A DNA stretch of 64,000 bases from Nitrososphaera sp. (GTDB taxonomy: Archaea; Thermoproteota; Nitrososphaeria; Nitrososphaerales; Nitrososphaeraceae). A program made the position numbers and the translations under genes. The notes under the pieces were generated by a model. It was not told the origin of the DNA, did no database searches, and saw only the letters and a program-made list of their open reading frames with translations. Each line of letters starts with the position of its first letter. Position 1 is the stretch's first letter. Location: contig JBDUUL010000010.1 of NCBI GenBank assembly GCA_039938515.1, positions 186,001 through 250,000 on the forward strand. The letters run 5' to 3'. This document shows positions 1 through 64,000 of this stretch, piece by piece.

Positions 1-94
1 TGAACCACCTGCCCTGGATGAGCCATTCCTTTATTCTTTTGGGTTTGTTGGATTACCATAGAAATTATTAGATTGATTCAAAGCATATCCTGCA

Positions 95-421
95 ATGGAT
101 TCGCAACCGATAGATCTGCTGCCGCCAGAAAAAATAGCGTTTATTGCCTACAACATCGGGGTATACGAATCTGTTCAAAAATTTGGAAATCTCATAACAT
201 CTGGCAGGCTTAGCGGTATCACCGAGCCGGACAAAGTGGTAGAAATGCTGCTCGACACTGTCGCTTTTTACGATTCAGACATGATTTCTCAGCTCATAAA
301 CTCGATGATTAGGTCCCAGAGTCAGCCGCCGGACCCGCCTACAATAAGCAGGGTGTCTGCAAGCGAGGTAACAACGGTCATCAAGCAGCTGATAGCTGCC
401 GGAGTCCCGCTCCGAGGTTAG
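95..421 (+). CDS. Small helical hypothetical protein
   Basis: A 108-residue soluble protein that I do not recognise. It has an ATG start, no signal peptide or membrane segment, and reads as mostly alpha-helical with an acidic N-terminal half. A proline-rich stretch near residues 77-83 separates it from a last helix. It is the first gene of the window, on the same strand as the secreted protein at 702, but 280 nt of non-coding sequence lies between them, so an operon is unlikely. Codon use and GC at third positions match the surrounding genes, which is the main reason to treat it as real. Confidence 0.6.
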   Translation: MDSQPIDLLPPEKIAFIAYNIGVYESVQKFGNLITSGRLSGITEPDKVVEMLLDTVAFYDSDMISQLINSMIRSQSQPPDPPTISRVSASEVTTVIKQLIAAGVPLRG

Positions 422-513
422 CTGGGCTTGTTGACTGTGAGCGGAGGGATTATCGCTGAAAGCGGGCTGGTCAGATAACTGCGGATGAAACAGGGTCTAA
501 TAAGTCGAATAAA

Positions 514-573
514 AAGGGGAAGTAAACAGACGTACAGGTGCAGACTGGCGGTGGCGCGCGTAGCCTTCCCCTT
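514..573. other. Inverted repeat in intergenic region, possible structured RNA
   Basis: AAGGGGAAG at 514-522 pairs perfectly with CTTCCCCTT at 565-573 around a GC-rich 42-nt loop. It lies in the 280-nt gap between two plus-strand genes. It could be a short structured RNA or a 3' end structure; the sequence alone does not decide. Confidence 0.3.
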
Positions 574-681
574 CGGTCTCTAACAAGCGTATTTGTGTAC
601 AGGATTGTTTTAAAGACGATGAAGTGGAGTTTTAGACGTTTTTTCTAGAGCTCTATGACAATATTCTATAGAATCCACGTC

Positions 682-689
682 TATAAGAT
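682..689 (+). promoter_or_regulatory. TATA-box candidate for the secreted protein at 702
   Basis: TATAAGAT lies 13 nt before the GTG at 702 and 34 nt before the in-frame GTG at 723. Archaeal transcription starts about 25 nt after the box, which favours 723 as the translated start. A second TATA-like stretch near 665-671 would fit 702 instead. Confidence 0.4.
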
Positions 690-701
690 AATCTTATTAC
701 C

Positions 702-1451
702 GTGCATTCTCTCAGGCTGAGTGTGAAGATTCAACAAAAAGCAAGCATTGCAGTCCTCGGCCTGTTGGCCCTTGGAGTTGTAGCGCTGGCAGCCAATACT
801 GGTTTCGCATCAAAAGCATACGCACAGCCGGTAACCGGCGCCCCACCGGGCATGCAGCAGGTAAGCGGCAAATACACCGACTCCTCAGTGGGACTTGAAA
901 TCACTCTGCCCGATGGGTGGAGCGGCATCCAGCTTCCTGCAACCTCGGGCGTTTCGATGGCAATGGCGGCACCGGGCGGATTCAGTTCAATGGATCAGTC
1001 AAACGGGACCGGCATGTACATTTCCGTAACTGACAAAAAGCCAATCAACGCGACCTTCCAGAACCCCGCGAGCATGCGCTCCAGTAGCTCGAGTGGCACA
1101 CAGCAGTCTGACTGCAGCCAAGCCTCCTACAGCAAGACAACGGTAAACGGCATGAATGCCGCTGTAATCACTGTCCAGTGCACGGGAACTTCGCCGTTCA
1201 AGGGCAAGGGATACATCTTTCAGACCGACGCCAAGAACATAATGGTGCTCTTTGGCTCAGCTTCAGCTCCAAACTTTGACAAATACGTAAGCCAGTTTGA
1301 CAGCTCTGTAAACACATTGAAGATAGCAAACACCGTCGACGTGAGCGTGCCAGTACCAGAGTTTCCAATTTCTGCAGTGTTTGGAATAGCCGCGGTCGTA
1401 GGAGTCATCGCGGTGATGGGAAGGTTCAAGGGCTTTAGAGGGACTTCCTAA
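702..1451 (+). CDS. Secreted protein with C-terminal PEF-type sorting tail
   Basis: A 249-residue exported protein. The N-terminus carries a signal peptide ending near an A-Y-A-Q site, followed by a PsbP-like opening strand (GKYTD..VGLEITLPDGW) and a beta-rich body with two cysteines (about residues 145 and 166). The C-terminus has the tripartite sorting layout: VPEFP, a hydrophobic helix, then basic residues. It is clearly paralogous to the product of 30470-31180; both share TLPDGW, TVNGM, the spaced Cys pair and FDKYVSQFD. In archaea PEF-type tails are substrates of archaeosortases, so the protein is probably processed and anchored outside the cell. Its function is unknown. The annotated start is GTG 702; GTG 723 is an equally good signal-peptide start. 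Confidence 0.8.
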   Translation: MHSLRLSVKIQQKASIAVLGLLALGVVALAANTGFASKAYAQPVTGAPPGMQQVSGKYTDSSVGLEITLPDGWSGIQLPATSGVSMAMAAPGGFSSMDQSNGTGMYISVTDKKPINATFQNPASMRSSSSSGTQQSDCSQASYSKTTVNGMNAAVITVQCTGTSPFKGKGYIFQTDAKNIMVLFGSASAPNFDKYVSQFDSSVNTLKIANTVDVSVPVPEFPISAVFGIAAVVGVIAVMGRFKGFRGTS

Positions 1452-1484
1452 ACCCACTATGCCGGGGCGGCCAGCCGCTCTACC

Positions 1485-1491
1485 TTTTTTT
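1485..1491 (+). terminator. T-run terminator candidate
   Basis: Seven consecutive T residues lie 34 nt after the stop of the secreted protein and before the convergent NHL gene. T-rich tracts downstream of stops are the usual archaeal termination signal. Confidence 0.35.
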
Positions 1492-1647
1492 ACTTCTGAA
1501 AGGCCACGCGTCTTGCTCGTCTGGACAGTGAAGCTTGATTGCCTGCTCGCTGCAAAGACCTGTTGTTCCTGCTTTTCAAAATGCCTGCCGACTGATGAGT
1601 GACGATTTGCGGAGAATCAATTCGGCTGATCAGCTGCTATCGGACTA

Positions 1648-4600
1648 TCAGGCATCGGGAGCATCGCCTCCCCTTTTGGCCCTCTTTAACAGCGCCTGCC
1701 CCTTGGCGGCAACAAGGCCCACGGCCGCTATGACACCCCCAACCGCTGCAATAATAATCGTTTCAGATGAAACCGGCGGCGTACTGGTTGCGGCGTTGGC
1801 AGCTGTCGAGTCCGCGAGCAGTCTGATATACGTGGTATTCTCGCTTCGCTGGTCGCCGTCAAAGACCGTGAACCTGAACTTGAGGGTGCTGTCGCCAGCC
1901 AGCCCCCTTGGCACGACAAACGCAGCCTTTGGCGAGGTGGCATTTAGCAGCGTGACTTTGGGCCCGTCAATCTGCTCCCAGAGATAGGTCAGCGGACCTG
2001 CTGAGTTTGCCACGGCTGAACCGTTGAGCAGAATGACGTTTGGCGCAAGCGCATCGGAAATCTCCAAGCCAGGGCCGGCGGTAGCTATGGGCGCATAGTA
2101 GAGCGGCTTTCCGATACCTCCAGTTGCAGGCCCGCCGTTGGACTCGACGGCAGAGTAGCCTTGCAGGCTGTCTGAAGGAGAGTAGAGCAAGTTGCCTCCA
2201 AAGTGGGCGTGGACGCCGGCGAGCTCACTGGTATTCTGCACTCTCGCAGAGAGCGAATAGTGCCCGTCTCGTCCAGCCGTCACAGGACCGGCCTGGAGCC
2301 CGTAAAAGTAAATCTGCCCTCCGGGGACGGGGACCCCGCTCCTCGTTGCAAGGGTCCCAAAGATATTTACCGTATTATCGCTCGCGGTTGTAAAGTTCAT
2401 CGAAAGAGTGGTTGCCTGACTCTGCACAATGATTGGAAACGGCTTGCTTGTCGAGAGAATGTTTCCCGAGCCATCGTACAGGGCGGCTGTAACGTTCGAA
2501 ATATGGTCTGCACTGGTAACCGTCTCGTACCTGTGCTGATCGGACGTCCACCTTCCAGCGGAATCAACTGCAAGCTGGGCGGATTGCGTGCTCCCGTCAC
2601 CCCAGTCGACAGAGACTGTAAATCCAGAAGCCGCGGCGGCTACATGCCCCGATACAGTTATGGAATCTTGGCCCCAGACGGGCGATGGTGTGCTTGCCCT
2701 GTCTATCGATATGCCGTCCAACACCATGACCCTCTGAACAGCGGTAGATGCTGCTCCGCTAGAGTCTGTCGCGGTCCAGGTCACGATGGTTAATCCAAGT
2801 GGAAAGTTGGCCGGCGCGTTGTTGGTCACGACAGGCGGGCTCCCAACGTAGCTGACTATGGGCGAGCCAAGGTCGACCTTGCTGGGCAATTCGCCTTGCG
2901 CTTCTATTGTCACATCAGGGGGAGCCTGAATTGTAAAGTCTGCTACCTTTGGCGGGCTGGGAAGTGCGCTCCCTCCGCCCCCTCCTCCGCCCCCACCACC
3001 TCCGCCGCCTGAACTCACAGGCGGAACGGTTATTGCAAATGTGGTAAAAGACAGTGATCTGGTTGCAGCCTGATACTGCGCGGTGCTGGCAAAGTTTGCA
3101 GCAGCCGTAAAGGTGCCTGCTCCCCCCGGCGCGATCGCAGTTACGCTGAATTTGCCCGAGCTGTCGGTATGGCCGGTTGCAGCAGCTCCGCCGGTCAGGC
3201 TTATGGAAATAGCCTGTCCTGCCACTCCCGCGCCTGCTGCATCGGTGTCTAAAAGTTGGCCGGATATAGACAAGGAACTCCCCGCTTGGACCGCGGGCAG
3301 AGAATTAAGCGAAATTGAAGTGGCGTGTTTTGCAACAGTAAGTACCACCATCGAACTCGTGGCCTTCACGGCGCCTGAATGTCCGACCACTTCAGCCGTT
3401 ACAGAGACGGAGCCTGCAGCTGCGGAACTGTACACATGCGAAGAATTCCAGCGCCCGCTGGCAGCGGAGATCGGAATTCCCGAGGAATTCGTCCTGTCGC
3501 CCCACAAGACCGTAACAGTGTCGTCAGAGCTTCCGGACGCCGCAATGCCAGATATGCTAACGGCATCAATCCCCCACCTGACCGTCGGCGGGCTTGCAGA
3601 AGTGATGGCAATTGTCGCGCTGGGTGAAAACGATTGTACGCGCTCGTTGTTGTAGTCGAGAACGTACGCATTGCCGGCAGCATCAAACGAGATCCCGCGG
3701 GGATTTGAAAACATGCCGTCCAGACTGCCGAATATCAATGAACCAAAACTTGAGACAAACGCGCCAGTAGTCCCGTTGAACTTGTCAATCCTGTTGTTGC
3801 CATAGTCAGCAACGTAGATGGAGCCAAACTTGTCTGCGGCTAAACCAGTCGGGCCAAGCAGCTGACCATTCGACATCCCTTTGGAGCCAAACTGCCTGAC
3901 AAGCGCGCCTGATGCATTGAACTCAAATACGCTGTTTGTAGCGTTGTCTGATACAAACAAGTTGCCGATGCGGTCGATGGCGACGCCAGAGGGCGATTCA
4001 AGCAAGCCGGTTTCAAATACCGAAAGGGGGTTAAGGCTTGAGTCAAACTCGGCAACATAGTGGAATACCTGATCACCTACGAATACATTGCCATTGCCGT
4101 CAACAGCCAGTGAGCTCGCATCTCCGATGCTGGTGTGAGTGGAGGCAAGCTGTGAGCCATTGAAATCGAACTTGAAAAGCATGTTGTCATCTCGGACGGC
4201 ATAAACGAAGCTGTTAGCCGAGTCCGCCGCAATGGCCTTTGGACCGCTAAAGCTCCACTCGCCGGCAAAGGTGCCGTTCGTAAAGAATTTCTGAATTCGA
4301 TTGTTTCCCGTGTCTGCAACATAGACGATATTTCTTGCCGAATCGACAGCGATACCTTGTGCGGAGACAAGTTGGCCGTTGCCGCTGCCAAACGAGCCCC
4401 ATGCGGACTTGAATGCAAAGCCGTTTTGAAATATTTTGCCCTCTGCGTATGCTGTGGAGTTGGCGAAAACGCTGGGGGCGAACACCTGTATCCTGTGGTT
4501 GTTAAGGTCGGCCACGTATGCACTGCCTGTGCCGTCAAAAGAAATTCCCTGCGGGTTTGAGAACATCCCGTTGCGGTCGCCGTAGATGTACGACCCAAAC

Positions 4601-7089
4601 TTGGAAACAAACGCGCCAGTAGTCCCGTTGAACTTGTCAATCCTGTTGTTGCCATAGTCAGCAACGTAGACAGAGCCAAAGGGGTCAACTGCAACCTGTC
4701 CGGGAAGGTAAAGCTGGCCGTCAGAATGACCCAGAGAGCCGAACTGCCTTACAAAACCGCCGGTGTTATTGAACTCGATTACCGAACCCCTTCCTTGGTC
4801 TGAAACGAATACATTTCCGCGGCCGTCAATCGCTATTCCAGCTGGCGACGAAAAGTACGACGAGTTGCCGATGTTCCCTAGCGCACGGAGGTCGCTTCCA
4901 AACTTGGCTAGATAGTGATTGGTAGGGTTGGCAACATAAATGTCGCCGGCATTATCGACGGCAACACCGTTTGCGGTTCCGATATTCGTATGCGTGTTTC
5001 CGTGCTGGTTGCCAAGGCTGTCGAACTTGAAAAGATAGCTGTCGTTTCTTATCGCGTAAAGCACGTTTCTTATCGGGTCAAAGGCGATGCCCCTTGGACC
5101 TGCAAAGGGCCAGCTCGTGACGAAGGTTCCGTTGGTGTAGAACTTTTGTATAGCGCCACTGCCGCTATCTGTTACGTAAACAAAGCCGCGCGCCGCGTCG
5201 ACAGCAACATGGTAGGGCTCGCTGAAGGATCCGTTTGAAGTACCATACGAACCCCATTTATTTACAAACTTGAATTGCCCCGGAAAAGTCTGGCCCAGAT
5301 CATTGGCCGTCACGTTAGCGGGCGTCTGGGGTGCGAACACCTGTACGCGGTGGTTGTTAAAGTCTGTGACGTAGGCGTTTGCAGCTGCGTCAAATGCAAT
5401 ATCCGCGGGGCTTGAGAACATGCCGTCAAGGCTGCCGAAGCTGTGGGAGCCAAAACTGGTTGAATACGTCCCTGTAGTGGAATTGAAGCCCTCTATCCTG
5501 TTGTTGCCATTGTCTGCCACATAGGCAAATCCAAACGGATCGACACCAATGCCCGTTGGACCCAGCAGCCTGCCGTTTGCGGTGCCAGTCCCGCCGAACC
5601 GGCTGATTTCAGCGCCGGTGGAGTTGAAGCGAACTATGCTGTTTGCGCCCGTGTCGACCACGAGGACGATGCCATGCCGGTCGATGGCAACAGCTGTAGG
5701 GGATGACAGGGAGCCACTTCCAAGCGTGCCGATGGGAATCAGGTTGGTATCAAATTTTGCAACACGGCGCGCGGTCGGATCAGCAACATAGACGTTGCCA
5801 GCATTGTCTATCGCCAGGCCGTCTGCGGTTGTAATGTTGGCGTGAGTCGTTCCGATAATTGTGCCATTGCCATAAAACTTGACGAGCGTGTCATCGCCCC
5901 TGATTGCAAAGACCGTGTCTCTTGCCGGATCGACAGCAATCCCCTTTGCGCCTGCAAGGGCCCATCTTGCAATGAAAGTGCCGTTGGTGTAAAAGCTATC
6001 GACAAATCCGCCAACGCTGTCGGTAACGTACGCCAACCCGTGAGCCTGGTCGACAGCGACGTGGTATGGCCCGAGGAACTGACCGTCACCGACTCCAAAC
6101 GAGCCCCAGGCTCTGCTGAATTTCATGTCGCCGGCGTAAATTTGCGACTTGAGGTATGAGCTCACGTCAATGGGGGGCGACGGGGAATAAACCTGGATCC
6201 TGCCATTGCCAGAGTCAAGGACAAAGGCATTTCCAGAACCGTCGACGGCAATCCCGAGCGGCTGGTTGAATTGTCCTGTAGAGTTTCCTAGCCCCGAGCC
6301 GAAGCTTGCAGCCGCGCTCCCGTTTTCAAAGAATACCTCGACCCTGTTGTTGCCGGAATCTGCAACAAGGACTGCTCCGGTCAGGTCGACTGCAATGCCT
6401 CCCGGAGCACTGAGCTGGCCAACGCCGCTGCCATTACCCGCAAAGTGATTGACCGATTGATACGTGCTGTTGAACTCAAATATGCTCCCTGTTGCTTGGT
6501 CTGCCACAAACAAGTTGCCGGTGCCGTCAAATGCCATTCCTGTCGGGCTTGCGGGCGACTCGAATGAACCCAGCAGGTTCAGATTGGAGTCAAACCTTGC
6601 AATATGGTGGCTAACAGGATCTGCAACTAACACATCGCCCGAGTAGCCAACAGCAACTCCGCTTGCCATCGTGATGTTGGCGTGTGTAGATGCAAGCTGG
6701 GTGCCGTTGGAATCAAACTTGATTAGTGTATCGTCGTTCCGGACAACGTAAACGACGTTTCTTAACGCGTCAACAGCAATGCCTTTTGGTCCGGTAATAT
6801 TCCACTCTCCTGCAAACGTCCCGTTTGTGATGAATTTTTCGACGCGGTTATTGCCTGTATCAGATACGTATGTGATGTTTCTTGTCTGGTCAAAGGCAAG
6901 GGCCTGCGTGCTGCCAAGCTGGCCCGTAGCATTGCCCCGCGATCCCATGGTGAAACTGTAATTGTAGGCCGAAGCTGCATGGACAGGTGTTACTGGAATA
7001 ATTGGAACAAATGCCGCCGCTGCAAGCGCGAACGCAAGAACCCATCTCAGGCACCTGGAACTTACTTTGCGAGTGTCTCTGGTTCCCAT
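1648..7089 (-). CDS. Giant cell-surface NHL-repeat protein with Ig/HYR/PKD-like modules and C-terminal anchor
   Basis: An 1813-residue exported protein. A signal peptide (residues 1-39) precedes four consecutive blocks of NHL repeats (about 40-300, 320-585, 605-870, 890-1155). Each block opens with a WGSFG-like motif and closes with a VQVFAP-like motif, and each is long enough for one six-bladed propeller. Repeats of the type G(I/V)AVD...VYVADxGNNRI recur throughout. Next come Ig/PKD-like segments, a run of about 14 glycines (residues 1360-1373), a HYR-like domain (about 1383-1455), more Ig-like sequence, a PKD/K319-like module with YLWEQIDGP, and a transmembrane helix (about 1782-1803) with a basic cytoplasmic tail. 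Many N-x-S/T sequons suggest glycosylation. NHL propellers bind proteins, glycans or RNA; an adhesin or surface-scaffold role is inference. Confidence 0.9.
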   Translation of the reverse strand: MGTRDTRKVSSRCLRWVLAFALAAAAFVPIIPVTPVHAASAYNYSFTMGSRGNATGQLGSTQALAFDQTRNITYVSDTGNNRVEKFITNGTFAGEWNITGPKGIAVDALRNVVYVVRNDDTLIKFDSNGTQLASTHANITMASGVAVGYSGDVLVADPVSHHIARFDSNLNLLGSFESPASPTGMAFDGTGNLFVADQATGSIFEFNSTYQSVNHFAGNGSGVGQLSAPGGIAVDLTGAVLVADSGNNRVEVFFENGSAAASFGSGLGNSTGQFNQPLGIAVDGSGNAFVLDSGNGRIQVYSPSPPIDVSSYLKSQIYAGDMKFSRAWGSFGVGDGQFLGPYHVAVDQAHGLAYVTDSVGGFVDSFYTNGTFIARWALAGAKGIAVDPARDTVFAIRGDDTLVKFYGNGTIIGTTHANITTADGLAIDNAGNVYVADPTARRVAKFDTNLIPIGTLGSGSLSSPTAVAIDRHGIVLVVDTGANSIVRFNSTGAEISRFGGTGTANGRLLGPTGIGVDPFGFAYVADNGNNRIEGFNSTTGTYSTSFGSHSFGSLDGMFSSPADIAFDAAANAYVTDFNNHRVQVFAPQTPANVTANDLGQTFPGQFKFVNKWGSYGTSNGSFSEPYHVAVDAARGFVYVTDSGSGAIQKFYTNGTFVTSWPFAGPRGIAFDPIRNVLYAIRNDSYLFKFDSLGNQHGNTHTNIGTANGVAVDNAGDIYVANPTNHYLAKFGSDLRALGNIGNSSYFSSPAGIAIDGRGNVFVSDQGRGSVIEFNNTGGFVRQFGSLGHSDGQLYLPGQVAVDPFGSVYVADYGNNRIDKFNGTTGAFVSKFGSYIYGDRNGMFSNPQGISFDGTGSAYVADLNNHRIQVFAPSVFANSTAYAEGKIFQNGFAFKSAWGSFGSGNGQLVSAQGIAVDSARNIVYVADTGNNRIQKFFTNGTFAGEWSFSGPKAIAADSANSFVYAVRDDNMLFKFDFNGSQLASTHTSIGDASSLAVDGNGNVFVGDQVFHYVAEFDSSLNPLSVFETGLLESPSGVAIDRIGNLFVSDNATNSVFEFNASGALVRQFGSKGMSNGQLLGPTGLAADKFGSIYVADYGNNRIDKFNGTTGAFVSSFGSLIFGSLDGMFSNPRGISFDAAGNAYVLDYNNERVQSFSPSATIAITSASPPTVRWGIDAVSISGIAASGSSDDTVTVLWGDRTNSSGIPISAASGRWNSSHVYSSAAAGSVSVTAEVVGHSGAVKATSSMVVLTVAKHATSISLNSLPAVQAGSSLSISGQLLDTDAAGAGVAGQAISISLTGGAAATGHTDSSGKFSVTAIAPGGAGTFTAAANFASTAQYQAATRSLSFTTFAITVPPVSSGGGGGGGGGGGGGSALPSPPKVADFTIQAPPDVTIEAQGELPSKVDLGSPIVSYVGSPPVVTNNAPANFPLGLTIVTWTATDSSGAASTAVQRVMVLDGISIDRASTPSPVWGQDSITVSGHVAAAASGFTVSVDWGDGSTQSAQLAVDSAGRWTSDQHRYETVTSADHISNVTAALYDGSGNILSTSKPFPIIVQSQATTLSMNFTTASDNTVNIFGTLATRSGVPVPGGQIYFYGLQAGPVTAGRDGHYSLSARVQNTSELAGVHAHFGGNLLYSPSDSLQGYSAVESNGGPATGGIGKPLYYAPIATAGPGLEISDALAPNVILLNGSAVANSAGPLTYLWEQIDGPKVTLLNATSPKAAFVVPRGLAGDSTLKFRFTVFDGDQRSENTTYIRLLADSTAANAATSTPPVSSETIIIAAVGGVIAAVGLVAAKGQALLKRAKRGGDAPDA
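3755..3818 (-). repeat. 64-bp perfect repeat in NHL gene, copy 1
   Basis: This stretch is identical to 4607-4670. The offset is 852 bp, exactly 284 codons, so it marks the same place in neighbouring propeller units four and three. Confidence 0.85.
4607..4670 (-). repeat. 64-bp perfect repeat in NHL gene, copy 2
   Basis: Identical over 64 bp to 3755-3818. Flanking sequence is similar but diverged, consistent with recent unit duplication or gene conversion inside the gene. Confidence 0.85.
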
Positions 7090-7884
7090 TCTATTCTCCG
7101 CTTACCCTGTGATTGCGACCTATGGCCAAAGGCAACTTTAGTGACCTAAGATTTTTCCGGTACAAGTATTTATCCATTACAGCATTCAATGCAGGAAGAT
7201 AGACGCAATTCTGCCGCCGAATAGCAAATCGTGCTTGCGAAAACCTGCCAAATCTTTCCTATAGGCCCTCCAGCGCCCGGATGTCCGTCCCTACAAGCCG
7301 CATTGTAGATGTTTTCTCTGTGGTTAAAACTGCGTTACTCGTCGTGTCAATTGCCACAATCAAACCGAGGCCTTGGGATGCTCTGCTTGCTATCATGCAC
7401 GCCGGGCAGTCCGAACATCATCACACCCGATCCAGGCAATCGCGCCTCCAAAGGCGATTCGCATGCTGCATGTCAACTAGAAAAATACGATTTTCCAGAT
7501 TAGTTCAGCCCATCCGGGGCGGTTGTGTGTAATGCATTATTACTACAGGCAAGTCTTGTGTGAAGATTGTTTTGCGCTAAAAACCCAGTAGCCGCGGCGA
7601 CAGTTCAATTCTGGAAAAACTAGCCGCTTTTCAGCCATTTTATGGTCATACTCGATATCAATCGCATCTCACTGTGTGTGTTTACCATAGAAACGTTCAG
7701 ACATTGACTCGGAGGGGGAGTTTGGTCGCTCCCCTTTCGGTTCTTCAACTTTCATCAAAAAGTCAAAAGCGCCAGTAAATCTTGCAAGTCTTGGGTATGC
7801 GTCGCACTGCAACAGTCTGTCAAATGCTCGCACCCCTGCTAAATTCTCTCTAGACCCTAGCTGTTCTTGCGGAAACCGAAGGCC
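7090..7884. other. Gene-poor intergenic region
   Basis: About 795 nt between two minus-strand genes. The open frames near 7281-7532 are rich in Arg, His and Ser and show no domain, start signal or codon bias. The only clear structure is the hairpin at 7715-7734. The first 100 nt should hold the promoter of the NHL gene. Confidence 0.5.
7715..7734. other. GC-rich hairpin
   Basis: GGGGAG at 7715-7720 pairs with CTCCCC at 7729-7734 around an 8-nt loop. It sits alone in a gene-poor region and could be part of a small RNA or a terminator. Confidence 0.35.
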
Positions 7885-8367
7885 CTAGCCTGTACTGCGC
7901 TCGTGCAGCCTGGTCGCCTGTGCCATGACATTAATACAAACGAAAAATAGCCCCCAGGCAGTCGCGGAACCTATCATCGAAGCCTGGTACGCTTCAAAGT
8001 TGAGTCCAAGCAGCTCAAACTGTATGAAGAACCTGACAATGGCGTAGACTGCCTCGGAGACAGAAAATGATGCAAAGAGCTTTTTCAGGTCACTCTTTAC
8101 CTGCCTGATGTCTCGCTTTCCAGTCTCGCTGTCGATATACTTTTTCCGGTTGTCAAGGTAAAACAAAATCCCAAAGAGGGGAAGATAAGCCGCGTATTCT
8201 GTCCCTAGCGCGGCAAAGGATATCTCGATGTCATTTTTGCCGACCTGGTTGTACGAGAGCTGGGAGACAGAAGCGCTTGCTATAAAACCTGCGATTCCAG
8301 AGATGATGAGATTTTTGTTGAAAAGAATAGCAGCGCGGTACCTGCTGCAAAAGCTGGCGCCGCTCAA
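7885..8367 (-). CDS. Polytopic membrane protein, unknown function
   Basis: A 160-residue membrane protein with about four hydrophobic segments (near residues 20-40, 55-75, 100-118 and 130-150) and a basic, charged loop at 75-92 rich in Lys/Arg/Asp. Start is TTG at 8367. I do not recognise a family. It lies 81 nt downstream of tyrS on the same strand and could be cotranscribed, though nothing links the functions. Confidence 0.65.
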   Translation of the reverse strand: MSGASFCSRYRAAILFNKNLIISGIAGFIASASVSQLSYNQVGKNDIEISFAALGTEYAAYLPLFGILFYLDNRKKYIDSETGKRDIRQVKSDLKKLFASFSVSEAVYAIVRFFIQFELLGLNFEAYQASMIGSATAWGLFFVCINVMAQATRLHERSTG

Positions 8368-8448
8368 TCTTCACTCTGTCAAAATAACGGTATTAAAAAG
8401 CATACAAGGCGGCAAAATTAGTCCCTTCATCGCTGGCAACAGAATCTG

Positions 8449-9504
8449 CTAACTGCCTGACGGAAGTTTTGGCTCGCGGCCCCTGAAGTGCTTTTGCACC
8501 GGCTCGATGACTTTATTGACATAAGTGGCTGTTGCGCTTTTCAGGTCCATCGGATGAATCTTCTTCTCCCTAAACTCGACCTCGACTTCCCTGTAGCTCC
8601 CGTAGGTCACGCTGCCGCCGTACTTTGCCGGCCTATCAATCGTAAAGTCGTTGAATTGGTGAAAGATGACGTAGCGGACAAGTTCCAGAATCGGATTTCC
8701 CTCCGCCACGCCGATAGGGCAGAATGCCTTGCCTATCTTTTCCCTGATGGTCTTTTCGTCGTCGTGAATTAGTATTCCGCTCGCCGGCTTGCTCTTGCTC
8801 ATTTTGCTTGATATCCTTGCATCCTGCTCGGCATCCTCATCAAGCCCGAGTTTTGCCGGCTCGGAAAGCCCTGGAAGAAGGTGATGGTGGATGCATACCG
8901 GCGGCTTCCAGCCCATCTTTGGGAATACTTCCCTTACAAGCATGTGGATCTTGCGCTGGTCCATCCCCGCGTGGACAATGTCAAGCCCGAGCGCCTTGAT
9001 GTCAACGGATTGCATTGGTGGGTACAGCAGCTGGCCGAGGTCAACCGCGCTGGTCTCCGACCTGCCCATTATAGTAAGTGACCGCATCGTCCTTGCAAGC
9101 GTCATGTGCTTTGAAAACCGGACAAAGTCTTCCCAGTAGTTTGGCGTCTCCTTGTAAAGGTCTGAGCCCATGACGATGTTGACGCCTGGGCAAAAGAAAC
9201 GGAACGCCTCAGAGTAGTACTTTGCAAATTCCTTGATTGTCTGCCAGTCGCCCCCAAGCTTGTCGTTGATGTATGTGTGCCAGTCCGCGAGAAAGACCGT
9301 GGCATGCACGCCTGCCTTGATACAGTCGTTAATCTTAAAACCGGTCAGCACCAGGCTTCCGAGGTGCAGGATACCGGAAATCTCTAGGCCGATGTAGTGG
9401 CGGGGGTGCTCCTTTGTTTCTAACAGAACCCTAAGCTCGTCATTCGTGATGACTTCTTCTGTAGGGTCGCGGGTGATAAGTCGCATCCTCTCCTCTACGT
9501 CCAT
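8449..9504 (-). CDS. tyrS: Tyrosyl-tRNA synthetase, archaeal type
   Basis: A class I aminoacyl-tRNA synthetase of 351 residues that charges tRNA-Tyr with tyrosine at the expense of ATP. The HIGH-class signature appears as HLGS (about residues 47-50) and the second signature as KMSKS (about 234-238). The short length and absence of an S4-like C-terminal domain match archaeal/eukaryotic TyrRS, not bacterial TyrRS. The stretch AGMDQRKIHML is typical of the TyrRS/TrpRS subgroup. ATG start. The gene is divergent from the secreted protein at 9622. TrpRS is the only close alternative; size and the archaeal TyrRS core favour TyrRS. Confidence 0.93.
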   Translation of the reverse strand: MDVEERMRLITRDPTEEVITNDELRVLLETKEHPRHYIGLEISGILHLGSLVLTGFKINDCIKAGVHATVFLADWHTYINDKLGGDWQTIKEFAKYYSEAFRFFCPGVNIVMGSDLYKETPNYWEDFVRFSKHMTLARTMRSLTIMGRSETSAVDLGQLLYPPMQSVDIKALGLDIVHAGMDQRKIHMLVREVFPKMGWKPPVCIHHHLLPGLSEPAKLGLDEDAEQDARISSKMSKSKPASGILIHDDEKTIREKIGKAFCPIGVAEGNPILELVRYVIFHQFNDFTIDRPAKYGGSVTYGSYREVEVEFREKKIHPMDLKSATATYVNKVIEPVQKHFRGREPKLPSGS

Positions 9505-9621
9505 CGCTCTCAGAAAACTGCCCTCTGTGGCGGTATAAATAATATTGTCAGTTCAACTAGCAGTTTCTAAAACACTCTTCTGAGTTCCTTAAATCGGATT
9601 TGGACCAGTACTTCAACCAGA

Positions 9622-10374
9622 TTGGTTCCCAAGCTAGTGACGCTTCTGCTCGTGGCAGGACTGGTTTCGCTCTCTGTAATACCGGTTGCCAGCTCTTTTG
9701 CGCAGTCAAATCCGAACTCGAACAAGGCAAGTGCCCCGATATACAGCAATAACACGACACTCAAAGGCAATCAAACCGGCATTCCTGTCCTTGAAAAAAC
9801 AAGCGACAAGGGGTTATACCGAGTGCAGCTCAAGTGGGACTCGACCACCGTCAACCCGCAGGGGGCATTTGACATGCAGGTTCTCTTCCTCAACCCTGTA
9901 TCACCCCACACAAACTCGACCAATTTCCCGCAGAAAGAGTCAAACTATTCAGGCTACGGCCCTGGCACCAACAAGACCGCCATGACAGTGCCGGGAATTA
10001 TCGACAGGCCTATCGCCGTGGACTCGTATGACCTTACAATCTATGACACGCAGGGAAAGGTGCTTTTCCAAAAGGCCCACCAGCCAGGCGCGGCTAGCGC
10101 AAGCGGCGTGACCGTGACACTTGGAAACTATACCGGGCCTGTAACCCTGGACATCTCTAACATCAAGGCTGCTGCTAACGCTCTGGGCACTACTACTGCA
10201 TCTAACAGCACCACATCAAGCGGAGGCCAGCAGACCACAGACTCGGTCAAGTTCTCTGCCACAGTCGCTCCCGAGTTCCCGATTGGAACGGTGTCAGTTG
10301 CGGCAGGCATAATGCTGATTGCCATCATCGCGACATACAGGCTGAAGAGAGGAACGGGCGCTCCTCTACCCTAA
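9622..10374 (+). CDS. Secreted protein with PEF-type C-terminal tail
   Basis: A 250-residue exported protein. It has an N-terminal signal peptide ending near S-F-A-Q (residue 28), a beta-rich ectodomain with many N-x-S/T sequons, a Thr/Ser-rich linker (about 190-210), then APEFP, a hydrophobic helix and a basic end. The tail resembles the archaeosortase-type signal also seen at 702-1451 and 30470-31180, but the ectodomain is not related to theirs. Start is TTG at 9622; no ATG fits the signal peptide. The ectodomain reads like an immunoglobulin-type fold (DSYDLTIYDTQGKVLF). Function unknown, probably a surface protein. Confidence 0.75.
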   Translation: MVPKLVTLLLVAGLVSLSVIPVASSFAQSNPNSNKASAPIYSNNTTLKGNQTGIPVLEKTSDKGLYRVQLKWDSTTVNPQGAFDMQVLFLNPVSPHTNSTNFPQKESNYSGYGPGTNKTAMTVPGIIDRPIAVDSYDLTIYDTQGKVLFQKAHQPGAASASGVTVTLGNYTGPVTLDISNIKAAANALGTTTASNSTTSSGGQQTTDSVKFSATVAPEFPIGTVSVAAGIMLIAIIATYRLKRGTGAPLP

Positions 10375-10389
10375 CATTTTCTTGAAACC

Positions 10390-10397
10390 GATATATC
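10390..10397 (+). promoter_or_regulatory. TATA box of the triple PRC-barrel gene
   Basis: GATATATC is centred 25 nt before the ATG at 10419, the spacing expected for a leaderless archaeal transcript. Confidence 0.5.
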
Positions 10398-10418
10398 GCA
10401 TGTTCAGGGCACATAACC

Positions 10419-11597
10419 ATGACAGATATTATATCGTGGGACAAGGCAATAGGGAAAAAAGTCAGATCAAGCGACGACCACGACCTCGGGAAAATTCAAT
10501 CAATTACCAAGGAGTACATTCAGACCAAGGATGGAACGGTCTCCAAGAAATATTACTACATACCAAAGTACTACATCAGCGGCTATGACGGTGACCATAT
10601 CTGGGTGTCCATAACCAAAGACCAGGCAAAGGCCGAGTTTGAAGGCGAAAACGCCCCCAACATCACCTCATGGGACACGCCAACCTACATCGAGAGAAGG
10701 ACGCTTGTCATGAGAAACAACCCGGACTTTGAATCCAACATTCCCCTATACACGCCTCCTGGGACTCGGGTTCCGGCGGCGCCATCAAGGCTTGACGAAG
10801 GCGTGCCGATGGCATGGGACAAGGTAATTGACAAAGATGTCAAGTCAAGTGACGACCGCGATCTTGGCGAAGTCAAATCCATTGCTCCGCACTACATCGA
10901 GGTCGAACATGGCGTCACTAACAAAAAGCACTATTTTATTCCAAAGAACCTAGTGCAGGGCTACGACGGCCACAAACTGTACGTCGCGCTTCCCAAAGAC
11001 GACATCAAGTCCCGGTATGAGCGAGAGTCTCCGCCAAGTCCGGAAGAAATTGCAAGCCCCAAGTTCTACGGGGTGGAAACGTCAGAGCAGATCCCGACAG
11101 TGCACGGAGTTCCTTGGATGGCAAAGGAGCCGGACACCCCGGTGAACGTTGATTATTCCGGAACCACCTACAATGTTCCATGGGACCAGCTAATACACAA
11201 ACATGTTCGCACGACGGACAATGTGGAGGTGGGCTACGTCGAGCGCATAGGCAACGAATTCATCGTGGTGCGGGAAGGGGTCGCCGACGTTCACATCTAT
11301 TACGTGCCCAAGACCTACATTAAAGAGTATGACGGCGCCCAGCTGTGGATAGACGCTCCAAGTGGCCTCGTGAGGTCCAAGTTCGAGCTAGAAAGGGAGC
11401 CGGCAGCAGAAGAGCTCAGGGCCATGGCAAGGGAAGCGCCGCGGTACAGAAGGGCCAAAGTGTATGCTTCTCCTGCAAGCGCAATGGCTAGCGAGGCGCC
11501 CTCGCAGAGGATATCCGGCGAGCCGAGCACCGTCGTAGTGGAGCATGAAGTCGAGCTGGACAAGGTCGAACCTGACGCAACCACATTCGAAGAATAG
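10419..11597 (+). CDS. Triple PRC-barrel domain protein
   Basis: A 392-residue soluble protein with three PRC-barrel-like repeats at about residues 1-75, 128-205 and 243-325. Each starts W-D-(K/Q)-(A/V/L)-I and continues with K-x-V-x-(S/T)-(S/T)-D, a beta hairpin ending in YY(I/V)PK or YFIPK, then the YDG turn. The linkers are proline-rich and the C-terminal 65 residues are charged and probably disordered. PRC barrels are small beta-barrels used in RNA processing (RimM), photosynthetic reaction centres and archaeal cell division (CdpB-type proteins). No signal peptide is present, so it is cytoplasmic. The same fold occurs in the stress-type proteins at 22174 and 22922. A scaffold or adaptor role is inference. 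Confidence 0.8.
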   Translation: MTDIISWDKAIGKKVRSSDDHDLGKIQSITKEYIQTKDGTVSKKYYYIPKYYISGYDGDHIWVSITKDQAKAEFEGENAPNITSWDTPTYIERRTLVMRNNPDFESNIPLYTPPGTRVPAAPSRLDEGVPMAWDKVIDKDVKSSDDRDLGEVKSIAPHYIEVEHGVTNKKHYFIPKNLVQGYDGHKLYVALPKDDIKSRYERESPPSPEEIASPKFYGVETSEQIPTVHGVPWMAKEPDTPVNVDYSGTTYNVPWDQLIHKHVRTTDNVEVGYVERIGNEFIVVREGVADVHIYYVPKTYIKEYDGAQLWIDAPSGLVRSKFELEREPAAEELRAMAREAPRYRRAKVYASPASAMASEAPSQRISGEPSTVVVEHEVELDKVEPDATTFEE

Positions 11598-11600
11598 GCT

Positions 11601-12467
11601 CTATCGCGTCAGCGAATCTATTTTTATCACGGGGGCGTGGTCGACAAGCCACGCTCTGTGTTTTTTGTATTCCGGATCTGCCGCCGCTACCAGCTCCCAG
11701 AATTTTCTCGAATGGTCCAGCCTTACAAGATGCATGAGCTCGTGAATCAACACGTACTCTGCAACCTCTCTAGGCGCGGCGCACAGCAGAAGGCTAAAGT
11801 TCAGGTTGCCTTGCCGCGAGCAGCTTCCCCACCTTGAGCTTAAGTCTTTGACAAGCACGCGGTTGTACTGCAGTCCGTGCTTTGCTGCAAGCTCGGGCAG
11901 CCTTGCCGTTACAAGCCTTCTAGTCTCGGCACGGTACCATTCCTTGACGGCTTTTTTTGCATCGCGGAGGTCGCGGACGTGAAAAGTTATCTGTCGCATA
12001 GACTCTGAGACCGTGACAAAGTGCTGCCGGTCTCTGACAAGGCTGATCCTGTATCTTTCGCCAGAGTAGTACAGCGTGCCCGGCTCATGCGGCCCGCACT
12101 TTTGCACGATCTTTTCATAGTATTTGTAGTTGCGGAGAATCCAACTTTTTCTCTCTTGGATGAATGCTTCCACTTCGGCGGGAGTAACCGTGCCCCTTCT
12201 GTTGCCTGTAGGAAGAACCAGCTGTACTCCCGAGATGCTGCAAACTATTCGCAAACGCCTCGAGCGGGTACTTGTCCGGACAGCAATTGGTATCTTTGTG
12301 CCATCGGGAAAATCGAGCTGAATTGGAAGGGCAAGCAAAAGCCGGTTCAAGATTAAGGCGCCGGCTAAAGAATTTTCTCGTGCTTTTGAATCAAAAGTAT
12401 TCGCCAATAACGGTGAACATGACTGCAAGAGTTTTGGTACGCGTGGAGCGCAAATGTTCAGATGCAA
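11601..12467 (-). CDS. YgjP/WLM-like zinc metallopeptidase
   Basis: A 288-residue protein of the YgjP (DUF45) family. The zinc site is the HELMH motif (HExxH) with a following H-S-R-K-F-W, preceded by the family signature SRWGSCS. These proteins resemble SprT/WLM peptidases; E. coli YgjP has been linked to UTP pyrophosphatase activity, so the substrate is unsettled. Relative to the family the first 45 or so residues look non-homologous; the conserved part begins near LDFPDGTKIPI, so a start further downstream is likely. The gene is convergent with the PRC-barrel gene, 3 nt between stops. Confidence 0.82.
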   Translation of the reverse strand: MHLNICAPRVPKLLQSCSPLLANTFDSKARENSLAGALILNRLLLALPIQLDFPDGTKIPIAVRTSTRSRRLRIVCSISGVQLVLPTGNRRGTVTPAEVEAFIQERKSWILRNYKYYEKIVQKCGPHEPGTLYYSGERYRISLVRDRQHFVTVSESMRQITFHVRDLRDAKKAVKEWYRAETRRLVTARLPELAAKHGLQYNRVLVKDLSSRWGSCSRQGNLNFSLLLCAAPREVAEYVLIHELMHLVRLDHSRKFWELVAAADPEYKKHRAWLVDHAPVIKIDSLTR

Positions 12468-12558
12468 ATGACCGCTAGTTTAAAAAAATCGACAATCTCA
12501 CAATGCCCGGACTGGCAGACCAATCAGCGAGTGTTGTATATCTAAATACTAGTTCCAT

Positions 12559-12984
12559 GTGAGCAGACTAGTGTGCGCAGCCATGTCCGCTCTGGCCCAG
12601 CACGTGCTGGATCTTGATAAATCCGTCCGTTCTTGCGGTATCGTTGACAGACTCGGCAACGTCATTGCTTCAAAGTACAGGGCAGATTTTAAACCGCTGC
12701 TAGATGACCGGGAAACTGAGCGCCATGCAATTACATGGGCCATCAGAATGTCACACCCTCAATCCTGGGAAAAGAACCTGGGCTCTACAAGGTATATTCT
12801 GACCAGATATGAAAGGGCAATAAGGACTATCATACCAATGACCTCGGCGCAGGTGATGGTCATGGTGTGCTTTGATACCGACATCGATAACTTTGACAGT
12901 ATACTGATGCGAAGCATTGTGCCATATCTGGACGAGGCATTTGATGAGGGCCGCACGGGCGCAGCTATCCATGCGGCAAGTTAG
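12559..12984 (+). CDS. Small roadblock/profilin-like protein
   Basis: A 141-residue protein whose strand-helix order (SCGIVDRLGNVIAS, long helix, then IIPMTSAQVMVMVCFD and a last amphipathic helix) resembles roadblock/LC7-type domains. It has the same layout and size as the product of 21028-21402, though sequence identity is low. Thaumarchaeal genomes carry many such small proteins without assigned function. Start is GTG 12559, or ATG 12583, which removes a hydrophobic N-terminal extension. No signal peptide. Fold assignment is inference from pattern, not from a domain search. Confidence 0.65.
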   Translation: MSRLVCAAMSALAQHVLDLDKSVRSCGIVDRLGNVIASKYRADFKPLLDDRETERHAITWAIRMSHPQSWEKNLGSTRYILTRYERAIRTIIPMTSAQVMVMVCFDTDIDNFDSILMRSIVPYLDEAFDEGRTGAAIHAAS

Positions 12985-13079
12985 GCGCCAGGTGACTCCA
13001 TCTCCAATGGGCTCAATGGCTTTGCTGTCCTGGTAAACCTCATAGAATTTTATCCATCAAGCGAGCATGTACTTCCCGC

Positions 13080-13331
13080 ATGTCTAGGGGCACAGCCTTT
13101 CAGCCTGGAGAGCTTGAGTATAAACTCAAAATCTTGGATATTGACGAAGGCATCAGGGTTGAAGCTGCTTCCGCCGGCAAAGTGGACAAGCTGTTTATCA
13201 ACCGCCGCGCGTCGGGCGAATACGTAATCCAGCACGTCGATGATTTTTTCTACACATTTGACCTTGCGGAGGTCCGCAAGATAATCATGAGCACATTGCC
13301 CGAAAGCAAAATTACTTTTTGGGCGTACTAG
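13080..13331 (+). CDS. Small beta-rich hypothetical protein
   Basis: An 83-residue soluble protein, ATG start. It reads as a compact alpha/beta domain (YKLKILDIDEGIRVEAAS, then KLFINRR, YVIQHVDDFFYTF). Not recognised. Its stop overlaps the convergent top6A stop: both use the TAG within a single CTAG at 13328-13331. Confidence 0.65.
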   Translation: MSRGTAFQPGELEYKLKILDIDEGIRVEAASAGKVDKLFINRRASGEYVIQHVDDFFYTFDLAEVRKIIMSTLPESKITFWAY

Positions 13332-14434
13332 ATTACTCCTGCCTCGCGCAGCTTTCGCGGGAGATAGGTTTCTGCCAAATATTTGAATCCATGCTTGAAG
13401 AACGCGTCAAGCTCGCACTTTTCCTTCTTTTTCAGAAACAGATCAAGCTCCTTCTGCCACTTTTTGTCCTGGAACCACGGCTTCTTTTTCATGTCGTTTG
13501 CCCTGTTGATGTCCTCGTCAGACGCCGCAAGCCTTGCAACCTCCGGTATGTTGTATTCGTAAATGTCTGAGAACATCATCCCTAGCACCTTTGCGTCTGG
13601 TGTAACCAGCCTGTCGCTGTCGTAGCTTAAAGACTCGCTTCCAATCTTGTAGCGCAGGGCGATTCCAAGCCCCCACGGATCCGCGTCTGCAAATACCACT
13701 AGCGGCATCTTCCATTCCTCGTTTAGCGCCTTTGCCATCATTCTAGTTGCCCTGTCCGGCTCGCCGGAGCCAGTCATCAGGATTGCGTTATACTTCTGGA
13801 TAAAGCCGGACTTGCGAATGTTGTTTAGCACCGTGTCCTTTTCAACGACCATTACAAAATTTGCCTTTACCTTGACAATCTCGACGTCGCGGATGTTTGT
13901 CGGGATCAATTGCGAGGTCGCCCTGCTTCCCAGGTTGCAGTCAATGATGTCGCCTCCGACGCGAAGCGTTATCGGCCCGGAGATCATTCCCTTCGGCTTT
14001 GAGGTGACAGAGAATTCTTCTCTTGGCACTCCTGTCAGGAGTTCTACAGCCTTTATGGCGTCGTCCGAGTCTTCCTGGCCGCTCCAGAATTTCTGCTTGT
14101 TCTTCTCGTCTCCGACCGTGCTCAACGTGGCATAGTACATGCCTCTGATGGTGCTCTCCATCTCCTCGTCGAGCAGTCTTCTAACCGCGTTTGCCATTAC
14201 GAGGTACTGCGCGAAGGTGGGAATTTTCTTTGTGCTGTCTGGGCTCACGTTGACCGTCTTTTCGCCGATTGTAAGCATCCTTTTCTCCTGCGACCAGACC
14301 GTGTTGTCGTAGCCCACCTTTGGAACATCTAGGACTGGCATGGCCTTTCCGGCCATCAGGTCCTCGCTGACGTCCTTCATTATGAGCTTTATCTTCTTTA
14401 CAACTTCCTGGTGCCTCTTGTCAGAAATCGGCAT
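13328..14434 (-). CDS. top6A: DNA topoisomerase VI subunit A
   Basis: The 368-residue catalytic subunit of type IIB topoisomerase, homologous to Spo11. It cleaves both DNA strands through a 5'-phosphotyrosine and, with subunit B, relaxes supercoils and decatenates chromosomes. The catalytic tyrosine of the 5Y-CAP domain is Y100 or Y101 in MYYATLS. The TOPRIM metal residues are visible as E198 (VVEKD) and D250/D252 in FADADPWG. The start ATG overlaps the top6B stop by one nucleotide (TAATG), indicating translational coupling. Length matches the family. Confidence 0.96.
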   Translation of the reverse strand: MPISDKRHQEVVKKIKLIMKDVSEDLMAGKAMPVLDVPKVGYDNTVWSQEKRMLTIGEKTVNVSPDSTKKIPTFAQYLVMANAVRRLLDEEMESTIRGMYYATLSTVGDEKNKQKFWSGQEDSDDAIKAVELLTGVPREEFSVTSKPKGMISGPITLRVGGDIIDCNLGSRATSQLIPTNIRDVEIVKVKANFVMVVEKDTVLNNIRKSGFIQKYNAILMTGSGEPDRATRMMAKALNEEWKMPLVVFADADPWGLGIALRYKIGSESLSYDSDRLVTPDAKVLGMMFSDIYEYNIPEVARLAASDEDINRANDMKKKPWFQDKKWQKELDLFLKKKEKCELDAFFKHGFKYLAETYLPRKLREAGVI

Positions 14435-16572
14435 TACTTGGACCTCCCCTTTGTCTTTGGTTTGGCTCCAGGATCTTTATCGCCAATAATCTCGTCAAAT
14501 GTCATCTGCTGGTTGCTGGCACCGGCTGCCGGCGGGCGTTTCTGTTTTTCAATTCGGGCAGTCTCTGGAATTTCAGAAGAGCCGGGCTTGCCGCCTCTGC
14601 CTTGCTTGCGGGTAGACTTGGGCCTTTTGGTATCCGTTTCCTTTGACCTGCCCTTCTTTCTTGCGGCATCGATTGCAGCTTGCTCGTTGGCCGGCTTGAT
14701 CTCGGCCTTTTCCACCTGCTCGTCACTTTCCTCGGTTGCCTCTTCCTCAAGCCTGCTCTCGGTGATCTGGTCCTCCTTTTCTTCGACCTGAGTGCCGGTT
14801 ATTTCGCCGGTGACGTGCTTTTCGGCAAGCGTTGTGAAGGCACTATGTAGCTGCTTTGCGTCCACCTGTATGGACTCACTTATTGCATCAACGATAAGCG
14901 GGATATAGTACTTGTACAGGTTGAGCCTGTTTGCCGCGTCCTTCATGCGAAGCTCCTTTCTAATCTGGGTGCTGACCTTCCGATAAAGCTCCGAAAGGCA
15001 AGACTTCATGTACTTTTTAAGGTCGCCCTCGGATGCAATGCTCTCCTTGCCCGCGGTTTTGTACGGGATTTTAGTCGAGCAGATATGGAAAAAGATGTGT
15101 AGCGGTAAAAGCTCGACTGCCCTGTCGGACTTGACTTCCGCGTTTGCAAACTGCTCCTTGACTTCTTTTTTCGTAACGCCCATCTTGTTTATCTCCACTT
15201 CCGAAACGACTTCCCTGGCAACGTCCGAGCCCTCGTCGTAAAGCAGGGGGATTTTGTTTGCGAACCTGTACAGCTTGAACGACTCTATGTTGCCCCCATA
15301 GGCGATACCACATTCTACAATGGTGGGCCTGTTGTTGACAACGCACGTCCTAGACGCGTAGGCGGTCAGCGAAGGCTTGAGCACCTTTACCGAAATCTGG
15401 GGTTTTGAAACCTCATGCGTCGTCCCGTCTTGCGCAGCCGAGACTGTGACGGTCTCCCTGTTTGTAACGATGGTATACTGCGACGTCATGCCGGCCGTCA
15501 GGATCTCCTCGCCTATCGGGCTCAAGTGATCGGTATTTGGCTGCTGGAATATGGTCTGCTTGCAAATGTTTACGACCCTGATAAGCTCGTGCTCGGTGTA
15601 CTTGTCCGCAGGCTTGTGCTCAAGCTCCGCCTTTGCAATAATCTCCTTGGCCTTCTCGGACGACATTTTCTGAAAAGACTCGGACAGCACTCCCTGAAGA
15701 GTGGTCTTTTGGTTCATGAAATTCAGGATGGCCTTCTTGAGCGTCTGAAGGTCCATGTCGGCAGGATGGGGGAGAACTTCTCTGGCCGGCTGCGGCATGG
15801 TCTCAGTACGCCGCTCGAAGGTGACCTTGCCCTCGTCTGTCTCATATTCTATTACTGCGTAAGGGTTTACAACACTCGTCTGGCTGATGTACTCGTTAAT
15901 CTTGCCCTTCATCAGGTTCTTTGATATCGGCGAGAGCTTTGCCCGGAGGACCGCCTCGACCCTGAACCCCGACGCGCCGGCAATCACTCCTTCGCTTTCC
16001 CGGAGCGCCTTCCTTGCAAGCTCGATTGGCCTGTTGGTGCTAATGTCCGTGCGCAGCTCAAAGTAGTACTCGGACTTTTCCTCTCCGGACTTGGACCAGA
16101 CCTTCAGGGGATGGATGGTGTCCTTGGTGGAAAATGCGGCAATCATTTTCAGTCCTACGCCAAACAGCCCCCTCTGCTGCTTCTCTACGTACTTGCCGGA
16201 AGTCAGAAAGGAGCAGACGGCCACCGGCACCTTCTCATGAGGCACCCCGATGCCATTGTCCTCGCAGGTAATCGTCCAGAGGTCGTTTGCCTGGTCAAGC
16301 GTCTTGAGTGACAGGAATATCCTTGGAAGAACGTGGCCGGTTTCGCAGGAGTCAAGCGAGTTTTCTATGAGTTCCCTTACGGCCATGTAGAGTATGCGCT
16401 CTGTCGTAAAACCCGCCAGCGCGGAATTATCGACAAAGAACTCTGATTCCGCCTTTTTGTCATATCTTACCCTGCCCTTCTGAGGGCGGGTGGCTGATGG
16501 ATCACTGCCAGCCGGCAAAGATGGCGGCTTGGCCGCGGCAGCCTCGACCGCGACAGAAGTTTCTCTTTTCAA
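14434..16572 (-). CDS. top6B: DNA topoisomerase VI subunit B with charged C-terminal tail
   Basis: The 712-residue GHKL ATPase subunit of topoisomerase VI. ATP binding closes the clamp around the passing DNA segment. The Bergerat motifs are clear: N-box ELIENSLD (E67, N71, D74), G1 DNGIG (105-109) and G2 GLFGVG (135-140). An H2TH/transducer region follows to about residue 590. The last 120 residues are acidic, then Lys/Arg-rich low-complexity sequence, ending in a short hydrophobic motif (QMTFDEIIGD) and a basic end; this tail is not part of the core enzyme. It is the first gene of the top6B-top6A operon. Confidence 0.95.
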   Translation of the reverse strand: MKRETSVAVEAAAAKPPSLPAGSDPSATRPQKGRVRYDKKAESEFFVDNSALAGFTTERILYMAVRELIENSLDSCETGHVLPRIFLSLKTLDQANDLWTITCEDNGIGVPHEKVPVAVCSFLTSGKYVEKQQRGLFGVGLKMIAAFSTKDTIHPLKVWSKSGEEKSEYYFELRTDISTNRPIELARKALRESEGVIAGASGFRVEAVLRAKLSPISKNLMKGKINEYISQTSVVNPYAVIEYETDEGKVTFERRTETMPQPAREVLPHPADMDLQTLKKAILNFMNQKTTLQGVLSESFQKMSSEKAKEIIAKAELEHKPADKYTEHELIRVVNICKQTIFQQPNTDHLSPIGEEILTAGMTSQYTIVTNRETVTVSAAQDGTTHEVSKPQISVKVLKPSLTAYASRTCVVNNRPTIVECGIAYGGNIESFKLYRFANKIPLLYDEGSDVAREVVSEVEINKMGVTKKEVKEQFANAEVKSDRAVELLPLHIFFHICSTKIPYKTAGKESIASEGDLKKYMKSCLSELYRKVSTQIRKELRMKDAANRLNLYKYYIPLIVDAISESIQVDAKQLHSAFTTLAEKHVTGEITGTQVEEKEDQITESRLEEEATEESDEQVEKAEIKPANEQAAIDAARKKGRSKETDTKRPKSTRKQGRGGKPGSSEIPETARIEKQKRPPAAGASNQQMTFDEIIGDKDPGAKPKTKGRSK

Positions 16573-16645
16573 TACTCGTGGGGAAATTCTTTCGAAATCC
16601 TAATTTAGTCTTTTATGAAGAAAATCTGACCTCATGCGTGTTTTC

Positions 16646-17521
16646 TCATGCATGCTGGGTCAGGCCCCACCTGCTCCTGACCTTCTCTTCTATTTTCAGA
16701 AAGATAAGCCTGTCAAAGACTATGCCGATTGCAAAGATGGTAATCATTGTGGCGATTATCTGGCCCATGTCGTTAAAGTCCCGACCGACGGCAAGCACGT
16801 GACCCAGGCCGTAAAGGGTTGCAATGAGCATCTCTGCCCCAATGAGCGCGTGCCAGGCAAACGACCAGCCCTGCCGGAGTGCAATTATCAGAGATGGAGT
16901 TGCGGCAGGTATCATGACGTGCCGGAACAGCGCAAACCCGGTCGCGCCCATGTTCTTTGCTGACCTGATGTAAAGTGGAGGGATGTTTCTCATTGCGCTG
17001 TATGTGGAAATCATTATCGAAAACACCGAAGCCATGACGACCACAAACAGGATTGCAAAGTCGTTAAAGCCCATTAGCAGTATCGCAAACGGCACCCATG
17101 CGATGCTGGGGAAGGTCAGCAAACCGACGCCAAATGAGCTCATGGTCCTGCCAAAGCCGGGGAACCTCATCATGACAAGGCCGATAGAGCCGCCAAGGAT
17201 TACTGATATCGTAAAGCCTGCAAGAAGGCGGGCCATCGTCATGGCAAATCCTGTAACAAGGGAATAGTTTGCGACAAGATCCATTATCGTTCCTGCAACC
17301 TGCGCAGGAGCGGGAAGCAGGGTTTTCGGATAAATACCGCTTAGGGTTACTAGCTGCCATATGCCGATAAAGGCTGCAAGAAACAGCGCCGCGTTTGCGG
17401 CATCGGTCAGGTCGAACCGCCGCGACAACTGCTTGCCCTTGTCTCGCAGGATGTTCCTGCTCTGCTGCTTTGGCGCCTCTTCTTCAATCAAGGTCTTACT
17501 GCAGTCCCCCGCGCGTTGCAA
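16646..17521 (-). CDS. ABC transporter permease, sulfonate/nitrate/taurine type
   Basis: A 291-residue inner component of a BPD-type ABC importer (SsuC/TauC/NrtB family). After a charged N-terminus there are six hydrophobic segments; the EAA-like cytoplasmic loop is present around MRNIPPLYIRSAKNMGATG. The start lies inside the end of the ATPase gene (26-nt overlap), so the two are translated together. The operon order on the minus strand is binding protein, ATPase, permease. Family members carry organic sulfonates, taurine, nitrate or thiamine precursors; the substrate cannot be read from the permease. Confidence 0.9.
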   Translation of the reverse strand: MQRAGDCSKTLIEEEAPKQQSRNILRDKGKQLSRRFDLTDAANAALFLAAFIGIWQLVTLSGIYPKTLLPAPAQVAGTIMDLVANYSLVTGFAMTMARLLAGFTISVILGGSIGLVMMRFPGFGRTMSSFGVGLLTFPSIAWVPFAILLMGFNDFAILFVVVMASVFSIMISTYSAMRNIPPLYIRSAKNMGATGFALFRHVMIPAATPSLIIALRQGWSFAWHALIGAEMLIATLYGLGHVLAVGRDFNDMGQIIATMITIFAIGIVFDRLIFLKIEEKVRSRWGLTQHA

Positions 17522-18356
17522 GCTTCATGCGCTCGCGTGCAATCTGAAAGTCATGTTCAAGGCTCCTTAAAATCTGGCTCTTTACCTGAAGAACCTCCTT
17601 GCTGTTTGGGTCGCGCGGCTGCGGCAGGTCTACCTTGACGTCCTCCCTTATCCCCTTGCTGGAAGGATGTGACGAAAAGACGAGGACCCGGGTCCCAAGG
17701 AGGACCGCCTCGTTGATGTCATGGGTGACAAAGACTATTGTCTTTCTTGTAGTCTCGTGTATTCGCAGGAGCTCGGCATAAAGCATCCTTCTCGTGTTCA
17801 TGTCAAGCGCTGCAAAGGGCTCGTCCATCAGCAATATGTCTGGATTGAGAGCCAGCGCCCGCGCGATCGCGGCGCGCTGCTTCATGCCGCCTGAAAGCTG
17901 GTGGACATACGAATCTGCAAACTGCGAAAGGTTCACGGTCTCAATCAGGCTATCGACGGTATTCTTGCGCCTCTGGTGGTCAATCCCTGCTACCTTGAGG
18001 CCAAACTCGATGTTCTGCCTTACGGTGAGCCAGGGGTATAGCGCGCCTTCCTGAAAGATAACAAGCCTGTGCGGGTCGGTGCCGTGCCTTTCCTCGCCGC
18101 GGACAAGAATTTGGCCGGAATCCGGCTTTTCAAGGCCAGCAATTACGTTGAGAAAGGTGCTCTTGCCGCAGCCCGATGGCCCAAGGACTGTCACAAACTC
18201 GCCCTCGCTAATATCGACGCTTAGGCCCTCAAACACAAAGTGAGCAGTCTCCTCGGAGGTCTGCTGGCTTAGAGGATAAGACTTGGATATATTGGAAACC
18301 CGGAGAATTGGAGTGCTGACCTCGATAGACTGAAAACTCTTGGAAAACGAGTCCAT
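17496..18356 (-). CDS. ABC transporter ATPase, sulfonate/nitrate/taurine type
   Basis: A 286-residue ABC ATPase of the SsuB/TauB/NrtD group. Walker A is GPSGCGKST (about 59-67), the signature is LSGGMKQR, Walker B is ILLMDEPFAALD and the switch histidine lies in VFVTHD. It energises import through the permease encoded by the overlapping downstream gene. ATG start. It lies 151 nt after the binding-protein gene on the same strand. Confidence 0.92.
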   Translation of the reverse strand: MDSFSKSFQSIEVSTPILRVSNISKSYPLSQQTSEETAHFVFEGLSVDISEGEFVTVLGPSGCGKSTFLNVIAGLEKPDSGQILVRGEERHGTDPHRLVIFQEGALYPWLTVRQNIEFGLKVAGIDHQRRKNTVDSLIETVNLSQFADSYVHQLSGGMKQRAAIARALALNPDILLMDEPFAALDMNTRRMLYAELLRIHETTRKTIVFVTHDINEAVLLGTRVLVFSSHPSSKGIREDVKVDLPQPRDPNSKEVLQVKSQILRSLEHDFQIARERMKLATRGGLQ

Positions 18357-18507
18357 TTACTTACTCTCCTGCATTGGATTGTGCGTGCCAATATAAGCCC
18401 CGGCAAAGGCGCATCGCCAACACGATATGTGCAGTTTTTGCATATAATTTAAGGTGCCGTCTCCAATTTTGGCATAATTACTACGCCATCCCTCCCAGTG
18501 GACAGGT

Positions 18508-19584
18508 CTATTGAGAAATCGGCGGGAGCCCCTTGGAACGAAGCACTTCGGCAAGCGCCGAAAGGTCATAAAGGCCGCCAAGCTGGGGTTCTTGCTTTAG
18601 AAAGCCGATGGTGTATGCGTCATTTGCCGACTTTAAAAGAGTTGCCTTGAGCGGGTCGAAGGTGAACTGGACATGAGAGAATGCCTCTCGCAATTCGCTG
18701 TCGGGCAGAGACTTGCCCGTGAGAATCTTTAGTTGCGCGTTAAAGTCGGCCCGCGCGTCGTCCGGGTGCGAGTTAATCCAGTTTGTCTCGTCGACTGTGG
18801 CCTCTAGAAGGTTCTTTATCAGCGTCGGATTTCGCTCCAAAAAGTCAGTCCTGGCAATCAAGTTAGTAGTCACGAACTGACCGCCCTTCCAGAGTGACCT
18901 TTCGTCAAGAAAAACATGGGTGTTTGCCTCGTGGACAAGCCTCGTACCCCACGGTTCCGGAACCCAGGCGCCATCAATGCTCTTTTTTTGCATCAAAGTC
19001 ATGATGTCGGAATTGGTTGCAGGAAGCACCCTGACATCTCCGTCGGGTCTGTATCCGTTGGCAACAAGATAGGACCGAAGGGCAACGTCCTGAGTATTGC
19101 CGAGCTGAGGCGACGCAAATGTCTTGCCTGCAAAATCGTGCACCGACTGGATGCCGGAATCATTTCGCACGACAAACAGCACTCCGCCGCTTGCAGCCCC
19201 TGCAATCACTCTGAATGCATCGCCATGGGACTGCATGTAGCCGTTGATGGTGGGATTTGGACCAACGTAGGCGACGTCAATCTGGTTTGCAAAAAGCGCC
19301 TCGATCGCCGAGGGGCCAGAGTCGAAAACCTGCCCTTTAACCTCGACATCTCCCTGAAAGTGCTTCTTGTAGTCGCCGTTTCCAAGACCGATTACCGCCG
19401 GCGCATGTCCCAGGCTCGCAAAGTATCCAATCCTTATGGTTTTCTGCTCCGGGCCCGCCGGAGCGAAGGCATTGCCCGCGCCAATGCCCTTTGAGAGCGG
19501 AAGAGAAGTCAGGATAACAGCAGCAACTATTGCGCCTGCTATCGAGAACTTGATTGCGTTTTGCATCGTATAGTGTGCTTGCAT
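18508..19584 (-). CDS. ABC transporter substrate-binding protein, SsuA/TauA-like
   Basis: A 358-residue exported periplasmic-type binding protein of the NMT1/SsuA family. A hydrophobic signal or anchor (about residues 12-35) precedes the two-lobed domain, with the family opening IRIGYFASLGHAPAVIG, then FDSGPSAIEALFANQIDVAYVGPNPTI split over two conserved segments. It captures a small anion, probably an organic sulfonate or related compound, outside the membrane. ATG 19584 is possible; the in-frame ATG at 19566 better fits the signal peptide and a TATA-like stretch near 19600. It is divergent from the ComA-like regulator candidate at 19710. Confidence 0.88.
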   Translation of the reverse strand: MQAHYTMQNAIKFSIAGAIVAAVILTSLPLSKGIGAGNAFAPAGPEQKTIRIGYFASLGHAPAVIGLGNGDYKKHFQGDVEVKGQVFDSGPSAIEALFANQIDVAYVGPNPTINGYMQSHGDAFRVIAGAASGGVLFVVRNDSGIQSVHDFAGKTFASPQLGNTQDVALRSYLVANGYRPDGDVRVLPATNSDIMTLMQKKSIDGAWVPEPWGTRLVHEANTHVFLDERSLWKGGQFVTTNLIARTDFLERNPTLIKNLLEATVDETNWINSHPDDARADFNAQLKILTGKSLPDSELREAFSHVQFTFDPLKATLLKSANDAYTIGFLKQEPQLGGLYDLSALAEVLRSKGLPPISQ

Positions 19585-19709
19585 CCATGCCGACCCGCAT
19601 TAATACCACTCGGGAGTACAATCAAACAACTACCATGCGATAGAGTTGCCTGCGCGGGAGACTGGCAGGACAAATTCAAAATAGCAGCACGCCGAGCTAT
19701 GTACGAGGC
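19585..19709. promoter_or_regulatory. Divergent promoter region between ABC operon and ComA-wHTH gene
   Basis: This 125-nt spacer must hold promoters in both directions. A TATA-like TATTAAT lies near 19600-19606 on the ABC side. It is the natural place for an operator if the divergent winged-helix protein controls the transporter; no perfect long palindrome is visible. Confidence 0.4.
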
Positions 19710-20696
19710 ATGCTTGAAGACCTTGCCAAGAACCGCATAGACACCTCCAAGCCACGCGAGGAGGGCCGTACGTACATCATCGACAAGCTCGAGGGTCTTG
19801 ACAGGGACGGCTTTGCACTAATCGCGCCTTTTATCGACGTCGTCAAGATTTACGGCGTGATTCCGCTGCTGCTAGATGAAGCCGCGGTGGAGAAGAGGAT
19901 CAAGTTCTATCATGACCACGGCGTCAGGGTCTCTACCGGTTCTACGATATCAGAGTACATGATTGCCGAAAACTCCTTTGACAAGTTTGTCGGGATTGCA
20001 AGCCGCGTGGGGTTTGACATGGTAGAGATCGCCGAGAACACCTCGGATCTGAATTTTGAGCAAAAGCGCAAGGTGACTGACACTGCAAGTGCAAAGAACC
20101 TTGAGGTCCAGTGGAAGGTGGGCAAGAAAGACCCGAGGCATCAGCTGGACGCCGACAAGTTGCTTCAGAAAGTCGAGGAGGGAATAAAGCTGGGCTCTGA
20201 CAAGATAGTCTTGGAGGCAAACGAAGGCGTAAACGTCGGCATATACGACGAGAAGGGTTTTGTCAGATGGGCGATGCTCGGCGCGCTGACCTCAAAGTTC
20301 CCGCCTAGCACGTTTATCTTTGAGGCGCCGATGGAGTTCCAGCAATCGGCCCTGATTGCCGAGTTTGGGCAGAGGGTTAACCTTGCCGAGGTGAGGCTCG
20401 ACGCGGTGACTTCAATCGAATCGCAGAGGCGCGGCTTTTTGGCGAAATCGTCGTTTACCGCGTCGTATACAAGGCGGGATCCCGAGGGCGGGCCCGCGAC
20501 CAAATTCGTTTACTTTATCATCCGCACCCGAAATCCCATTGAGCAGGCTGAACTTATACAGATGACGCACCTGCCAAGGCGCACAGTTCAGAACGCTATT
20601 GACGAGCTGCGCGACCAGGGCTTGATAATTGAGCGGACGAGCCTCGACGACGCGCGCAAGAAGGTGTACCATCCAGTACAGTCAGAATGGCTCTGA
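19710..20696 (+). CDS. ComA-like TIM barrel fused to winged-helix DNA-binding domain
   Basis: A 328-residue two-domain protein. Residues 20-250 match phosphosulfolactate synthase (ComA), which adds sulfite to phosphoenolpyruvate in coenzyme M synthesis: segments such as IDVVK, GSTISEYM, VEIAENTSDL, VGKKDP, FIFEAP and NLAEVRLDAV follow the family order. Residues 253-328 form a MarR/ArsR-like winged helix with a recognition helix around PRRTVQNAIDELRDQG and a wing rich in Arg/Lys. From memory of methanogen ComA, some active-site positions look changed, so it may sense a ligand instead of catalysing. Coenzyme M is not known in ammonia-oxidising archaea. The divergent sulfonate-type ABC operon suggests control of sulfonate uptake. 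ATG start at 19710. Confidence 0.82.
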   Translation: MLEDLAKNRIDTSKPREEGRTYIIDKLEGLDRDGFALIAPFIDVVKIYGVIPLLLDEAAVEKRIKFYHDHGVRVSTGSTISEYMIAENSFDKFVGIASRVGFDMVEIAENTSDLNFEQKRKVTDTASAKNLEVQWKVGKKDPRHQLDADKLLQKVEEGIKLGSDKIVLEANEGVNVGIYDEKGFVRWAMLGALTSKFPPSTFIFEAPMEFQQSALIAEFGQRVNLAEVRLDAVTSIESQRRGFLAKSSFTASYTRRDPEGGPATKFVYFIIRTRNPIEQAELIQMTHLPRRTVQNAIDELRDQGLIIERTSLDDARKKVYHPVQSEWL

Positions 20697-20727
20697 GCCG
20701 AGCAGAATCTTTAGCGACAAGGAGCGT

Positions 20728-20901
20728 CTAGTCGATCTGTGAGCCATAAGGAGTACCTGCGTGCTTTAGTTCCTTGATGCTCCATGAGGCGAAGTCAACA
20801 AGTAGCCGCTTCTTGCCCTTCTGTATCACGATAAAGTCTGACCCCGAGCCTACGACAATGCCATCAACGAGATCCTTTAACTGCACGCCGCGGATCTGCA
20901 T
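20728..20901 (-). CDS. 57-residue conserved-looking small protein
   Basis: A short gene read directly from the sequence: ATG at 20901, stop TAG at 20728-20730. The product starts MQIRGVQLKDLVDGIVV and continues as a small beta-barrel-like sequence (DFIVIQKGKKRLLVDF) ending in a helix and a polar tail. Alternating hydrophobic strands, a lack of rare codons and a clean start argue that it is real. It is convergent with the ComA-wHTH gene, 31 nt from its stop. Function unknown. Confidence 0.65.
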   Translation of the reverse strand: MQIRGVQLKDLVDGIVVGSGSDFIVIQKGKKRLLVDFASWSIKELKHAGTPYGSQID

Positions 20902-21027
20902 GGGAACAATATAACTCTCTATTGTCTGAAGATTAGCCGCACAGCTTAACTACCATTGCGCTCATTACTTCACGGTGCATGGCTTCTGGAAGAATTCAAG
21001 AATTATTGCTAATTATGGGAGCCAGTC

Positions 21028-21402
21028 TTGATGGACTTTTATGAGGTTTGCCAACGAATAGTAGGCCTTCACGAGTCAATCTTTGCTTCCGCGTTGCTTG
21101 AGGAAGGGGTAATTCGAGCGATCCGAATTAGATCAGGCGAGCAACTAGAACAACAGAGGCTTGACACAATAATGGCCCAGTTCTGGCGCGGGTCTGCATT
21201 TTTCCGCGAGAGCGAAGCCCTGTTTGGCGTCATGCAGCACCTAGTAGTGCACTACAACAGCGCAGATGTGATGATGTTCTCAGTCATTCTTAACGGCAGG
21301 CAGTTCCGGCTAGCAGTATTTGCAAAGCACGGCTACGTCCACGAGGAACTGGTCGAAAAGATAGGCATGTACCTTGCGGATCTCAAAGCACACAAGGCCT
21401 GA
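21028..21402 (+). CDS. Small roadblock/profilin-like protein
   Basis: A 124-residue soluble protein. TTG 21028 is directly followed by ATG 21031; the ATG is the more natural start. The order helix, strand (FASALLEEGVIRAIRI), long helix, strand pair (ADVMMFSVILNGRQFRLAVFAK) and final helix resembles roadblock-like domains and parallels the protein at 12559-12984. Such proteins often pair with small GTPases, but none is encoded nearby. Function unknown. Confidence 0.65.
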   Translation: MMDFYEVCQRIVGLHESIFASALLEEGVIRAIRIRSGEQLEQQRLDTIMAQFWRGSAFFRESEALFGVMQHLVVHYNSADVMMFSVILNGRQFRLAVFAKHGYVHEELVEKIGMYLADLKAHKA

Positions 21403-21462
21403 AAGGGCGTTTAAAAACTTTCTACAGCACATTTTAATCCTGCCTGACATTTTTTCATACAG

Positions 21463-21780
21463 TTGAACGCCACGACTCTCGGTGCAGACTTTTCTTCAGG
21501 CACCTTCCTGACGATTCTCGGAGTTGCAGCGGCAATACTTACGACCTCTAGTTTTGTTCCACAACTAATCAAAGCCTACAGGACAAAGAGCTTGGGGGAC
21601 CTCTCTAGCTACCTGATGGTCATGTTCGCTTCCGGCACCTTTCTCTGGATGCTCTATGGCGTCTTCAAGGCCGACCCAGTCATAATAGCGGCAAACGCGG
21701 TGTCAAGCGGCTTTAACACGACGCTCCTTTACCTAAAGTTCTCGTACTGCAGGATACAGCAAAAAAAGACGTCAGTCTAG
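21463..21780 (+). CDS. SemiSWEET/PQ-loop membrane transporter
   Basis: A 105-residue protein with three transmembrane helices and the PQ-loop motif at the end of helix 1 (SFVPQLIKAYRTKS). This is the single triple-helix-bundle form (SemiSWEET), which works as a homodimer to let sugars cross the membrane down their gradient. The FLWMLYG and ANAVSSGFN segments match family positions in helices 2 and 3. Start is TTG 21463. For a presumed autotroph the substrate is unclear; export or uptake of a small sugar are both possible. Confidence 0.85.
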   Translation: MNATTLGADFSSGTFLTILGVAAAILTTSSFVPQLIKAYRTKSLGDLSSYLMVMFASGTFLWMLYGVFKADPVIIAANAVSSGFNTTLLYLKFSYCRIQQKKTSV

Positions 21781-21983
21781 AGTTCGCCGTCGTGCGTGAA
21801 CGCGTAGGGGTTGTTGCGCTGATTCTGGTTTGCCACGGCAACGGTGTTTTTGATAAGCTGGTACATGCTGTTGTGACATTCACAAGAGCACATTGCAGTC
21901 ATGGTATCATCCTGCGCAGTCCACCTGACAATTCCTTCGCATGTGCCGTGGTTATTCTGCAGGCAGTTGTCCGATTTGCGCAT
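21777..21983 (-). CDS. Small Cys/His-rich protein
   Basis: A 68-residue protein with ATG start, convergent with the SemiSWEET gene (4-nt overlap of ends). It has Cys7, His12, Cys15 and a CSCECH cluster (about residues 32-37), suggesting a zinc-binding fold of the C-x4-H-x2-C...C-x-C-x-C-H type. The second half is polar. I do not know a named family. The regular Cys/His spacing supports a real gene. Confidence 0.6.
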   Translation of the reverse strand: MRKSDNCLQNNHGTCEGIVRWTAQDDTMTAMCSCECHNSMYQLIKNTVAVANQNQRNNPYAFTHDGEL

Positions 21984-22173
21984 ACTCTTGTAATTGCTTG
22001 GTGCCTATTTCAACTGTTGTAGTCATTACTAGCCTGTCTTTCGAGATCTGCAGACACCACGTCTTTTGACCTTTTGCAGTTTCCTTCAAGTCGTTGTCAT
22101 CGTTATTCCTGTCCGCAATTGCGGGCTCGTGGACGAGCCCCGAAAAAAACAATTACGGTTTGAATTTTTGCTG

Positions 22174-22929
22174 CTACAGTTTCTCAGAACCGGAAATTCC
22201 GACCTTTTCCTTGGTGACAGTATCCGTCACGGTTCTTGTTTCGGTGACTGGCTTTTTCTTTACCACGACTTCTTCCTTCACGTATGGCTCCTTGCGGACC
22301 TCGACGTCTTCCCTGCTGACATGTACTTTGTACCGTGTCGTGTCACTGACAGGGGCCGATTCTGTGCTGACGTCAGTCGATGGCCTTTTCTCAATTCGGA
22401 GTTCCTCATGTGTGACTGGCACTTCAACTGTCCTGGTTTCAACTACCGGCTCTTTTATGATAGCTGCCTCGTCTTGGCGCGTTTGCTTTGACACTTTAAG
22501 CCGCTCTTCCACCACAGGAATAGTCGTTGCCGGAGCACCCACAACTTCGGTAGTTTTTGCTTTTTGCGGACCTGAAGCCGTGTCTTCAATAACTTCGTCG
22601 TGCGCTGCCTCGTAAGCGTCTGCGCCCCTTATCCTGCAGTTGCGAAGCTCCTCTGTATTCATATTCAAAAATACTTCTGCTCCATTAAATCCCGTTACTG
22701 CGGACTTTGGTATCTCGTATTCTCCTCTCGAGCCTTGGCTTGTGATAATCACAGTGTCGGTATTATCTGGTATCGCGATAATCTTGCCGTGGGCTACATT
22801 ATCGCTTGTCCTGACGTTTTTGTGAATAATCCTTTCCCAGTCCGCTACGGGAGAAGCAGAAGAAATATTCTGCATCCCACTTTCGCCAGTTGGTTGTGGT
22901 GTATACGACATACTTGCTCCCTCAGTCAC
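22174..22929 (-). CDS. PRC-barrel plus YsnF/DUF2382 stress-type protein
   Basis: A 251-residue soluble protein. Residues about 28-100 form a PRC-barrel-like domain (ADWERIIHKNVRTSDN). Residues 136-251 form a DUF2382 (YsnF/AvaK) domain with the repeated pattern IPVVEERLKVSK, KEPVVETRTVEVPV, then KEPYVKEEVVVKKKPVTETRTV. These domains are found in bacterial general stress and desiccation-associated proteins; the biochemical role is unknown. GTG 22929 overlaps the end of the upstream gene; ATG 22911, six nt after a GAGGGAG ribosome-binding-like sequence, is a better start. It forms an operon with the next paralogue. Confidence 0.82.
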   Translation of the reverse strand: MTEGASMSYTPQPTGESGMQNISSASPVADWERIIHKNVRTSDNVAHGKIIAIPDNTDTVIITSQGSRGEYEIPKSAVTGFNGAEVFLNMNTEELRNCRIRGADAYEAAHDEVIEDTASGPQKAKTTEVVGAPATTIPVVEERLKVSKQTRQDEAAIIKEPVVETRTVEVPVTHEELRIEKRPSTDVSTESAPVSDTTRYKVHVSREDVEVRKEPYVKEEVVVKKKPVTETRTVTDTVTKEKVGISGSEKL

Positions 22930-23572
22930 CTGAGCGCTTTACACTGACCTTCTCTTTGGTCACCGTGTCGCTGACGGTTTTAGTCTCAGTTACGGGCTCC
23001 TTCTTTATTGCTACCTCTTCCTTGACATAGGGCTCTTTGGTTACGGATACTTCTTCGCTGCTGACTGGAATATTGATTTCTGTCTTTTCCTGTACCGGCC
23101 TTGAAGCGGTAGTCGAACTTGATGGAGGCCTCCTCTCTACGCTTATCTCTTCATGCGTGACAGGCACTTCGACTGTCTTTGTTTCTGTCACCGGTTCTTT
23201 GGTAATCGTTGCCTCGCTAGTTGATACTCTCTTTGAGACGTTCAACCGCTCTTCAATGACCGGAATCCTGGTTTCAATGTCTGCAGGGGCGTTCGTCTCT
23301 CTATACCGGGTATACTCGGTGTAATCTGGCGCAGAATCTCGTCTGAATGATTCCAGCTGGTTTCCTGATGAGTTGAACCATAGTGTGTGGCCGTCAAATC
23401 CTTCTACCAGGTATTTTGGGACATAGAACTTGTCTTTGCTGATCAGGCCTCTCTTTGTCAAGACATAATTTCTGCCAACTTCCTGCACTTCTCCAAAGTC
23501 GGAGTCGTCGGTTCCTCGTGCTTCCTTCTTGATTACATCTTCCCATGCAATCGAGTTTGTATTAGATGCCAT
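22922..23572 (-). CDS. PRC-barrel plus YsnF/DUF2382 stress-type protein
   Basis: A 216-residue paralogue of the protein encoded just downstream. The PRC barrel (about 7-75) starts IAWEDVIKKEARGTDDSDFGEV; the DUF2382 domain (about 98-212) repeats IPVIEERLNVSKR and KEPVTETKTVEVPVTHEE. ATG start at 23572. The two genes overlap by 8 nt and are surely cotranscribed. Repeats of V-T-E-T-(K/R)-T-V both inside and between the proteins point to a tandem duplication. Confidence 0.85.
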   Translation of the reverse strand: MASNTNSIAWEDVIKKEARGTDDSDFGEVQEVGRNYVLTKRGLISKDKFYVPKYLVEGFDGHTLWFNSSGNQLESFRRDSAPDYTEYTRYRETNAPADIETRIPVIEERLNVSKRVSTSEATITKEPVTETKTVEVPVTHEEISVERRPPSSSTTASRPVQEKTEINIPVSSEEVSVTKEPYVKEEVAIKKEPVTETKTVSDTVTKEKVSVKRSGD

Positions 23573-23789
23573 GCCTCCCCGCGCACCAAATGATATTTAG
23601 TATCTGTCGTACAGCTCTCGATAAGGAGATTCTAAACACAAGACACTAAAGAATTAGCTGAAATAAATCGACGGATAGTGGCTTCAACAATAGCACAATA
23701 TGCCTTCGGGGTTGCTATTTCTATTTAGTGATTGCAGAACAAAATATGATCTAAAGTCGGTCTCCCGGCCTGCTGCTGTTGCCGGTCTA

Positions 23790-24404
23790 TCAGGCTGCCG
23801 TTGTGTGCAGATCTGAACGCGTGGACTCTGCCGGTGCAGTGACAGTTGACTCGAGCGTTCGCTCTGTCCCATCGGGATACCGTATTTTGATTTTCTCGCC
23901 GGCTAGCTCGATTGAAATCTTTTGATTCTCGGTAACCTTTGCTTTTGTAATTACTGCGTCCTTGTATTTCACCATCCTCTTGCTTATCCTGACCTGTTCG
24001 CTATAGAGGGGGATTATCTTTTGCAGTGCAGTATCCTCCTCGACAAGTGGAACTAGTTGCCTGTCGTCTAGGGCTTGTGCGTCCTGCCGTGCATTCCTAT
24101 CACTCTTGTCAGCTGATTTTGTTGCCTTGTCAATAAACGAAAGTATCGAGTCGAGCCCGCCTTTTTCACCAAATTTCTTCCCGTTGACATAGATTTCTTC
24201 ATATCTTATTGGGATCTGCACGGTCTTTACTGCGGTGACCCACCTCTTCTCGATAACAAATTCCTGCCGCGTTGTCTTTTTAGATATCGAATAGCTCTCA
24301 CCCATCACCGGGATGCTCTTATCAAACTGATACTCAGAATCTTTACTGCTTTCTTGCAGGGGTGTTAAAGGCTTGTTCTGGCCATCGTCAGTCATTTTGC
24401 TCAA
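23790..24404 (-). CDS. YsnF/DUF2382-like protein without PRC barrel
   Basis: A 204-residue member of the same local family. Two DUF2382-like halves are visible: IPVMGESYSISKKTTRQEF with a following VKTVQIPIRYEEIYV, and IIPLYSEQVRISKRMVKYKD with KAKVTENQKISIEL. A charged linker (about 80-110) separates them. TTG 24404 and ATG 24395 are both possible starts. It is upstream of the PRC/YsnF pair on the same strand, 217 nt away, and likely part of the same stress-type response. Confidence 0.75.
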   Translation of the reverse strand: MSKMTDDGQNKPLTPLQESSKDSEYQFDKSIPVMGESYSISKKTTRQEFVIEKRWVTAVKTVQIPIRYEEIYVNGKKFGEKGGLDSILSFIDKATKSADKSDRNARQDAQALDDRQLVPLVEEDTALQKIIPLYSEQVRISKRMVKYKDAVITKAKVTENQKISIELAGEKIKIRYPDGTERTLESTVTAPAESTRSDLHTTAA

Positions 24405-24538
24405 TGCCTTTCTTGGCTACAAGTGCAGCGCATAGGCTATAACCGTTAGATAACAATTGAATATCGGGCTAACCTGACGCTCCAGTGATCCTTGCGTCGG
24501 CTGGTGCGACCGGCCTTACATCCTAACAGCGACCCGGC

Positions 24539-24727
24539 CTAGTCGCTTTTGCCAACAGCCTTTGAACAGGCATTACAATACTTTCTTGCTACAGTCACTC
24601 CATCTATTTCATAATATGCTTCTATTGTCGCATACTCTCCACACAGACAACAAGAGCTTGAAGGCCGCCTGGGGTCGGGCTTTATGGGAATTACCTTTGC
24701 AGGCTTTGGCACGGCTTTAATTGGCAA
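24539..24727 (-). CDS. Small zinc-ribbon protein
   Basis: A 62-residue protein with two Cys pairs, CCLCGEYA (about residues 26-29) and CNAC (51-54), spaced as in a zinc ribbon. The N-terminus is Pro/Lys-rich. TTG start at 24727. Such ribbons bind nucleic acid or proteins; nothing here fixes the partner. Confidence 0.6.
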   Translation of the reverse strand: MPIKAVPKPAKVIPIKPDPRRPSSSCCLCGEYATIEAYYEIDGVTVARKYCNACSKAVGKSD

Positions 24728-24794
24728 CTGGTGTACAAATACTGGTATTAACCGTTAAAAGCAAACAATCATCCATCGCGGTTAGCTTCTAGAT

Positions 24795-25454
24795 TTATCT
24801 TGCCAAGAGCCGCGTGCGCAGCAAAGCTACCAAGCCAATGACTCCGGACAACGATAGCACGAGAATAATCTGGCTCATTCCAAACTCGGGGACGGCCGTT
24901 GAGCTCAGCGCACTGACCGAACCATTCGAGTCAACATTCCAGTAAACGTCGTATTTTGGCGAGTCAGCGTTTGAGAACTGACACTGGGGAGTGTCCACAC
25001 CATAGAGCTGGACGCTTGCATGATAAGAGCCAGGAACCATGCGCAGGTTGTCAATAGCTATCGTGTTGCTGGGGTCAGTCAACCAGGCGTTCAGTATAGG
25101 ATCGACGTCAGCATGGATAACCGGTTGCGAGCCAGGCTGTGCAGAGGGAGATGACCTCAAGTTCAAGGTCAGGTTGCCGTTATTTGTCAGGAACACGTTG
25201 TCTCCAAAGACAGTATCAACGACTTTGACCTGCGGGTGGTCAGTGCCCGTAGCATTTGACTGTGCGGTTTGGTTTACCCTGTCAATTTTGACAAGATAGG
25301 AGGTGGATCTGATGCTCTGGTTCGTCCCAGCGTCGGAAGTAACAAGTGACAGCCTCAAGGCCAAGCTGCCCGACTGCGGTCCCGATCCTGCCTTGTAGTC
25401 AAGCCTGTAACCATTATGCGACGACATTGGGCCGGAATCGCTTGACATGCCCAT
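24795..25454 (-). CDS. Secreted protein with PEFG-type C-terminal tail; N-terminus unresolved
   Basis: From ATG 25454 this gives a 219-residue beta-rich protein that ends with VPEFG, a hydrophobic helix and a basic tail, the PEFG-CTERM layout processed by thaumarchaeal archaeosortases. The ATG start lacks a signal peptide, yet the frame stays open upstream to 25628 and encodes a perfect one (KPAAIALPIITILSLFSVLV, then A-L-A). No ATG, GTG or TTG exists in that extension; an out-of-frame ATG lies at 25632. So either a rare start (ATC 25610 or ATT 25586) is used, or one base is wrong or shifted. The true gene probably reaches about 25610-25632. Ectodomain unknown. Confidence 0.75.
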   Translation of the reverse strand: MGMSSDSGPMSSHNGYRLDYKAGSGPQSGSLALRLSLVTSDAGTNQSIRSTSYLVKIDRVNQTAQSNATGTDHPQVKVVDTVFGDNVFLTNNGNLTLNLRSSPSAQPGSQPVIHADVDPILNAWLTDPSNTIAIDNLRMVPGSYHASVQLYGVDTPQCQFSNADSPKYDVYWNVDSNGSVSALSSTAVPEFGMSQIILVLSLSGVIGLVALLRTRLLAR

Positions 25455-25632
25455 GTTGTCTCTCGTGCACTGGACGCCTTGACCAGCTACCGTGCTGCCA
25501 CCGACGTCCGCGAGAGCTTTTGTAGCCGAAGGGATAGCAACAAGAACAGAGAAAAGGCTAAGGATGGTAATAATCGGTAATGCAATTGCCGCAGGCTTGA
25601 ATGCTTGGATAGAAGTTCTTGAAGATTGTCAT

Positions 25633-26046
25633 TAATAATTTTTTCACCGATCTCTGACGGAATTTGACGGTACGCTGCAAGCTAATGGCGGTTGGCAAAT
25701 GAGATGTTGTTGGACTAGGCCAAAATACATAATCCTACAGGGTAAATTCGGACCGATACGGACTAATCCTCTCAGATATTCGCAGGCGCAAAACGTTTCT
25801 TCCGGGTGTAAAGGGGATTGCTTACGTCTATGAAGACAATGGTAAGAAGATGCGACCAACTTGAGCATCACTATTTCTAACGTCTCAAATAATGAACTAG
25901 GTCGCGCCGCGTTTATAGACAGACAGAAATGACCACGAGCCTGCTAAAGGCAAGGTAATTCAAACTCTTCCGCTTGGCTGACATTAATCGCATGATTTAC
26001 CAATGCCATCGTTCCAAAGCACCATGTATGTCATATACGTCACACC
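25633..26046. other. Intergenic region with no supported gene
   Basis: About 410 nt between the divergent PEFG protein and the TackOD1 gene. The minus-strand open frame at 25644-25871 is short, without domain or start signal, and is rejected. Promoters for both neighbours should lie here. Confidence 0.5.
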
Positions 26047-27159
26047 ATGTCTTTCATCAATTTGCAATGCTCAGTTACCTTTGGCAGTGGATGCTTGCTA
26101 AACGAATATAGTCGCATGACTGAACAAAGGGACACTGGGAAACTGGTGGCCGGGTCAGACATTACAGTCTTACCAGAATCAAGCCCACAGGCAAGATCTC
26201 TTGATTTAATTATTCAGCATATAAAGCGCCAGGGGATTAGAAAGCTCCAGCCAGTTTTGCAGCCAAGATATGGCTATTCTTATCCTGATCTAGGTATAGC
26301 CAGCTTTGAGAGTCAGCGGGAGGTGCTGGAGCACTTGAAGCATTTTGGCGTAGCATCCCAAGAGGGTTCGGTCATCGCACTAAAGTGTCCTGACTGTTTG
26401 TCGTATGCTCTGTCATTCAAGCTCAGATGCCAGTCCTGCAAGTCCGGCGATCTGGATAAAGGAAGCGTCATTGAGCATATTCCATGCGGCAACACAGACT
26501 TTGACGAGCGGTATCTTGATGACTCTGGTCGATTTGTATGCAGGAAATGCAATAAGCGCCTTAATTCGCTCGGAGTTGACTACGCTAGACCCGGCGCGTT
26601 TTATCGATGCCTAACCTGCAAAGCGCTTTTGCCGACTGCTACCAAAGTTTACGCATGTCTTGGCTGCGGCAAGGAGTCTCTGGAAGACCGGCTTGCAGTT
26701 CTGCGACTTCCCATCTATTCTATCAATGCCGAAATGATTGACAAATATGCTCAGACTAGCATCGACATTTTTCAATCACTGCCTTCTGCACTTGCGGACA
26801 AGGGTTTGAAGGCTGTCTGCCCATGCCCGGTCGTGGGAGAATGCGGCATTCCACAGAAATTCTCAATAGTCATTTACGGGAGCGGCGATCAGACCCGGCC
26901 ACTTGCAGCAGGCGATTTTATTGACCAGACAGACTCCGACGAGACTCGCATCCTGTCTCTGTTTGCAAAATGCATGGACACAAAGATCAGGCGCATGATG
27001 ATAATATCCAGCAAAGGCTTGAGCAATAATGCTTCGAAACTCGCCTCTGCTTACGGATTCAAGGTGTTTCAACCTGACGCGATGAACCAGATGGAGGGGC
27101 TGCAGGACCGAATAATCGAGTGGGCTCTAACCTTGAGGAGCGAGACGCTATCATGCTAA
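26047..27159 (+). CDS. TackOD1-type multi-zinc-ribbon protein
   Basis: A 370-residue protein. The N-terminal part (about 50-110) reads as a helical/winged region (DLIIQHIKRQGI). Residues 110-215 hold several Cys pairs (CPDC, CQSC, CRKC, CLTC, CLGC), consistent with two or three zinc ribbons. The last 140 residues form an alpha/beta domain (FSIVIYGSGD, then RRMMIISSKGL). This fits the thaumarchaeal output domain TackOD1, often fused to or encoded beside histidine-kinase/response-regulator proteins; recognition is from the pattern, not a search. ATG 26047 is possible, but ATG 26116 (MTEQRDTGK) removes an odd, Cys-containing leader. No kinase gene is adjacent. Confidence 0.72.
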   Translation: MSFINLQCSVTFGSGCLLNEYSRMTEQRDTGKLVAGSDITVLPESSPQARSLDLIIQHIKRQGIRKLQPVLQPRYGYSYPDLGIASFESQREVLEHLKHFGVASQEGSVIALKCPDCLSYALSFKLRCQSCKSGDLDKGSVIEHIPCGNTDFDERYLDDSGRFVCRKCNKRLNSLGVDYARPGAFYRCLTCKALLPTATKVYACLGCGKESLEDRLAVLRLPIYSINAEMIDKYAQTSIDIFQSLPSALADKGLKAVCPCPVVGECGIPQKFSIVIYGSGDQTRPLAAGDFIDQTDSDETRILSLFAKCMDTKIRRMMIISSKGLSNNASKLASAYGFKVFQPDAMNQMEGLQDRIIEWALTLRSETLSC

Positions 27160-27631
27160 GCAGCCTTTTAGCTCTGACGAAAACATTCTACGGCCACAGG
27201 ATGTTATACAGCCACTTCATTCTTGCACTGGAGCAATAGTTCACCGTTGCATCATCACCCGCCCTTCGAGAAAAGATTGCCCACTCACTTAGGCGGTTCC
27301 AATGCGAAGGTTGCTGGTCTTTCCGATACATCATTTTGCGAAATTCTCTGCATCCCAATCCAAAGCAAGTTGCGAGCCACAAATCCCTCAGTCTCTCATG
27401 TTCTTGACTACCTTGTGCCAACCCGCGAGCCCCAGCCCTTATGACACATGAGGGCAAAGATGCAATGAAAGATAGATTTCTACATGGATCTTCGATTCGC
27501 TTCTCAATAAAAAGTGGAGGTTTTCCCTGAGTCCTACCAAATCGAGGCGTTATTGCCCGACTTTAAATAGAATCAGTGCAGGCGTGTAGCCAAAAAAACA
27601 TCCACTTGCTATTATCCAAACTTCTGCGGCA
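27160..27631. other. Intergenic region before the pilin-like gene
   Basis: No gene supported. The minus-strand open frame at 27188-27457 lacks a recognisable domain. A TATA-like sequence lies at 27562-27569. Confidence 0.45.
27562..27569 (+). promoter_or_regulatory. TATA box of the pilin-like gene
   Basis: TTTAAATA is centred 66 nt before the ATG at 27632, which implies a leader of about 40 nt, longer than at the leaderless genes in this window. Confidence 0.45.
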
Positions 27632-28189
27632 ATGCAGCAGATGACAGTTAAGGCAAGAAGGGGCATTGGCAACGTAATTACGACCCTGATTATTCTCATC
27701 GCCTCAGTCGTCCTGGGCGCAGGTGTGATATTCTTTGGTGGCAGCATGTTCCAGACCAACACGCAGACTGAATCCATCAAGGTGTCAAACGTGCACACTT
27801 GGGTAAATGTCAACGGCACAACAGTAACGGCATTTGCAGTCCAGAATACTGGCAGCAAGGCTAGCGCCATCAACTCTATCTCGCTTAGGGGTCTGCCAAT
27901 TCCGCAGACAAATTGGTATTCATGCGTAAACCCGACAGCATGTGCGACATCGACCAACATTAACACTGATCTGCCAACCCAGTACCATCCATCGACAGGC
28001 GTGCCCATTAACAGCGTAAACTATGCAATGCAGACCGGCCCAGTATCTCTGACACAGGGTCAGGCACAGATTGTATACATGACCGGCGCAGGCAACATCG
28101 GCACAATCGATGCTGGCAATACCTACTCGTTGCAGGTCCTGTCAGGCCAGGCAATAGCAGTACAGCAGGTTCAAGTAATCAGCAAGTAA
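27632..28189 (+). CDS. Archaeal type IV pilin/archaellin-like protein
   Basis: A 185-residue protein with a class III signal peptide: a short basic leader ending RRG, then IGNVITTLIILIASVVLG. A PibD-like prepilin peptidase should cut after the glycine, leaving a hydrophobic N-terminal helix that polymerises. The body is beta-rich with N-x-T sequons and no Cys pair conserved in archaellins beyond two cysteines near residues 108-114. It could be an adhesion pilin or an archaellin; no assembly ATPase or archaellum operon is nearby, so an isolated adhesion pilin is more likely. ATG 27632 or 27641. Confidence 0.82.
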   Translation: MQQMTVKARRGIGNVITTLIILIASVVLGAGVIFFGGSMFQTNTQTESIKVSNVHTWVNVNGTTVTAFAVQNTGSKASAINSISLRGLPIPQTNWYSCVNPTACATSTNINTDLPTQYHPSTGVPINSVNYAMQTGPVSLTQGQAQIVYMTGAGNIGTIDAGNTYSLQVLSGQAIAVQQVQVISK

Positions 28190-28401
28190 ATGCTTGGCAG
28201 TACAACTCGGTACATAGAACACCTGCTTTTTGTCATGATGCCCAGAATACCTCTATGTTTTGTAGTCAAACTTACTGGCTAGTCCTTAAGCAAATCTTTT
28301 GTTATCGACATTTGCCTTGGAACATCGGATGGGAGTAAATGAGCATACGTCAAGATTCCAATTCCAGTGTACTGAATTAGCAAAGATGGGCATCAAGATG
28401 G

Positions 28402-28821
28402 ATGCAAGATGCGGAGACCGCTTGGCGAGAGTATAGTTTAACAGGAGGAATGGAGTTGACCAGCGGGATAAATTATGCTTTGGGCGGTGTTATTTTGTGG
28501 ATTGCCGGCATGGTAATATTTGGCCTAGTAAGCATGCATAGTAGCAAGTCAAGTTTGCCTGCTGCTGTGAATGGTCTTTATTCAAACACATCAATTAGTG
28601 CAGATTCAAATGCTACTGAAGCACATCCCAACTTGTATAATAGCACCGCTGATTCGCATCAAGGTGGGGGAGGTTCTATTGGAAAGTTGGTGGCCAATAT
28701 CACGGATTCCAATACAACCGCTGGTAATTACAGCAATGATGAAAGTAATACCGCGTCCAAGGCTAGTTCAATAATCAAAGACACATTGTCAATGCCAAAA
28801 TACAATTATTCTGGGCGGTAA
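28402..28821 (+). CDS. Small single-pass membrane protein with Asn/Ser-rich ectodomain
   Basis: A 139-residue product as annotated; the more likely start is ATG 28450 (MELTSGINY), giving 123 residues. One transmembrane helix (YALGGVILWIAGMVIFGLV) precedes an outside domain of low complexity with about ten N-x-S/T sequons, suggesting heavy glycosylation. Not recognised. Confidence 0.5.
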   Translation: MQDAETAWREYSLTGGMELTSGINYALGGVILWIAGMVIFGLVSMHSSKSSLPAAVNGLYSNTSISADSNATEAHPNLYNSTADSHQGGGGSIGKLVANITDSNTTAGNYSNDESNTASKASSIIKDTLSMPKYNYSGR

Positions 28822-29040
28822 AACTCTGAAAGGGAGCAACTGAACTCATCAACTGATTTGTGATCGCATAGCCCGCCCGCATTAACTGATAGGTTTGACA
28901 TTGCGCAAAGGCACATGGTCACACCAGCTTATCCTGGACATGCAAATGCAAAATAGCCACACACGATTTCAAATAAAGTTTCTAGTAAGTGCAAACCCTC
29001 AAGTCTGGTGCACGTTCTATCAATTATTTACGAATTTAAT

Positions 29041-29775
29041 TTACCAGTTGCGATTGACATCAAGGGTCAAATCTTGAAACCTCAAAGTTTGCATAACCTT
29101 TTCGAATTGTTCGTCGGCCAAGTCGGTCATGCCAAGTATTTCTTTAACCTTGTCTTTCATTTCGACTTTGTTTGCTTTGTCGCGGTAAATGCTAACAGCA
29201 CGCAATATTTTAGCTGCAAATTCTTGCTTTTTTACAACTGGCATTCGCAAGTATTGGTCAAGGTATTGCTTGCGACCTAACATTGCTTGCACTATTTCAT
29301 CAGGCACGCCCGAGCCAATAGCCAGCGAGTAAAATCGCTTTTCGTAAACTTTAAGGTGAAACTTGCCCAACTTGTGACTGTGAATGTGGCTTACCCTTGC
29401 ATAATAGTGGTTGTGGTGCTTGGTCACATTTTCGCCAAAGCCAGCCTTTGCAAGTGCGATATTGTAACGTCTTCTTAGTCGTTCGGTGCTGCCATTGTTG
29501 AACTTGGTCAACGAAAATGTAACTGCTAGGCTGCAAGTTATGCGTGCGAATAACGGTTTTTAGAATATCAACGGTTTCGGCGTTAAGAAACCCTTCAAGC
29601 ATGCAACCAGTTTTTCACGCTCGATATTGGCCATTCGAACCGATGTTTCGTCAAACCGAATGTCTTTGACCATTAATTGCACCATATCGACTGGTTCAAA
29701 GCCAGTGTCGCAAATTACTTGCATATACGCGCTTGCTCGCTGGCCGACCCTGCCGCAGATCAGCCTAATAACCAC
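29041..29775 (-). pseudogene. Broken tyrosine recombinase (integrase)
   Basis: Three overlapping minus-strand frames (29560-29775, 29351-29602, 29041-29511) together rebuild the catalytic half of an archaeal XerA/integrase-type recombinase. The first gives TGFEPVDMVQL and a beta sheet, the second continues GFLNAETVDILKTVI, the third gives the C-terminal catalytic part, HKLGKFHLKVYEKRF...LGRKQYLDQY with the likely nucleophile Tyr. At least two frameshifts separate them and the N-terminal arm-binding domain is missing. It is therefore the relic of an integrated element. No clear attachment-site repeat was found beside it. Confidence 0.8.
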
Positions 29776-29834
29776 CCCATGCTCAAATTCAACTAGCTAT
29801 TCTTTATAGCCCTCATTGAGTTACATTCTGAATA

Positions 29835-30035
29835 GTGCCACGAAAAAGGATGGATTGGAAAGACGACATGCATGAAATGAGCACACTGTCCAAAACCATT
29901 GCAATGCTCGAAGCACGCATAGAAAAATCAACAGATGCAATCCAAAGAGCAAATTTGCAGAAAACTATAGATCATGCCAAACGATCGATGGATGTACTGG
30001 CAACGCGAAAAGTGGAGAGAGACGCTGCAAATTAG
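29835..30035 (+). CDS. Small coiled-coil protein
   Basis: A 66-residue, highly charged protein predicted to be one long helix (heptad pattern in LSKTIAMLEARIEKS and LQKTIDHAKRSMDVL). GTG start at 29835; ATG 29847 also fits. It lies next to the broken integrase and may be a leftover of the same element. Not recognised. Confidence 0.5.
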   Translation: MPRKRMDWKDDMHEMSTLSKTIAMLEARIEKSTDAIQRANLQKTIDHAKRSMDVLATRKVERDAAN

Positions 30036-30469
30036 CGGATTTATTGAGCATCATAATTGTTCGGCCAATACTGCTCTATATGTAAAGAGCCAAAAATCAT
30101 GTAAGCTCACAATAAACAATCTAAGTTGTGAGAAAGCAGCAATCTATTCTAGCTGAACATACAAGGAACCATACTCCGGCTCTCCTTGCCTGTGAGGACA
30201 GCAAACATAGACGTTGTAGCTGCATTAACGAGATGTTTTCTTGTCCGGCCCCGACATGTTCTTTCCAAAATTCCTTATCCTATGATGCGTGCAAATCAGG
30301 CGCCCAATCACTGACAAGCCCGCACTTGCTTGCCTTATGGCCTGCCTCCCATGGACATGTTAATCAGAGATCAAGGTGACTCTGCTGGTAAAATGCAAGT
30401 CGGGAAGGGGAGATTATCGCACTCCCTGCATGGCCGCCCTCTCCCGCTTACCGCACTAGTACGCTCGGC
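30036..30469. other. Gene-poor region
   Basis: About 430 nt with only unconvincing open frames rich in Cys, Ser and Arg. Possibly decayed element DNA next to the integrase relic. Confidence 0.4.
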
Positions 30470-31180
30470 CTATGGCGAGCGAATGAACTTGGTCCTGCCA
30501 AGAACTGCGATTACTCCGATCACAGAGGCAATTCCTGCTATCGCAGCAACTGGGAACTCTGGTACCACGTTTACATCAACGGCATTGGAGATTTTCAGGG
30601 TCCCCACGGCACCGTCAAACTGGCTTACGTACTTGTCAAAGTTGGCGCTGGAACTTGATGCGTACAGGATGGAAATATTCTTGGTATCTGTCTGGAAGGT
30701 GTATCCCTTGGCCTTTATTGCGGTGGGTTTAGTACACTCACCTGATACTGTAAACGCACTCATGCCATTTACGGTGGTCTTTTGTGACGAGGCAACACTG
30801 CATTCTGACTGTTGGTTATTTGACCCCGTAGACGGTGGTTGGAATCTAGTTGCATTAATCGGCTGTTTATCACTGACGGAAATGATCATCATGGGGTTAC
30901 TCAAATCGCCATTCATGCTGGGTCCGTTTGGTCCAGCCACGGCCGTTGAAACTCCAGATGGTGACGGAATTGCAAATCCCGTCCAGCCGTCCGGCAGCGT
31001 TATTTCAAGTCCATTAGACACGTCTTGATATTTTCCGCTTATCTGCTGCATTCCGGGTGGCGCCTGCGCATACGCGCCAACTACTGGAAAGCCGATTGCA
31101 AGTACCGTGGCGATTATGGCCAACGTCGACGTTCGGTTCATCATATACACAATCTCGTCAATCGGGCGGCTATTTAACAA
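30470..31180 (-). CDS. Secreted PEF-tail protein, paralogue of 702-1451
   Basis: A 236-residue exported protein. The likely start is ATG 31144 or 31141 (MNRTSTLAIIATVLAIG), because the first 12 residues from 31180 do not belong to a signal peptide. After the cleavage region (AYAQAPPGMQQ) the mature part aligns all along with the product of 702-1451: SGKY.D...GLEITLPDGW, the Cys pair, TVNGM and NFDKYVSQFD. The end is VPEFP, hydrophobic helix, basic residues. The body resembles a PsbP/Mog1-like alpha-beta sandwich by pattern only. Two copies 29 kb apart suggest a larger thaumarchaeal surface family. Confidence 0.8.
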   Translation of the reverse strand: MLNSRPIDEIVYMMNRTSTLAIIATVLAIGFPVVGAYAQAPPGMQQISGKYQDVSNGLEITLPDGWTGFAIPSPSGVSTAVAGPNGPSMNGDLSNPMMIISVSDKQPINATRFQPPSTGSNNQQSECSVASSQKTTVNGMSAFTVSGECTKPTAIKAKGYTFQTDTKNISILYASSSSANFDKYVSQFDGAVGTLKISNAVDVNVVPEFPVAAIAGIASVIGVIAVLGRTKFIRSP

Positions 31181-32210
31181 TTTATCGACGGGTTACGAAC
31201 GAAATACATCGCAAATTTGACAAGCCATCACCAAGGACGGGCCCGACAGCAAACTAATGCTTACTCACACCGCGTAAATCAACCTGAGACTCTTTTTCGG
31301 CTAATCCAATTTGATTATCCTTCTTGTTCGACATTCATTTATGATTGAGTTGCCCTCGCCTAACGCTGTCCCTCAGATCCTTATATCGCTCACTCTTGAA
31401 CCGCTTCGTGCTGACGAGACTTTCACTAGACGACCTTTTGGTTAAATCCTTCTGACACATGCATCAGCCAGGAGAGCATCACGTTATTCCAATCTTGGCC
31501 ACGCCAGGCGGTATTCCCATGCTTTCCTCATAAGCTACAATCGCCGCCCCAATGTTTTCCAAAACCAGTGCCATTGTGTTTGCAAAGGAAATGTATCCCA
31601 AAAGTTCTAGAAATGGTGCTATGAACCCTCGTCTTGGTGCTTTCTGTACAAGTACCATCGATTTTAATCCAAACACAATAGTTCACCGTCGAGTCTTTGG
31701 CACCACCGGTTGGACCTAAATGTGCAGAGGGCGCTGGTAAAGTCACTGTTAGTGAGAGGTGAAGAAGAGGCAACCGGCATTTTAGAAAATCTGCGAAAGA
31801 AGGGATAGTGTTTCAATCAGGGCCGGCTGTCTTACAGCAACTGCCATTTACGCGAGGACCAGACAAGGTGTCAATCGCCTAGTAGTACATGCAAAGCATT
31901 TGGGTGGCAGCAATAGTAGATCCATCTTTCTCTTATTGCAGTCAGTACTGCTCTCCCAACCTGACAGGCCGGTGTCTTAAAGTATTCACCGAGTGCCTGG
32001 GCTGAAATTATGGGGCCACCTTATTGCAAACAAAGCACATCATAAAGTGACATGTTAAACGTCCAGTATTCGACGTGGAACTTTTGACGGAGTGGATGTT
32101 AGAAAGTCTCCTGAAAGGATCCCATGACAGCTTTCGGAGGATTTAGGCAGGATGAAACGGGAAGTCTACTTGTGAATAGTACAATGAGGTGAAATCATTA
32201 AATCGTTGTT
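31181..32210. other. Long non-coding region
   Basis: About 1 kb without a supported gene. Minus-strand frames at 31479-31676 and 31528-31773 overlap in different frames and look like decayed coding DNA, but no family can be named. No repeats stood out by eye. Confidence 0.45.
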
Positions 32211-32618
32211 TTGGCTAATTTTTTCATGATATATTGCGAGGACCGCCCGTGGGGAAGGTTTGAAAAGTTCCACGAGAACAAGCCTTGCACGGTCAAGCTA
32301 ATCTATGTAAACGCCAATTCGAGACTCAGCCTCCAGTTTCACAAGGAAAGATCCGAGTTCTGGAAGGTAATAGACGGAACGGCCATTGTGGAGCTTGACG
32401 GCAAGAAATTCAGTTTGAAGAGGGGTGAGATGGTCTCGATTCCAAAACTAGCCCGGCACAGGCTCTCGGCTGGCACTGAACCGTGCATCGTCATGGAAAT
32501 TGCCTACGGCAGGTTCAGCGAAAGCGACATCGTGCGCGTAGAAGACGATTACAGCAGGCTCACTCCTGCTCTCAACCCGCTGGCAAGTTCCGCGCTTGCT
32601 CACAGCGATGCCGCCTAG
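32211..32618 (+). CDS. Mannose-6-phosphate isomerase type II-like cupin
   Basis: A 135-residue single cupin. The RPWG motif, LQFHKERSEFWKVIDG with its metal-binding His, and the second cupin motif (RGEMVSIPKLARHRL) match the C-terminal domain of ManC-type enzymes. It would interconvert fructose 6-phosphate and mannose 6-phosphate, feeding GDP-mannose or dolichol-mannose for N-glycans and the glycan island downstream. TTG 32211 is the annotated start; ATG 32226 also works. An alternative is a general sugar-binding cupin. Confidence 0.8.
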   Translation: MANFFMIYCEDRPWGRFEKFHENKPCTVKLIYVNANSRLSLQFHKERSEFWKVIDGTAIVELDGKKFSLKRGEMVSIPKLARHRLSAGTEPCIVMEIAYGRFSESDIVRVEDDYSRLTPALNPLASSALAHSDAA

Positions 32619-32652
32619 TACTTTGATATAGCTGGCCATAGCAGCTGCGTCC

Positions 32653-32862
32653 ATGGTTGACGTAAAGGCGGCAAAGGAAGGCAGGGGCTTCTCTGTCTCC
32701 GAGGGCAAGAAGATCATCGTCATAAAGGAGGACAAGGCCAAGGCCGCAAAGATGGAATTAACAAACGAGTACGGCAATTCTGTCACCTATGCTCTCGACA
32801 AGGCAGGCTTTGACGAGCTGTGGGCGAACATCTGGGAGTTTGTCAAGGACAGGCAGCACTGA
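32653..32862 (+). CDS. Small basic hypothetical protein
   Basis: A 69-residue Lys-rich alpha/beta protein, ATG start, 35 nt after the cupin gene and on the same strand, so probably cotranscribed. Pattern: strand KKIIVIKED, strand pair MELTNEYGNSVTYALD, helix FDELWANIWEFVKD. Not recognised. Confidence 0.6.
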   Translation: MVDVKAAKEGRGFSVSEGKKIIVIKEDKAKAAKMELTNEYGNSVTYALDKAGFDELWANIWEFVKDRQH

Positions 32863-32915
32863 CTATATACTGCCAGACATTTTCAGTTTGCCGAGGGCAG
32901 GCCCGGTAGCTTCGC

Positions 32916-34082
32916 TTGATAGTTGATACATTCAAGGCAAGTCTTGACCCTTCGGTATTCCGGCTCTACAGGAGATATCTGTACTCGCGCTACAAGCAAA
33001 CAGACGAGCTCTCGCAGGGAGAGGTCGTGCACGAGAAGGCCAAAGAGAAACTTGTCTCAATGGCCCCAATGTTCAGGGAGCACTCAGGAATGTTCGACGG
33101 CGGGCCGGAACTTGCCGTCAGAATTGGCGGGCACCTGCTTGCAAGCCCGGTGGGATTGGCTGCCGGCTTTGACAAGAACTGCGATCTATTGCTGCCCACT
33201 TCACACGTCTTTGGATTTGTCACGCCCGGAAGCGTACTTTTGAAGCCCCGCGCAGGAAATCCTCAGTCCCCCAAGTCCGGCGGGACCACCCGCCTTGCGA
33301 TTGACGACGAGAGGCAGGCCATTATCAACGCGCAGGGGTATCCACACAAGGGCCTGGAGTACTCGCTTGCGAATTTGCGCACATTTGCGACCGACAGCAA
33401 CCGCGGTAAGGCCAAGGTTCTCCTCAATTTCTCGGGCATCACCGAAGACTATACCGAGGACGCGGTACTTGACGCCTGCAAGGAAATCATTTCCCGTACA
33501 TCGCCATACGTGGACCTTGGATTTGAGGAAAATAGAACTTCACCGAACACCGATTTTAACAAGGTGCTGCAGTCAGCCGAGTTTACTAGAAAAATAATAG
33601 ACCTTATGAATTCGCATATTCCCTCCGGATTGCTAAAAGTATCCAAGGTCTCACCGTACAGCAGCCTTGAACCCGGCACTGCCGAAATGGAAGAGAAGAT
33701 AAAATCAATCAAGGTCTTTTACGAGAACGGGGGCGACGCAGTAACGATCGGAAACACCCGGCCTATTCCTACCAGCTCCAACAAAAAATCTCGCACCTTT
33801 TCAAGGCCAGTGGCCGGCGAGAGCGGCAGGCCACTGTTTCCCTACATGCTCCGACTCGTCCGCGATGTCCACGAAAAGTTTCCGGAGCTTCCCATAATTG
33901 CTTGCGGCGGAATCTTTAATGCGGAAGATGCCTGGAAGGCTCTTGAAGCTGGGGCGTCCTGCGTGGAACTTTACACGGCCCTGACATTCAATGGCTTTGG
34001 TGCAGTCAGGGAAATTCAGGATGGTATAAGGCGTAAGCTGGGCGGCAAGACATTGCAGGAATTTCTTCACAAACGCAAGTAG
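32916..34082 (+). CDS. pyrD: Dihydroorotate dehydrogenase, class 2-like
   Basis: A 388-residue FMN TIM barrel that oxidises dihydroorotate to orotate in pyrimidine synthesis. The N-terminal extension (YLYSRYKQTDELSQ) resembles the membrane-associating helix of class 2 enzymes. Conserved segments are PVGLAAGFDKN, TSPNTDF with the expected catalytic-loop position, IGNTRP, GESGRPL and IIACGGI (FMN phosphate). Some class 2 landmarks differ: the usual KLAPD is KVSPYSS. TTG start at 32916. Probably in one transcript with the two small genes upstream. Confidence 0.87.
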   Translation: MIVDTFKASLDPSVFRLYRRYLYSRYKQTDELSQGEVVHEKAKEKLVSMAPMFREHSGMFDGGPELAVRIGGHLLASPVGLAAGFDKNCDLLLPTSHVFGFVTPGSVLLKPRAGNPQSPKSGGTTRLAIDDERQAIINAQGYPHKGLEYSLANLRTFATDSNRGKAKVLLNFSGITEDYTEDAVLDACKEIISRTSPYVDLGFEENRTSPNTDFNKVLQSAEFTRKIIDLMNSHIPSGLLKVSKVSPYSSLEPGTAEMEEKIKSIKVFYENGGDAVTIGNTRPIPTSSNKKSRTFSRPVAGESGRPLFPYMLRLVRDVHEKFPELPIIACGGIFNAEDAWKALEAGASCVELYTALTFNGFGAVREIQDGIRRKLGGKTLQEFLHKRK

Positions 34083-34184
34083 AACCGAAATTTTGACAAA
34101 AAAGTCAATGCCACCAAATCATGGAACTTGAATCAGGAAACCTTTTAATCCATCCACAAGTATTGCTTACGAAAAGGGACTCGA

Positions 34185-35912
34185 TTGGCAAGGTATCCTA
34201 AGGTAGTGCTTACCGCGGATCGAACGTTGATGTCCCCATATCGGGGAATCTCGCTCGCTTCATTCTTTGGATGCGCACCAGCGCTTGACTTTAACCGTGA
34301 TCACAACTCTTTCTGGTATCGCGTGCTTGGCAACCAGGTCACCCCGCGCGTGCTTTTCGACTTTATCTGCAACCCGATAGAGCACACCAACGGGTATGCA
34401 AATTACGCACCGTATGGCCTGCGAAAAGTGGAGGCGGCCCTTATCCGCGACGGCTATGCGCGAGAGGACGTTGTAGTCGCGCACCCTGACCACATCGAGC
34501 AGTTCATCGGCCCCGGCACCGAGGTCGTCGGGACTTATGAAATGGACCCGCTCGGCATGGGCCCTGTGACCATGACATTTACCTATGGCCGCAAGCACAT
34601 GTCTTATGACGAACTTTACAATCGCGACCTTCATCACAGAATCAACGCTGCAAAGGAGCGCACCGGCAGCAAGGCCAAGGTGGTAGTAGGGGCATCCGGC
34701 ACCTGGCAATACAACTATGATCCGGCCAAGATAGAGGAATACGGACTATATGGCATCCTCGAGGGCGAGCTCGGAGGCATCGGCCCGGAAATCGACGGCG
34801 CCGCTGGCCAGTTCTTTGACGCCCTGATAGGAGGCGAGATGGAGACTGCAAACCCGTTCAAAAAGAGCCAGTTCAAAGTAGAGATAAAGGAGTTTGCCCG
34901 GAACGGCAAGAAATTGCATGGCAGGTTCATCCACTACTGGAACGAGCCTCCTGTAGACGAAATTCCAAACATCATCAACCCCAGCATGCACGGCATGGTT
35001 GAAGTGATGCGGGGCTGCGGCCGCGGCTGCAAGTTCTGCGATGTCACGCTGAGGCCATTGCGTTATTATCCTATAGAGAAAGTGCAGAAGGAAATAGAGG
35101 TAAACATGAAGTACGGCGGGCTGAAAAATGCCTGGATACACAGCGACGACATTTTCGTTTACGGCCTGAATCCGAGGACAACCAAGAACATGCAGCCAAA
35201 CCGCGAGGCCATCGAAGAACTGTTCAAGGGCATCATGGCTACAGGCATCGAGCACACCAACCCGACACATGGAACGCTGGCCGGCGCAATTGCCGACGAG
35301 AGGCTGATTCCAAACCTCTCCAAGATAATCAAGTCGGGGCCGAACAACCACATTGGCATCCAATGCGGCTTTGAGACAGGAAGCATCCGGCTGATTGGCA
35401 AGTATGCAGACCGCAAGCTGGCTCCATACAAACCGGAGGAATGGCACTGGGTGGTCAAGAACGGCATCAGGGTTCTTAACGAGCATCACTGGGTGCCGGC
35501 GTTTACGCTTATCATGGGCCTTGACAATGACGAGACTCCCGAGGACAGCTGGGAGACAATCAGGCTCATTCATGAAATAGAGCAGGAGCAGCCGGACTCG
35601 ATGTTCACTGCAACTCCTCTGACGTTTGTGCCAATTGGCCTTTTGGAAAAGTCTGACTTTTACGACATTGGCAACACAATGGACCCTGCTAAGCTGGGTG
35701 TCATGTACAAGACCTGGCAGCACAACTTCAAATACGGCATCCAAAAGTTCATGGGCAAGATAGGCAGGGAAAACCCGATAAAGAACTTCTTCTTCACGAC
35801 ACTTGCAAGCACCTTGGGCGGCGTACCGCTTGGCGCGATGGAAAAGTATGCAAGGAAGAAAGGGTCAGAGCACGAGCGGGTAATTGAAAAGATAAAGGCC
35901 ACCTACTGGTAG
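34185..35912 (+). CDS. B12-type radical SAM protein, candidate lipid-modifying enzyme
   Basis: A 575-residue radical SAM protein. The iron-sulfur motif is CGRGCKFC (C-x3-C-x2-C, about residues 281-288). About 270 residues precede it, in the position of a cobalamin-binding domain, though no classic DxHxxG motif is visible. Downstream are the SAM-binding sheets (AWIHSDDIFVYG, IGIQCGFETGS) and a long C-terminal extension. Archaeal enzymes of this layout include the tetraether-lipid ring synthases GrsA/GrsB, needed for crenarchaeol-type lipids; a methyltransferase is the main alternative. TTG start at 34185, 103 nt after pyrD. Assignment to Grs is inference. Confidence 0.85.
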   Translation: MARYPKVVLTADRTLMSPYRGISLASFFGCAPALDFNRDHNSFWYRVLGNQVTPRVLFDFICNPIEHTNGYANYAPYGLRKVEAALIRDGYAREDVVVAHPDHIEQFIGPGTEVVGTYEMDPLGMGPVTMTFTYGRKHMSYDELYNRDLHHRINAAKERTGSKAKVVVGASGTWQYNYDPAKIEEYGLYGILEGELGGIGPEIDGAAGQFFDALIGGEMETANPFKKSQFKVEIKEFARNGKKLHGRFIHYWNEPPVDEIPNIINPSMHGMVEVMRGCGRGCKFCDVTLRPLRYYPIEKVQKEIEVNMKYGGLKNAWIHSDDIFVYGLNPRTTKNMQPNREAIEELFKGIMATGIEHTNPTHGTLAGAIADERLIPNLSKIIKSGPNNHIGIQCGFETGSIRLIGKYADRKLAPYKPEEWHWVVKNGIRVLNEHHWVPAFTLIMGLDNDETPEDSWETIRLIHEIEQEQPDSMFTATPLTFVPIGLLEKSDFYDIGNTMDPAKLGVMYKTWQHNFKYGIQKFMGKIGRENPIKNFFFTTLASTLGGVPLGAMEKYARKKGSEHERVIEKIKATYW

Positions 35913-35922
35913 CCATTACGGA

Positions 35923-36663
35923 TTAACCTGCTGGCAGGTTGGTAAACGCCTTTGATGCAAGTTCAAGATGCTGGTACGCTGCATACGGTTTTTCTCCTGC
36001 CAAGCTCTGTGCCTGTGCGATATCTTGCGAGATCTGCTTTGCTGAATCCGCGTACTTTGGATCGCTGCTGATTGCGCCTACCGCAGACTGTAAGTCGGTT
36101 ATTTCGGATTTGAGAGAGGTTGTCGAGCCACCGCAATAGAGCGCACCATAAGGCTGAAGCGCGTCTGCCGCGTCCTGGTCTTGGATGCTTCCCTGCGACA
36201 CTTCACAGGCGTATGCTGCCAGCCCAGTCGCAGGATAGCTGGTAGGGCCTATTGCATTGACAAGCTCCGCCCTGTTGCAGTATACTCCGTCAAGCATGTC
36301 GACTGCCGCGTCCTGGCTGCTGTTGGAGCCGGCTGCTGCAACTACCGTTACAAGGTCGTCGTGGACAGAGCTGCACATTGTCTGTTGCTCAGAAGTAAGC
36401 GGGGGATATGACTTGATGGAAGCTACGTCGGAAGTGTTATTTGCAGCTGCTTGCGATGCGGCCTTTTGGGGAATTATCGAGCCGGGATACATGACGATTG
36501 CAAGGAGCGCCACAGCGCCTACAATAGCCGCAATCTGCGTTGCCTTTTTGGAACCGGACCGCGGCTTGGCTGGCAAATTGGATTCAGTTGATTTTTCAGA
36601 AACGGAAACATCAGAATCATTGTCAAAGTCTTTTGGCGGAATGTCAGAGGGTTCTTTTTTCAT
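35923..36663 (-). CDS. Membrane-anchored exported protein
   Basis: A 246-residue protein with an acidic cytoplasmic N-terminus (1-40), one signal-anchor helix (TQIAAIVGAVALLAIVMY, about 42-59) and an outside domain with several helices and four Cys residues, probably forming disulfides. Not recognised. Stop lies 10 nt from the convergent radical SAM gene. Together with the exported protein upstream (36703) it forms a minus-strand pair. Confidence 0.7.
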   Translation of the reverse strand: MKKEPSDIPPKDFDNDSDVSVSEKSTESNLPAKPRSGSKKATQIAAIVGAVALLAIVMYPGSIIPQKAASQAAANNTSDVASIKSYPPLTSEQQTMCSSVHDDLVTVVAAAGSNSSQDAAVDMLDGVYCNRAELVNAIGPTSYPATGLAAYACEVSQGSIQDQDAADALQPYGALYCGGSTTSLKSEITDLQSAVGAISSDPKYADSAKQISQDIAQAQSLAGEKPYAAYQHLELASKAFTNLPAG

Positions 36664-36702
36664 TTTTCATTTCTCCAAAAAAGGGGGAAGGAGCGTTGTC
36701 CA

Positions 36703-37656
36703 TTATGGAACCGTGATTGCGCCTGTTGTCGCAACCCAGTTGTTGTTCTCGTTGCTCTCTGGTACTACGTTTCCGCTGTCTCCGTTTGCAATCAGGTAGT
36801 ATGGACCGTGGGTTCCTGACGGAATGGTTCCCTCAAGTTCTACTATTCTGAACGAGCCTGCAGTCATGCTGCCGACGTTCTTCATTCCGATTGCAGTATC
36901 AGAGCCACCAAGCGTAGCATCTGTCGAGAGGTACAGTGTTGTCTGGAATGGACCTGTCGCTGAACCACCAGTGTTGCTCAGTATGGCAACTGCGTGGACC
37001 TTGTGATTCTTGCCTATGTTTTCGCTGGCAAAGACATAGTTGGCGACGATGTCAGCTGGTGTCTTTGGATGACCCTTCAGGGTAAATGTAGTGTCTGCAG
37101 TAAGCGACGGAGCGCCTTGCAGTGCTACATTAAGCGAAGTTGGGTGGTCACCATAGCTCAATGGCTTCTTGGCAACACGGATGTGGAAGTTGCCAATGAC
37201 TTTACCATGTCCTCCATAGCCATCCTTGTCAACAAACTTGGTGTTGCCTTGGACTGACAGGAAGACTGACGGGTCACCACTGATTATGTGTCCGTCTGGA
37301 GTGAACTGTAGGACCAGGTGCTGCGATGTGTCGTTCTGTACGTCAACAGAGATTGTCTGGACTGGGTTTGCAGTATCCGACATGAACCTCACGAACAGGA
37401 AAATACTCTTTCCTGAGTCGTGCTGTGACACCTTCGGATTGGCCGAAATGGCCGCTGAAGACGCACTGGCCGCCGGCAGGTAAGTAAACGTTGATGCCGC
37501 GATTACCAGCGCGAGCGCTGCGACGATTGCGTATTTTCTGTGGTAGTGCTTATGGCCTGTTTCATTAGTAGCCATTTCGTCCTCTGTAAATGATCCACAG
37601 CTATTAACAACTAGGTCGGGGGAAGTCCATACAACAGAGAATCTCTCTATGAACAA
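36703..37656 (-). CDS. Secreted CARDB-like protein
   Basis: Annotated length is 317 residues; the real start is probably ATG 37575 (MATNETGHKHYHRKY), giving 290. A signal peptide follows (YAIVAALALVIAASTFTYL), then a beta-rich domain and a C-terminal CARDB-like domain with ADIVANYVFASENI, a PYYLIANGDSGN strand pair and the family ending NVVPESNENNNW. CARDB domains are cell-adhesion Ig folds. The gene has unusually uniform codon use, which suggests high expression. Likely a surface or secreted structural protein; function unproven. Confidence 0.78.
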   Translation of the reverse strand: MFIERFSVVWTSPDLVVNSCGSFTEDEMATNETGHKHYHRKYAIVAALALVIAASTFTYLPAASASSAAISANPKVSQHDSGKSIFLFVRFMSDTANPVQTISVDVQNDTSQHLVLQFTPDGHIISGDPSVFLSVQGNTKFVDKDGYGGHGKVIGNFHIRVAKKPLSYGDHPTSLNVALQGAPSLTADTTFTLKGHPKTPADIVANYVFASENIGKNHKVHAVAILSNTGGSATGPFQTTLYLSTDATLGGSDTAIGMKNVGSMTAGSFRIVELEGTIPSGTHGPYYLIANGDSGNVVPESNENNNWVATTGAITVP

Positions 37657-37762
37657 GTCTTCATGCGTGGGGGCAGTCCCTCAAACAAGGAATTAGGAAT
37701 GGTCCCAGGCCAATTTATCGTCCTTGAACCGTGGGGTTGTCAGTTTTCTTGGATAATCATGT

Positions 37763-38035
37763 TTGTTGGGATGGACGCTAACATGGATTTATTGTGACGA
37801 ACGGTCTATCCATGCCGATATGGTTGTTGAGAATGCAGACTTGCTATTGGCATTGATTTACAAATGCAGGTCCGAACCTTATCTTGAAGAGCGAATAAAA
37901 AAGCTAAAGGAATTAAATGCAGGGCTTCCTACCAGAAAGAGGCTCGAGATACCGTCGCTTATTACTCCGGATTACGTTAACAGAGCGTTGGATATCCTAG
38001 ATGATGTCCTGAGCTCGACTGCTGAGACAACCTAA
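37763..38035 (+). CDS. Small helical hypothetical protein
   Basis: Annotated as 90 residues; ATG 37820 (MVVENADLLLALIY) is the likelier start, giving 71 residues. Two long amphipathic helices (PYLEERIKKLKELNAG and DYVNRALDILDDVLSS). Not recognised. Confidence 0.5.
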   Translation: MLGWTLTWIYCDERSIHADMVVENADLLLALIYKCRSEPYLEERIKKLKELNAGLPTRKRLEIPSLITPDYVNRALDILDDVLSSTAETT

Positions 38036-38238
38036 CCCCGTCGGCAACTTGGCTGACGGGTCCAACGCTTTGAAAATGGCCCACCTTCGCTAAAGTTACA
38101 GTTGATAAAAAAACACAAAAAAAGCAAAATAGTCGAGTCCCTTAATTCACCTCCTGCACAGTTGTGAGAACGACTAACTCTATCCAATGCCTTTTTCTGC
38201 TCATGGATCGTTCGATTGTATATGCTGTGGTGACTTAG

Positions 38239-40410
38239 ATGGCCAAAGGAGCCATTTCGTATTTCCTTACTGCCCAAAACATAATGGCGGCGTGCCTCGC
38301 CCTGCTATCTCTTCTTTATCTGCTGCTAGCGCTATCAATAGCTCAGGTACATTACCTTGATACCGTTCACCGGATATCTATCGACAAGGTTTTCAAGCAA
38401 GACCTTTTTGGTTCCTCTTCTACTGATTCTGTGATAGCAATAGGACTATTCCTTTTGTTTGTCAACTTGGCCTTTAACAAGAGGAAAGTCATTGTTTCAA
38501 CAATTGCTGTCTATGCAACAATATTGATTGCTGGTGTATTTGTCGATGCAGCCACTGGAATAACATTTGCTGCTCTGGCAACTTTGCCCGCAATACTTGT
38601 ACTTGCAACCCTATCGTGGACAAAAGGCAAGTGGAATGATCAGCGTGGGATTGCACCAACGGAAAAGCTACGTCAATTCGGGTCAGAAAATCTTCGGCAA
38701 TACTCTGGGATCCGAGGTCAGAGTGCGTTTTGCATGAGATTGCCGGATGCACGCACTGTCGCTATCGCATTTCTATTAGTGATGATCGTAATTGAAATTG
38801 GCGCTTTAGCAAGATGGTTGACATATCCTATCTTCCCGACAGAGATGTACTCTGACCCATCATGGAAGTTTGCAAATATTGAATCTGCTCTCTATCACTC
38901 TTTTGGATTATTATCTTCATTCATTATCGTCCTTTTAGCATTCTCTTTCCTCTTCAGAAATCAAATTCAGGATATACCTGCACGAATAAAAGGCATTCAT
39001 CATTCTAAGTCATTGAACGGAAATAAATCCGTCGTTAGTAATGGCGGCGCAGAAGGTCCTAATAATGATGAGAATCTGCCTGCCAGAATCGGCTCAAACC
39101 CGTATCAATTGCAGGCCAGAACTGTAATTGAAAAAAAGTTTGAACTCCCATTTGGTTCAAGAAAACAATATTGGCCAATATTGTTGTGTGCGTTAATTGT
39201 GGCTCCGCTGATGACTATCTATCCGCATTTGCCGGGAGTCAACCCCGTGGGTTCAGGCGTGAGCACAGACGAGAAATATTATGTCGACTCTCTGAAGCAA
39301 TTGAGGAACCTTAATGGCCAAGATCAAGTTAAACAGTTATTCAAGATTAGTGGTGGCGACAGACCACTAAGCCTGGCTTTTATGATGTGGCTTGGGGACA
39401 TCACAAAGGTCCCCGACCCTCTTGTGATAAGGTATTTGCCACTAATCCTTGCTCCAGCATCAGTCGCTAGCGTGTATTTGCTGGTACGCTACACCTTTCA
39501 GGGTTCCGACGCACGGGAAAGCAAGCTGGAATCAAGAAAATTTGCTTCCATAGCCGCAATCCTGGCGGCCGTGTCTCCGCAGCTGGTCGTTGGAATTTAC
39601 GCAGGTATTTTCGCAAATTGGCTTGCTCTAATTCCTGCCACTCTTTCTATCGTGCTTATTATAAAGACCCTAGATCTTTCCATAAAATCCAAGGCTAGGC
39701 AAATTGACTGGATACGCATTGCACTCTATTCTTTGGGGCTATTTGGAACATTGTCACTCACCATGTTGCTTCACGTCTATACATGGGGTTTTCTGGTTAT
39801 CACTTCAATAGTTTTCACCTTAATTACGACCTTTACGCTCCTGCGATCTCATCGTGAAAATGCAAAAGACATCCTGGTCGTTGTAACGTTTGTTGCCATC
39901 GTCATTGGTGCAACGGTTGTCTCTGACTTTGCAAAGTCGTCGTACTTCTCTGTCCGCTCAGGTCTATCGCGAGACGCGATTTTGACAACTAATTCAGTAG
40001 ATCTTGGAAATTTCTTTTCGAGATGGGACACAATTAATTTCACATCAACCTCGTACCTTGGTGGGTTTCTGCTAAGTCCCGTTATCTTGATACTTTGCTT
40101 GCTATGGTTACTTCAATCAAATTATTTTAGAGGCCTTGATCGATTTATCCTATCAATGATTTTCGTGCTTACTGTTCCTCTCCTCTTTGGCAGTAATGTC
40201 ATACAAGCGAGAATCATTTATGTCGTTCCGTTGTTTATTCCTGCAGCCTTATCGCTGGGCTTGTTGAAGCGAACAGATAAAACCACTTTTGGAATCGTAG
40301 TAGCAGCTGCCGCCTTATCGATGACGGTTTATGCCCTGCGCGCCATGGCGAACTTTTACCTCATTGCACCCCAGTATACCACTCTCGACGAGCCGTTTCT
40401 AATGCCCTAG
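38239..40410 (+). CDS. Large polytopic membrane protein, GT-C-like glycosyltransferase candidate
   Basis: A 723-residue protein with a dozen or more hydrophobic segments and a soluble loop at about 245-310. After the loop an outside segment carries STDEKYYVDSL, an acidic pair in the first large external loop as in GT-C enzymes that use lipid-linked sugars. The rest is a run of membrane helices (ILAAVSPQLVVGIYAGIFANWLALIPA region). It is not an oligosaccharyltransferase: no WWDxG motif is present. It opens the surface-glycan island. ATG start. GT-C identity is inference from layout. Confidence 0.68.
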   Translation: MAKGAISYFLTAQNIMAACLALLSLLYLLLALSIAQVHYLDTVHRISIDKVFKQDLFGSSSTDSVIAIGLFLLFVNLAFNKRKVIVSTIAVYATILIAGVFVDAATGITFAALATLPAILVLATLSWTKGKWNDQRGIAPTEKLRQFGSENLRQYSGIRGQSAFCMRLPDARTVAIAFLLVMIVIEIGALARWLTYPIFPTEMYSDPSWKFANIESALYHSFGLLSSFIIVLLAFSFLFRNQIQDIPARIKGIHHSKSLNGNKSVVSNGGAEGPNNDENLPARIGSNPYQLQARTVIEKKFELPFGSRKQYWPILLCALIVAPLMTIYPHLPGVNPVGSGVSTDEKYYVDSLKQLRNLNGQDQVKQLFKISGGDRPLSLAFMMWLGDITKVPDPLVIRYLPLILAPASVASVYLLVRYTFQGSDARESKLESRKFASIAAILAAVSPQLVVGIYAGIFANWLALIPATLSIVLIIKTLDLSIKSKARQIDWIRIALYSLGLFGTLSLTMLLHVYTWGFLVITSIVFTLITTFTLLRSHRENAKDILVVVTFVAIVIGATVVSDFAKSSYFSVRSGLSRDAILTTNSVDLGNFFSRWDTINFTSTSYLGGFLLSPVILILCLLWLLQSNYFRGLDRFILSMIFVLTVPLLFGSNVIQARIIYVVPLFIPAALSLGLLKRTDKTTFGIVVAAAALSMTVYALRAMANFYLIAPQYTTLDEPFLMP

Positions 40411-40551
40411 GGTGAATGAGATGCAGCATTCGCAGATCGAATCTGATAAGTATACTTTAATGAGACGAGGGATATAACTTTTTAAATATTCTGGCAAAAG
40501 AAGTAGGTCTAGCATTTTAAATTGATGGGAGTTGCGCTCGCCTGTTGAGAT

Positions 40552-41268
40552 ATGACTCAAAAATCTCTACCCGTCAAGATTAGATCAGTCGAGCACCTGC
40601 CACCTGAGCTTCAGGTTTTACTTGATGATGCAGTCAAATCGTGTGTAGACTTTGTTCGTTCAGCTGACAAAAGCAAGAAGGCTATCGAGACATTCGTTCA
40701 AGAGTGCGAGAAGCACGGAATCACTGCAAAACAAGCTCGACAAATTATAGTATCAAACTTACGAGCGAATGGCCTTAAGGATAGAAGTATCCGATTCTAC
40801 CTTCCAAGCAGCTTGAAGAATAAGAAAATGGCTCGAACGAAGCAGCCAGAATTTGCGGCAATAATTTGCCGCAAACTCGAGCAATTCAGAAAGAAGAAAG
40901 AATCCCTTGATAAAGACGCTTATGTGATACTCGAACTGCTTGAAAAAGCGGTCATGGGATTGAGATCATTCTTTACGAATGATGAATTGGAGATATTGAA
41001 GAAGCATAGACACGAGGTAGAAAAAATAATAAGCCACATAGATAATCCCGGCGAGTCTACAAGGGAAGAATACAAACGCAAATTGAGAACTCTGGTAATA
41101 GACGCGTTCGTTGGTAGGAATTCGAATGTGCAATTAGTGGAACTCCTTTCGGAGACTCCAGAACAAAGGAGCAAGCGCATAAGATTCTATAAATCAGATG
41201 AAGTTAATGACGTATTTGCATTGGATTGGGATTCGTATATGTTTTCAGTTTTTTCTGAGATCAGATGA
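40552..41268 (+). CDS. Helical basic hypothetical protein
   Basis: A 238-residue soluble, Lys/Arg/Glu-rich helical protein with no recognised domain. A central part (KLEQFRKKKESLDKDAY) and the helix AKQARQIIVSNLRANGL could bind nucleic acid. It sits alone between a GT-C-like gene and a long non-coding stretch, in AT-richer DNA. A link to a mobile or replication element is possible but unsupported. Confidence 0.6.
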   Translation: MTQKSLPVKIRSVEHLPPELQVLLDDAVKSCVDFVRSADKSKKAIETFVQECEKHGITAKQARQIIVSNLRANGLKDRSIRFYLPSSLKNKKMARTKQPEFAAIICRKLEQFRKKKESLDKDAYVILELLEKAVMGLRSFFTNDELEILKKHRHEVEKIISHIDNPGESTREEYKRKLRTLVIDAFVGRNSNVQLVELLSETPEQRSKRIRFYKSDEVNDVFALDWDSYMFSVFSEIR

Positions 41269-41777
41269 GAACTGCAGCTTTCTTTCTATTTGTATTAAAG
41301 GCGATGAATTAACCGACTTGAAGACAACAAATATGGCGTTACCATCGTGAAAACAAACACCTAGGTATTTCACCTGCATAATTACTTCAGGCATTACAAT
41401 TCTCGCCAAACAACCAATTTTACCAATCTAGACAGTCTTTATTATAGGATTTTAACTGAACAAATATGGGCCTCGAAGCCGTTTGCGATTAAATTTGAAC
41501 TTTGTTTCTGTCAGTTCAAATTCTTGTTCTATGTATACTGATTTTTTCACGATGCCGCCATCTCCGGACAAAATGAGTACATGATACTACACCCACTACG
41601 TCTACTTTAGTCAATAGATCGGCTATGGTGTATTCCCATGGCATGCAGGTCTGAACAAAATCAGCTGCTTCGCGCTTTCAGAACATAAGAACACATAGCA
41701 ATATCTGAAATGCCTATTACGAATAGCCTTTGTGGCTCCGCTTTGCCCGTTAGCTGACGAGCCTGCTAGTGTACCCT

Positions 41778-41791
41778 AAGGCCTAGGCCTT
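41778..41791. repeat. 14-bp perfect palindrome around CCTAGG
   Basis: AAGGCCTAGGCCTT reads the same on both strands. Related GCCCTAGGCCT copies follow at 41821-41831 and 41888-41898. Confidence 0.85.
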
Positions 41792-41854
41792 GAAGAGCTG
41801 GCTATGGCCCTATGCCTGAGGCCCTAGGCCTTCCAAGGCGACCAAAGTGTCACT

Positions 41855-41876
41855 TGGCACTTTGCTGGCACTTTGC
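41855..41876. repeat. Tandem 11-bp direct repeat
   Basis: TGGCACTTTGC occurs twice head to tail (41855-41865 and 41866-41876). An inverted CAAAGTG lies just before it. Confidence 0.85.
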
Positions 41877-42000
41877 AGACTGCCGACGCCCTAGGCCTCC
41901 CTTAGACTTTCAGCTGCTGGCATGGCTACTTTATCACCAAAGCCTACAGTCTTGTCCACAGACAGGCCTTAGCGGTCAAAGCCTCGCCTCACTTTAATGG

Positions 42001-42013
42001 CTAGTATATATAC
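42001..42013 (+). promoter_or_regulatory. Orphan TATA box
   Basis: CTAGTATATATAC is a strong TATA-like element without a protein gene downstream. It precedes the hairpin at 42030 and could drive a non-coding RNA, or be part of an unwinding element. Confidence 0.4.
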
Positions 42014-42029
42014 AAGGAGATTGAGAAAG

Positions 42030-42044
42030 GGTGATTCTATCACC
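42030..42044 (+). other. Short perfect hairpin
   Basis: GGTGAT and ATCACC form a 6-bp stem with a 3-nt loop, 25 nt after the orphan TATA box. Confidence 0.45.
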
Positions 42045-42055
42045 ATATACCTAGG

Positions 42056-42235
42056 GTTTTCCACACAAACTGCGGCTTTGCGGCATATTGCCCCGCCCCC
42101 CGTGCTCAATACGGCAGGGTAGCAGACCACTTCTTCTGCTAGAGAACACGCTGTATTTTCGATAGGACCACGGGTAATAGTGCTATGGGCTTGGCGCATG
42201 GCAGGCTGTCAAGGCCGCAAAACTGTGTGGAAAAC
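42056..42235. repeat. Spaced inverted repeat
   Basis: GTTTTCCACACA at 42056-42067 is repeated in inverse orientation at 42224-42235. Each copy is followed, in its own direction, by a TTTGCGGC or TTTTGCGGC element. The arrangement of opposed TTTCCA-containing boxes resembles origin recognition boxes only loosely. Confidence 0.75.
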
Positions 42236-42575
42236 TGGCCTGGCAATCTGACAGCCATACTAGGCCGGTATACTAGGGCCTTAGGGTCCTGCAGCTCGTC
42301 GCAATTGCACGTTCAGATAGCCAGTCCACCAATGGCAGATTATGTTATCTGGAACTTGTGACGTTTTCTGCTATCTAGTATACTATGCGAGGCGTAGATG
42401 AAATCAAACCTGAATCGAACAGATCTGATTATGCGGCAACGGTGATTGGCATCTATTGGTAAACTCATTAGTGTCTGATCCGAAAGAAACGCGCCGCTTT
42501 TGAAGCTTGAATCTCACTAAATTATAAGCCCGACTGTTACGAGGCTACATCTCTGCAACTGTTCAATTAGGGCTG

Positions 42576-43499
42576 TTATATGCGAATCCTTTCTCGAATC
42601 AGTGCAGACAGAGAATACAGTATAATCGCCGTTACAAGCAACATAGACCCTATGACCGCGGTGCCAACGGAAATTATGATCATCGGAGTCGAAACATAGC
42701 GTGTTGCAGAAAAAATATCGAGTGCCTGAACAGCAAAATATCCAGCTACGCTCAAGAAACCAATACCTGGCAAGCCATAGAATGAAAGTGGATGATAGAT
42801 TGAGAGGAATCTCAATATTGCGAGTACAATCCCTCCTCCGTGCGATAGCGGATTATGCGTTGAAGTGTCTCCAATGTCATAGCGTATGGTTATTGGGACC
42901 TCTTTTATCGTCAGGTTCCTTTGACCTGCTCTCATGAGGATTTCAGTCGAAGCTGCCATCCCATCCTCCGTTAAATCGATGGAAGCTATGGCCTTCTTGT
43001 TATACGCCCTGAAACCGCTTTGAGCATCTGTAAGGTGGTTTTTTGAAGTAAGTTGAGCCAGCTTGGTTATTGTTTTAATGCCTAAGCTTCGGTAAGCGGG
43101 AACCTTCTTCTTATCGGCGGCTTTTAAGAATCTAGAACCTATTACCATATCTGCTTCTTTACGCAAAATAGGCCCTAGGAGAGCGGGAATTTGGCTTGGG
43201 TCATGTTGACCGTCAGAATCCAATGTTATCATCACTTCTGCATCGTGCTCTTTGGCATACTCAAAGAGCGTCTTGATTGCAGCGCCGTACCCGCGGTTGG
43301 CGGGATGTGCTACAACGGTTGCACCCGCAGATCTTGCAGCTTCGGAGGTACCATCCGATGATCCGTCGTCACAAACTATAATGGCGTTCGCGTACGGTTT
43401 TGCCCGCTTTATTATTTGACCGATCTCTTTGGCTTCGTTAAACGCAGGAATGCAAATCATAACTCTTGAGGCTTTCTCAACACTCTCAGAATGGGACAA
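42576..43499 (-). CDS. GT2 glycosyltransferase, dolichol-phosphate-mannose synthase-like
   Basis: A 307-residue family 2 glycosyltransferase. The GT-A domain has IPAFNEAKEI, CDDGSSDGT, the metal-binding DSDGQHDP and a GSRF segment as in DPM1/DPG synthases. Two transmembrane helices at the C-terminus (about 235-258 and 268-298) anchor it. It probably moves mannose or glucose from a nucleotide to dolichol phosphate, making the donor used by GT-C enzymes outside the membrane, such as the large proteins at 38239 and 51269. ATG start. Confidence 0.9.
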   Translation of the reverse strand: MSHSESVEKASRVMICIPAFNEAKEIGQIIKRAKPYANAIIVCDDGSSDGTSEAARSAGATVVAHPANRGYGAAIKTLFEYAKEHDAEVMITLDSDGQHDPSQIPALLGPILRKEADMVIGSRFLKAADKKKVPAYRSLGIKTITKLAQLTSKNHLTDAQSGFRAYNKKAIASIDLTEDGMAASTEILMRAGQRNLTIKEVPITIRYDIGDTSTHNPLSHGGGIVLAILRFLSIYHPLSFYGLPGIGFLSVAGYFAVQALDIFSATRYVSTPMIIISVGTAVIGSMLLVTAIILYSLSALIRERIRI

Positions 43500-43769
43500 A
43501 AGTAATTGCTCTATGAGAATGTGGAGTATAAGAGAACGCTTCTGTAGAAGGACTACCGTGACTAAAGCGTATAAGCATGTTTACAATTTCTAAGTCGAAT
43601 TCCAAGAAGAATATCGTCACTAGTAGATGATGAAGAGAGCCGAATAGTGCATGCTCCTTTGTAATTGGATTTTGCGTAGGGAAGACGTGATATCCTAAAA
43701 TTAATACGCTACTTTGCAGTTGACAGCATTTAGAATCTTCCTACTAGATACCTACACATGCATTAGTCG

Positions 43770-45236
43770 TCACTCAAAAGCCACATCAACTTTTGGGGGC
43801 AAAGCATACTGCCACTTAATTTTGAACCCCGCAGGCACATGCTGATCGGAGAGCGTCGGAAGGCCCGATGATAAAACGTTACCTGATGGATCTTCGATAG
43901 TTATCGAAACGTCTTTCCCGCCCGTGCTAGTAATAGTTGCAGGTGCTGATTCCAATGTATATTCGGTCAAGTTTTTAGGGGAGTTTGAGTCTCCGTCGGT
44001 CTCCACAATTAAATTCAATTTTGAATAAAATGGCTCAAATACTTTTCCTACAGGATTATAGCCAGGGTTATCGTGAACAAAAGAAGACTTCAATGCGGCT
44101 TGTATGAATATTCTTCCGACTCCTGTGCTGCCATTAGCAAAAGTATTCCCCGAAATTTCATTTTCTTGTCCGCTTGCATAAATAGAATACTTAGCATTGT
44201 TTGGTCCATCAAATTGATTCCCTTCAATCAGATTGAGATTACCTGAGACCTGAAGGTCAAAGTAAGTGTTATTCTCAACTAGACCATTTGCATCGAATCT
44301 GTTTCCAATCCAAACATTCTTGTCTGCGTGGGTTAGTCTTGCACCATCCTCTTTATTCAAGTAGATCCAATTGCCGATGTAAGTTCCCAAATCTCCATCG
44401 TCGCTGATTCCAAATCCATCGTTGTATAGGAATTTACTATCAGTTACGCGTAGGTCGGGAGAAGCGAAGCTACCTGTTACATACAACCCCGCTCGACCTG
44501 CATGCTCAAAAGTGCACCCTACAATTTTGTTATTCCATGCATTTTTTTGTCCGACCGAAAAATCGTCTTGTTTAAAGTCCCGAAGGAAGACGTTGTTCCA
44601 TGTGCTATCGGTAACGCCGAAATTAGTTCCATTCAGTACGAATCCAGAATTGTAATATGCTCCTACGCCCTTGTTTCCGATCCCCTCAAAGTCTGAAAAC
44701 TCGTTGAAATATGAATTCGCAAACTTAATACCTGTAAATTCAAATAAGTTGTTGTCAAAGTTAGGTGGAACCTGCAAGACCGTCCACTCAGGACCCTCGC
44801 CCACAAATTTCAAGTGTCCACTATCGGGAATAACTAGCGCGTTCGTGATATTGTACGGGTGATGCACACCGTAGCCCTTGACATATACTTCTCCGCCACC
44901 ACTGGCATTAATTTCTCGTATAACCGCGTTGATTGTGGAAGATGCAGATCCGTCCGAGTAAAACACGATACCTGTCTTACAATTGATCGCTTCAGTCAAG
45001 CGTGGCGAAACTGTTGTTTGCTGAATTAAATATGTGCAAGGATTTGAGGTCCCGTTAAGACTCGCAATTGCGTCATGAAATGGCAAAGGATTAAGATGAT
45101 TATTGGAGTACCAATACGCTAAAATACACACAGCAAATGCTGCCATTGCAGTTATAAGCATCAGAACTTTTGGACGTTGCAAACTTAACCAAACATTGTC
45201 ATTTTCCGAGGCTTTATTTCTTACGAGACAAACCAT
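43770..45236 (-). CDS. Secreted right-handed beta-helix protein
   Basis: A 488-residue protein with one N-terminal membrane anchor (about 24-44), then a parallel beta-helix of the pectate-lyase/NosD type (about 75-390) shown by repeated short strands with N and G turns (NNKIVGCTF, GNWIYLN, NLIEGNQF, NEISGNTF). A C-terminal beta-sandwich follows. The fold is common in polysaccharide lyases, epimerases and hydrolases; catalytic residues cannot be assigned. Its place inside the glycan island suggests it binds or trims the exported polymer. GTG/ATG choice does not affect the anchor. Confidence 0.82.
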   Translation of the reverse strand: MVCLVRNKASENDNVWLSLQRPKVLMLITAMAAFAVCILAYWYSNNHLNPLPFHDAIASLNGTSNPCTYLIQQTTVSPRLTEAINCKTGIVFYSDGSASSTINAVIREINASGGGEVYVKGYGVHHPYNITNALVIPDSGHLKFVGEGPEWTVLQVPPNFDNNLFEFTGIKFANSYFNEFSDFEGIGNKGVGAYYNSGFVLNGTNFGVTDSTWNNVFLRDFKQDDFSVGQKNAWNNKIVGCTFEHAGRAGLYVTGSFASPDLRVTDSKFLYNDGFGISDDGDLGTYIGNWIYLNKEDGARLTHADKNVWIGNRFDANGLVENNTYFDLQVSGNLNLIEGNQFDGPNNAKYSIYASGQENEISGNTFANGSTGVGRIFIQAALKSSFVHDNPGYNPVGKVFEPFYSKLNLIVETDGDSNSPKNLTEYTLESAPATITSTGGKDVSITIEDPSGNVLSSGLPTLSDQHVPAGFKIKWQYALPPKVDVAFE

Positions 45237-45425
45237 TTTACGATTTTGACTGCCGCTACTCTGGGATGATAGTTTGATCTAATTTCCATAAGTAACTGGA
45301 TTTACTAGTGGAATAGGCATATCCAGCAGACTTCCGCATTATTCTGACACATTAACCTTTCAATGTTTCCCGAGAATATCTAGTGAGCGAATGCTCGGAC
45401 AGCCTATTCGTAACATGATAGACAT

Positions 45426-46700
45426 ATGCGTATTCTATTACCCCATCCATCGTTTATACCGAACAGACATGTGATGCTTTCGCGACCCCGAAGGATGAAT
45501 TCATTCAGAATATTACAAGTTACTCCCTTCTATCCTCCAGATAAAGGAGGTATTGCAACACATACTTTGAACCTAAGCAACCAATTATCTAAGTCCGGCC
45601 ATGACATCACAATAGTAGCTCCGCGTCCGAGAAGGATAAAATACAAGCCGAGCGCGAATGCTTTAAAAAAAATTCTTACTATTCCATCGGTGTATCTCCC
45701 TGGGTGGCCATATCCAACATTGAAGAGTTTCAGCATTCCAGTAGATTTTGGAAAGCAGCTCGATGAAATTATTAAAACAGGAAACTTCGACATCATTCAT
45801 GCTCATGGACACCATTATCCTATCACTTGGTCCGCCTTAAGATCGGCCGCAAAATATGGAATCCCATCCGTACTTACTCTACACGGGATGTACGCATTAA
45901 ATCCCCATGTTGATGGAGGCAAGTCGAATTTCGAGGTTATGTTCAACAAGCTCGTCTTTAAACGCGTTTTGCGAAAGACAAATTGCGTCATAGGTCTTAC
46001 TAAACAGATAACCGATTATGGTCGGACGTTCGCCACTCGGAAGACGTCGTTTTATACCATTGGGAATGGAGTTGACACACAGAAATACCACGAAAATCTG
46101 AACCGAAAGCTTCAGTTTCGACAGAAGTATAACATTCCAATCGGGAGCAAAGTAGTCCTGTTTGTTGGCCGCTTTGAGCACGTAAAGGGTATTCTAGAAC
46201 TCTCAAGGGCAGCCAAAAGTCTCATCCAGGCTGGAGCGTCCGACTTGCACATAGTACTTGTGGGAGCAGGCTCTTTGGATAAAGAAGTCCGGAGTATATT
46301 GGACAGAGTGGATAGTGCTCAAGTTCTTTCTTGGCAATCCTCAGAAACCATCCATGAGCTCTACATTGCATCAGATTTCTTTATACTTCCGTCTAAATTT
46401 GAAGCTCTACCTATCACGATAATCGAAGCCATGAATGCTGGTCTTCATATCATCTACACACCAGTGGGAGGAGTCTCGGATGTACTTGAGCATTACGCGC
46501 CTAAGACAATGATAAGGAGCTGCACAACAGTGGACATACGAAGCGCTATCAGCCGTCTACTCACAGACAACCAATCGCAAACTGATATTAAAGAATCCAT
46601 TAGGTATAGTCAGAATTTTGATTGGTCCAAGATAGCTGCAAGTGTTGCCGATGTCTACTCTATGATGTCATTCGGCAAATTGAAAGTTAATTCTGGATAA
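45426..46700 (+). CDS. GT4 glycosyltransferase
   Basis: A 424-residue GT-B enzyme. The conserved N-terminal part begins at FRILQVTPFYPPDKGG, so the start is probably ATG 45495 (401 residues), not ATG 45426. The donor site shows the E-x7-E motif in FEALPITIIEA and the following AGLHIIYTPVGG. It adds a sugar to a lipid-linked or nascent glycan in the cytoplasm; the sugar is unknown. Confidence 0.88.
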   Translation: MRILLPHPSFIPNRHVMLSRPRRMNSFRILQVTPFYPPDKGGIATHTLNLSNQLSKSGHDITIVAPRPRRIKYKPSANALKKILTIPSVYLPGWPYPTLKSFSIPVDFGKQLDEIIKTGNFDIIHAHGHHYPITWSALRSAAKYGIPSVLTLHGMYALNPHVDGGKSNFEVMFNKLVFKRVLRKTNCVIGLTKQITDYGRTFATRKTSFYTIGNGVDTQKYHENLNRKLQFRQKYNIPIGSKVVLFVGRFEHVKGILELSRAAKSLIQAGASDLHIVLVGAGSLDKEVRSILDRVDSAQVLSWQSSETIHELYIASDFFILPSKFEALPITIIEAMNAGLHIIYTPVGGVSDVLEHYAPKTMIRSCTTVDIRSAISRLLTDNQSQTDIKESIRYSQNFDWSKIAASVADVYSMMSFGKLKVNSG

Positions 46701-46818
46701 CTTCTAGATCATGCACAATCGTTGTTCATCTTGTTGAATCCAATCAACATTGACAAAAAAATACGCGAACCAGTGTAACCGAAATAGAGCTGCAAATAGC
46801 GATCAGAATCGAAGCTGT

Positions 46819-46838
46819 CCCGCCTATAGGAGTGCGGG
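46819..46838. other. GC-rich hairpin between GT genes
   Basis: CCCGC (46819-46823) pairs with GCGGG (46834-46838). It stands out in AT-rich surroundings after the GT4 gene and may act as a terminator or be a small RNA part. Confidence 0.3.
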
Positions 46839-46964
46839 CTCGAACGGTAAGTTAATGTTAAATGTTAATTGGGAATACTCGAGTCCTGACAAATCTTTTT
46901 AACAGTACCTGCTTGAAATGATTCTATATACGCAAAAATTCGCAATCCCAGCACAAGTTCAGGG

Positions 46965-48098
46965 GTTGCCTCAAAACCCAAAATCTTGGTGATCTCTACA
47001 CTAGCCGGGCTACCGAGAGTATCCCGCATAGCCAAATCCCTTTCTACACAGGGAGAGGTCACTGTACTGGAATGGGACAGAAGTGCTAAATTGCCTAAGA
47101 ATGAAATGCTGAATGAGATTAAACATCACAGACTGCACCGTAAAGCCGGCTTCGGATTTCGATTATTTTGTTGGTTACCTGAATGGTTTTTGTTCGTCGG
47201 TAGATTCGGCTTAAAGAATAGATTTGACATAATCGTTCCTCAAAACCTTGATGCACTGTTGCCAATTATTGCCCTAGCAAAGTTGAAAAATACTAAGATA
47301 ATCTATGACGTGGCAGACTTCTATGCCGATTCCTATCTGCCTAAACGAGCGGCAATACTTCGGCCCATTACCGCATCAATTGAACGACTTCTCATAAGAA
47401 TGGTTGACGCTGTGATCGTTGTAGACGAATCTCGCATTTGCCAGGTGGGCAATGTAGAGCGAAAAAAAATATCAATTGTTTATAACGTTCCGTATGACCA
47501 TCAGCCCTCGCACTTTACCGATATCGACGCCTTACTCCCAGAAAAGACAAAGAGTTCATTTCTAATCTATTATGCTGGTATCCTATCTCCCGGGAGAGGA
47601 TTATACCAGCTTGTCGATGTAATGCAGCAGTTATCTGGTGTAACGTTCGTTGTCTCCGGCTTCGGAGAAGAGGAATCCAAATTTGTAGAGTATATCCGAG
47701 GTAAGGAGAATGTGTTATACTTGGGAAAACTTGCTTATGAGCAAGTGCTTAGTCTTACTAGAAGGAGCGATTGCGTAATTGCCATATATGATCCGTCCAT
47801 CCCTAACAATCGCTTCGCGGCACCCAACAAAGTGTATGAGGCTATGATGTGTGCAAAACCTTCAATCGTAGCGGATGAAACGAGTATTGCCGATATAATG
47901 ATTAGAGAACACTGCGGATTAGTAATCCCCTACAATGACAGCCAAAAACTTAAGGAAGCTATCTCAACTTTAGTGAACAACCCAAAACTTGCAAAGGAGC
48001 TTGGAAGTAATGGCAGAAAGGCGTTCATATCAAAGTACAACTGGAGTAGAATGGAGAAAACACTTTCTTCAGTTGTAGCGAAAGTCCACGTTCAATAA
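46965..48098 (+). CDS. GT4 glycosyltransferase
   Basis: A GT-B enzyme. With TTG 46986 the product has 370 residues, but the first beta strand (KPKILVIS) is cut; the in-frame TTG at 46965 restores it and gives 377 residues, so it is preferred. Key parts are KIIYDVADFYADSY (acceptor side), YYAGILSPGRGL, and the donor-binding end APNKVYEAMMCAKPSI. It is a member of the glycan-island set. ATG is absent from the start region. Confidence 0.85.
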   Translation, partial: VASKPKILVISTLAGLPRVSRIAKSLSTQGEVTVLEWDRSAKLPKNEMLNEIKHHRLHRKAGFGFRLFCWLPEWFLFVGRFGLKNRFDIIVPQNLDALLPIIALAKLKNTKIIYDVADFYADSYLPKRAAILRPITASIERLLIRMVDAVIVVDESRICQVGNVERKKISIVYNVPYDHQPSHFTDIDALLPEKTKSSFLIYYAGILSPGRGLYQLVDVMQQLSGVTFVVSGFGEEESKFVEYIRGKENVLYLGKLAYEQVLSLTRRSDCVIAIYDPSIPNNRFAAPNKVYEAMMCAKPSIVADETSIADIMIREHCGLVIPYNDSQKLKEAISTLVNNPKLAKELGSNGRKAFISKYNWSRMEKTLSSVVAKVHVQ

Positions 48099-48348
48099 TG
48101 AACAGTTTCTTCTTTGTTTGCGTTTAAAAATCGATACTAATGGATCCGCAAGACTCAATTTGCGTCACGTTCAAACTCGAGACTCAAAAAGTGACTTTCA
48201 CATAGATATCCGCAACAAATGCTTTGCCGTAAACCGAAGTGGATCACAGTTGGGTTCGCGCCGCCGGTACATTGCCTAATCATTCTTTACTATTTAGTTT
48301 CAGATTCATAGACGACAGGCCACTTGGTCAAGAATTTATCTGCTAAAT

Positions 48349-49776
48349 CTAATAGGACGGGTCCAGTCTTTTTCCGATTCTATTTATCATATTAAGTGTT
48401 GATTTGGCCACTGTACTCGGAAGCACTTCTATCGAATCTTCTATGTCTGCCTTTGTAAGAACGTGTAATCGCAGAAACGATAGATAAGATCCTAGGACAC
48501 TGATGATTATCGCCAAAATAAAGGGCACTTCAAAGTAACTCAGAAGATATGCCAGCGCGAATGGTACGGCGAAAGTAAGTAATATTACCTTCCAGAAAAT
48601 ATTCAAACCAATCTTTTTTGAGACTATGACTGACACAATTAGACTTGCTACTGCTCCGAGGGTATAACTGAGTGCTGCACCCGTTGCGCCATATGCCGGC
48701 GTAAGCGCTAAGAATAACACTACGCGAGCTAGGTTACCTGCTACTGTTATTCCGAGAACTTGCTTATATTTTCCATATGAGTAGCTGAGTGTGCTAACCC
48801 CAGACGCAATTTGAGATGGCAATGTGGCCAGGACCATTATCTGAAGGAACAAAGCTCCTTGACCGTATTCGTCTCCAAATAATTGCATTATTTGCGTAGA
48901 ATAGAAAAACATCACAGTTGAAAATGGTATTGCGATGATTGCACTCAACTTAGTGATTCTCCATACAAAGGTCTTTCTACCATCATTCATTGCACTGAGG
49001 GCCGGGAATCCAATTGTGAAAAGTACCGAAGCAACAGAAGCGACGGCAGTAACTATTGAGTAAGCGATGAAGTAGATGCCTGCCAAACTAGCGCCACTAG
49101 TTGCATATACGACTACGGTACCCAATTGTGCTGATAAAGTTGCAAGTAGAGTAGGAATCCAATTAGCACTGCTAGCAGCAAAAACATCCTTGAAGGTTGC
49201 CCTTAACTTAACGGTTGAGCTACCAGTATCTCTAAAAAGTGCGAAAACTGCTCCGACGAATAGGATTGCGCCCACAATAAACGAAACGGCATGACCAAGA
49301 GTTATACCCGTTGCTCCTAGTCCCATCTCAACTAGAATAAATGCAACTGCGATTCTCAAGCCATTAAATATGATGCTAACAAGAGGCAGAATGCGCGTTT
49401 GAAGAGATGCTATCAACACCGATCGGAAAAGACTGTAAATGCCCGTTGAAGCGAGAATAAGAATTGCGATCAAAGTCATGTTCGGATCGACTTTGAAATA
49501 GGTCCTGATTTCATCTTTCAACAACATAATAACTGCAGAAGAGGAAACGATACCGACAGAAACTAAAATTATAGATGCTCTTACATAGATCTTGGCATCC
49601 CCGTGCCTTTTTTCAGAAAAACTCCTTCCAAGGTATCGCTCTATTCCTAATGGGACGCCTACAGTGGCTATATTTATGAAAATAGTGGCTAGGGATATGA
49701 TTGCAGACGCAACTCCAATCGCTTCAGAATTTGAGACCCTGGACATAACAAACCAAAAGGCATATCCTGAGAACAT
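48349..49776 (-). CDS. Polysaccharide flippase (Wzx/MATE-like); N-terminus unresolved
   Basis: A 475-residue, 12-14-helix membrane protein of the polysaccharide biosynthesis/MOP superfamily, expected to flip lipid-linked glycans across the membrane. ATG 49776 cuts into the first helix. The frame stays open to 49842 and encodes KNFQAKSVGRPTFYVLIETVIA, the expected N-terminal helix, but no ATG, GTG or TTG exists there; a GTG preceded by AGGA lies just out of frame at 49846. So the start is non-canonical or a base is missing. Helix-rich core and charged C-terminus are otherwise normal. Confidence 0.85.
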   Translation of the reverse strand: MFSGYAFWFVMSRVSNSEAIGVASAIISLATIFINIATVGVPLGIERYLGRSFSEKRHGDAKIYVRASIILVSVGIVSSSAVIMLLKDEIRTYFKVDPNMTLIAILILASTGIYSLFRSVLIASLQTRILPLVSIIFNGLRIAVAFILVEMGLGATGITLGHAVSFIVGAILFVGAVFALFRDTGSSTVKLRATFKDVFAASSANWIPTLLATLSAQLGTVVVYATSGASLAGIYFIAYSIVTAVASVASVLFTIGFPALSAMNDGRKTFVWRITKLSAIIAIPFSTVMFFYSTQIMQLFGDEYGQGALFLQIMVLATLPSQIASGVSTLSYSYGKYKQVLGITVAGNLARVVLFLALTPAYGATGAALSYTLGAVASLIVSVIVSKKIGLNIFWKVILLTFAVPFALAYLLSYFEVPFILAIIISVLGSYLSFLRLHVLTKADIEDSIEVLPSTVAKSTLNMINRIGKRLDPSY

Positions 49777-50076
49777 TGCGATTACTGTCTCAATTAGGAC
49801 ATAAAACGTGGGCCTGCCAACACTTTTAGCTTGGAAGTTCTTTCACTCCTAATAACTGCAAGACGGAAAAGTTATTGGCAAGTTGTTGATTCACTTTCAA
49901 GCACTAAACCGAATTATCTCGGATCGGATAATATGCCATCGATCGGACTCTATCTAATAAAGACTTGTTAGTTCATTCTTGAACGTGGTCGGATTAATGT
50001 TTCTAAAAGTTCTGACGTTCGCTATAATGTGGTTTGCAGTTTGACATCGTGTAGCGAAGCTATGGTGGGTTAGACA

Positions 50077-51294
50077 TTGGAAAGCAAAATGAAAATCTTA
50101 TTCTTTCTACATTATCCGAATCCATTCCCGGGTGCAGCTTGGAGGCGAATTGAATTCTTCGGAAATCACTTCGCGCGTGAAGGGAACAGAGTTACAATTG
50201 CTGGTGCGTTTTCATTATCTACAATGAAGATGGCAGGCTGTCATTCGCAAGGCAAATTGAGATTGATTAATGTCATTCCAATAATAATGGCTTCAAACGT
50301 CCTTTCGGCATGCTTCAATGTCATTTCATCTTTCATATTATCTCTGGTTCTAATTTTTTTATCGAAGCCAGATGTTATCATAATTTCTGTTCCTAATGGA
50401 GAACCGGGGCTAGGTTCGTATGCCGCAGCTAAACTAACCAGACACAAGATAGTGATCGATTATAGAGATGAGTGGGAAGATTATGTAATTGATAATTCTA
50501 GGTCTGCCTTATCGCGGAGGGCCTACCGAATCATAAAATCAATTATGATAAAATGCTATCAGGGTGCCAATCTTATGGTAACTGTTACACAGCCCATCGT
50601 TAACAAATTGCAAATTAGCGGCATCCGCAACGTCGAGCTAAAACCTAATGGCGCTGATACACAAATCTTCCAACCGTACGATAGGGACATAGCTAGGAAA
50701 GAAGCAGGCTTACCTTCGCAAGATTTCGTAATTGTATTCAACGGAATCGTGGGACTTTACTATAGACTAGATATTGTCATACAGGCCCTAGGCCAGATTT
50801 CGCACAAACTAACCAATGTAAAACTGGTCATAATTGGTGACGGACCCTCAACAAATGATCTCGTTGCGCTGACCGCAGAGCTTGGGTTAGAACAATCTAT
50901 TCTATTTCTTGGCCCAAAATCTGATAGGCTTGAAATCGCACATCTTCTAGCTGCCGCTGATGTCGGTATTGTGCCTCTTGATTCGAGTACGCGAGTTCTC
51001 AATGCTCTTCCGACCAAATCGTTCGAGTACTTTGCCTGCGGTTTGCCCGTTATTGCTACAGTTCCAACAAAATCTGAATTAGGAGCCATAATTGTCAATA
51101 ATAAATTAGGTATAACATGCAGTCCCGAGGATATTGCATCTCTGGCTGAAGCTATTGAAAGAATGTATTTTGACAGAATCTTCCTGAAGGAGGCCGGTAC
51201 AAATGCAATCTCTTTTGTGAGGAGCAGGTTTGACAGGGAAAAAATAGCGGTCCAATTTCTGGATTTGGTTGCGTCAGTTAATGAAGCAAATTGA
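50077..51294 (+). CDS. GT4 glycosyltransferase
   Basis: A 405-residue GT-B enzyme. TTG 50077 is possible, ATG 50089 (MKILFFLHYPNPF) is more natural. The acceptor loop PFPGAAWRRIE, the central strand VFNGIVGLYYRLDI and the donor end LPTKSFEYFACGLPVIA identify the family, although the second Glu of E-x7-E is replaced. A hydrophobic stretch near residues 65-90 may dip into the membrane. Its end overlaps the giant membrane gene by 26 nt, implying cotranslation. Confidence 0.88.
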   Translation: MESKMKILFFLHYPNPFPGAAWRRIEFFGNHFAREGNRVTIAGAFSLSTMKMAGCHSQGKLRLINVIPIIMASNVLSACFNVISSFILSLVLIFLSKPDVIIISVPNGEPGLGSYAAAKLTRHKIVIDYRDEWEDYVIDNSRSALSRRAYRIIKSIMIKCYQGANLMVTVTQPIVNKLQISGIRNVELKPNGADTQIFQPYDRDIARKEAGLPSQDFVIVFNGIVGLYYRLDIVIQALGQISHKLTNVKLVIIGDGPSTNDLVALTAELGLEQSILFLGPKSDRLEIAHLLAAADVGIVPLDSSTRVLNALPTKSFEYFACGLPVIATVPTKSELGAIIVNNKLGITCSPEDIASLAEAIERMYFDRIFLKEAGTNAISFVRSRFDREKIAVQFLDLVASVNEAN

Positions 51295-54200
51295 GTACAA
51301 ATGGCTCTCGCCATTTGTGATATTCGCTGGAATTGCAGCCATTACTACGTCGTATTTCTTTTGGCTAGTGGAATCTCCACTCAAGTACGTATTCTCTGCG
51401 CTGGAAATCGCTGGAATTGTCTTAATTTACACATTAACTAAGGACCCTAGAAAATCACTCCACATTCGATTTAGTGGATATCATTGGACCTCAAAGCAAG
51501 CAGGACTTCTATTAGTCGCATTCTCAGTAGTGCTACTTTTGCTTCATGTACTTCAATTAGGAAATCAATTGCTTCAGCTTTCTATCGCTCTCGTATGTCT
51601 ATCATTTCTGTCTGGCTATGTCTTATTACGGATATTGAGAATGTATGTCCATTTTTCAGCTTTGGAGTTTTTCACTCTGTCTTTTGTGATAAGCTTCGCA
51701 TTAGCGGCCTTTCTCAACTTGGCCACTATATGGGTACAAGAGAATATCCGAGTCTATGTTATTCTACTTTCGTATGTGATAATTGGTGTGGTGGGAATAG
51801 CAAAAGCAAGAAATGATGCATTTGCTCACTTGCCATCTTTTAATCGCCCTCTCGACATTTTGGCTATAATCTTCTCGGTTGGCTTCTATCTTGTGCTCTC
51901 TTTTGCTATGTATCCAAACATAGCTCTATTGCCAGGCACGGACATTAGCAGACATTATCAGAGCTCAATAATCCTTTCTAGAACCCCCGACCTTTATCAT
52001 GACTTTGGGTACATTCTTTTTCACAGTTTTGAATCGGCTGTAATCGTGCTAACTGGAAACCCTGAATTACAGTGGTTGCAAAGTGCACTTATTACGTTAA
52101 ACTTGTGGCTCCCCGTTGCAATTTACGTTGTGGCCAAAAGATATTTCGTTAACCTGGACAGTAGAATTCCCGCACTATCAGTAATTTGCTATTCCGTTCT
52201 CAGCAACTTTTCGTACATCTACTTTACGCAGCTGAAAACTACCGGCGTTGGCGGAACTGAAATCTCTCTGTTGAGCATAACTGCAGATAAAACATATAAC
52301 GGTACAATGAATTTCTTGCAACCGCTCTATTTCTTTGCGCCAATGGCTGTGGCGATGGTGATATTTGTAACCATCTTATTCCTTATGAAAATCAACTCGA
52401 TAAAAAAACACCAATTCATCCCATTGATGACTGTCTTAGTGTTTTCGGCTTACCTTGTTCACGTGGTTGAAGCGTTCATCATTGCAGTAATCGTAATAGT
52501 CTATTCTCTACTTCATAAAAATAATGGGTTCAGACAGAAGGACACTCTAATTTCAATAATCCTAGGGTTTGCCTCCGCGACCGGGTTTCTCGTCTTCGAG
52601 ACTTTTGTTTGGCCTCTTGGAATTAGACACCCCGGTATACCTGTCTTTTCGTTTGCAGCCACTATCTTGCCAATGATATTGTGTGCGATGGCACTTGTTT
52701 GGCATTCGAAAGTTCTGCCTGCACTTAAAATTACACTGCCCAAATACAATGGTGAAAAAATCAGAACTTCGGCGAGCATTGTTCTCTTGTCGGTGTACAC
52801 TCTGGGCCTCGTGACATCGATCTTTATCGAGAATTTCAAAACATCAAGTGTGGTTGATTTTGGAAGTGTTCCATGGTTTATTTATCCTTCTCTTTTAGGC
52901 ATGGCTGGATTTCTTGCAATTCTGTGTATAGCACAACCGCGGAGTGTCTTGCGAAACAATAGTTTGATTTTTGCACTACAGGCCATAGTCGTTCTATTCG
53001 TTATGGGGAGAATTCTCACGGCAATAAATCTAAATGTTGGTCCGACTGGTTACTGGGAAAAGAGATTCATAAATTATATTTTTCTATTTGCTTGTCTTGT
53101 TGCTCCGATACCTATTGTACGCTTTATCCAGGCTATGTCTATTCAACGAAAACTTATCTATCGTGCGGTTTCGCTTATTGCGATCTCCGCAATAGTTGTG
53201 TCTGGTTCTTCTTCGTTACTATTGCAATCAGAATTCTGGTTATGGGCCTCCCCTAATGCACCCAGCGGTCAGGAATTAGAAGCCGTAAACTACTTGAGAG
53301 AGGTGTTCGTCAAGGATCCAAGAGCCTTTATCCTTACCCCCACTTCATATTCGAGGGATGTTCTAGCCTTTGCAGCTCCACCCTATCAAGTCACTGTAAC
53401 TGATCCCTTTTTTTCAGCCGAAAACCCTGGAATACCATTATTCATGCTTGATTCTCACGGTCTTAAGCATGCATACATATACGTGAATACGCGTGACATT
53501 AAATTTCTGAACGACCATTGCGGATGGGTTTGCCAACACTTACTTCCAGAATTGCCTATAGTCTTCTCTAATGCGGAAACGAAGATCTATAACGCCACTT
53601 ATGTTGGCTTTCCAACTCCCTCATCTAGTACTGCCCTAGTTCTGAGTAATGACCCCGGCTTTAGAAAGTCCTCATACGGAGCTTATGACCTGTTAGCTCA
53701 AACAAATGCAGAATACACAACTATGGAAGAATCAGATCACAATTTACTGAATGAGAGTAATTTGATGCTCGGCTACGATCCTATATCATATACAGAATTT
53801 CGATCTCAATTTCGATCGTCCGATTGGAACGTGCAATCTGGCAACTGGAACTTTGATGGCAACAATCTAAACGCAGGTGAGAACTCTAACGGCACAAGCC
53901 GAGTAATATTGTCACCAATAGCTGCAAAATATTTTAATGCATCAGTCGCGTTCAAACTAACAGAGAAAGTTCCTAACGTAGCAAGCTATGTTTCCATAAT
54001 TCATTCCTGGAAAGATGTGAGGAATTATGATTACTCCGGGATCTTGATTGAGGGCAACAAAGTCTATGTCTACTTTGCACATGTCAAGAACGGCAAACTA
54101 GAATTCGAACCACCATGGCCTAGCACTGACACTGGATTGCTCTATAGAGACGGAACTTCCTTCAATGTTACGCTGGCCACAAAGCCTAATCTGATCGAGT

Positions 54201-55501
54201 TGCTTCTGAACGGTACAAAAGTACTCTCGAAAGAAGGCGCAACACAAGATGGAGGGTTATTAGGGCTGAGTTATGGAAGGGTGAAGAGCGTTAGTTTCGA
54301 TGACTTCCACGGAACGGTAACTACAGATTCTAGACCGGGGTACGACTATCTGAAGTATGCATATTCAGGTGGTCACCTCATCGTAGTTAATTCGAATGGT
54401 TATGGTGACATTGGAAAAGCACTCAATATACAAGCGGCTAAGACTGAGTCTTTCAATGCTAAAAACTCTTCAGCCGTGAATACAACTTTGGGCCAAGGAA
54501 TGAACTATTACCAAAACCATGACTCTTCCTCGACAAGCATTCCAATGAAGACTCGTCTGTTGACTTACTCTTCTCCGTCTGGTATTTTATCGATCCCTGC
54601 ATCAACAATAAAGTACGGAGCTGGCAATATCACGTATGTTGACGTGCGCAGCGCAAACTCGACTTTGGATACAAAGACTCGCTCTTCCGACCAGTCTCAG
54701 CATGGGTCTTTAAGCTTTTTTGATGCTACTGGACTTAACCAAAACCAATCTGATCCTAATGCATATACTCCAACGGCTATATTCAATCAGCTGAACGCAA
54801 CAGGGAAAATTACAATAAGTACAAATTCTCTCATTTTGCCAGCGGAACTTAGTGCACAACAGTTACGAGTCGTTGCTAATGGTACGGAAGTTCTCCTAGA
54901 GAACGCTTCAAATATTCAATTTAGCGGTTACAATGATACGCGGGTGACGACCAATTCGATCTCCTTGGAGAATGGACAAGACTTCTACAGTGAAATAGAA
55001 TCGGGAAATCTCGATAAGTTCGAATTTCATGGGTCTGCTCAGATTACCGCATCATATAATGATACATCGTACACTTTCTCGAATGTCAGCAGTGCACAAC
55101 TTAATTCCTCTGAACATATCATAATGAAAGTTAGACAGCCAGAGATCTACATTAACGGACAGACAACATTTAGAGCCTTAAATGCTCAGCCAACTCTCTC
55201 GACTTCAGTAACAGGACAGGATCTAAGAGTGAAAGGAATGACGTCCTTGAACATTTTCATGTCCGATCGTTACTCAATCGCGACGGCCATCCACTTGAAC
55301 GGCACAAGCCAAATCACTCCCAATCCCTCGGGCTATAATGAGATCACATCGTTAAATCTTGAGAGCACACCATACTATCATTTCTTGTCGGCCTCGGTTA
55401 TTGTTAGGATGTTACTCCTCGCACCGTTCATTTTATCGCTAATTTTGCTAGTACGACGGAACTCTAATGGTCGCACTAGTAGACAAAAGGTTGTACTATG
55501 A
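51269..55501 (+). CDS. Giant membrane protein: GT-C-like core with large beta-rich ectodomain
   Basis: A 1410-residue protein. Residues 1-650 hold about 15 membrane helices with an outside loop PGTDISRHY, resembling GT-C or PTPS-related membrane enzymes. Then comes an alpha/beta outside part (about 655-845), a concanavalin/laminin-G-like lectin domain (845-1015, ending FDDFHGTV), a short GATase-like segment (SGGHLIVVNSNGYG, about 1030-1044), a long beta-rich region with many N-x-S/T sites (1050-1370) and one final helix with a basic tail. This would place a glycan-binding head beside a membrane-embedded transfer site. ATG 51269 lies in the previous gene; ATG 51281 also fits. Domain names come from patterns only. 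Confidence 0.75.
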   Translation: MRQLMKQIEYKWLSPFVIFAGIAAITTSYFFWLVESPLKYVFSALEIAGIVLIYTLTKDPRKSLHIRFSGYHWTSKQAGLLLVAFSVVLLLLHVLQLGNQLLQLSIALVCLSFLSGYVLLRILRMYVHFSALEFFTLSFVISFALAAFLNLATIWVQENIRVYVILLSYVIIGVVGIAKARNDAFAHLPSFNRPLDILAIIFSVGFYLVLSFAMYPNIALLPGTDISRHYQSSIILSRTPDLYHDFGYILFHSFESAVIVLTGNPELQWLQSALITLNLWLPVAIYVVAKRYFVNLDSRIPALSVICYSVLSNFSYIYFTQLKTTGVGGTEISLLSITADKTYNGTMNFLQPLYFFAPMAVAMVIFVTILFLMKINSIKKHQFIPLMTVLVFSAYLVHVVEAFIIAVIVIVYSLLHKNNGFRQKDTLISIILGFASATGFLVFETFVWPLGIRHPGIPVFSFAATILPMILCAMALVWHSKVLPALKITLPKYNGEKIRTSASIVLLSVYTLGLVTSIFIENFKTSSVVDFGSVPWFIYPSLLGMAGFLAILCIAQPRSVLRNNSLIFALQAIVVLFVMGRILTAINLNVGPTGYWEKRFINYIFLFACLVAPIPIVRFIQAMSIQRKLIYRAVSLIAISAIVVSGSSSLLLQSEFWLWASPNAPSGQELEAVNYLREVFVKDPRAFILTPTSYSRDVLAFAAPPYQVTVTDPFFSAENPGIPLFMLDSHGLKHAYIYVNTRDIKFLNDHCGWVCQHLLPELPIVFSNAETKIYNATYVGFPTPSSSTALVLSNDPGFRKSSYGAYDLLAQTNAEYTTMEESDHNLLNESNLMLGYDPISYTEFRSQFRSSDWNVQSGNWNFDGNNLNAGENSNGTSRVILSPIAAKYFNASVAFKLTEKVPNVASYVSIIHSWKDVRNYDYSGILIEGNKVYVYFAHVKNGKLEFEPPWPSTDTGLLYRDGTSFNVTLATKPNLIELLLNGTKVLSKEGATQDGGLLGLSYGRVKSVSFDDFHGTVTTDSRPGYDYLKYAYSGGHLIVVNSNGYGDIGKALNIQAAKTESFNAKNSSAVNTTLGQGMNYYQNHDSSSTSIPMKTRLLTYSSPSGILSIPASTIKYGAGNITYVDVRSANSTLDTKTRSSDQSQHGSLSFFDATGLNQNQSDPNAYTPTAIFNQLNATGKITISTNSLILPAELSAQQLRVVANGTEVLLENASNIQFSGYNDTRVTTNSISLENGQDFYSEIESGNLDKFEFHGSAQITASYNDTSYTFSNVSSAQLNSSEHIIMKVRQPEIYINGQTTFRALNAQPTLSTSVTGQDLRVKGMTSLNIFMSDRYSIATAIHLNGTSQITPNPSGYNEITSLNLESTPYYHFLSASVIVRMLLLAPFILSLILLVRRNSNGRTSRQKVVL

Positions 55502-55728
55502 TCTATGAATCCTTTAGATTGCGTTTAGAAAGCGCCTTGTACTGTTTGTGCTCCTGTTTGCATGAAAAGTATACAAGGAAGCATCTTTAAGCGCTATATT
55601 CAGTTTGGTCGTCTACCGGATATTGTTTTGTAAACCATATCTCGCTGTCTCGCGAGAAAGCAATTTGACAAATTGTCAACTTTGATCGAATTATAGTCCG
55701 CAGCCTTTGAAAACTGATGTAATTCGAA

Positions 55729-56904
55729 TCAACTTGCTAACTCTGCATAACAATTCTCTACCAGTGGAAAGACACTATCTTCATCGTAACTTGCGGCCTT
55801 TTTCTTAGCATTAAGCGACAGATTCGAGCGCAGGGTTTCATCCTTACTTAGTCGCATAATGGCATTCTCAAAGTCTTTGGGCTGGAGTGGATTTATGAGC
55901 AATGCATCTTTGTTGTTTAACAACAGAGCTCGATTTGCTGGAATGTCACTACACACAACCGCACGTTCACAACTCATCGCTTCTAATAGGGAAGTTGACA
56001 TCCCTTCAGTAAGCGAAGGTAAGACGAAGATGTCAATTGCTGATAACCATCTCTCAACGTCAGTTCTCACGCCAGCAAATACAACTTTATCCTGGACCCT
56101 TTTTTCCACGACTAGATTGCGCGCAGACTCCTCTAATGGACCTGTTCCGATCACAATTAACCTGAGAGATGGTAACTCAGTTGAGATTCTTGCGAAGGAG
56201 TCTATGAGCATCATGAAATTTTTCTCTGGCGTGAATCTCCCAACGAATCCTATTGTAACTAGACTCTCGCTTATACCAAGCTCTTTTCTAATTTGCTCTC
56301 TGTTTTGACGAGAAAACTTGAACTTTTCTACTTCGATTGGAATAGGGATGAATCTAATATCTTTGTTGGTTAACTGTGAATAATATTCCTTAATGAATGG
56401 ATTGACAGCTACGGTAATATTGGCTCTCTTGACCGTGAACAAATCAAGACAATATTCCAATCTTAACAACAGATTATTAAACCGGCCCTGAAGAGACGGG
56501 GCAATTGTCTTATGTCTAATACCGTGTGAAGAAATAATCACAGGAATTTTCATTATTCTGCTCGCAATGATTGCTGCCAATCCTCCATAACCTGTATCTT
56601 GAGCATGAATGAGAGTAATCGGGTGTTTTCTATGTATTTGGATGAGCTTTCCTACCCATAATAATACAAGAAATAATCGAGAAAGAACGTAAATTAGGTA
56701 AGGAGGATGAATGGTTTTCGTGTTTTGGGGTTTCTGTGTATTCAGCTGTTTCTCAACCACTTTGCTAGTGGTACCGCTAAGGCGTGTACATGAGATCCCT
56801 GCAAGAGTACTTCCTAGAACAGTCACGTCAAAATTCTTATTGAAAAGCCAGTACCCTAGTGCGGAGGTGTACTTTTCTTCTCCGCCGTAGGAAATGTTAA
56901 ACAC
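55729..56904 (-). CDS. GT4 glycosyltransferase; N-terminus unresolved
   Basis: A GT-B enzyme of 391 residues from GTG 56904. The family motifs are YGGEEKYTSALG (N-terminal glycine loop), IGFVGRFTPEKNF and the E-x7-E donor motif in LTEGMSTSLLEA. The first beta strand (IPHICLLTSNRV) is encoded directly upstream in frame, but the 39 codons up to the stop at 57022-57024 contain no ATG, GTG or TTG. ATT 56937 or ATA 56946 are the best placed rare starts. It is the last glycosyltransferase of the island. Confidence 0.87.
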   Translation of the reverse strand: MFNISYGGEEKYTSALGYWLFNKNFDVTVLGSTLAGISCTRLSGTTSKVVEKQLNTQKPQNTKTIHPPYLIYVLSRLFLVLLWVGKLIQIHRKHPITLIHAQDTGYGGLAAIIASRIMKIPVIISSHGIRHKTIAPSLQGRFNNLLLRLEYCLDLFTVKRANITVAVNPFIKEYYSQLTNKDIRFIPIPIEVEKFKFSRQNREQIRKELGISESLVTIGFVGRFTPEKNFMMLIDSFARISTELPSLRLIVIGTGPLEESARNLVVEKRVQDKVVFAGVRTDVERWLSAIDIFVLPSLTEGMSTSLLEAMSCERAVVCSDIPANRALLLNNKDALLINPLQPKDFENAIMRLSKDETLRSNLSLNAKKKAASYDEDSVFPLVENCYAELAS

Positions 56905-57396
56905 TCTATTAGACGTGAGTAAACAAATGTGAGGAATAGAGGTTATCGTCTGGGATTGATCACTAATGCTAATGTAAGTAAGGCCTCCTACAACTGAAGC
57001 ATTTGAATATTTACGTGATGGTTAGGTGACACCTTTATTCGCCAACTATCGAACAGTTGTCGGACAAATACCATCTTTTAGCAGACATAATTGCGGGGTT
57101 ACGAGAATCTATTTTGCGTTGGAGCTCAAAAGGTTCAGCAATAACTTCGGTTGAACTAGTCTGATGACCACTGGCGAAGCATGCTACTACAACAATTTGT
57201 GAAATAATTGGTATTAACGTCTCAAACCAGAAAACCAAAACTTTGCACAGTATTAGGCATTTGTCAAAACAATTTAATCAAATAACGTTTTGATGGGCTG
57301 CTCACTACACGTCCTTTGCGAGACTCTTCATGCTTCTAGCTTTTTGGACGTCTCCAACAGGTCCTCGATCGGCTCAAGTTCGTGTCGAAGGACTAT
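56905..57396. other. Intergenic region, partly coding extension of the GT4 gene
   Basis: The first 40-120 nt probably encode the true N-terminus of the glycosyltransferase. The rest has no supported gene and is AT-rich. Confidence 0.5.
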
Positions 57397-58356
57397 TTAT
57401 CTAGGCAGCATTAACTGGATTGCAGCCGTATCCTGGGCTAAAGCGCTCACACCTTGCCTTACAGGTATCGATGGCTTAAATTCTAGCTCCTTCAAAATAA
57501 GTTCAATATTCGCGCGGCTATCCCTGATGTCGCCGTTTCGTCCCTTTTCATGAATCGGCTGAAGCGTCGAACCCAACGACTTGAGTACTGTTGATGCTAG
57601 CTCGTTTAATGTGATTGAAATGCCTGTCCCCAAATTGTAGATTCCTGAACAACCTTCTTCTGCTGCAATTACCAACCCATCAACTATATCGTGAACCGAT
57701 ACAAAATCTCGGGTCTGCTGGCCATCGCCGTAAATAACCGGCGCAAGCCCTCTACCAATTCTCTCGATGAACTTGGTAATTACACCCGCATAATCTGAGC
57801 TCTGGCCCTTTCCATATACATTGAAAAAGCGAAGGGATACGGCATTTTTTATTCTCCCTGAATTTGCAAATGATGTTACAAGAGACTCGCCTGCAACCTT
57901 GCTTGCACCATACGGCGAAAGTGGGCTCAGCACATGGTCCTCAGACACAGGCACGGTTTTAGGTTCGCCGTATACTGCAGCAGAGGACGCAAACACAAAA
58001 TTCTCGACGCCGTTTTGAGCACAAGCGTTAAGCAGAGATGTGGTGCCGTTGACATTAACGTCAATGGTGTTAAACGGAGAAAGCATGGACTCTGCGACGC
58101 TAATCTTGGCCGCAAGGTGAAAGCACGTATCGATCTTCTTGTTGAAAATCACGTCATTGACGCCTTCCATATTCCTTATGTCCATATCGAAGAACGATAC
58201 CCTCTCTTCATTTGCGTATGGCCTTGTCGTAAAGTACTGACGGTTGTTGCTCAGGTTGTCAACCACGGTGACCTGAATATTCCTTGACTGAATTAATTTT
58301 CTGACAAGGTGGCTTCCAATAAACCCAGCCCCGCCGGTAACCAACACGTTTCTCAA
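57397..58356 (-). CDS. NAD-dependent sugar epimerase, GalE-like
   Basis: A 319-residue extended SDR enzyme. The Rossmann motif is GGAGFIGS (8-15), the catalytic pair is YGASK (Y and K about 149-153) and the upstream Ser lies in FASSAAVYG. It probably interconverts UDP-glucose and UDP-galactose or the related GlcNAc/GlcA forms, supplying the glycan island. Base composition is clearly GC-richer in the 5' half of the gene than in the island genes, marking the island edge. ATG start. Confidence 0.9.
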   Translation of the reverse strand: MRNVLVTGGAGFIGSHLVRKLIQSRNIQVTVVDNLSNNRQYFTTRPYANEERVSFFDMDIRNMEGVNDVIFNKKIDTCFHLAAKISVAESMLSPFNTIDVNVNGTTSLLNACAQNGVENFVFASSAAVYGEPKTVPVSEDHVLSPLSPYGASKVAGESLVTSFANSGRIKNAVSLRFFNVYGKGQSSDYAGVITKFIERIGRGLAPVIYGDGQQTRDFVSVHDIVDGLVIAAEEGCSGIYNLGTGISITLNELASTVLKSLGSTLQPIHEKGRNGDIRDSRANIELILKELEFKPSIPVRQGVSALAQDTAAIQLMLPR

Positions 58357-58511
58357 CGTGCAAGAGAAAACTGCCGAACTCTGAAAAGCATTTGTTGTAC
58401 TGCAAATGTGACAACAGTATAGGCGTCATTTTGCAGATTCCCTGAAAAGTCATTTCATTGCCGCATTCAGGGAGTTATACCGCGCTGCGGGAACGCTAGA
58501 GCGCTGACGGC

Positions 58512-59474
58512 CTAGTCTTCCTCGACTTCAAGTTCCCTTACTATCTCTTCCTTACCTATGTCGATGTGCACCTTTCCGCGTGGCGTGCGGGAAATAATAT
58601 TCGCACAGAGCAGTTTTGTCGAGTTTGGTTCGATGGAAAACGTAGTAGCCTTTCGACCGTCCGAGGCCGCTCCGTTAATCCTCTCATAGTCGTATAGCGG
58701 AAACACACCTGCATCAGTGCGGATTCTGCCAATGCAGAGCTTGTATGAGGTGTCCGAGTCGTTGTACAGTTTCACGCACACCCAGCCGGACATTGGCACC
58801 GCAGATGAGTCGAATTTGCGCAGGCCGTGGTTGCTTGGCTGCATCATTTTCTGAATCTCTATCCCTCCGCTCTTCTGACCTGCAATCGCCATCGTTGCAG
58901 ACCACGACCCCATCGGGTGCAAGCTTTTTGTCTCCTTGATAATATCCGACGTTTGCACGTCATATACCTCGATGTGTATCCTCAAGTCCCCGTCAGCAAA
59001 GTCCTCGGGTATCTTCCACTTGAGCGCAAACGGCTCCTTGACCTTGTCGCCATGGAGTCTGCCAATTGCCTTGTCCTTATCATAGAACAAAAACACCCTG
59101 TCCTGGTCGCCGTATTGGGTGCGGAAGGTGATGGACGCAAAGCCATTGACAAACCGGCCGGTTATGTCGCCTTCGATGTAGAGCCTGCCTCCGACTTCTG
59201 GCACAGACCTGCCAAGCACGTTTGCATTAATTTCCGTCTTTCTTCCTCTCATGTAGAGAACCTGCGCGGCCTGCACGCCAAGGGCCACTGCAAGTGCCGA
59301 AAGCGCTAGAATGGCAGCGTACATCGCAAAAAAAGAAGCAGTGGCAAGGTACTTGTTCTCAAAAATCTGGGGGTACATCTTGGCGAAGGGCTGCAGTTGC
59401 GGAAACAGAGCTAGCACCACCAGTGGGGCTGCTATTATGATGCAAATTTCCGCTGCAATCCCTAGCCTAGTCAC
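58512..59474 (-). CDS. Membrane protein with beta-rich soluble domain
   Basis: A 320-residue protein with two N-terminal membrane helices (about 8-27 and 45-75) and a long beta-rich C-terminal part with Ig-like strands (RLYIEGDITGRFVNGFASITF, then DLRIHIEVYDV). Not recognised. ATG start. GC-rich codon use as in core genes. Confidence 0.7.
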   Translation of the reverse strand: MTRLGIAAEICIIIAAPLVVLALFPQLQPFAKMYPQIFENKYLATASFFAMYAAILALSALAVALGVQAAQVLYMRGRKTEINANVLGRSVPEVGGRLYIEGDITGRFVNGFASITFRTQYGDQDRVFLFYDKDKAIGRLHGDKVKEPFALKWKIPEDFADGDLRIHIEVYDVQTSDIIKETKSLHPMGSWSATMAIAGQKSGGIEIQKMMQPSNHGLRKFDSSAVPMSGWVCVKLYNDSDTSYKLCIGRIRTDAGVFPLYDYERINGAASDGRKATTFSIEPNSTKLLCANIISRTPRGKVHIDIGKEEIVRELEVEED

Positions 59475-59939
59475 TTCTCAATACCTGTAAGCAATGGAAT
59501 TGGTAGGATAGAAGGATATAACAGCTGTTCATCAAAGTGCTTGCAGCCGACACTTGCCTTCAACAGTTCCCAAGCGCAGGCTAGAGCAGCTTAAATAGGA
59601 ATTAAAAATCTTGTGAACGTTCTACCTGTAGTTTTCCTCTAGGAGCCACTGACATTAACCATGACACAATAGCCACTACTTGTTTGGATTCTATCGTAAA
59701 AGCAGCCGTTTGGTGAGTCCACGTTCTCCGCCTTCTGCTGAATTTGGGACAAGTATAATGTCGACCTGCGCCTGTTTACTTGTCAGGATTCTACTCTTTA
59801 CAGTACTTCTGTGCGCAAGACTAATGCAACCAAAAGACTGCGTTCTTGCCACATAATGTTCCCTGCCTGTTTCAAACGGGCGGTTTGAACAGAAAATGTA
59901 AAAATACTTAAGATCTCATTCCGCCCCAGATTATGATAC
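59475..59939. other. Intergenic region
   Basis: No gene supported. A TATA-like AAAATACTTA lies at 59901-59910, 34 nt before the next gene. Confidence 0.5.
59901..59910 (+). promoter_or_regulatory. TATA-like box
   Basis: AAAATACTTA centred 34 nt before ATG 59940, consistent with a very short leader. Confidence 0.4.
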
Positions 59940-60218
59940 ATGACAGAAATAGATTTTCTGACTGATAAAATGATAGACATTGCTATTGCATCGTCCTTAG
60001 GCATATTCATAATGGTACTTCATCGAAGAGCTGACAAAAGAGTTCATGATATGATAGTGTCGCTACACGACTATGTGACGGTAGAACACCGAGAGGTTAT
60101 GCAAAAGGTTCAGGAAATGCTTGAAGCAGAGAAACAAATCGACAATGAGGTTCACAGGATTATCTCCGAACAGCAAGCCCTCATAAAGGAATTACATGAA
60201 GGGGCAAAAAAGAACTAG
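59940..60218 (+). CDS. Membrane-anchored coiled-coil protein
   Basis: A 92-residue protein: one N-terminal membrane helix (MIDIAIASSLGIFIMVLH) and then a continuous charged helix with heptads (VMQKVQEMLEAEKQID). ATG start. Could organise a complex at the membrane; not recognised. Confidence 0.6.
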   Translation: MTEIDFLTDKMIDIAIASSLGIFIMVLHRRADKRVHDMIVSLHDYVTVEHREVMQKVQEMLEAEKQIDNEVHRIISEQQALIKELHEGAKKN

Positions 60219-60352
60219 GCAGATAGCACATTTGCACAATTGGCAAAGCTTCGTAAAGCTGAGTAATTGAGGCAAATAGCCCTGCATCAGGGCAATTTGG
60301 CATAATTTCACCTGAACAAATGCATGTCGATTCTGTGACTTTGTATTAGAAG

Positions 60353-60362
60353 AATTTAAGTA
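60353..60362 (+). promoter_or_regulatory. TATA-like box
   Basis: ATTTAAGTAT centred 32 nt before ATG 60390. Confidence 0.4.
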
Positions 60363-60389
60363 TCTAGATCTGCATATTGGTTTGAGCTC

Positions 60390-61115
60390 ATGAAACTCGG
60401 CCCCATTGATTTTAAGCGACGCGAAAAAGCAGAGACTGAAACTTCTGACCCTCTAAAGGGGCAAGGCGTAGAAGAAGCGGCAGCCGCAATATCTGCAAGC
60501 GCAACAGGCATTGCAAAAATGGATGATATTTCTGAAATCAGCGCGGACCCAGGTGTCAATGCAGACTCTGACAAGATTGAGCTAGCTGTCGCGGACTATG
60601 CAGAAGATGAATCCTCTGATTCTGACGATGGAGAGGACGAACACTATGGCTTGCAGGATCGCTTTTCAAAGATAAAGGGCACGACTGTCAAGACTTTGTC
60701 GCCTCTGGGCAGGGCAGGCAAGTTTCATCTAAAGACCTTCAAAGAAGAGGGCAAGGACCTAAAAAAACTCCTCTCTTCAAAAGAAGTTGTAATTTACAAG
60801 ACAGATGCTGTCGCAGTATTGCTAAGAAGGCTAGGCGGCTATTTCGAGTTTCTAGAGGAGTACAACAAGCTGGTAAGGGAAGGCTATACTTTTGCATACA
60901 GCGAGGCTGTAGAGAGCTTTTTTGAAATTCCAGTCGCAGGGATAAAGACCAAGCTTGGCAAACTCTACTATTTCCACCACCAAAAATATGCAAGCGGAAG
61001 CGAGGCGACCATTCCTCCAGACTTGACCAAGCATGTAAACGGTCGTGCAATTCCGACAGTGGAAAGTTCTCCTGCCGGAGCCAAAGAGCAGGACACTATC
61101 CAGCAGCAAACTTGA
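60390..61115 (+). CDS. Acidic-N-terminus hypothetical protein with basic alpha/beta domain
   Basis: A 241-residue soluble protein. Residues 15-90 are acidic and low in complexity, likely disordered. Residues 120-215 form a folded part (EVVIYKTDAVAVLLRRLGG, then FAYSEAVESFFEIPVAG and KLGKLYYFHHQKY). Not recognised. ATG start. Confidence 0.65.
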   Translation: MKLGPIDFKRREKAETETSDPLKGQGVEEAAAAISASATGIAKMDDISEISADPGVNADSDKIELAVADYAEDESSDSDDGEDEHYGLQDRFSKIKGTTVKTLSPLGRAGKFHLKTFKEEGKDLKKLLSSKEVVIYKTDAVAVLLRRLGGYFEFLEEYNKLVREGYTFAYSEAVESFFEIPVAGIKTKLGKLYYFHHQKYASGSEATIPPDLTKHVNGRAIPTVESSPAGAKEQDTIQQQT

Positions 61116-61432
61116 GCCTGGAGAACTGCTATTTCAAACAGGATCTTTGATATATCGTATTTAATGGCGCAGCCATAGTATGCCTTCTCAATTGGCGCCA
61201 CCACTTGAATCCATTGCCTAATCTCATACGTTACCCCTCTTGCTGACAGCCTGTCGAGGGAAGCGGCAATCGCCATATTCTCCAACTGATGATTATCAAA
61301 ACTCAAAAGCGGTAAAATTCGCGCAATATCTGAGAGCGTATTTGCACTGTCATCACCTTTAGCCAAGAGACATATGCGAACATGCGCGCAACTAATTGGA
61401 TAATATCGTAGCCATCGCAGTCTATCCAACAC
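60968..61432 (-). CDS. Doubtful convergent open reading frame
   Basis: A 154-codon frame, half of it antisense to the end of the previous gene. The part in free sequence (61116-61350) reads as good amphipathic helices (DIARILPLLSFDNHQLENM, then YEIRQWIQVVAPIEKAYY), which is why it is kept. The antisense C-terminus is low quality. Could be a truncated or frameshifted small helical protein. Confidence 0.3.
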   Translation of the reverse strand: MLDRLRWLRYYPISCAHVRICLLAKGDDSANTLSDIARILPLLSFDNHQLENMAIAASLDRLSARGVTYEIRQWIQVVAPIEKAYYGCAIKYDISKILFEIAVLQAQVCCWIVSCSLAPAGELSTVGIARPFTCLVKSGGMVASLPLAYFWWWK

Positions 61433-61507
61433 GGCCGATACCGTGGATAATAATTCCGAAACAGACTCCCTCTAAGGTTAGATATCTGATATACTGCGAC
61501 AGGACAT

Positions 61508-62677
61508 TTGTCGCGGGTCCAGTTGCGAAAGCCTCTAGGTGTAGTTGCGTCTTTGCTTTCATGCTTTTTGCTTGTTTCTGTTTTTTCTGCGGTCCCCGGC
61601 TATGCCACAAAATCAGGCGAAGAGTCAATTTCAAAACCAAGAGTCTGCAATTGCGTAGTCTTTAGGCTCGACGATGTCCAGGACTATTGGCTAAGCGGCG
61701 TGCAAGAATCGATAATGGAAGAATTTGCAAAGTCTCATCAAAAGCTAACCTTGGGGGAAATAATGAACTTCTTTGGTGAAGACCAGAAACTGGTCAACGA
61801 AACGCGCAAAGGGGCGTCTGTTGGAACTTTCGAGTATGCACTGCATGGCTGGAACCATGCAGACTATTCCACAATGACACTTGAGCAGCAGCAAATGGAG
61901 CTCATGCTTGCAAATGACAAGATGATTAGCATCTATGGCAGGCCGTCAGACATATTCCTAACGCCTTACAACGAATTCAACAACGAAACACTACAGGCGA
62001 TGAGCAACCTAGATATTCATATTGTTAGCGCCGCCACCTATTCCGCGTATTATAGTGGCAATACCGTGACACCTTGGGCGCCCAATACTGACCAATTCGG
62101 AATCTACCATGCTCCCGAGACTGTCACTTTTGGACTCTACTCAGGCACGCATATTGGATGGACATCATTGAGCCAAATGAAGCACTTGATTGACGCCGGA
62201 ATCAAGGCCAGAGGCTGGAGCGTGGTGACACTTCATCCGCAAGACTTTAGCAAGTACACCCCTGACGGGCAAACAGCGCTAAATGTCGTTAACAAGACAT
62301 CAACCAACAGACTTGGCGGTCTGCTTAATTTCATTCACGCGCGTGGCTATGCCATCGCTTCATTTCATGACCTCGCTAATTCTGAAGCAAGGCAACATGA
62401 CGATGTTGCACCCAATGTTACGGTTTCACCTGAGGGGGGACACTACACTACAATTGTGCACGTAGGATTGACGGCCGACAAGCCCTCCAAGATCTACTAT
62501 ACTATTGACGGAAGCATCCCTACAAGCTCAAGCCCGGTGTACCCGAACAAGCTGAAGATTTCAGAGAATACAACACTCAAGTTCTTTGCTGTTGACCGGG
62601 ACGGAAATATCAGTCCAATTTTGACGGAGCAGTACCGGATTGAACACAATGTATCCAAATCCGGCCATGGCGAGTAG
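61508..62677 (+). CDS. Secreted polysaccharide deacetylase with chitobiase-like C-terminal domain
   Basis: A 389-residue exported protein. A signal peptide (about 1-33) precedes a NodB-like domain with the metal residues D-D in RLDDVQDYW and the H-x3-H motif in HGWNH; later TPYNEFN and a C-terminal VVTLHPQDF histidine complete the site. Residues about 310-375 match a CHB/HEX C-terminal domain (KIYYTIDGSIPTSSSPVY). It would remove acetyl groups from N-acetylated surface polysaccharide. TTG start at 61508. Its place after the glycan island suits an extracellular finishing role. Confidence 0.85.
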   Translation: MSRVQLRKPLGVVASLLSCFLLVSVFSAVPGYATKSGEESISKPRVCNCVVFRLDDVQDYWLSGVQESIMEEFAKSHQKLTLGEIMNFFGEDQKLVNETRKGASVGTFEYALHGWNHADYSTMTLEQQQMELMLANDKMISIYGRPSDIFLTPYNEFNNETLQAMSNLDIHIVSAATYSAYYSGNTVTPWAPNTDQFGIYHAPETVTFGLYSGTHIGWTSLSQMKHLIDAGIKARGWSVVTLHPQDFSKYTPDGQTALNVVNKTSTNRLGGLLNFIHARGYAIASFHDLANSEARQHDDVAPNVTVSPEGGHYTTIVHVGLTADKPSKIYYTIDGSIPTSSSPVYPNKLKISENTTLKFFAVDRDGNISPILTEQYRIEHNVSKSGHGE

Positions 62678-62895
62678 ACCCTCGTCAGACATAGATTTTA
62701 GCAACAGCAAATGTGGGTACAGGACGCATCGCCCTAGCAGTCTAATTCAATATTGCAAATCCTGGCTTGATTGTCAATACCCGGAGACATTGCAAGACGT
62801 TGGCCCAAAGTTTGCCAAGTAATCTATTGTCTGTTTAGGGAAATACTGGCATCCGAATAATGGTTCGTCAATGGCAGAGTGGCTAGTAGATTACG

Positions 62896-63837
62896 TTGAC
62901 TGAATGCGGGGAGAAAGAAGCCATCGGAGATGCTGCCTTTGATATCCTTGAAGCGGAAAGTAATGGCCAGGATTTGCAAGGGCCTGATTCTGCAAGGCTC
63001 GAATTGCGTCGGCGGCAAGAGTTTGTTTCAATGATGAGCCATGAGTTAAAAAATGCACTTACTCCTATCGTCGCATTCTCTGACATGCTCAATAAGAAAA
63101 TCAAAGTCGGATATCAGCTGACCGACAATGATGTTAAATCATTACAGATAATACGCGACAGCGGTCATAGAATGAAGCATCAAATCGAAGACCTTATGTC
63201 AGCGTACAAATTGGACATGCATCTAAGGTTCTATTTCAGGTCAGTAGATCTGGTTCAACTTATCGAGGAATCCGTTAGCGACTTTTCCACTCTTTTATCC
63301 GAAAGGGGAATAACAGTTGAGAAGGCATTTCGGCTGAATCTAGGTAACAAAGATGCAAGATTATCAAGTGAGTCGGAGACAAAGCAGCAAGTACACTTGA
63401 ACTGCGACCCTCAGAAGATAAAGGAGGTGTTTGCGAACCTGCTGACAAATGCAATAGACTTTGTTCCTGCTGGTTATGGCAAGATAGCGATTGAAGTAGA
63501 GATAGTCTCACACGATGCCCTGGGTCCATCAACAAAGTTGACAAAAAACACTGGATCGACGTTATTGCTCTTCTCGATTAGCGATAATGGACCTGGCATT
63601 CCTGATAACGCCGTGCCCAATATTTTCAAAAAGTTCTATCAGGTTGATCCAAGCAAGGCGCGCAGATTTGGGGGCACAGGCCTTGGCCTGCCAATCTGCA
63701 AGGGAATCATTGAAGCACATGGAGGAAGCATATGGTACGAGTCACCCGCGTCAGAATCTGAAATGAAAGGCGCGTGTTTCAAGTTTTGTTTGCCTCAAGA
63801 CTCTAGTGGAAATGCTATTGCTTCTAGCGCAATCTGA
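62896..63837 (+). CDS. Soluble sensor histidine kinase (HisKA-HATPase)
   Basis: A 313-residue kinase without membrane segment. After a short acidic N-terminus (1-45) comes the dimerisation and phospho-acceptor helix with SHELKNALTPI (H box), then the ATPase lid: NLLTNAIDFVP (N box), DNGPGIPD (G1), FKKFYQ (F box) and GGTGLGLPICKG (G2). It has no PAS or GAF sensor, so input must come by protein contact. No response regulator is adjacent; the TackOD1 gene is 36 kb away. TTG start at 62896; upstream starts were not evident. Confidence 0.9.
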   Translation: MTECGEKEAIGDAAFDILEAESNGQDLQGPDSARLELRRRQEFVSMMSHELKNALTPIVAFSDMLNKKIKVGYQLTDNDVKSLQIIRDSGHRMKHQIEDLMSAYKLDMHLRFYFRSVDLVQLIEESVSDFSTLLSERGITVEKAFRLNLGNKDARLSSESETKQQVHLNCDPQKIKEVFANLLTNAIDFVPAGYGKIAIEVEIVSHDALGPSTKLTKNTGSTLLLFSISDNGPGIPDNAVPNIFKKFYQVDPSKARRFGGTGLGLPICKGIIEAHGGSIWYESPASESEMKGACFKFCLPQDSSGNAIASSAI

Positions 63838-64000
63838 AGCGTTTGGCCTGTAATCATAATGGCTTTTCTTGGATGTCCTGCTCTCGATCTATTTCTGACC
63901 TTCCCCGGCAATCCGAGGCATAGTCGCAAGTCTGTATCCTTTGCCTTGTAGTTGCTTGATTATCTTTTGGTGAATCTACAATAATCGAAATCCACCTACG

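Follow-up and report, generated by a model that had tools for sequence, protein, structure and literature searches.

Several one-component regulators derived from metabolic enzymes are known, among them BirA, PutA, NadR and the MocR/GntR-aminotransferase proteins. Each joins a metabolic enzyme domain to a DNA-binding domain and controls related genes, and the ComA-winged-helix fusion described here is built likewise. In enteric bacteria, the sulfonate systems SsuEADCB and TauABCD are controlled by the LysR-type regulators Cbl and CysB. These also act on an SsuABC-type importer, but they are unrelated to the fusion, and the relatives searched here have neither TauD nor an SsuD above cut-off.

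Each half of the fusion has its own closest described family. With ComA, the (2R)-phospho-3-sulfolactate synthase (EC 4.4.1.19; M. jannaschii, 1qwg; B. subtilis YitD, 1u83) that opens the coenzyme M pathway, it shares the TIM barrel and the equivalent of K137 (M. jannaschii numbering throughout), but it differs from these enzymes in its extra winged helix, in changes at the equivalents of E133, R170, S172, N227, K209 and R244, in a score below the equivalog cut-off and in a genome that lacks ComB. Its C-terminal 75 residues fold like MarR/SlyA-type regulators (MarR 3bpv, SlyA-like 4mnu) and its candidate operator is palindromic as theirs are; its winged helix, however, is joined to a barrel of enzyme origin where MarR has dimerisation helices of its own. 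A search of the open-access literature returned no account of ComA-winged-helix fusions or of the ComA fold as a sensor domain. While enzyme-derived one-component regulators as such are established, the ComA sensor fold and the lineage carrying it appear new.

Our main reading, to which we assign a probability of about 0.78, is that the fusion acts as a one-component regulator whose sensor domain derives from an enzyme, and that it controls the neighbouring SsuABC-type importer.

The fusion gene faces an SsuABC-type importer operon

The window is the whole 64,000-nt stretch of DNA analysed here. An ORF check recovered all four genes of the layout claimed by the earlier note, with the fusion gene facing an ssuA-ssuB-ssuC operon across 125 nt, just as it had described:

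16646..17521, minus strand: ssuC-like permease, 291 aa (PF00528, E 1e-11; SsuC and SaoP profile matches below cut-off)
17496..18356, minus strand: ssuB-like ATPase, 286 aa (PF00005, E 3e-34)
18508..19584, minus strand: ssuA-like periplasmic substrate-binding protein, 358 aa (TIGR01728, 205 bits, cut-off 163.5)
19585..19709: gap of 125 nt separating ssuA from the divergent fusion gene
19710..20696, plus strand: ComA-winged-helix fusion protein, 328 aa (ORF, Pfam, alignment, AlphaFold2 model)
19743..20441, plus strand: ComA-like TIM-barrel domain, residues 12-244 (PF02679, fold match 1qwg, residue table)
20493..20675, plus strand: winged-helix domain, residues 262-322 (MarR_2 when scanned alone; model and PDB matches to the MarR family)
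20577..20615, plus strand: predicted recognition helix, residues 290-302 (alignment of fusions, AlphaFold2 model)

The substrate-binding protein thus exceeds the SsuA_fam cut-off and has ATPase and permease genes adjoining, and SsuB and SsuC are clear family homologues yet fall below every curated NCBIfam cut-off. Across 37 genomes of the order TauD was absent and no SsuD exceeded its cut-off, so that no standard desulfonation route is visible. Judged from the SsuA_fam score, a sulfonate is the presumed substrate of the importer. An Rfam scan of positions 16000-22000 gave no match. The window's genome holds a second SsuA_fam gene (G000:C15:60317-61210; L149:8276), which has no ATPase, permease or fusion gene adjoining it.

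Domain architecture, distribution and phylogeny of the fusion

Pfam, profile and fold matches agree that a ComA barrel and a MarR-like winged helix lie in one 328-aa protein, as originally noticed. PF02679 (ComA) covers residues 12-244 and profile positions 4-241 of 243 (E 3.2e-64). The AlphaFold2 model of the full chain (pLDDT 87, 41 homologues in the alignment) retrieved M. jannaschii ComA 1qwg at Foldseek rank 1, with a TM score of 0.85 by target length and 31% identity, and the ComA-family protein 1u83 of B. subtilis at rank 3, with about 24% identity over the fold match. The presence of a winged helix was confirmed in two ways: the C-terminal part scanned alone scored 29.9 bits with MarR_2 against a cut-off of 27, and the last 75 residues folded alone (pLDDT 91) found MarR 3bpv as top PDB match, followed by other MarR-family structures. 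In the full model the helices that flank the winged helix of MarR and form its dimer are absent; the ComA barrel lies on the N-terminal side and the chain ends 6 residues past the wing. Within the predicted recognition helix, R290 R291 T292 x Q294 is invariant in 41 of 41 aligned fusions, those of Thermoplasmata included. In three fusions (L038, L039 and L045) the barrel is enlarged by a long insertion rich in Asn and Ser, placed between the VGKK and EANEG segments.

Searching 400 genomes of the order at the protein level returned matches in 80, mostly in the window's own family, with further full-length copies in families f8, f9, f10 and f14. The fusion family is old and length-conserved in Nitrososphaerales, many full-length homologues likewise having 328 aa, and their recurrence across the order shows that the two domains were not brought together by chance. 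Outside the order, soil Thermoplasmata MAGs encode the fusion together with its winged helix, at about 38% identity, and these proteins form the sister group of the Nitrososphaerales fusions. ComA homologues elsewhere in the phylum are rare (7 of 299 genomes, four of these with fusions). In the tree, all Nitrososphaeraceae-type fusions form one clade (support 100/100) whose long stem measures 1.06 changes per site, and the window protein belongs to an 8-member subclade in which every member with usable flanks is linked to ssuA. Some fusion copies are broken by stops or fragmentary (G206:C28:2206-3019, G142:C12:2341-2946, G201:C377 and G103:C10), which suggests repeated duplication and loss.

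The ComA pocket is altered in the window's clade

As a reference set we used the 102 positions at which the two solved enzymes, M. jannaschii ComA and B. subtilis YitD, have the same residue, and compared 61 proteins of the window's clade (clade A), 24 of Thermoplasmata type and 4 deep Nitrososphaerales fusions. The alignment bears out the suspicion that ComA-equivalent positions had changed: many positions of the pocket that are conserved elsewhere have been replaced, and the change from Glu to Trp-Lys before VGKK, pointed out in the earlier note, corresponds to E133 of LTEVGKK in M. jannaschii and K136 of QWKVGKK in the window protein. More specifically, in clade A E133 has become K in 60 of 61 proteins, R170 has become N and S172 is deleted in all 61, and N227 has become E in 59 of 61. 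G45-W46-G47 is replaced, mostly by Y-G-A or Y-G-V, G75 by S and G107 by N, and R244 and T247 are also changed; K209 is lost in all fusions. The window protein itself has K136, N171, E227 and Y48-G49-V50 and lacks the position of S172.

Other residues are kept. K137, which we take to be the general acid of ComA, is retained as K140 in the window protein and as K in 57 and R in 3 of the 61 clade-A proteins; D20, K43, E79, E103, E168 and E205 are retained as well, together with the equivalents of N224 and R240. With these residues conserved, the barrel may have kept some activity. In the Thermoplasmata-type and deep Nitrososphaerales fusions, most barrel-end residues are as in the enzymes.

Changed positions would lie mostly at the C-terminal ends of the barrel strands, where TIM barrels have their active site, judging from the model; 11 of 15 lost residues are at strand ends, a clustering that is not significant relative to the other conserved positions, which are likewise clustered (p 0.17). 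Because the replacements are uniform, the pocket of the window's clade looks re-made under selection, and not decayed.

The fusion scores 163.3 bits with TIGR03849, the archaeal ComA equivalog, whose cut-off is 280. ComB (PF04029), the next enzyme after ComA, is absent from the window's own genome and from 25 of 25 searched genomes of its family, which makes a metabolic ComA role unlikely. We accordingly rejected an intact metabolic ComA on the pocket changes, the equivalog cut-off and the missing ComB.

Linkage to the importer outlasts gene rearrangement

The commonest neighbours of the 99 fusions are SsuA (46), SsuC (39) and SsuB (33). We called a fusion linked if SsuA or SsuC lay within 3 kb, and counted fusions where 3 kb of sequence is known on both sides. 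By this measure 28 of 37 Nitrososphaerales fusions are linked: 25 of 34 in clade A and 3 of 3 from elsewhere in the order. The nine remaining clade-A fusions with good flanks lack a neighbouring transporter. Among the Thermoplasmata-type and remaining fusions with such flanks, none of 16 is linked. The proposed association with transporter genes therefore stands for the window's lineage and fails for Thermoplasmata. A role of Thermoplasmata fusions as SsuABC controllers was considered and found unsupported; nor did a convincing inverted repeat shared by their upstream regions turn up.

The expectation that the operon is always divergent from the fusion did not hold. Of the 38 linked clade-A fusions, 14 have a divergent-strand SsuA as their closest SsuA or SsuC gene and 17 have a same-strand SsuC, while 7 are arranged in some other way; divergent and co-directional orders occur, as does a fusion inside the operon. 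Since order and strand vary, the linkage has outlasted rearrangement. In four Nitrososphaera genomes (G010, G013, G014 and G015; 99% completeness, three of them single contigs), two fusions are paired one-to-one with the only two SsuA_fam proteins.

A second fusion lineage of Nitrosocosmicus (L033, L037 and L130; G018, G029 and G036) is transporter-free and without TGCA-N5-TGCA; its conserved neighbours encode a pyridoxamine-oxidase-like and a CAP-domain protein, and it possibly serves a different regulon. Two-domain rhodanese genes adjoin some transporter-free fusions (L105:8508-9353 and L095:2-919) and lie near others (L130 and L083), possibly another link to sulfur.

A candidate operator at ssu and fusion promoters

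Inverted repeats of all 4-mers with gaps 0-14 were enumerated in gene upstream regions and compared with 509 other genes of the same loci. TGCA-N5-TGCA ranked first upstream of ssuA, in 13 of 43 regions compared to 1.0 expected from the other genes, and here as below the motif counts come from related genomes and hence are not independent. Linked fusions yielded the same palindrome in their upstream regions (TATG-N9-CATA, TGCA-N5-TGCA). A strong peak is seen for gap 5 alone, at 5.3 and 6.4 per kb compared to 0.9 for other genes. Upstream regions of ssuB, which had no part in noticing the motif, contain it with at most one mismatch in 13 of 21 cases, relative to a mean of 2.8 over 200 shuffles, none of which exceeded 8. 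Before unlinked fusions the exact motif occurs in 0 of 21.

The window has the following elements in the ssuA-ssuB gap:

18430..18442: candidate operator TGCAGTTTTTGCA (TGCA-N5-TGCA), some 80 nt before the start of ssuB
18410..18422: putative degenerate second site, minus-strand reading TGTTGGCGATGCG, exactly 20 bp from the first, proposed from its position; relatives have better ones
18390..18397, minus strand: TATA-like element CTTATATT of the presumed ssuB promoter, read from the sequence

Within the 2.56-Mb genome of the window, the extended form TGCAN5TGCATAT has a single occurrence, at 18430-18445 in this gap; the extension was chosen after viewing the sites of relatives and of the window itself and is not a blind test. 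The window's divergent region 19585-19709, unlike that of close relatives, has no TGCA-N5-TGCA within 2 mismatches. In several ssuB promoters a pair of sites, spaced exactly 20 bp, precedes CTTTGAA and ATTATAT. This composite promoter, at 0-1 mismatches, has eight matches in 61 genomes, all at ssu or fusion loci; as the pattern was written from promoters of partly the same genomes, the informative part is its absence elsewhere. TGCA-N5-TGCA by itself also occurs elsewhere in some genomes. An exact copy inside the ssuA coding sequence (19192-19204) is probably due to chance.

Two further elements were seen at related loci. In G014 (L034:7691-7860) and G015 (L127:11086-11255), the same promoter element lies downstream of the fusion before an 84%-identical stretch with no obvious ORF, at whose end are a strong G+C hairpin and a run of T. 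This arrangement was not found in the other fetched loci and is possibly a small RNA of the regulon. In the deep Nitrososphaerales loci L098, L108 and L131, a 13-bp palindrome ATAACGSCGTTAT (ATAACGCCGTTAT or ATAACGGCGTTAT) between ssuA and the fusion adjoins a TATA-like sequence, and perhaps represents these fusions' own operator.

Proposed mechanism and alternative explanations

The domains, the pocket, the linkage and the operator together fit a sensor-regulator role for the fusion. As a one-component transcription regulator, it would bind TGCA-N5-TGCA palindromes through its C-terminal MarR-like winged helix. The N-terminal barrel, having probably lost phosphosulfolactate synthesis in the window's lineage, would bind a small anion, which may be a sulfonate, sulfite or a phosphorylated three-carbon acid, and the fusion would control the neighbouring importer. 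In archaea, the common position of an activator is directly upstream of BRE/TATA, and that of a repressor is over TATA or the start. In relatives, sites lie just upstream of the ssuB TATA box, and also about 22 nt before the fusion start, overlapping the TATA region; from these positions we propose that the fusion may activate ssuB and repress itself. The computation establishes which domains are present, that the pocket is re-made, that the genes are linked and that the motif is enriched; DNA binding by the fusion, ligand sensing, the sign of control and the sulfonate substrate are all parts of the model that we infer. Several findings weigh against a regulator: K137 and the acidic residues are kept, the window's own divergent region has no good site, nine clade-A fusions are unlinked and the genome's second SsuA has no fusion beside it.

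The retained residues K137, E103, E168, E205, N224 and R240, and the largely enzyme-like pocket of the Thermoplasmata and deep Nitrososphaerales fusions, would suit a trigger enzyme, in which a still catalytic barrel (a modified sulfonation or C-S lyase reaction?) is coupled by the winged helix to transcription according to flux, on the model of enzyme-repressors such as BirA and PutA. For the window's clade we consider this unlikely, given the charge reversal at E133, the loss of R170, S172 and R244, the N227E change, a TIGR03849 score of 163 against 280 and a family without ComB. That the fusion is nothing but a normal phosphosulfolactate synthase whose C-terminal extension is of no relevance, as its high Pfam ComA score might lead automated naming to state, is very hard to credit, since the winged helix is conserved with an invariant recognition motif, the pocket is altered and the downstream pathway is missing.

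The palindrome might instead belong to another regulator, the fusion being a mere neighbour or acting through protein contacts. The lack of a good site in the window's divergent region and the presence of the motif elsewhere in some genomes speak for this; we nevertheless judge it improbable, as the motif precedes linked fusions and is missing before unlinked ones, is found at ssuA, ssuB and fusion alike, and has a dyad symmetry that suits a dimeric winged helix. A more serious contender, though still a tentative one, concerns the substrate: the operon may import nitrate, bicarbonate or another organic anion, to which the sensor would respond. SsuB and SsuC below all NCBIfam cut-offs and the missing TauD and SsuD are consistent with such a substrate, whereas the SsuA score and the descent of the regulator's domain from a sulfonate-making enzyme family argue for a sulfonate.

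Implications for ammonia-oxidising archaea

ComA-like genes of many archaeal genomes may carry a phosphosulfolactate synthase annotation and be read as evidence of coenzyme M or sulfolactate synthesis, a reading that is probably wrong in the window's lineage. We see an even chance that these proteins constitute a new archaeal class of one-component regulators, with a sensor descended from an enzyme of sulfonate synthesis and with intermediates that survive: the deep Nitrososphaerales fusions, which lie beside ssuA and have kept an enzyme-like pocket, and those of Nitrososphaeraceae, in which the pocket is re-made and a TGCA-N5-TGCA regulon is present. On that view, ammonia-oxidising archaea would sense and import organosulfonates. 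Between them, the fusions form a graded series of pockets, from enzyme-like to re-made, and the proposed operator is open to testing. The open-access papers searched yielded nothing on the control of organic-sulfur uptake in soil ammonia oxidisers, and the locus provides a lead on this control in these globally abundant organisms.
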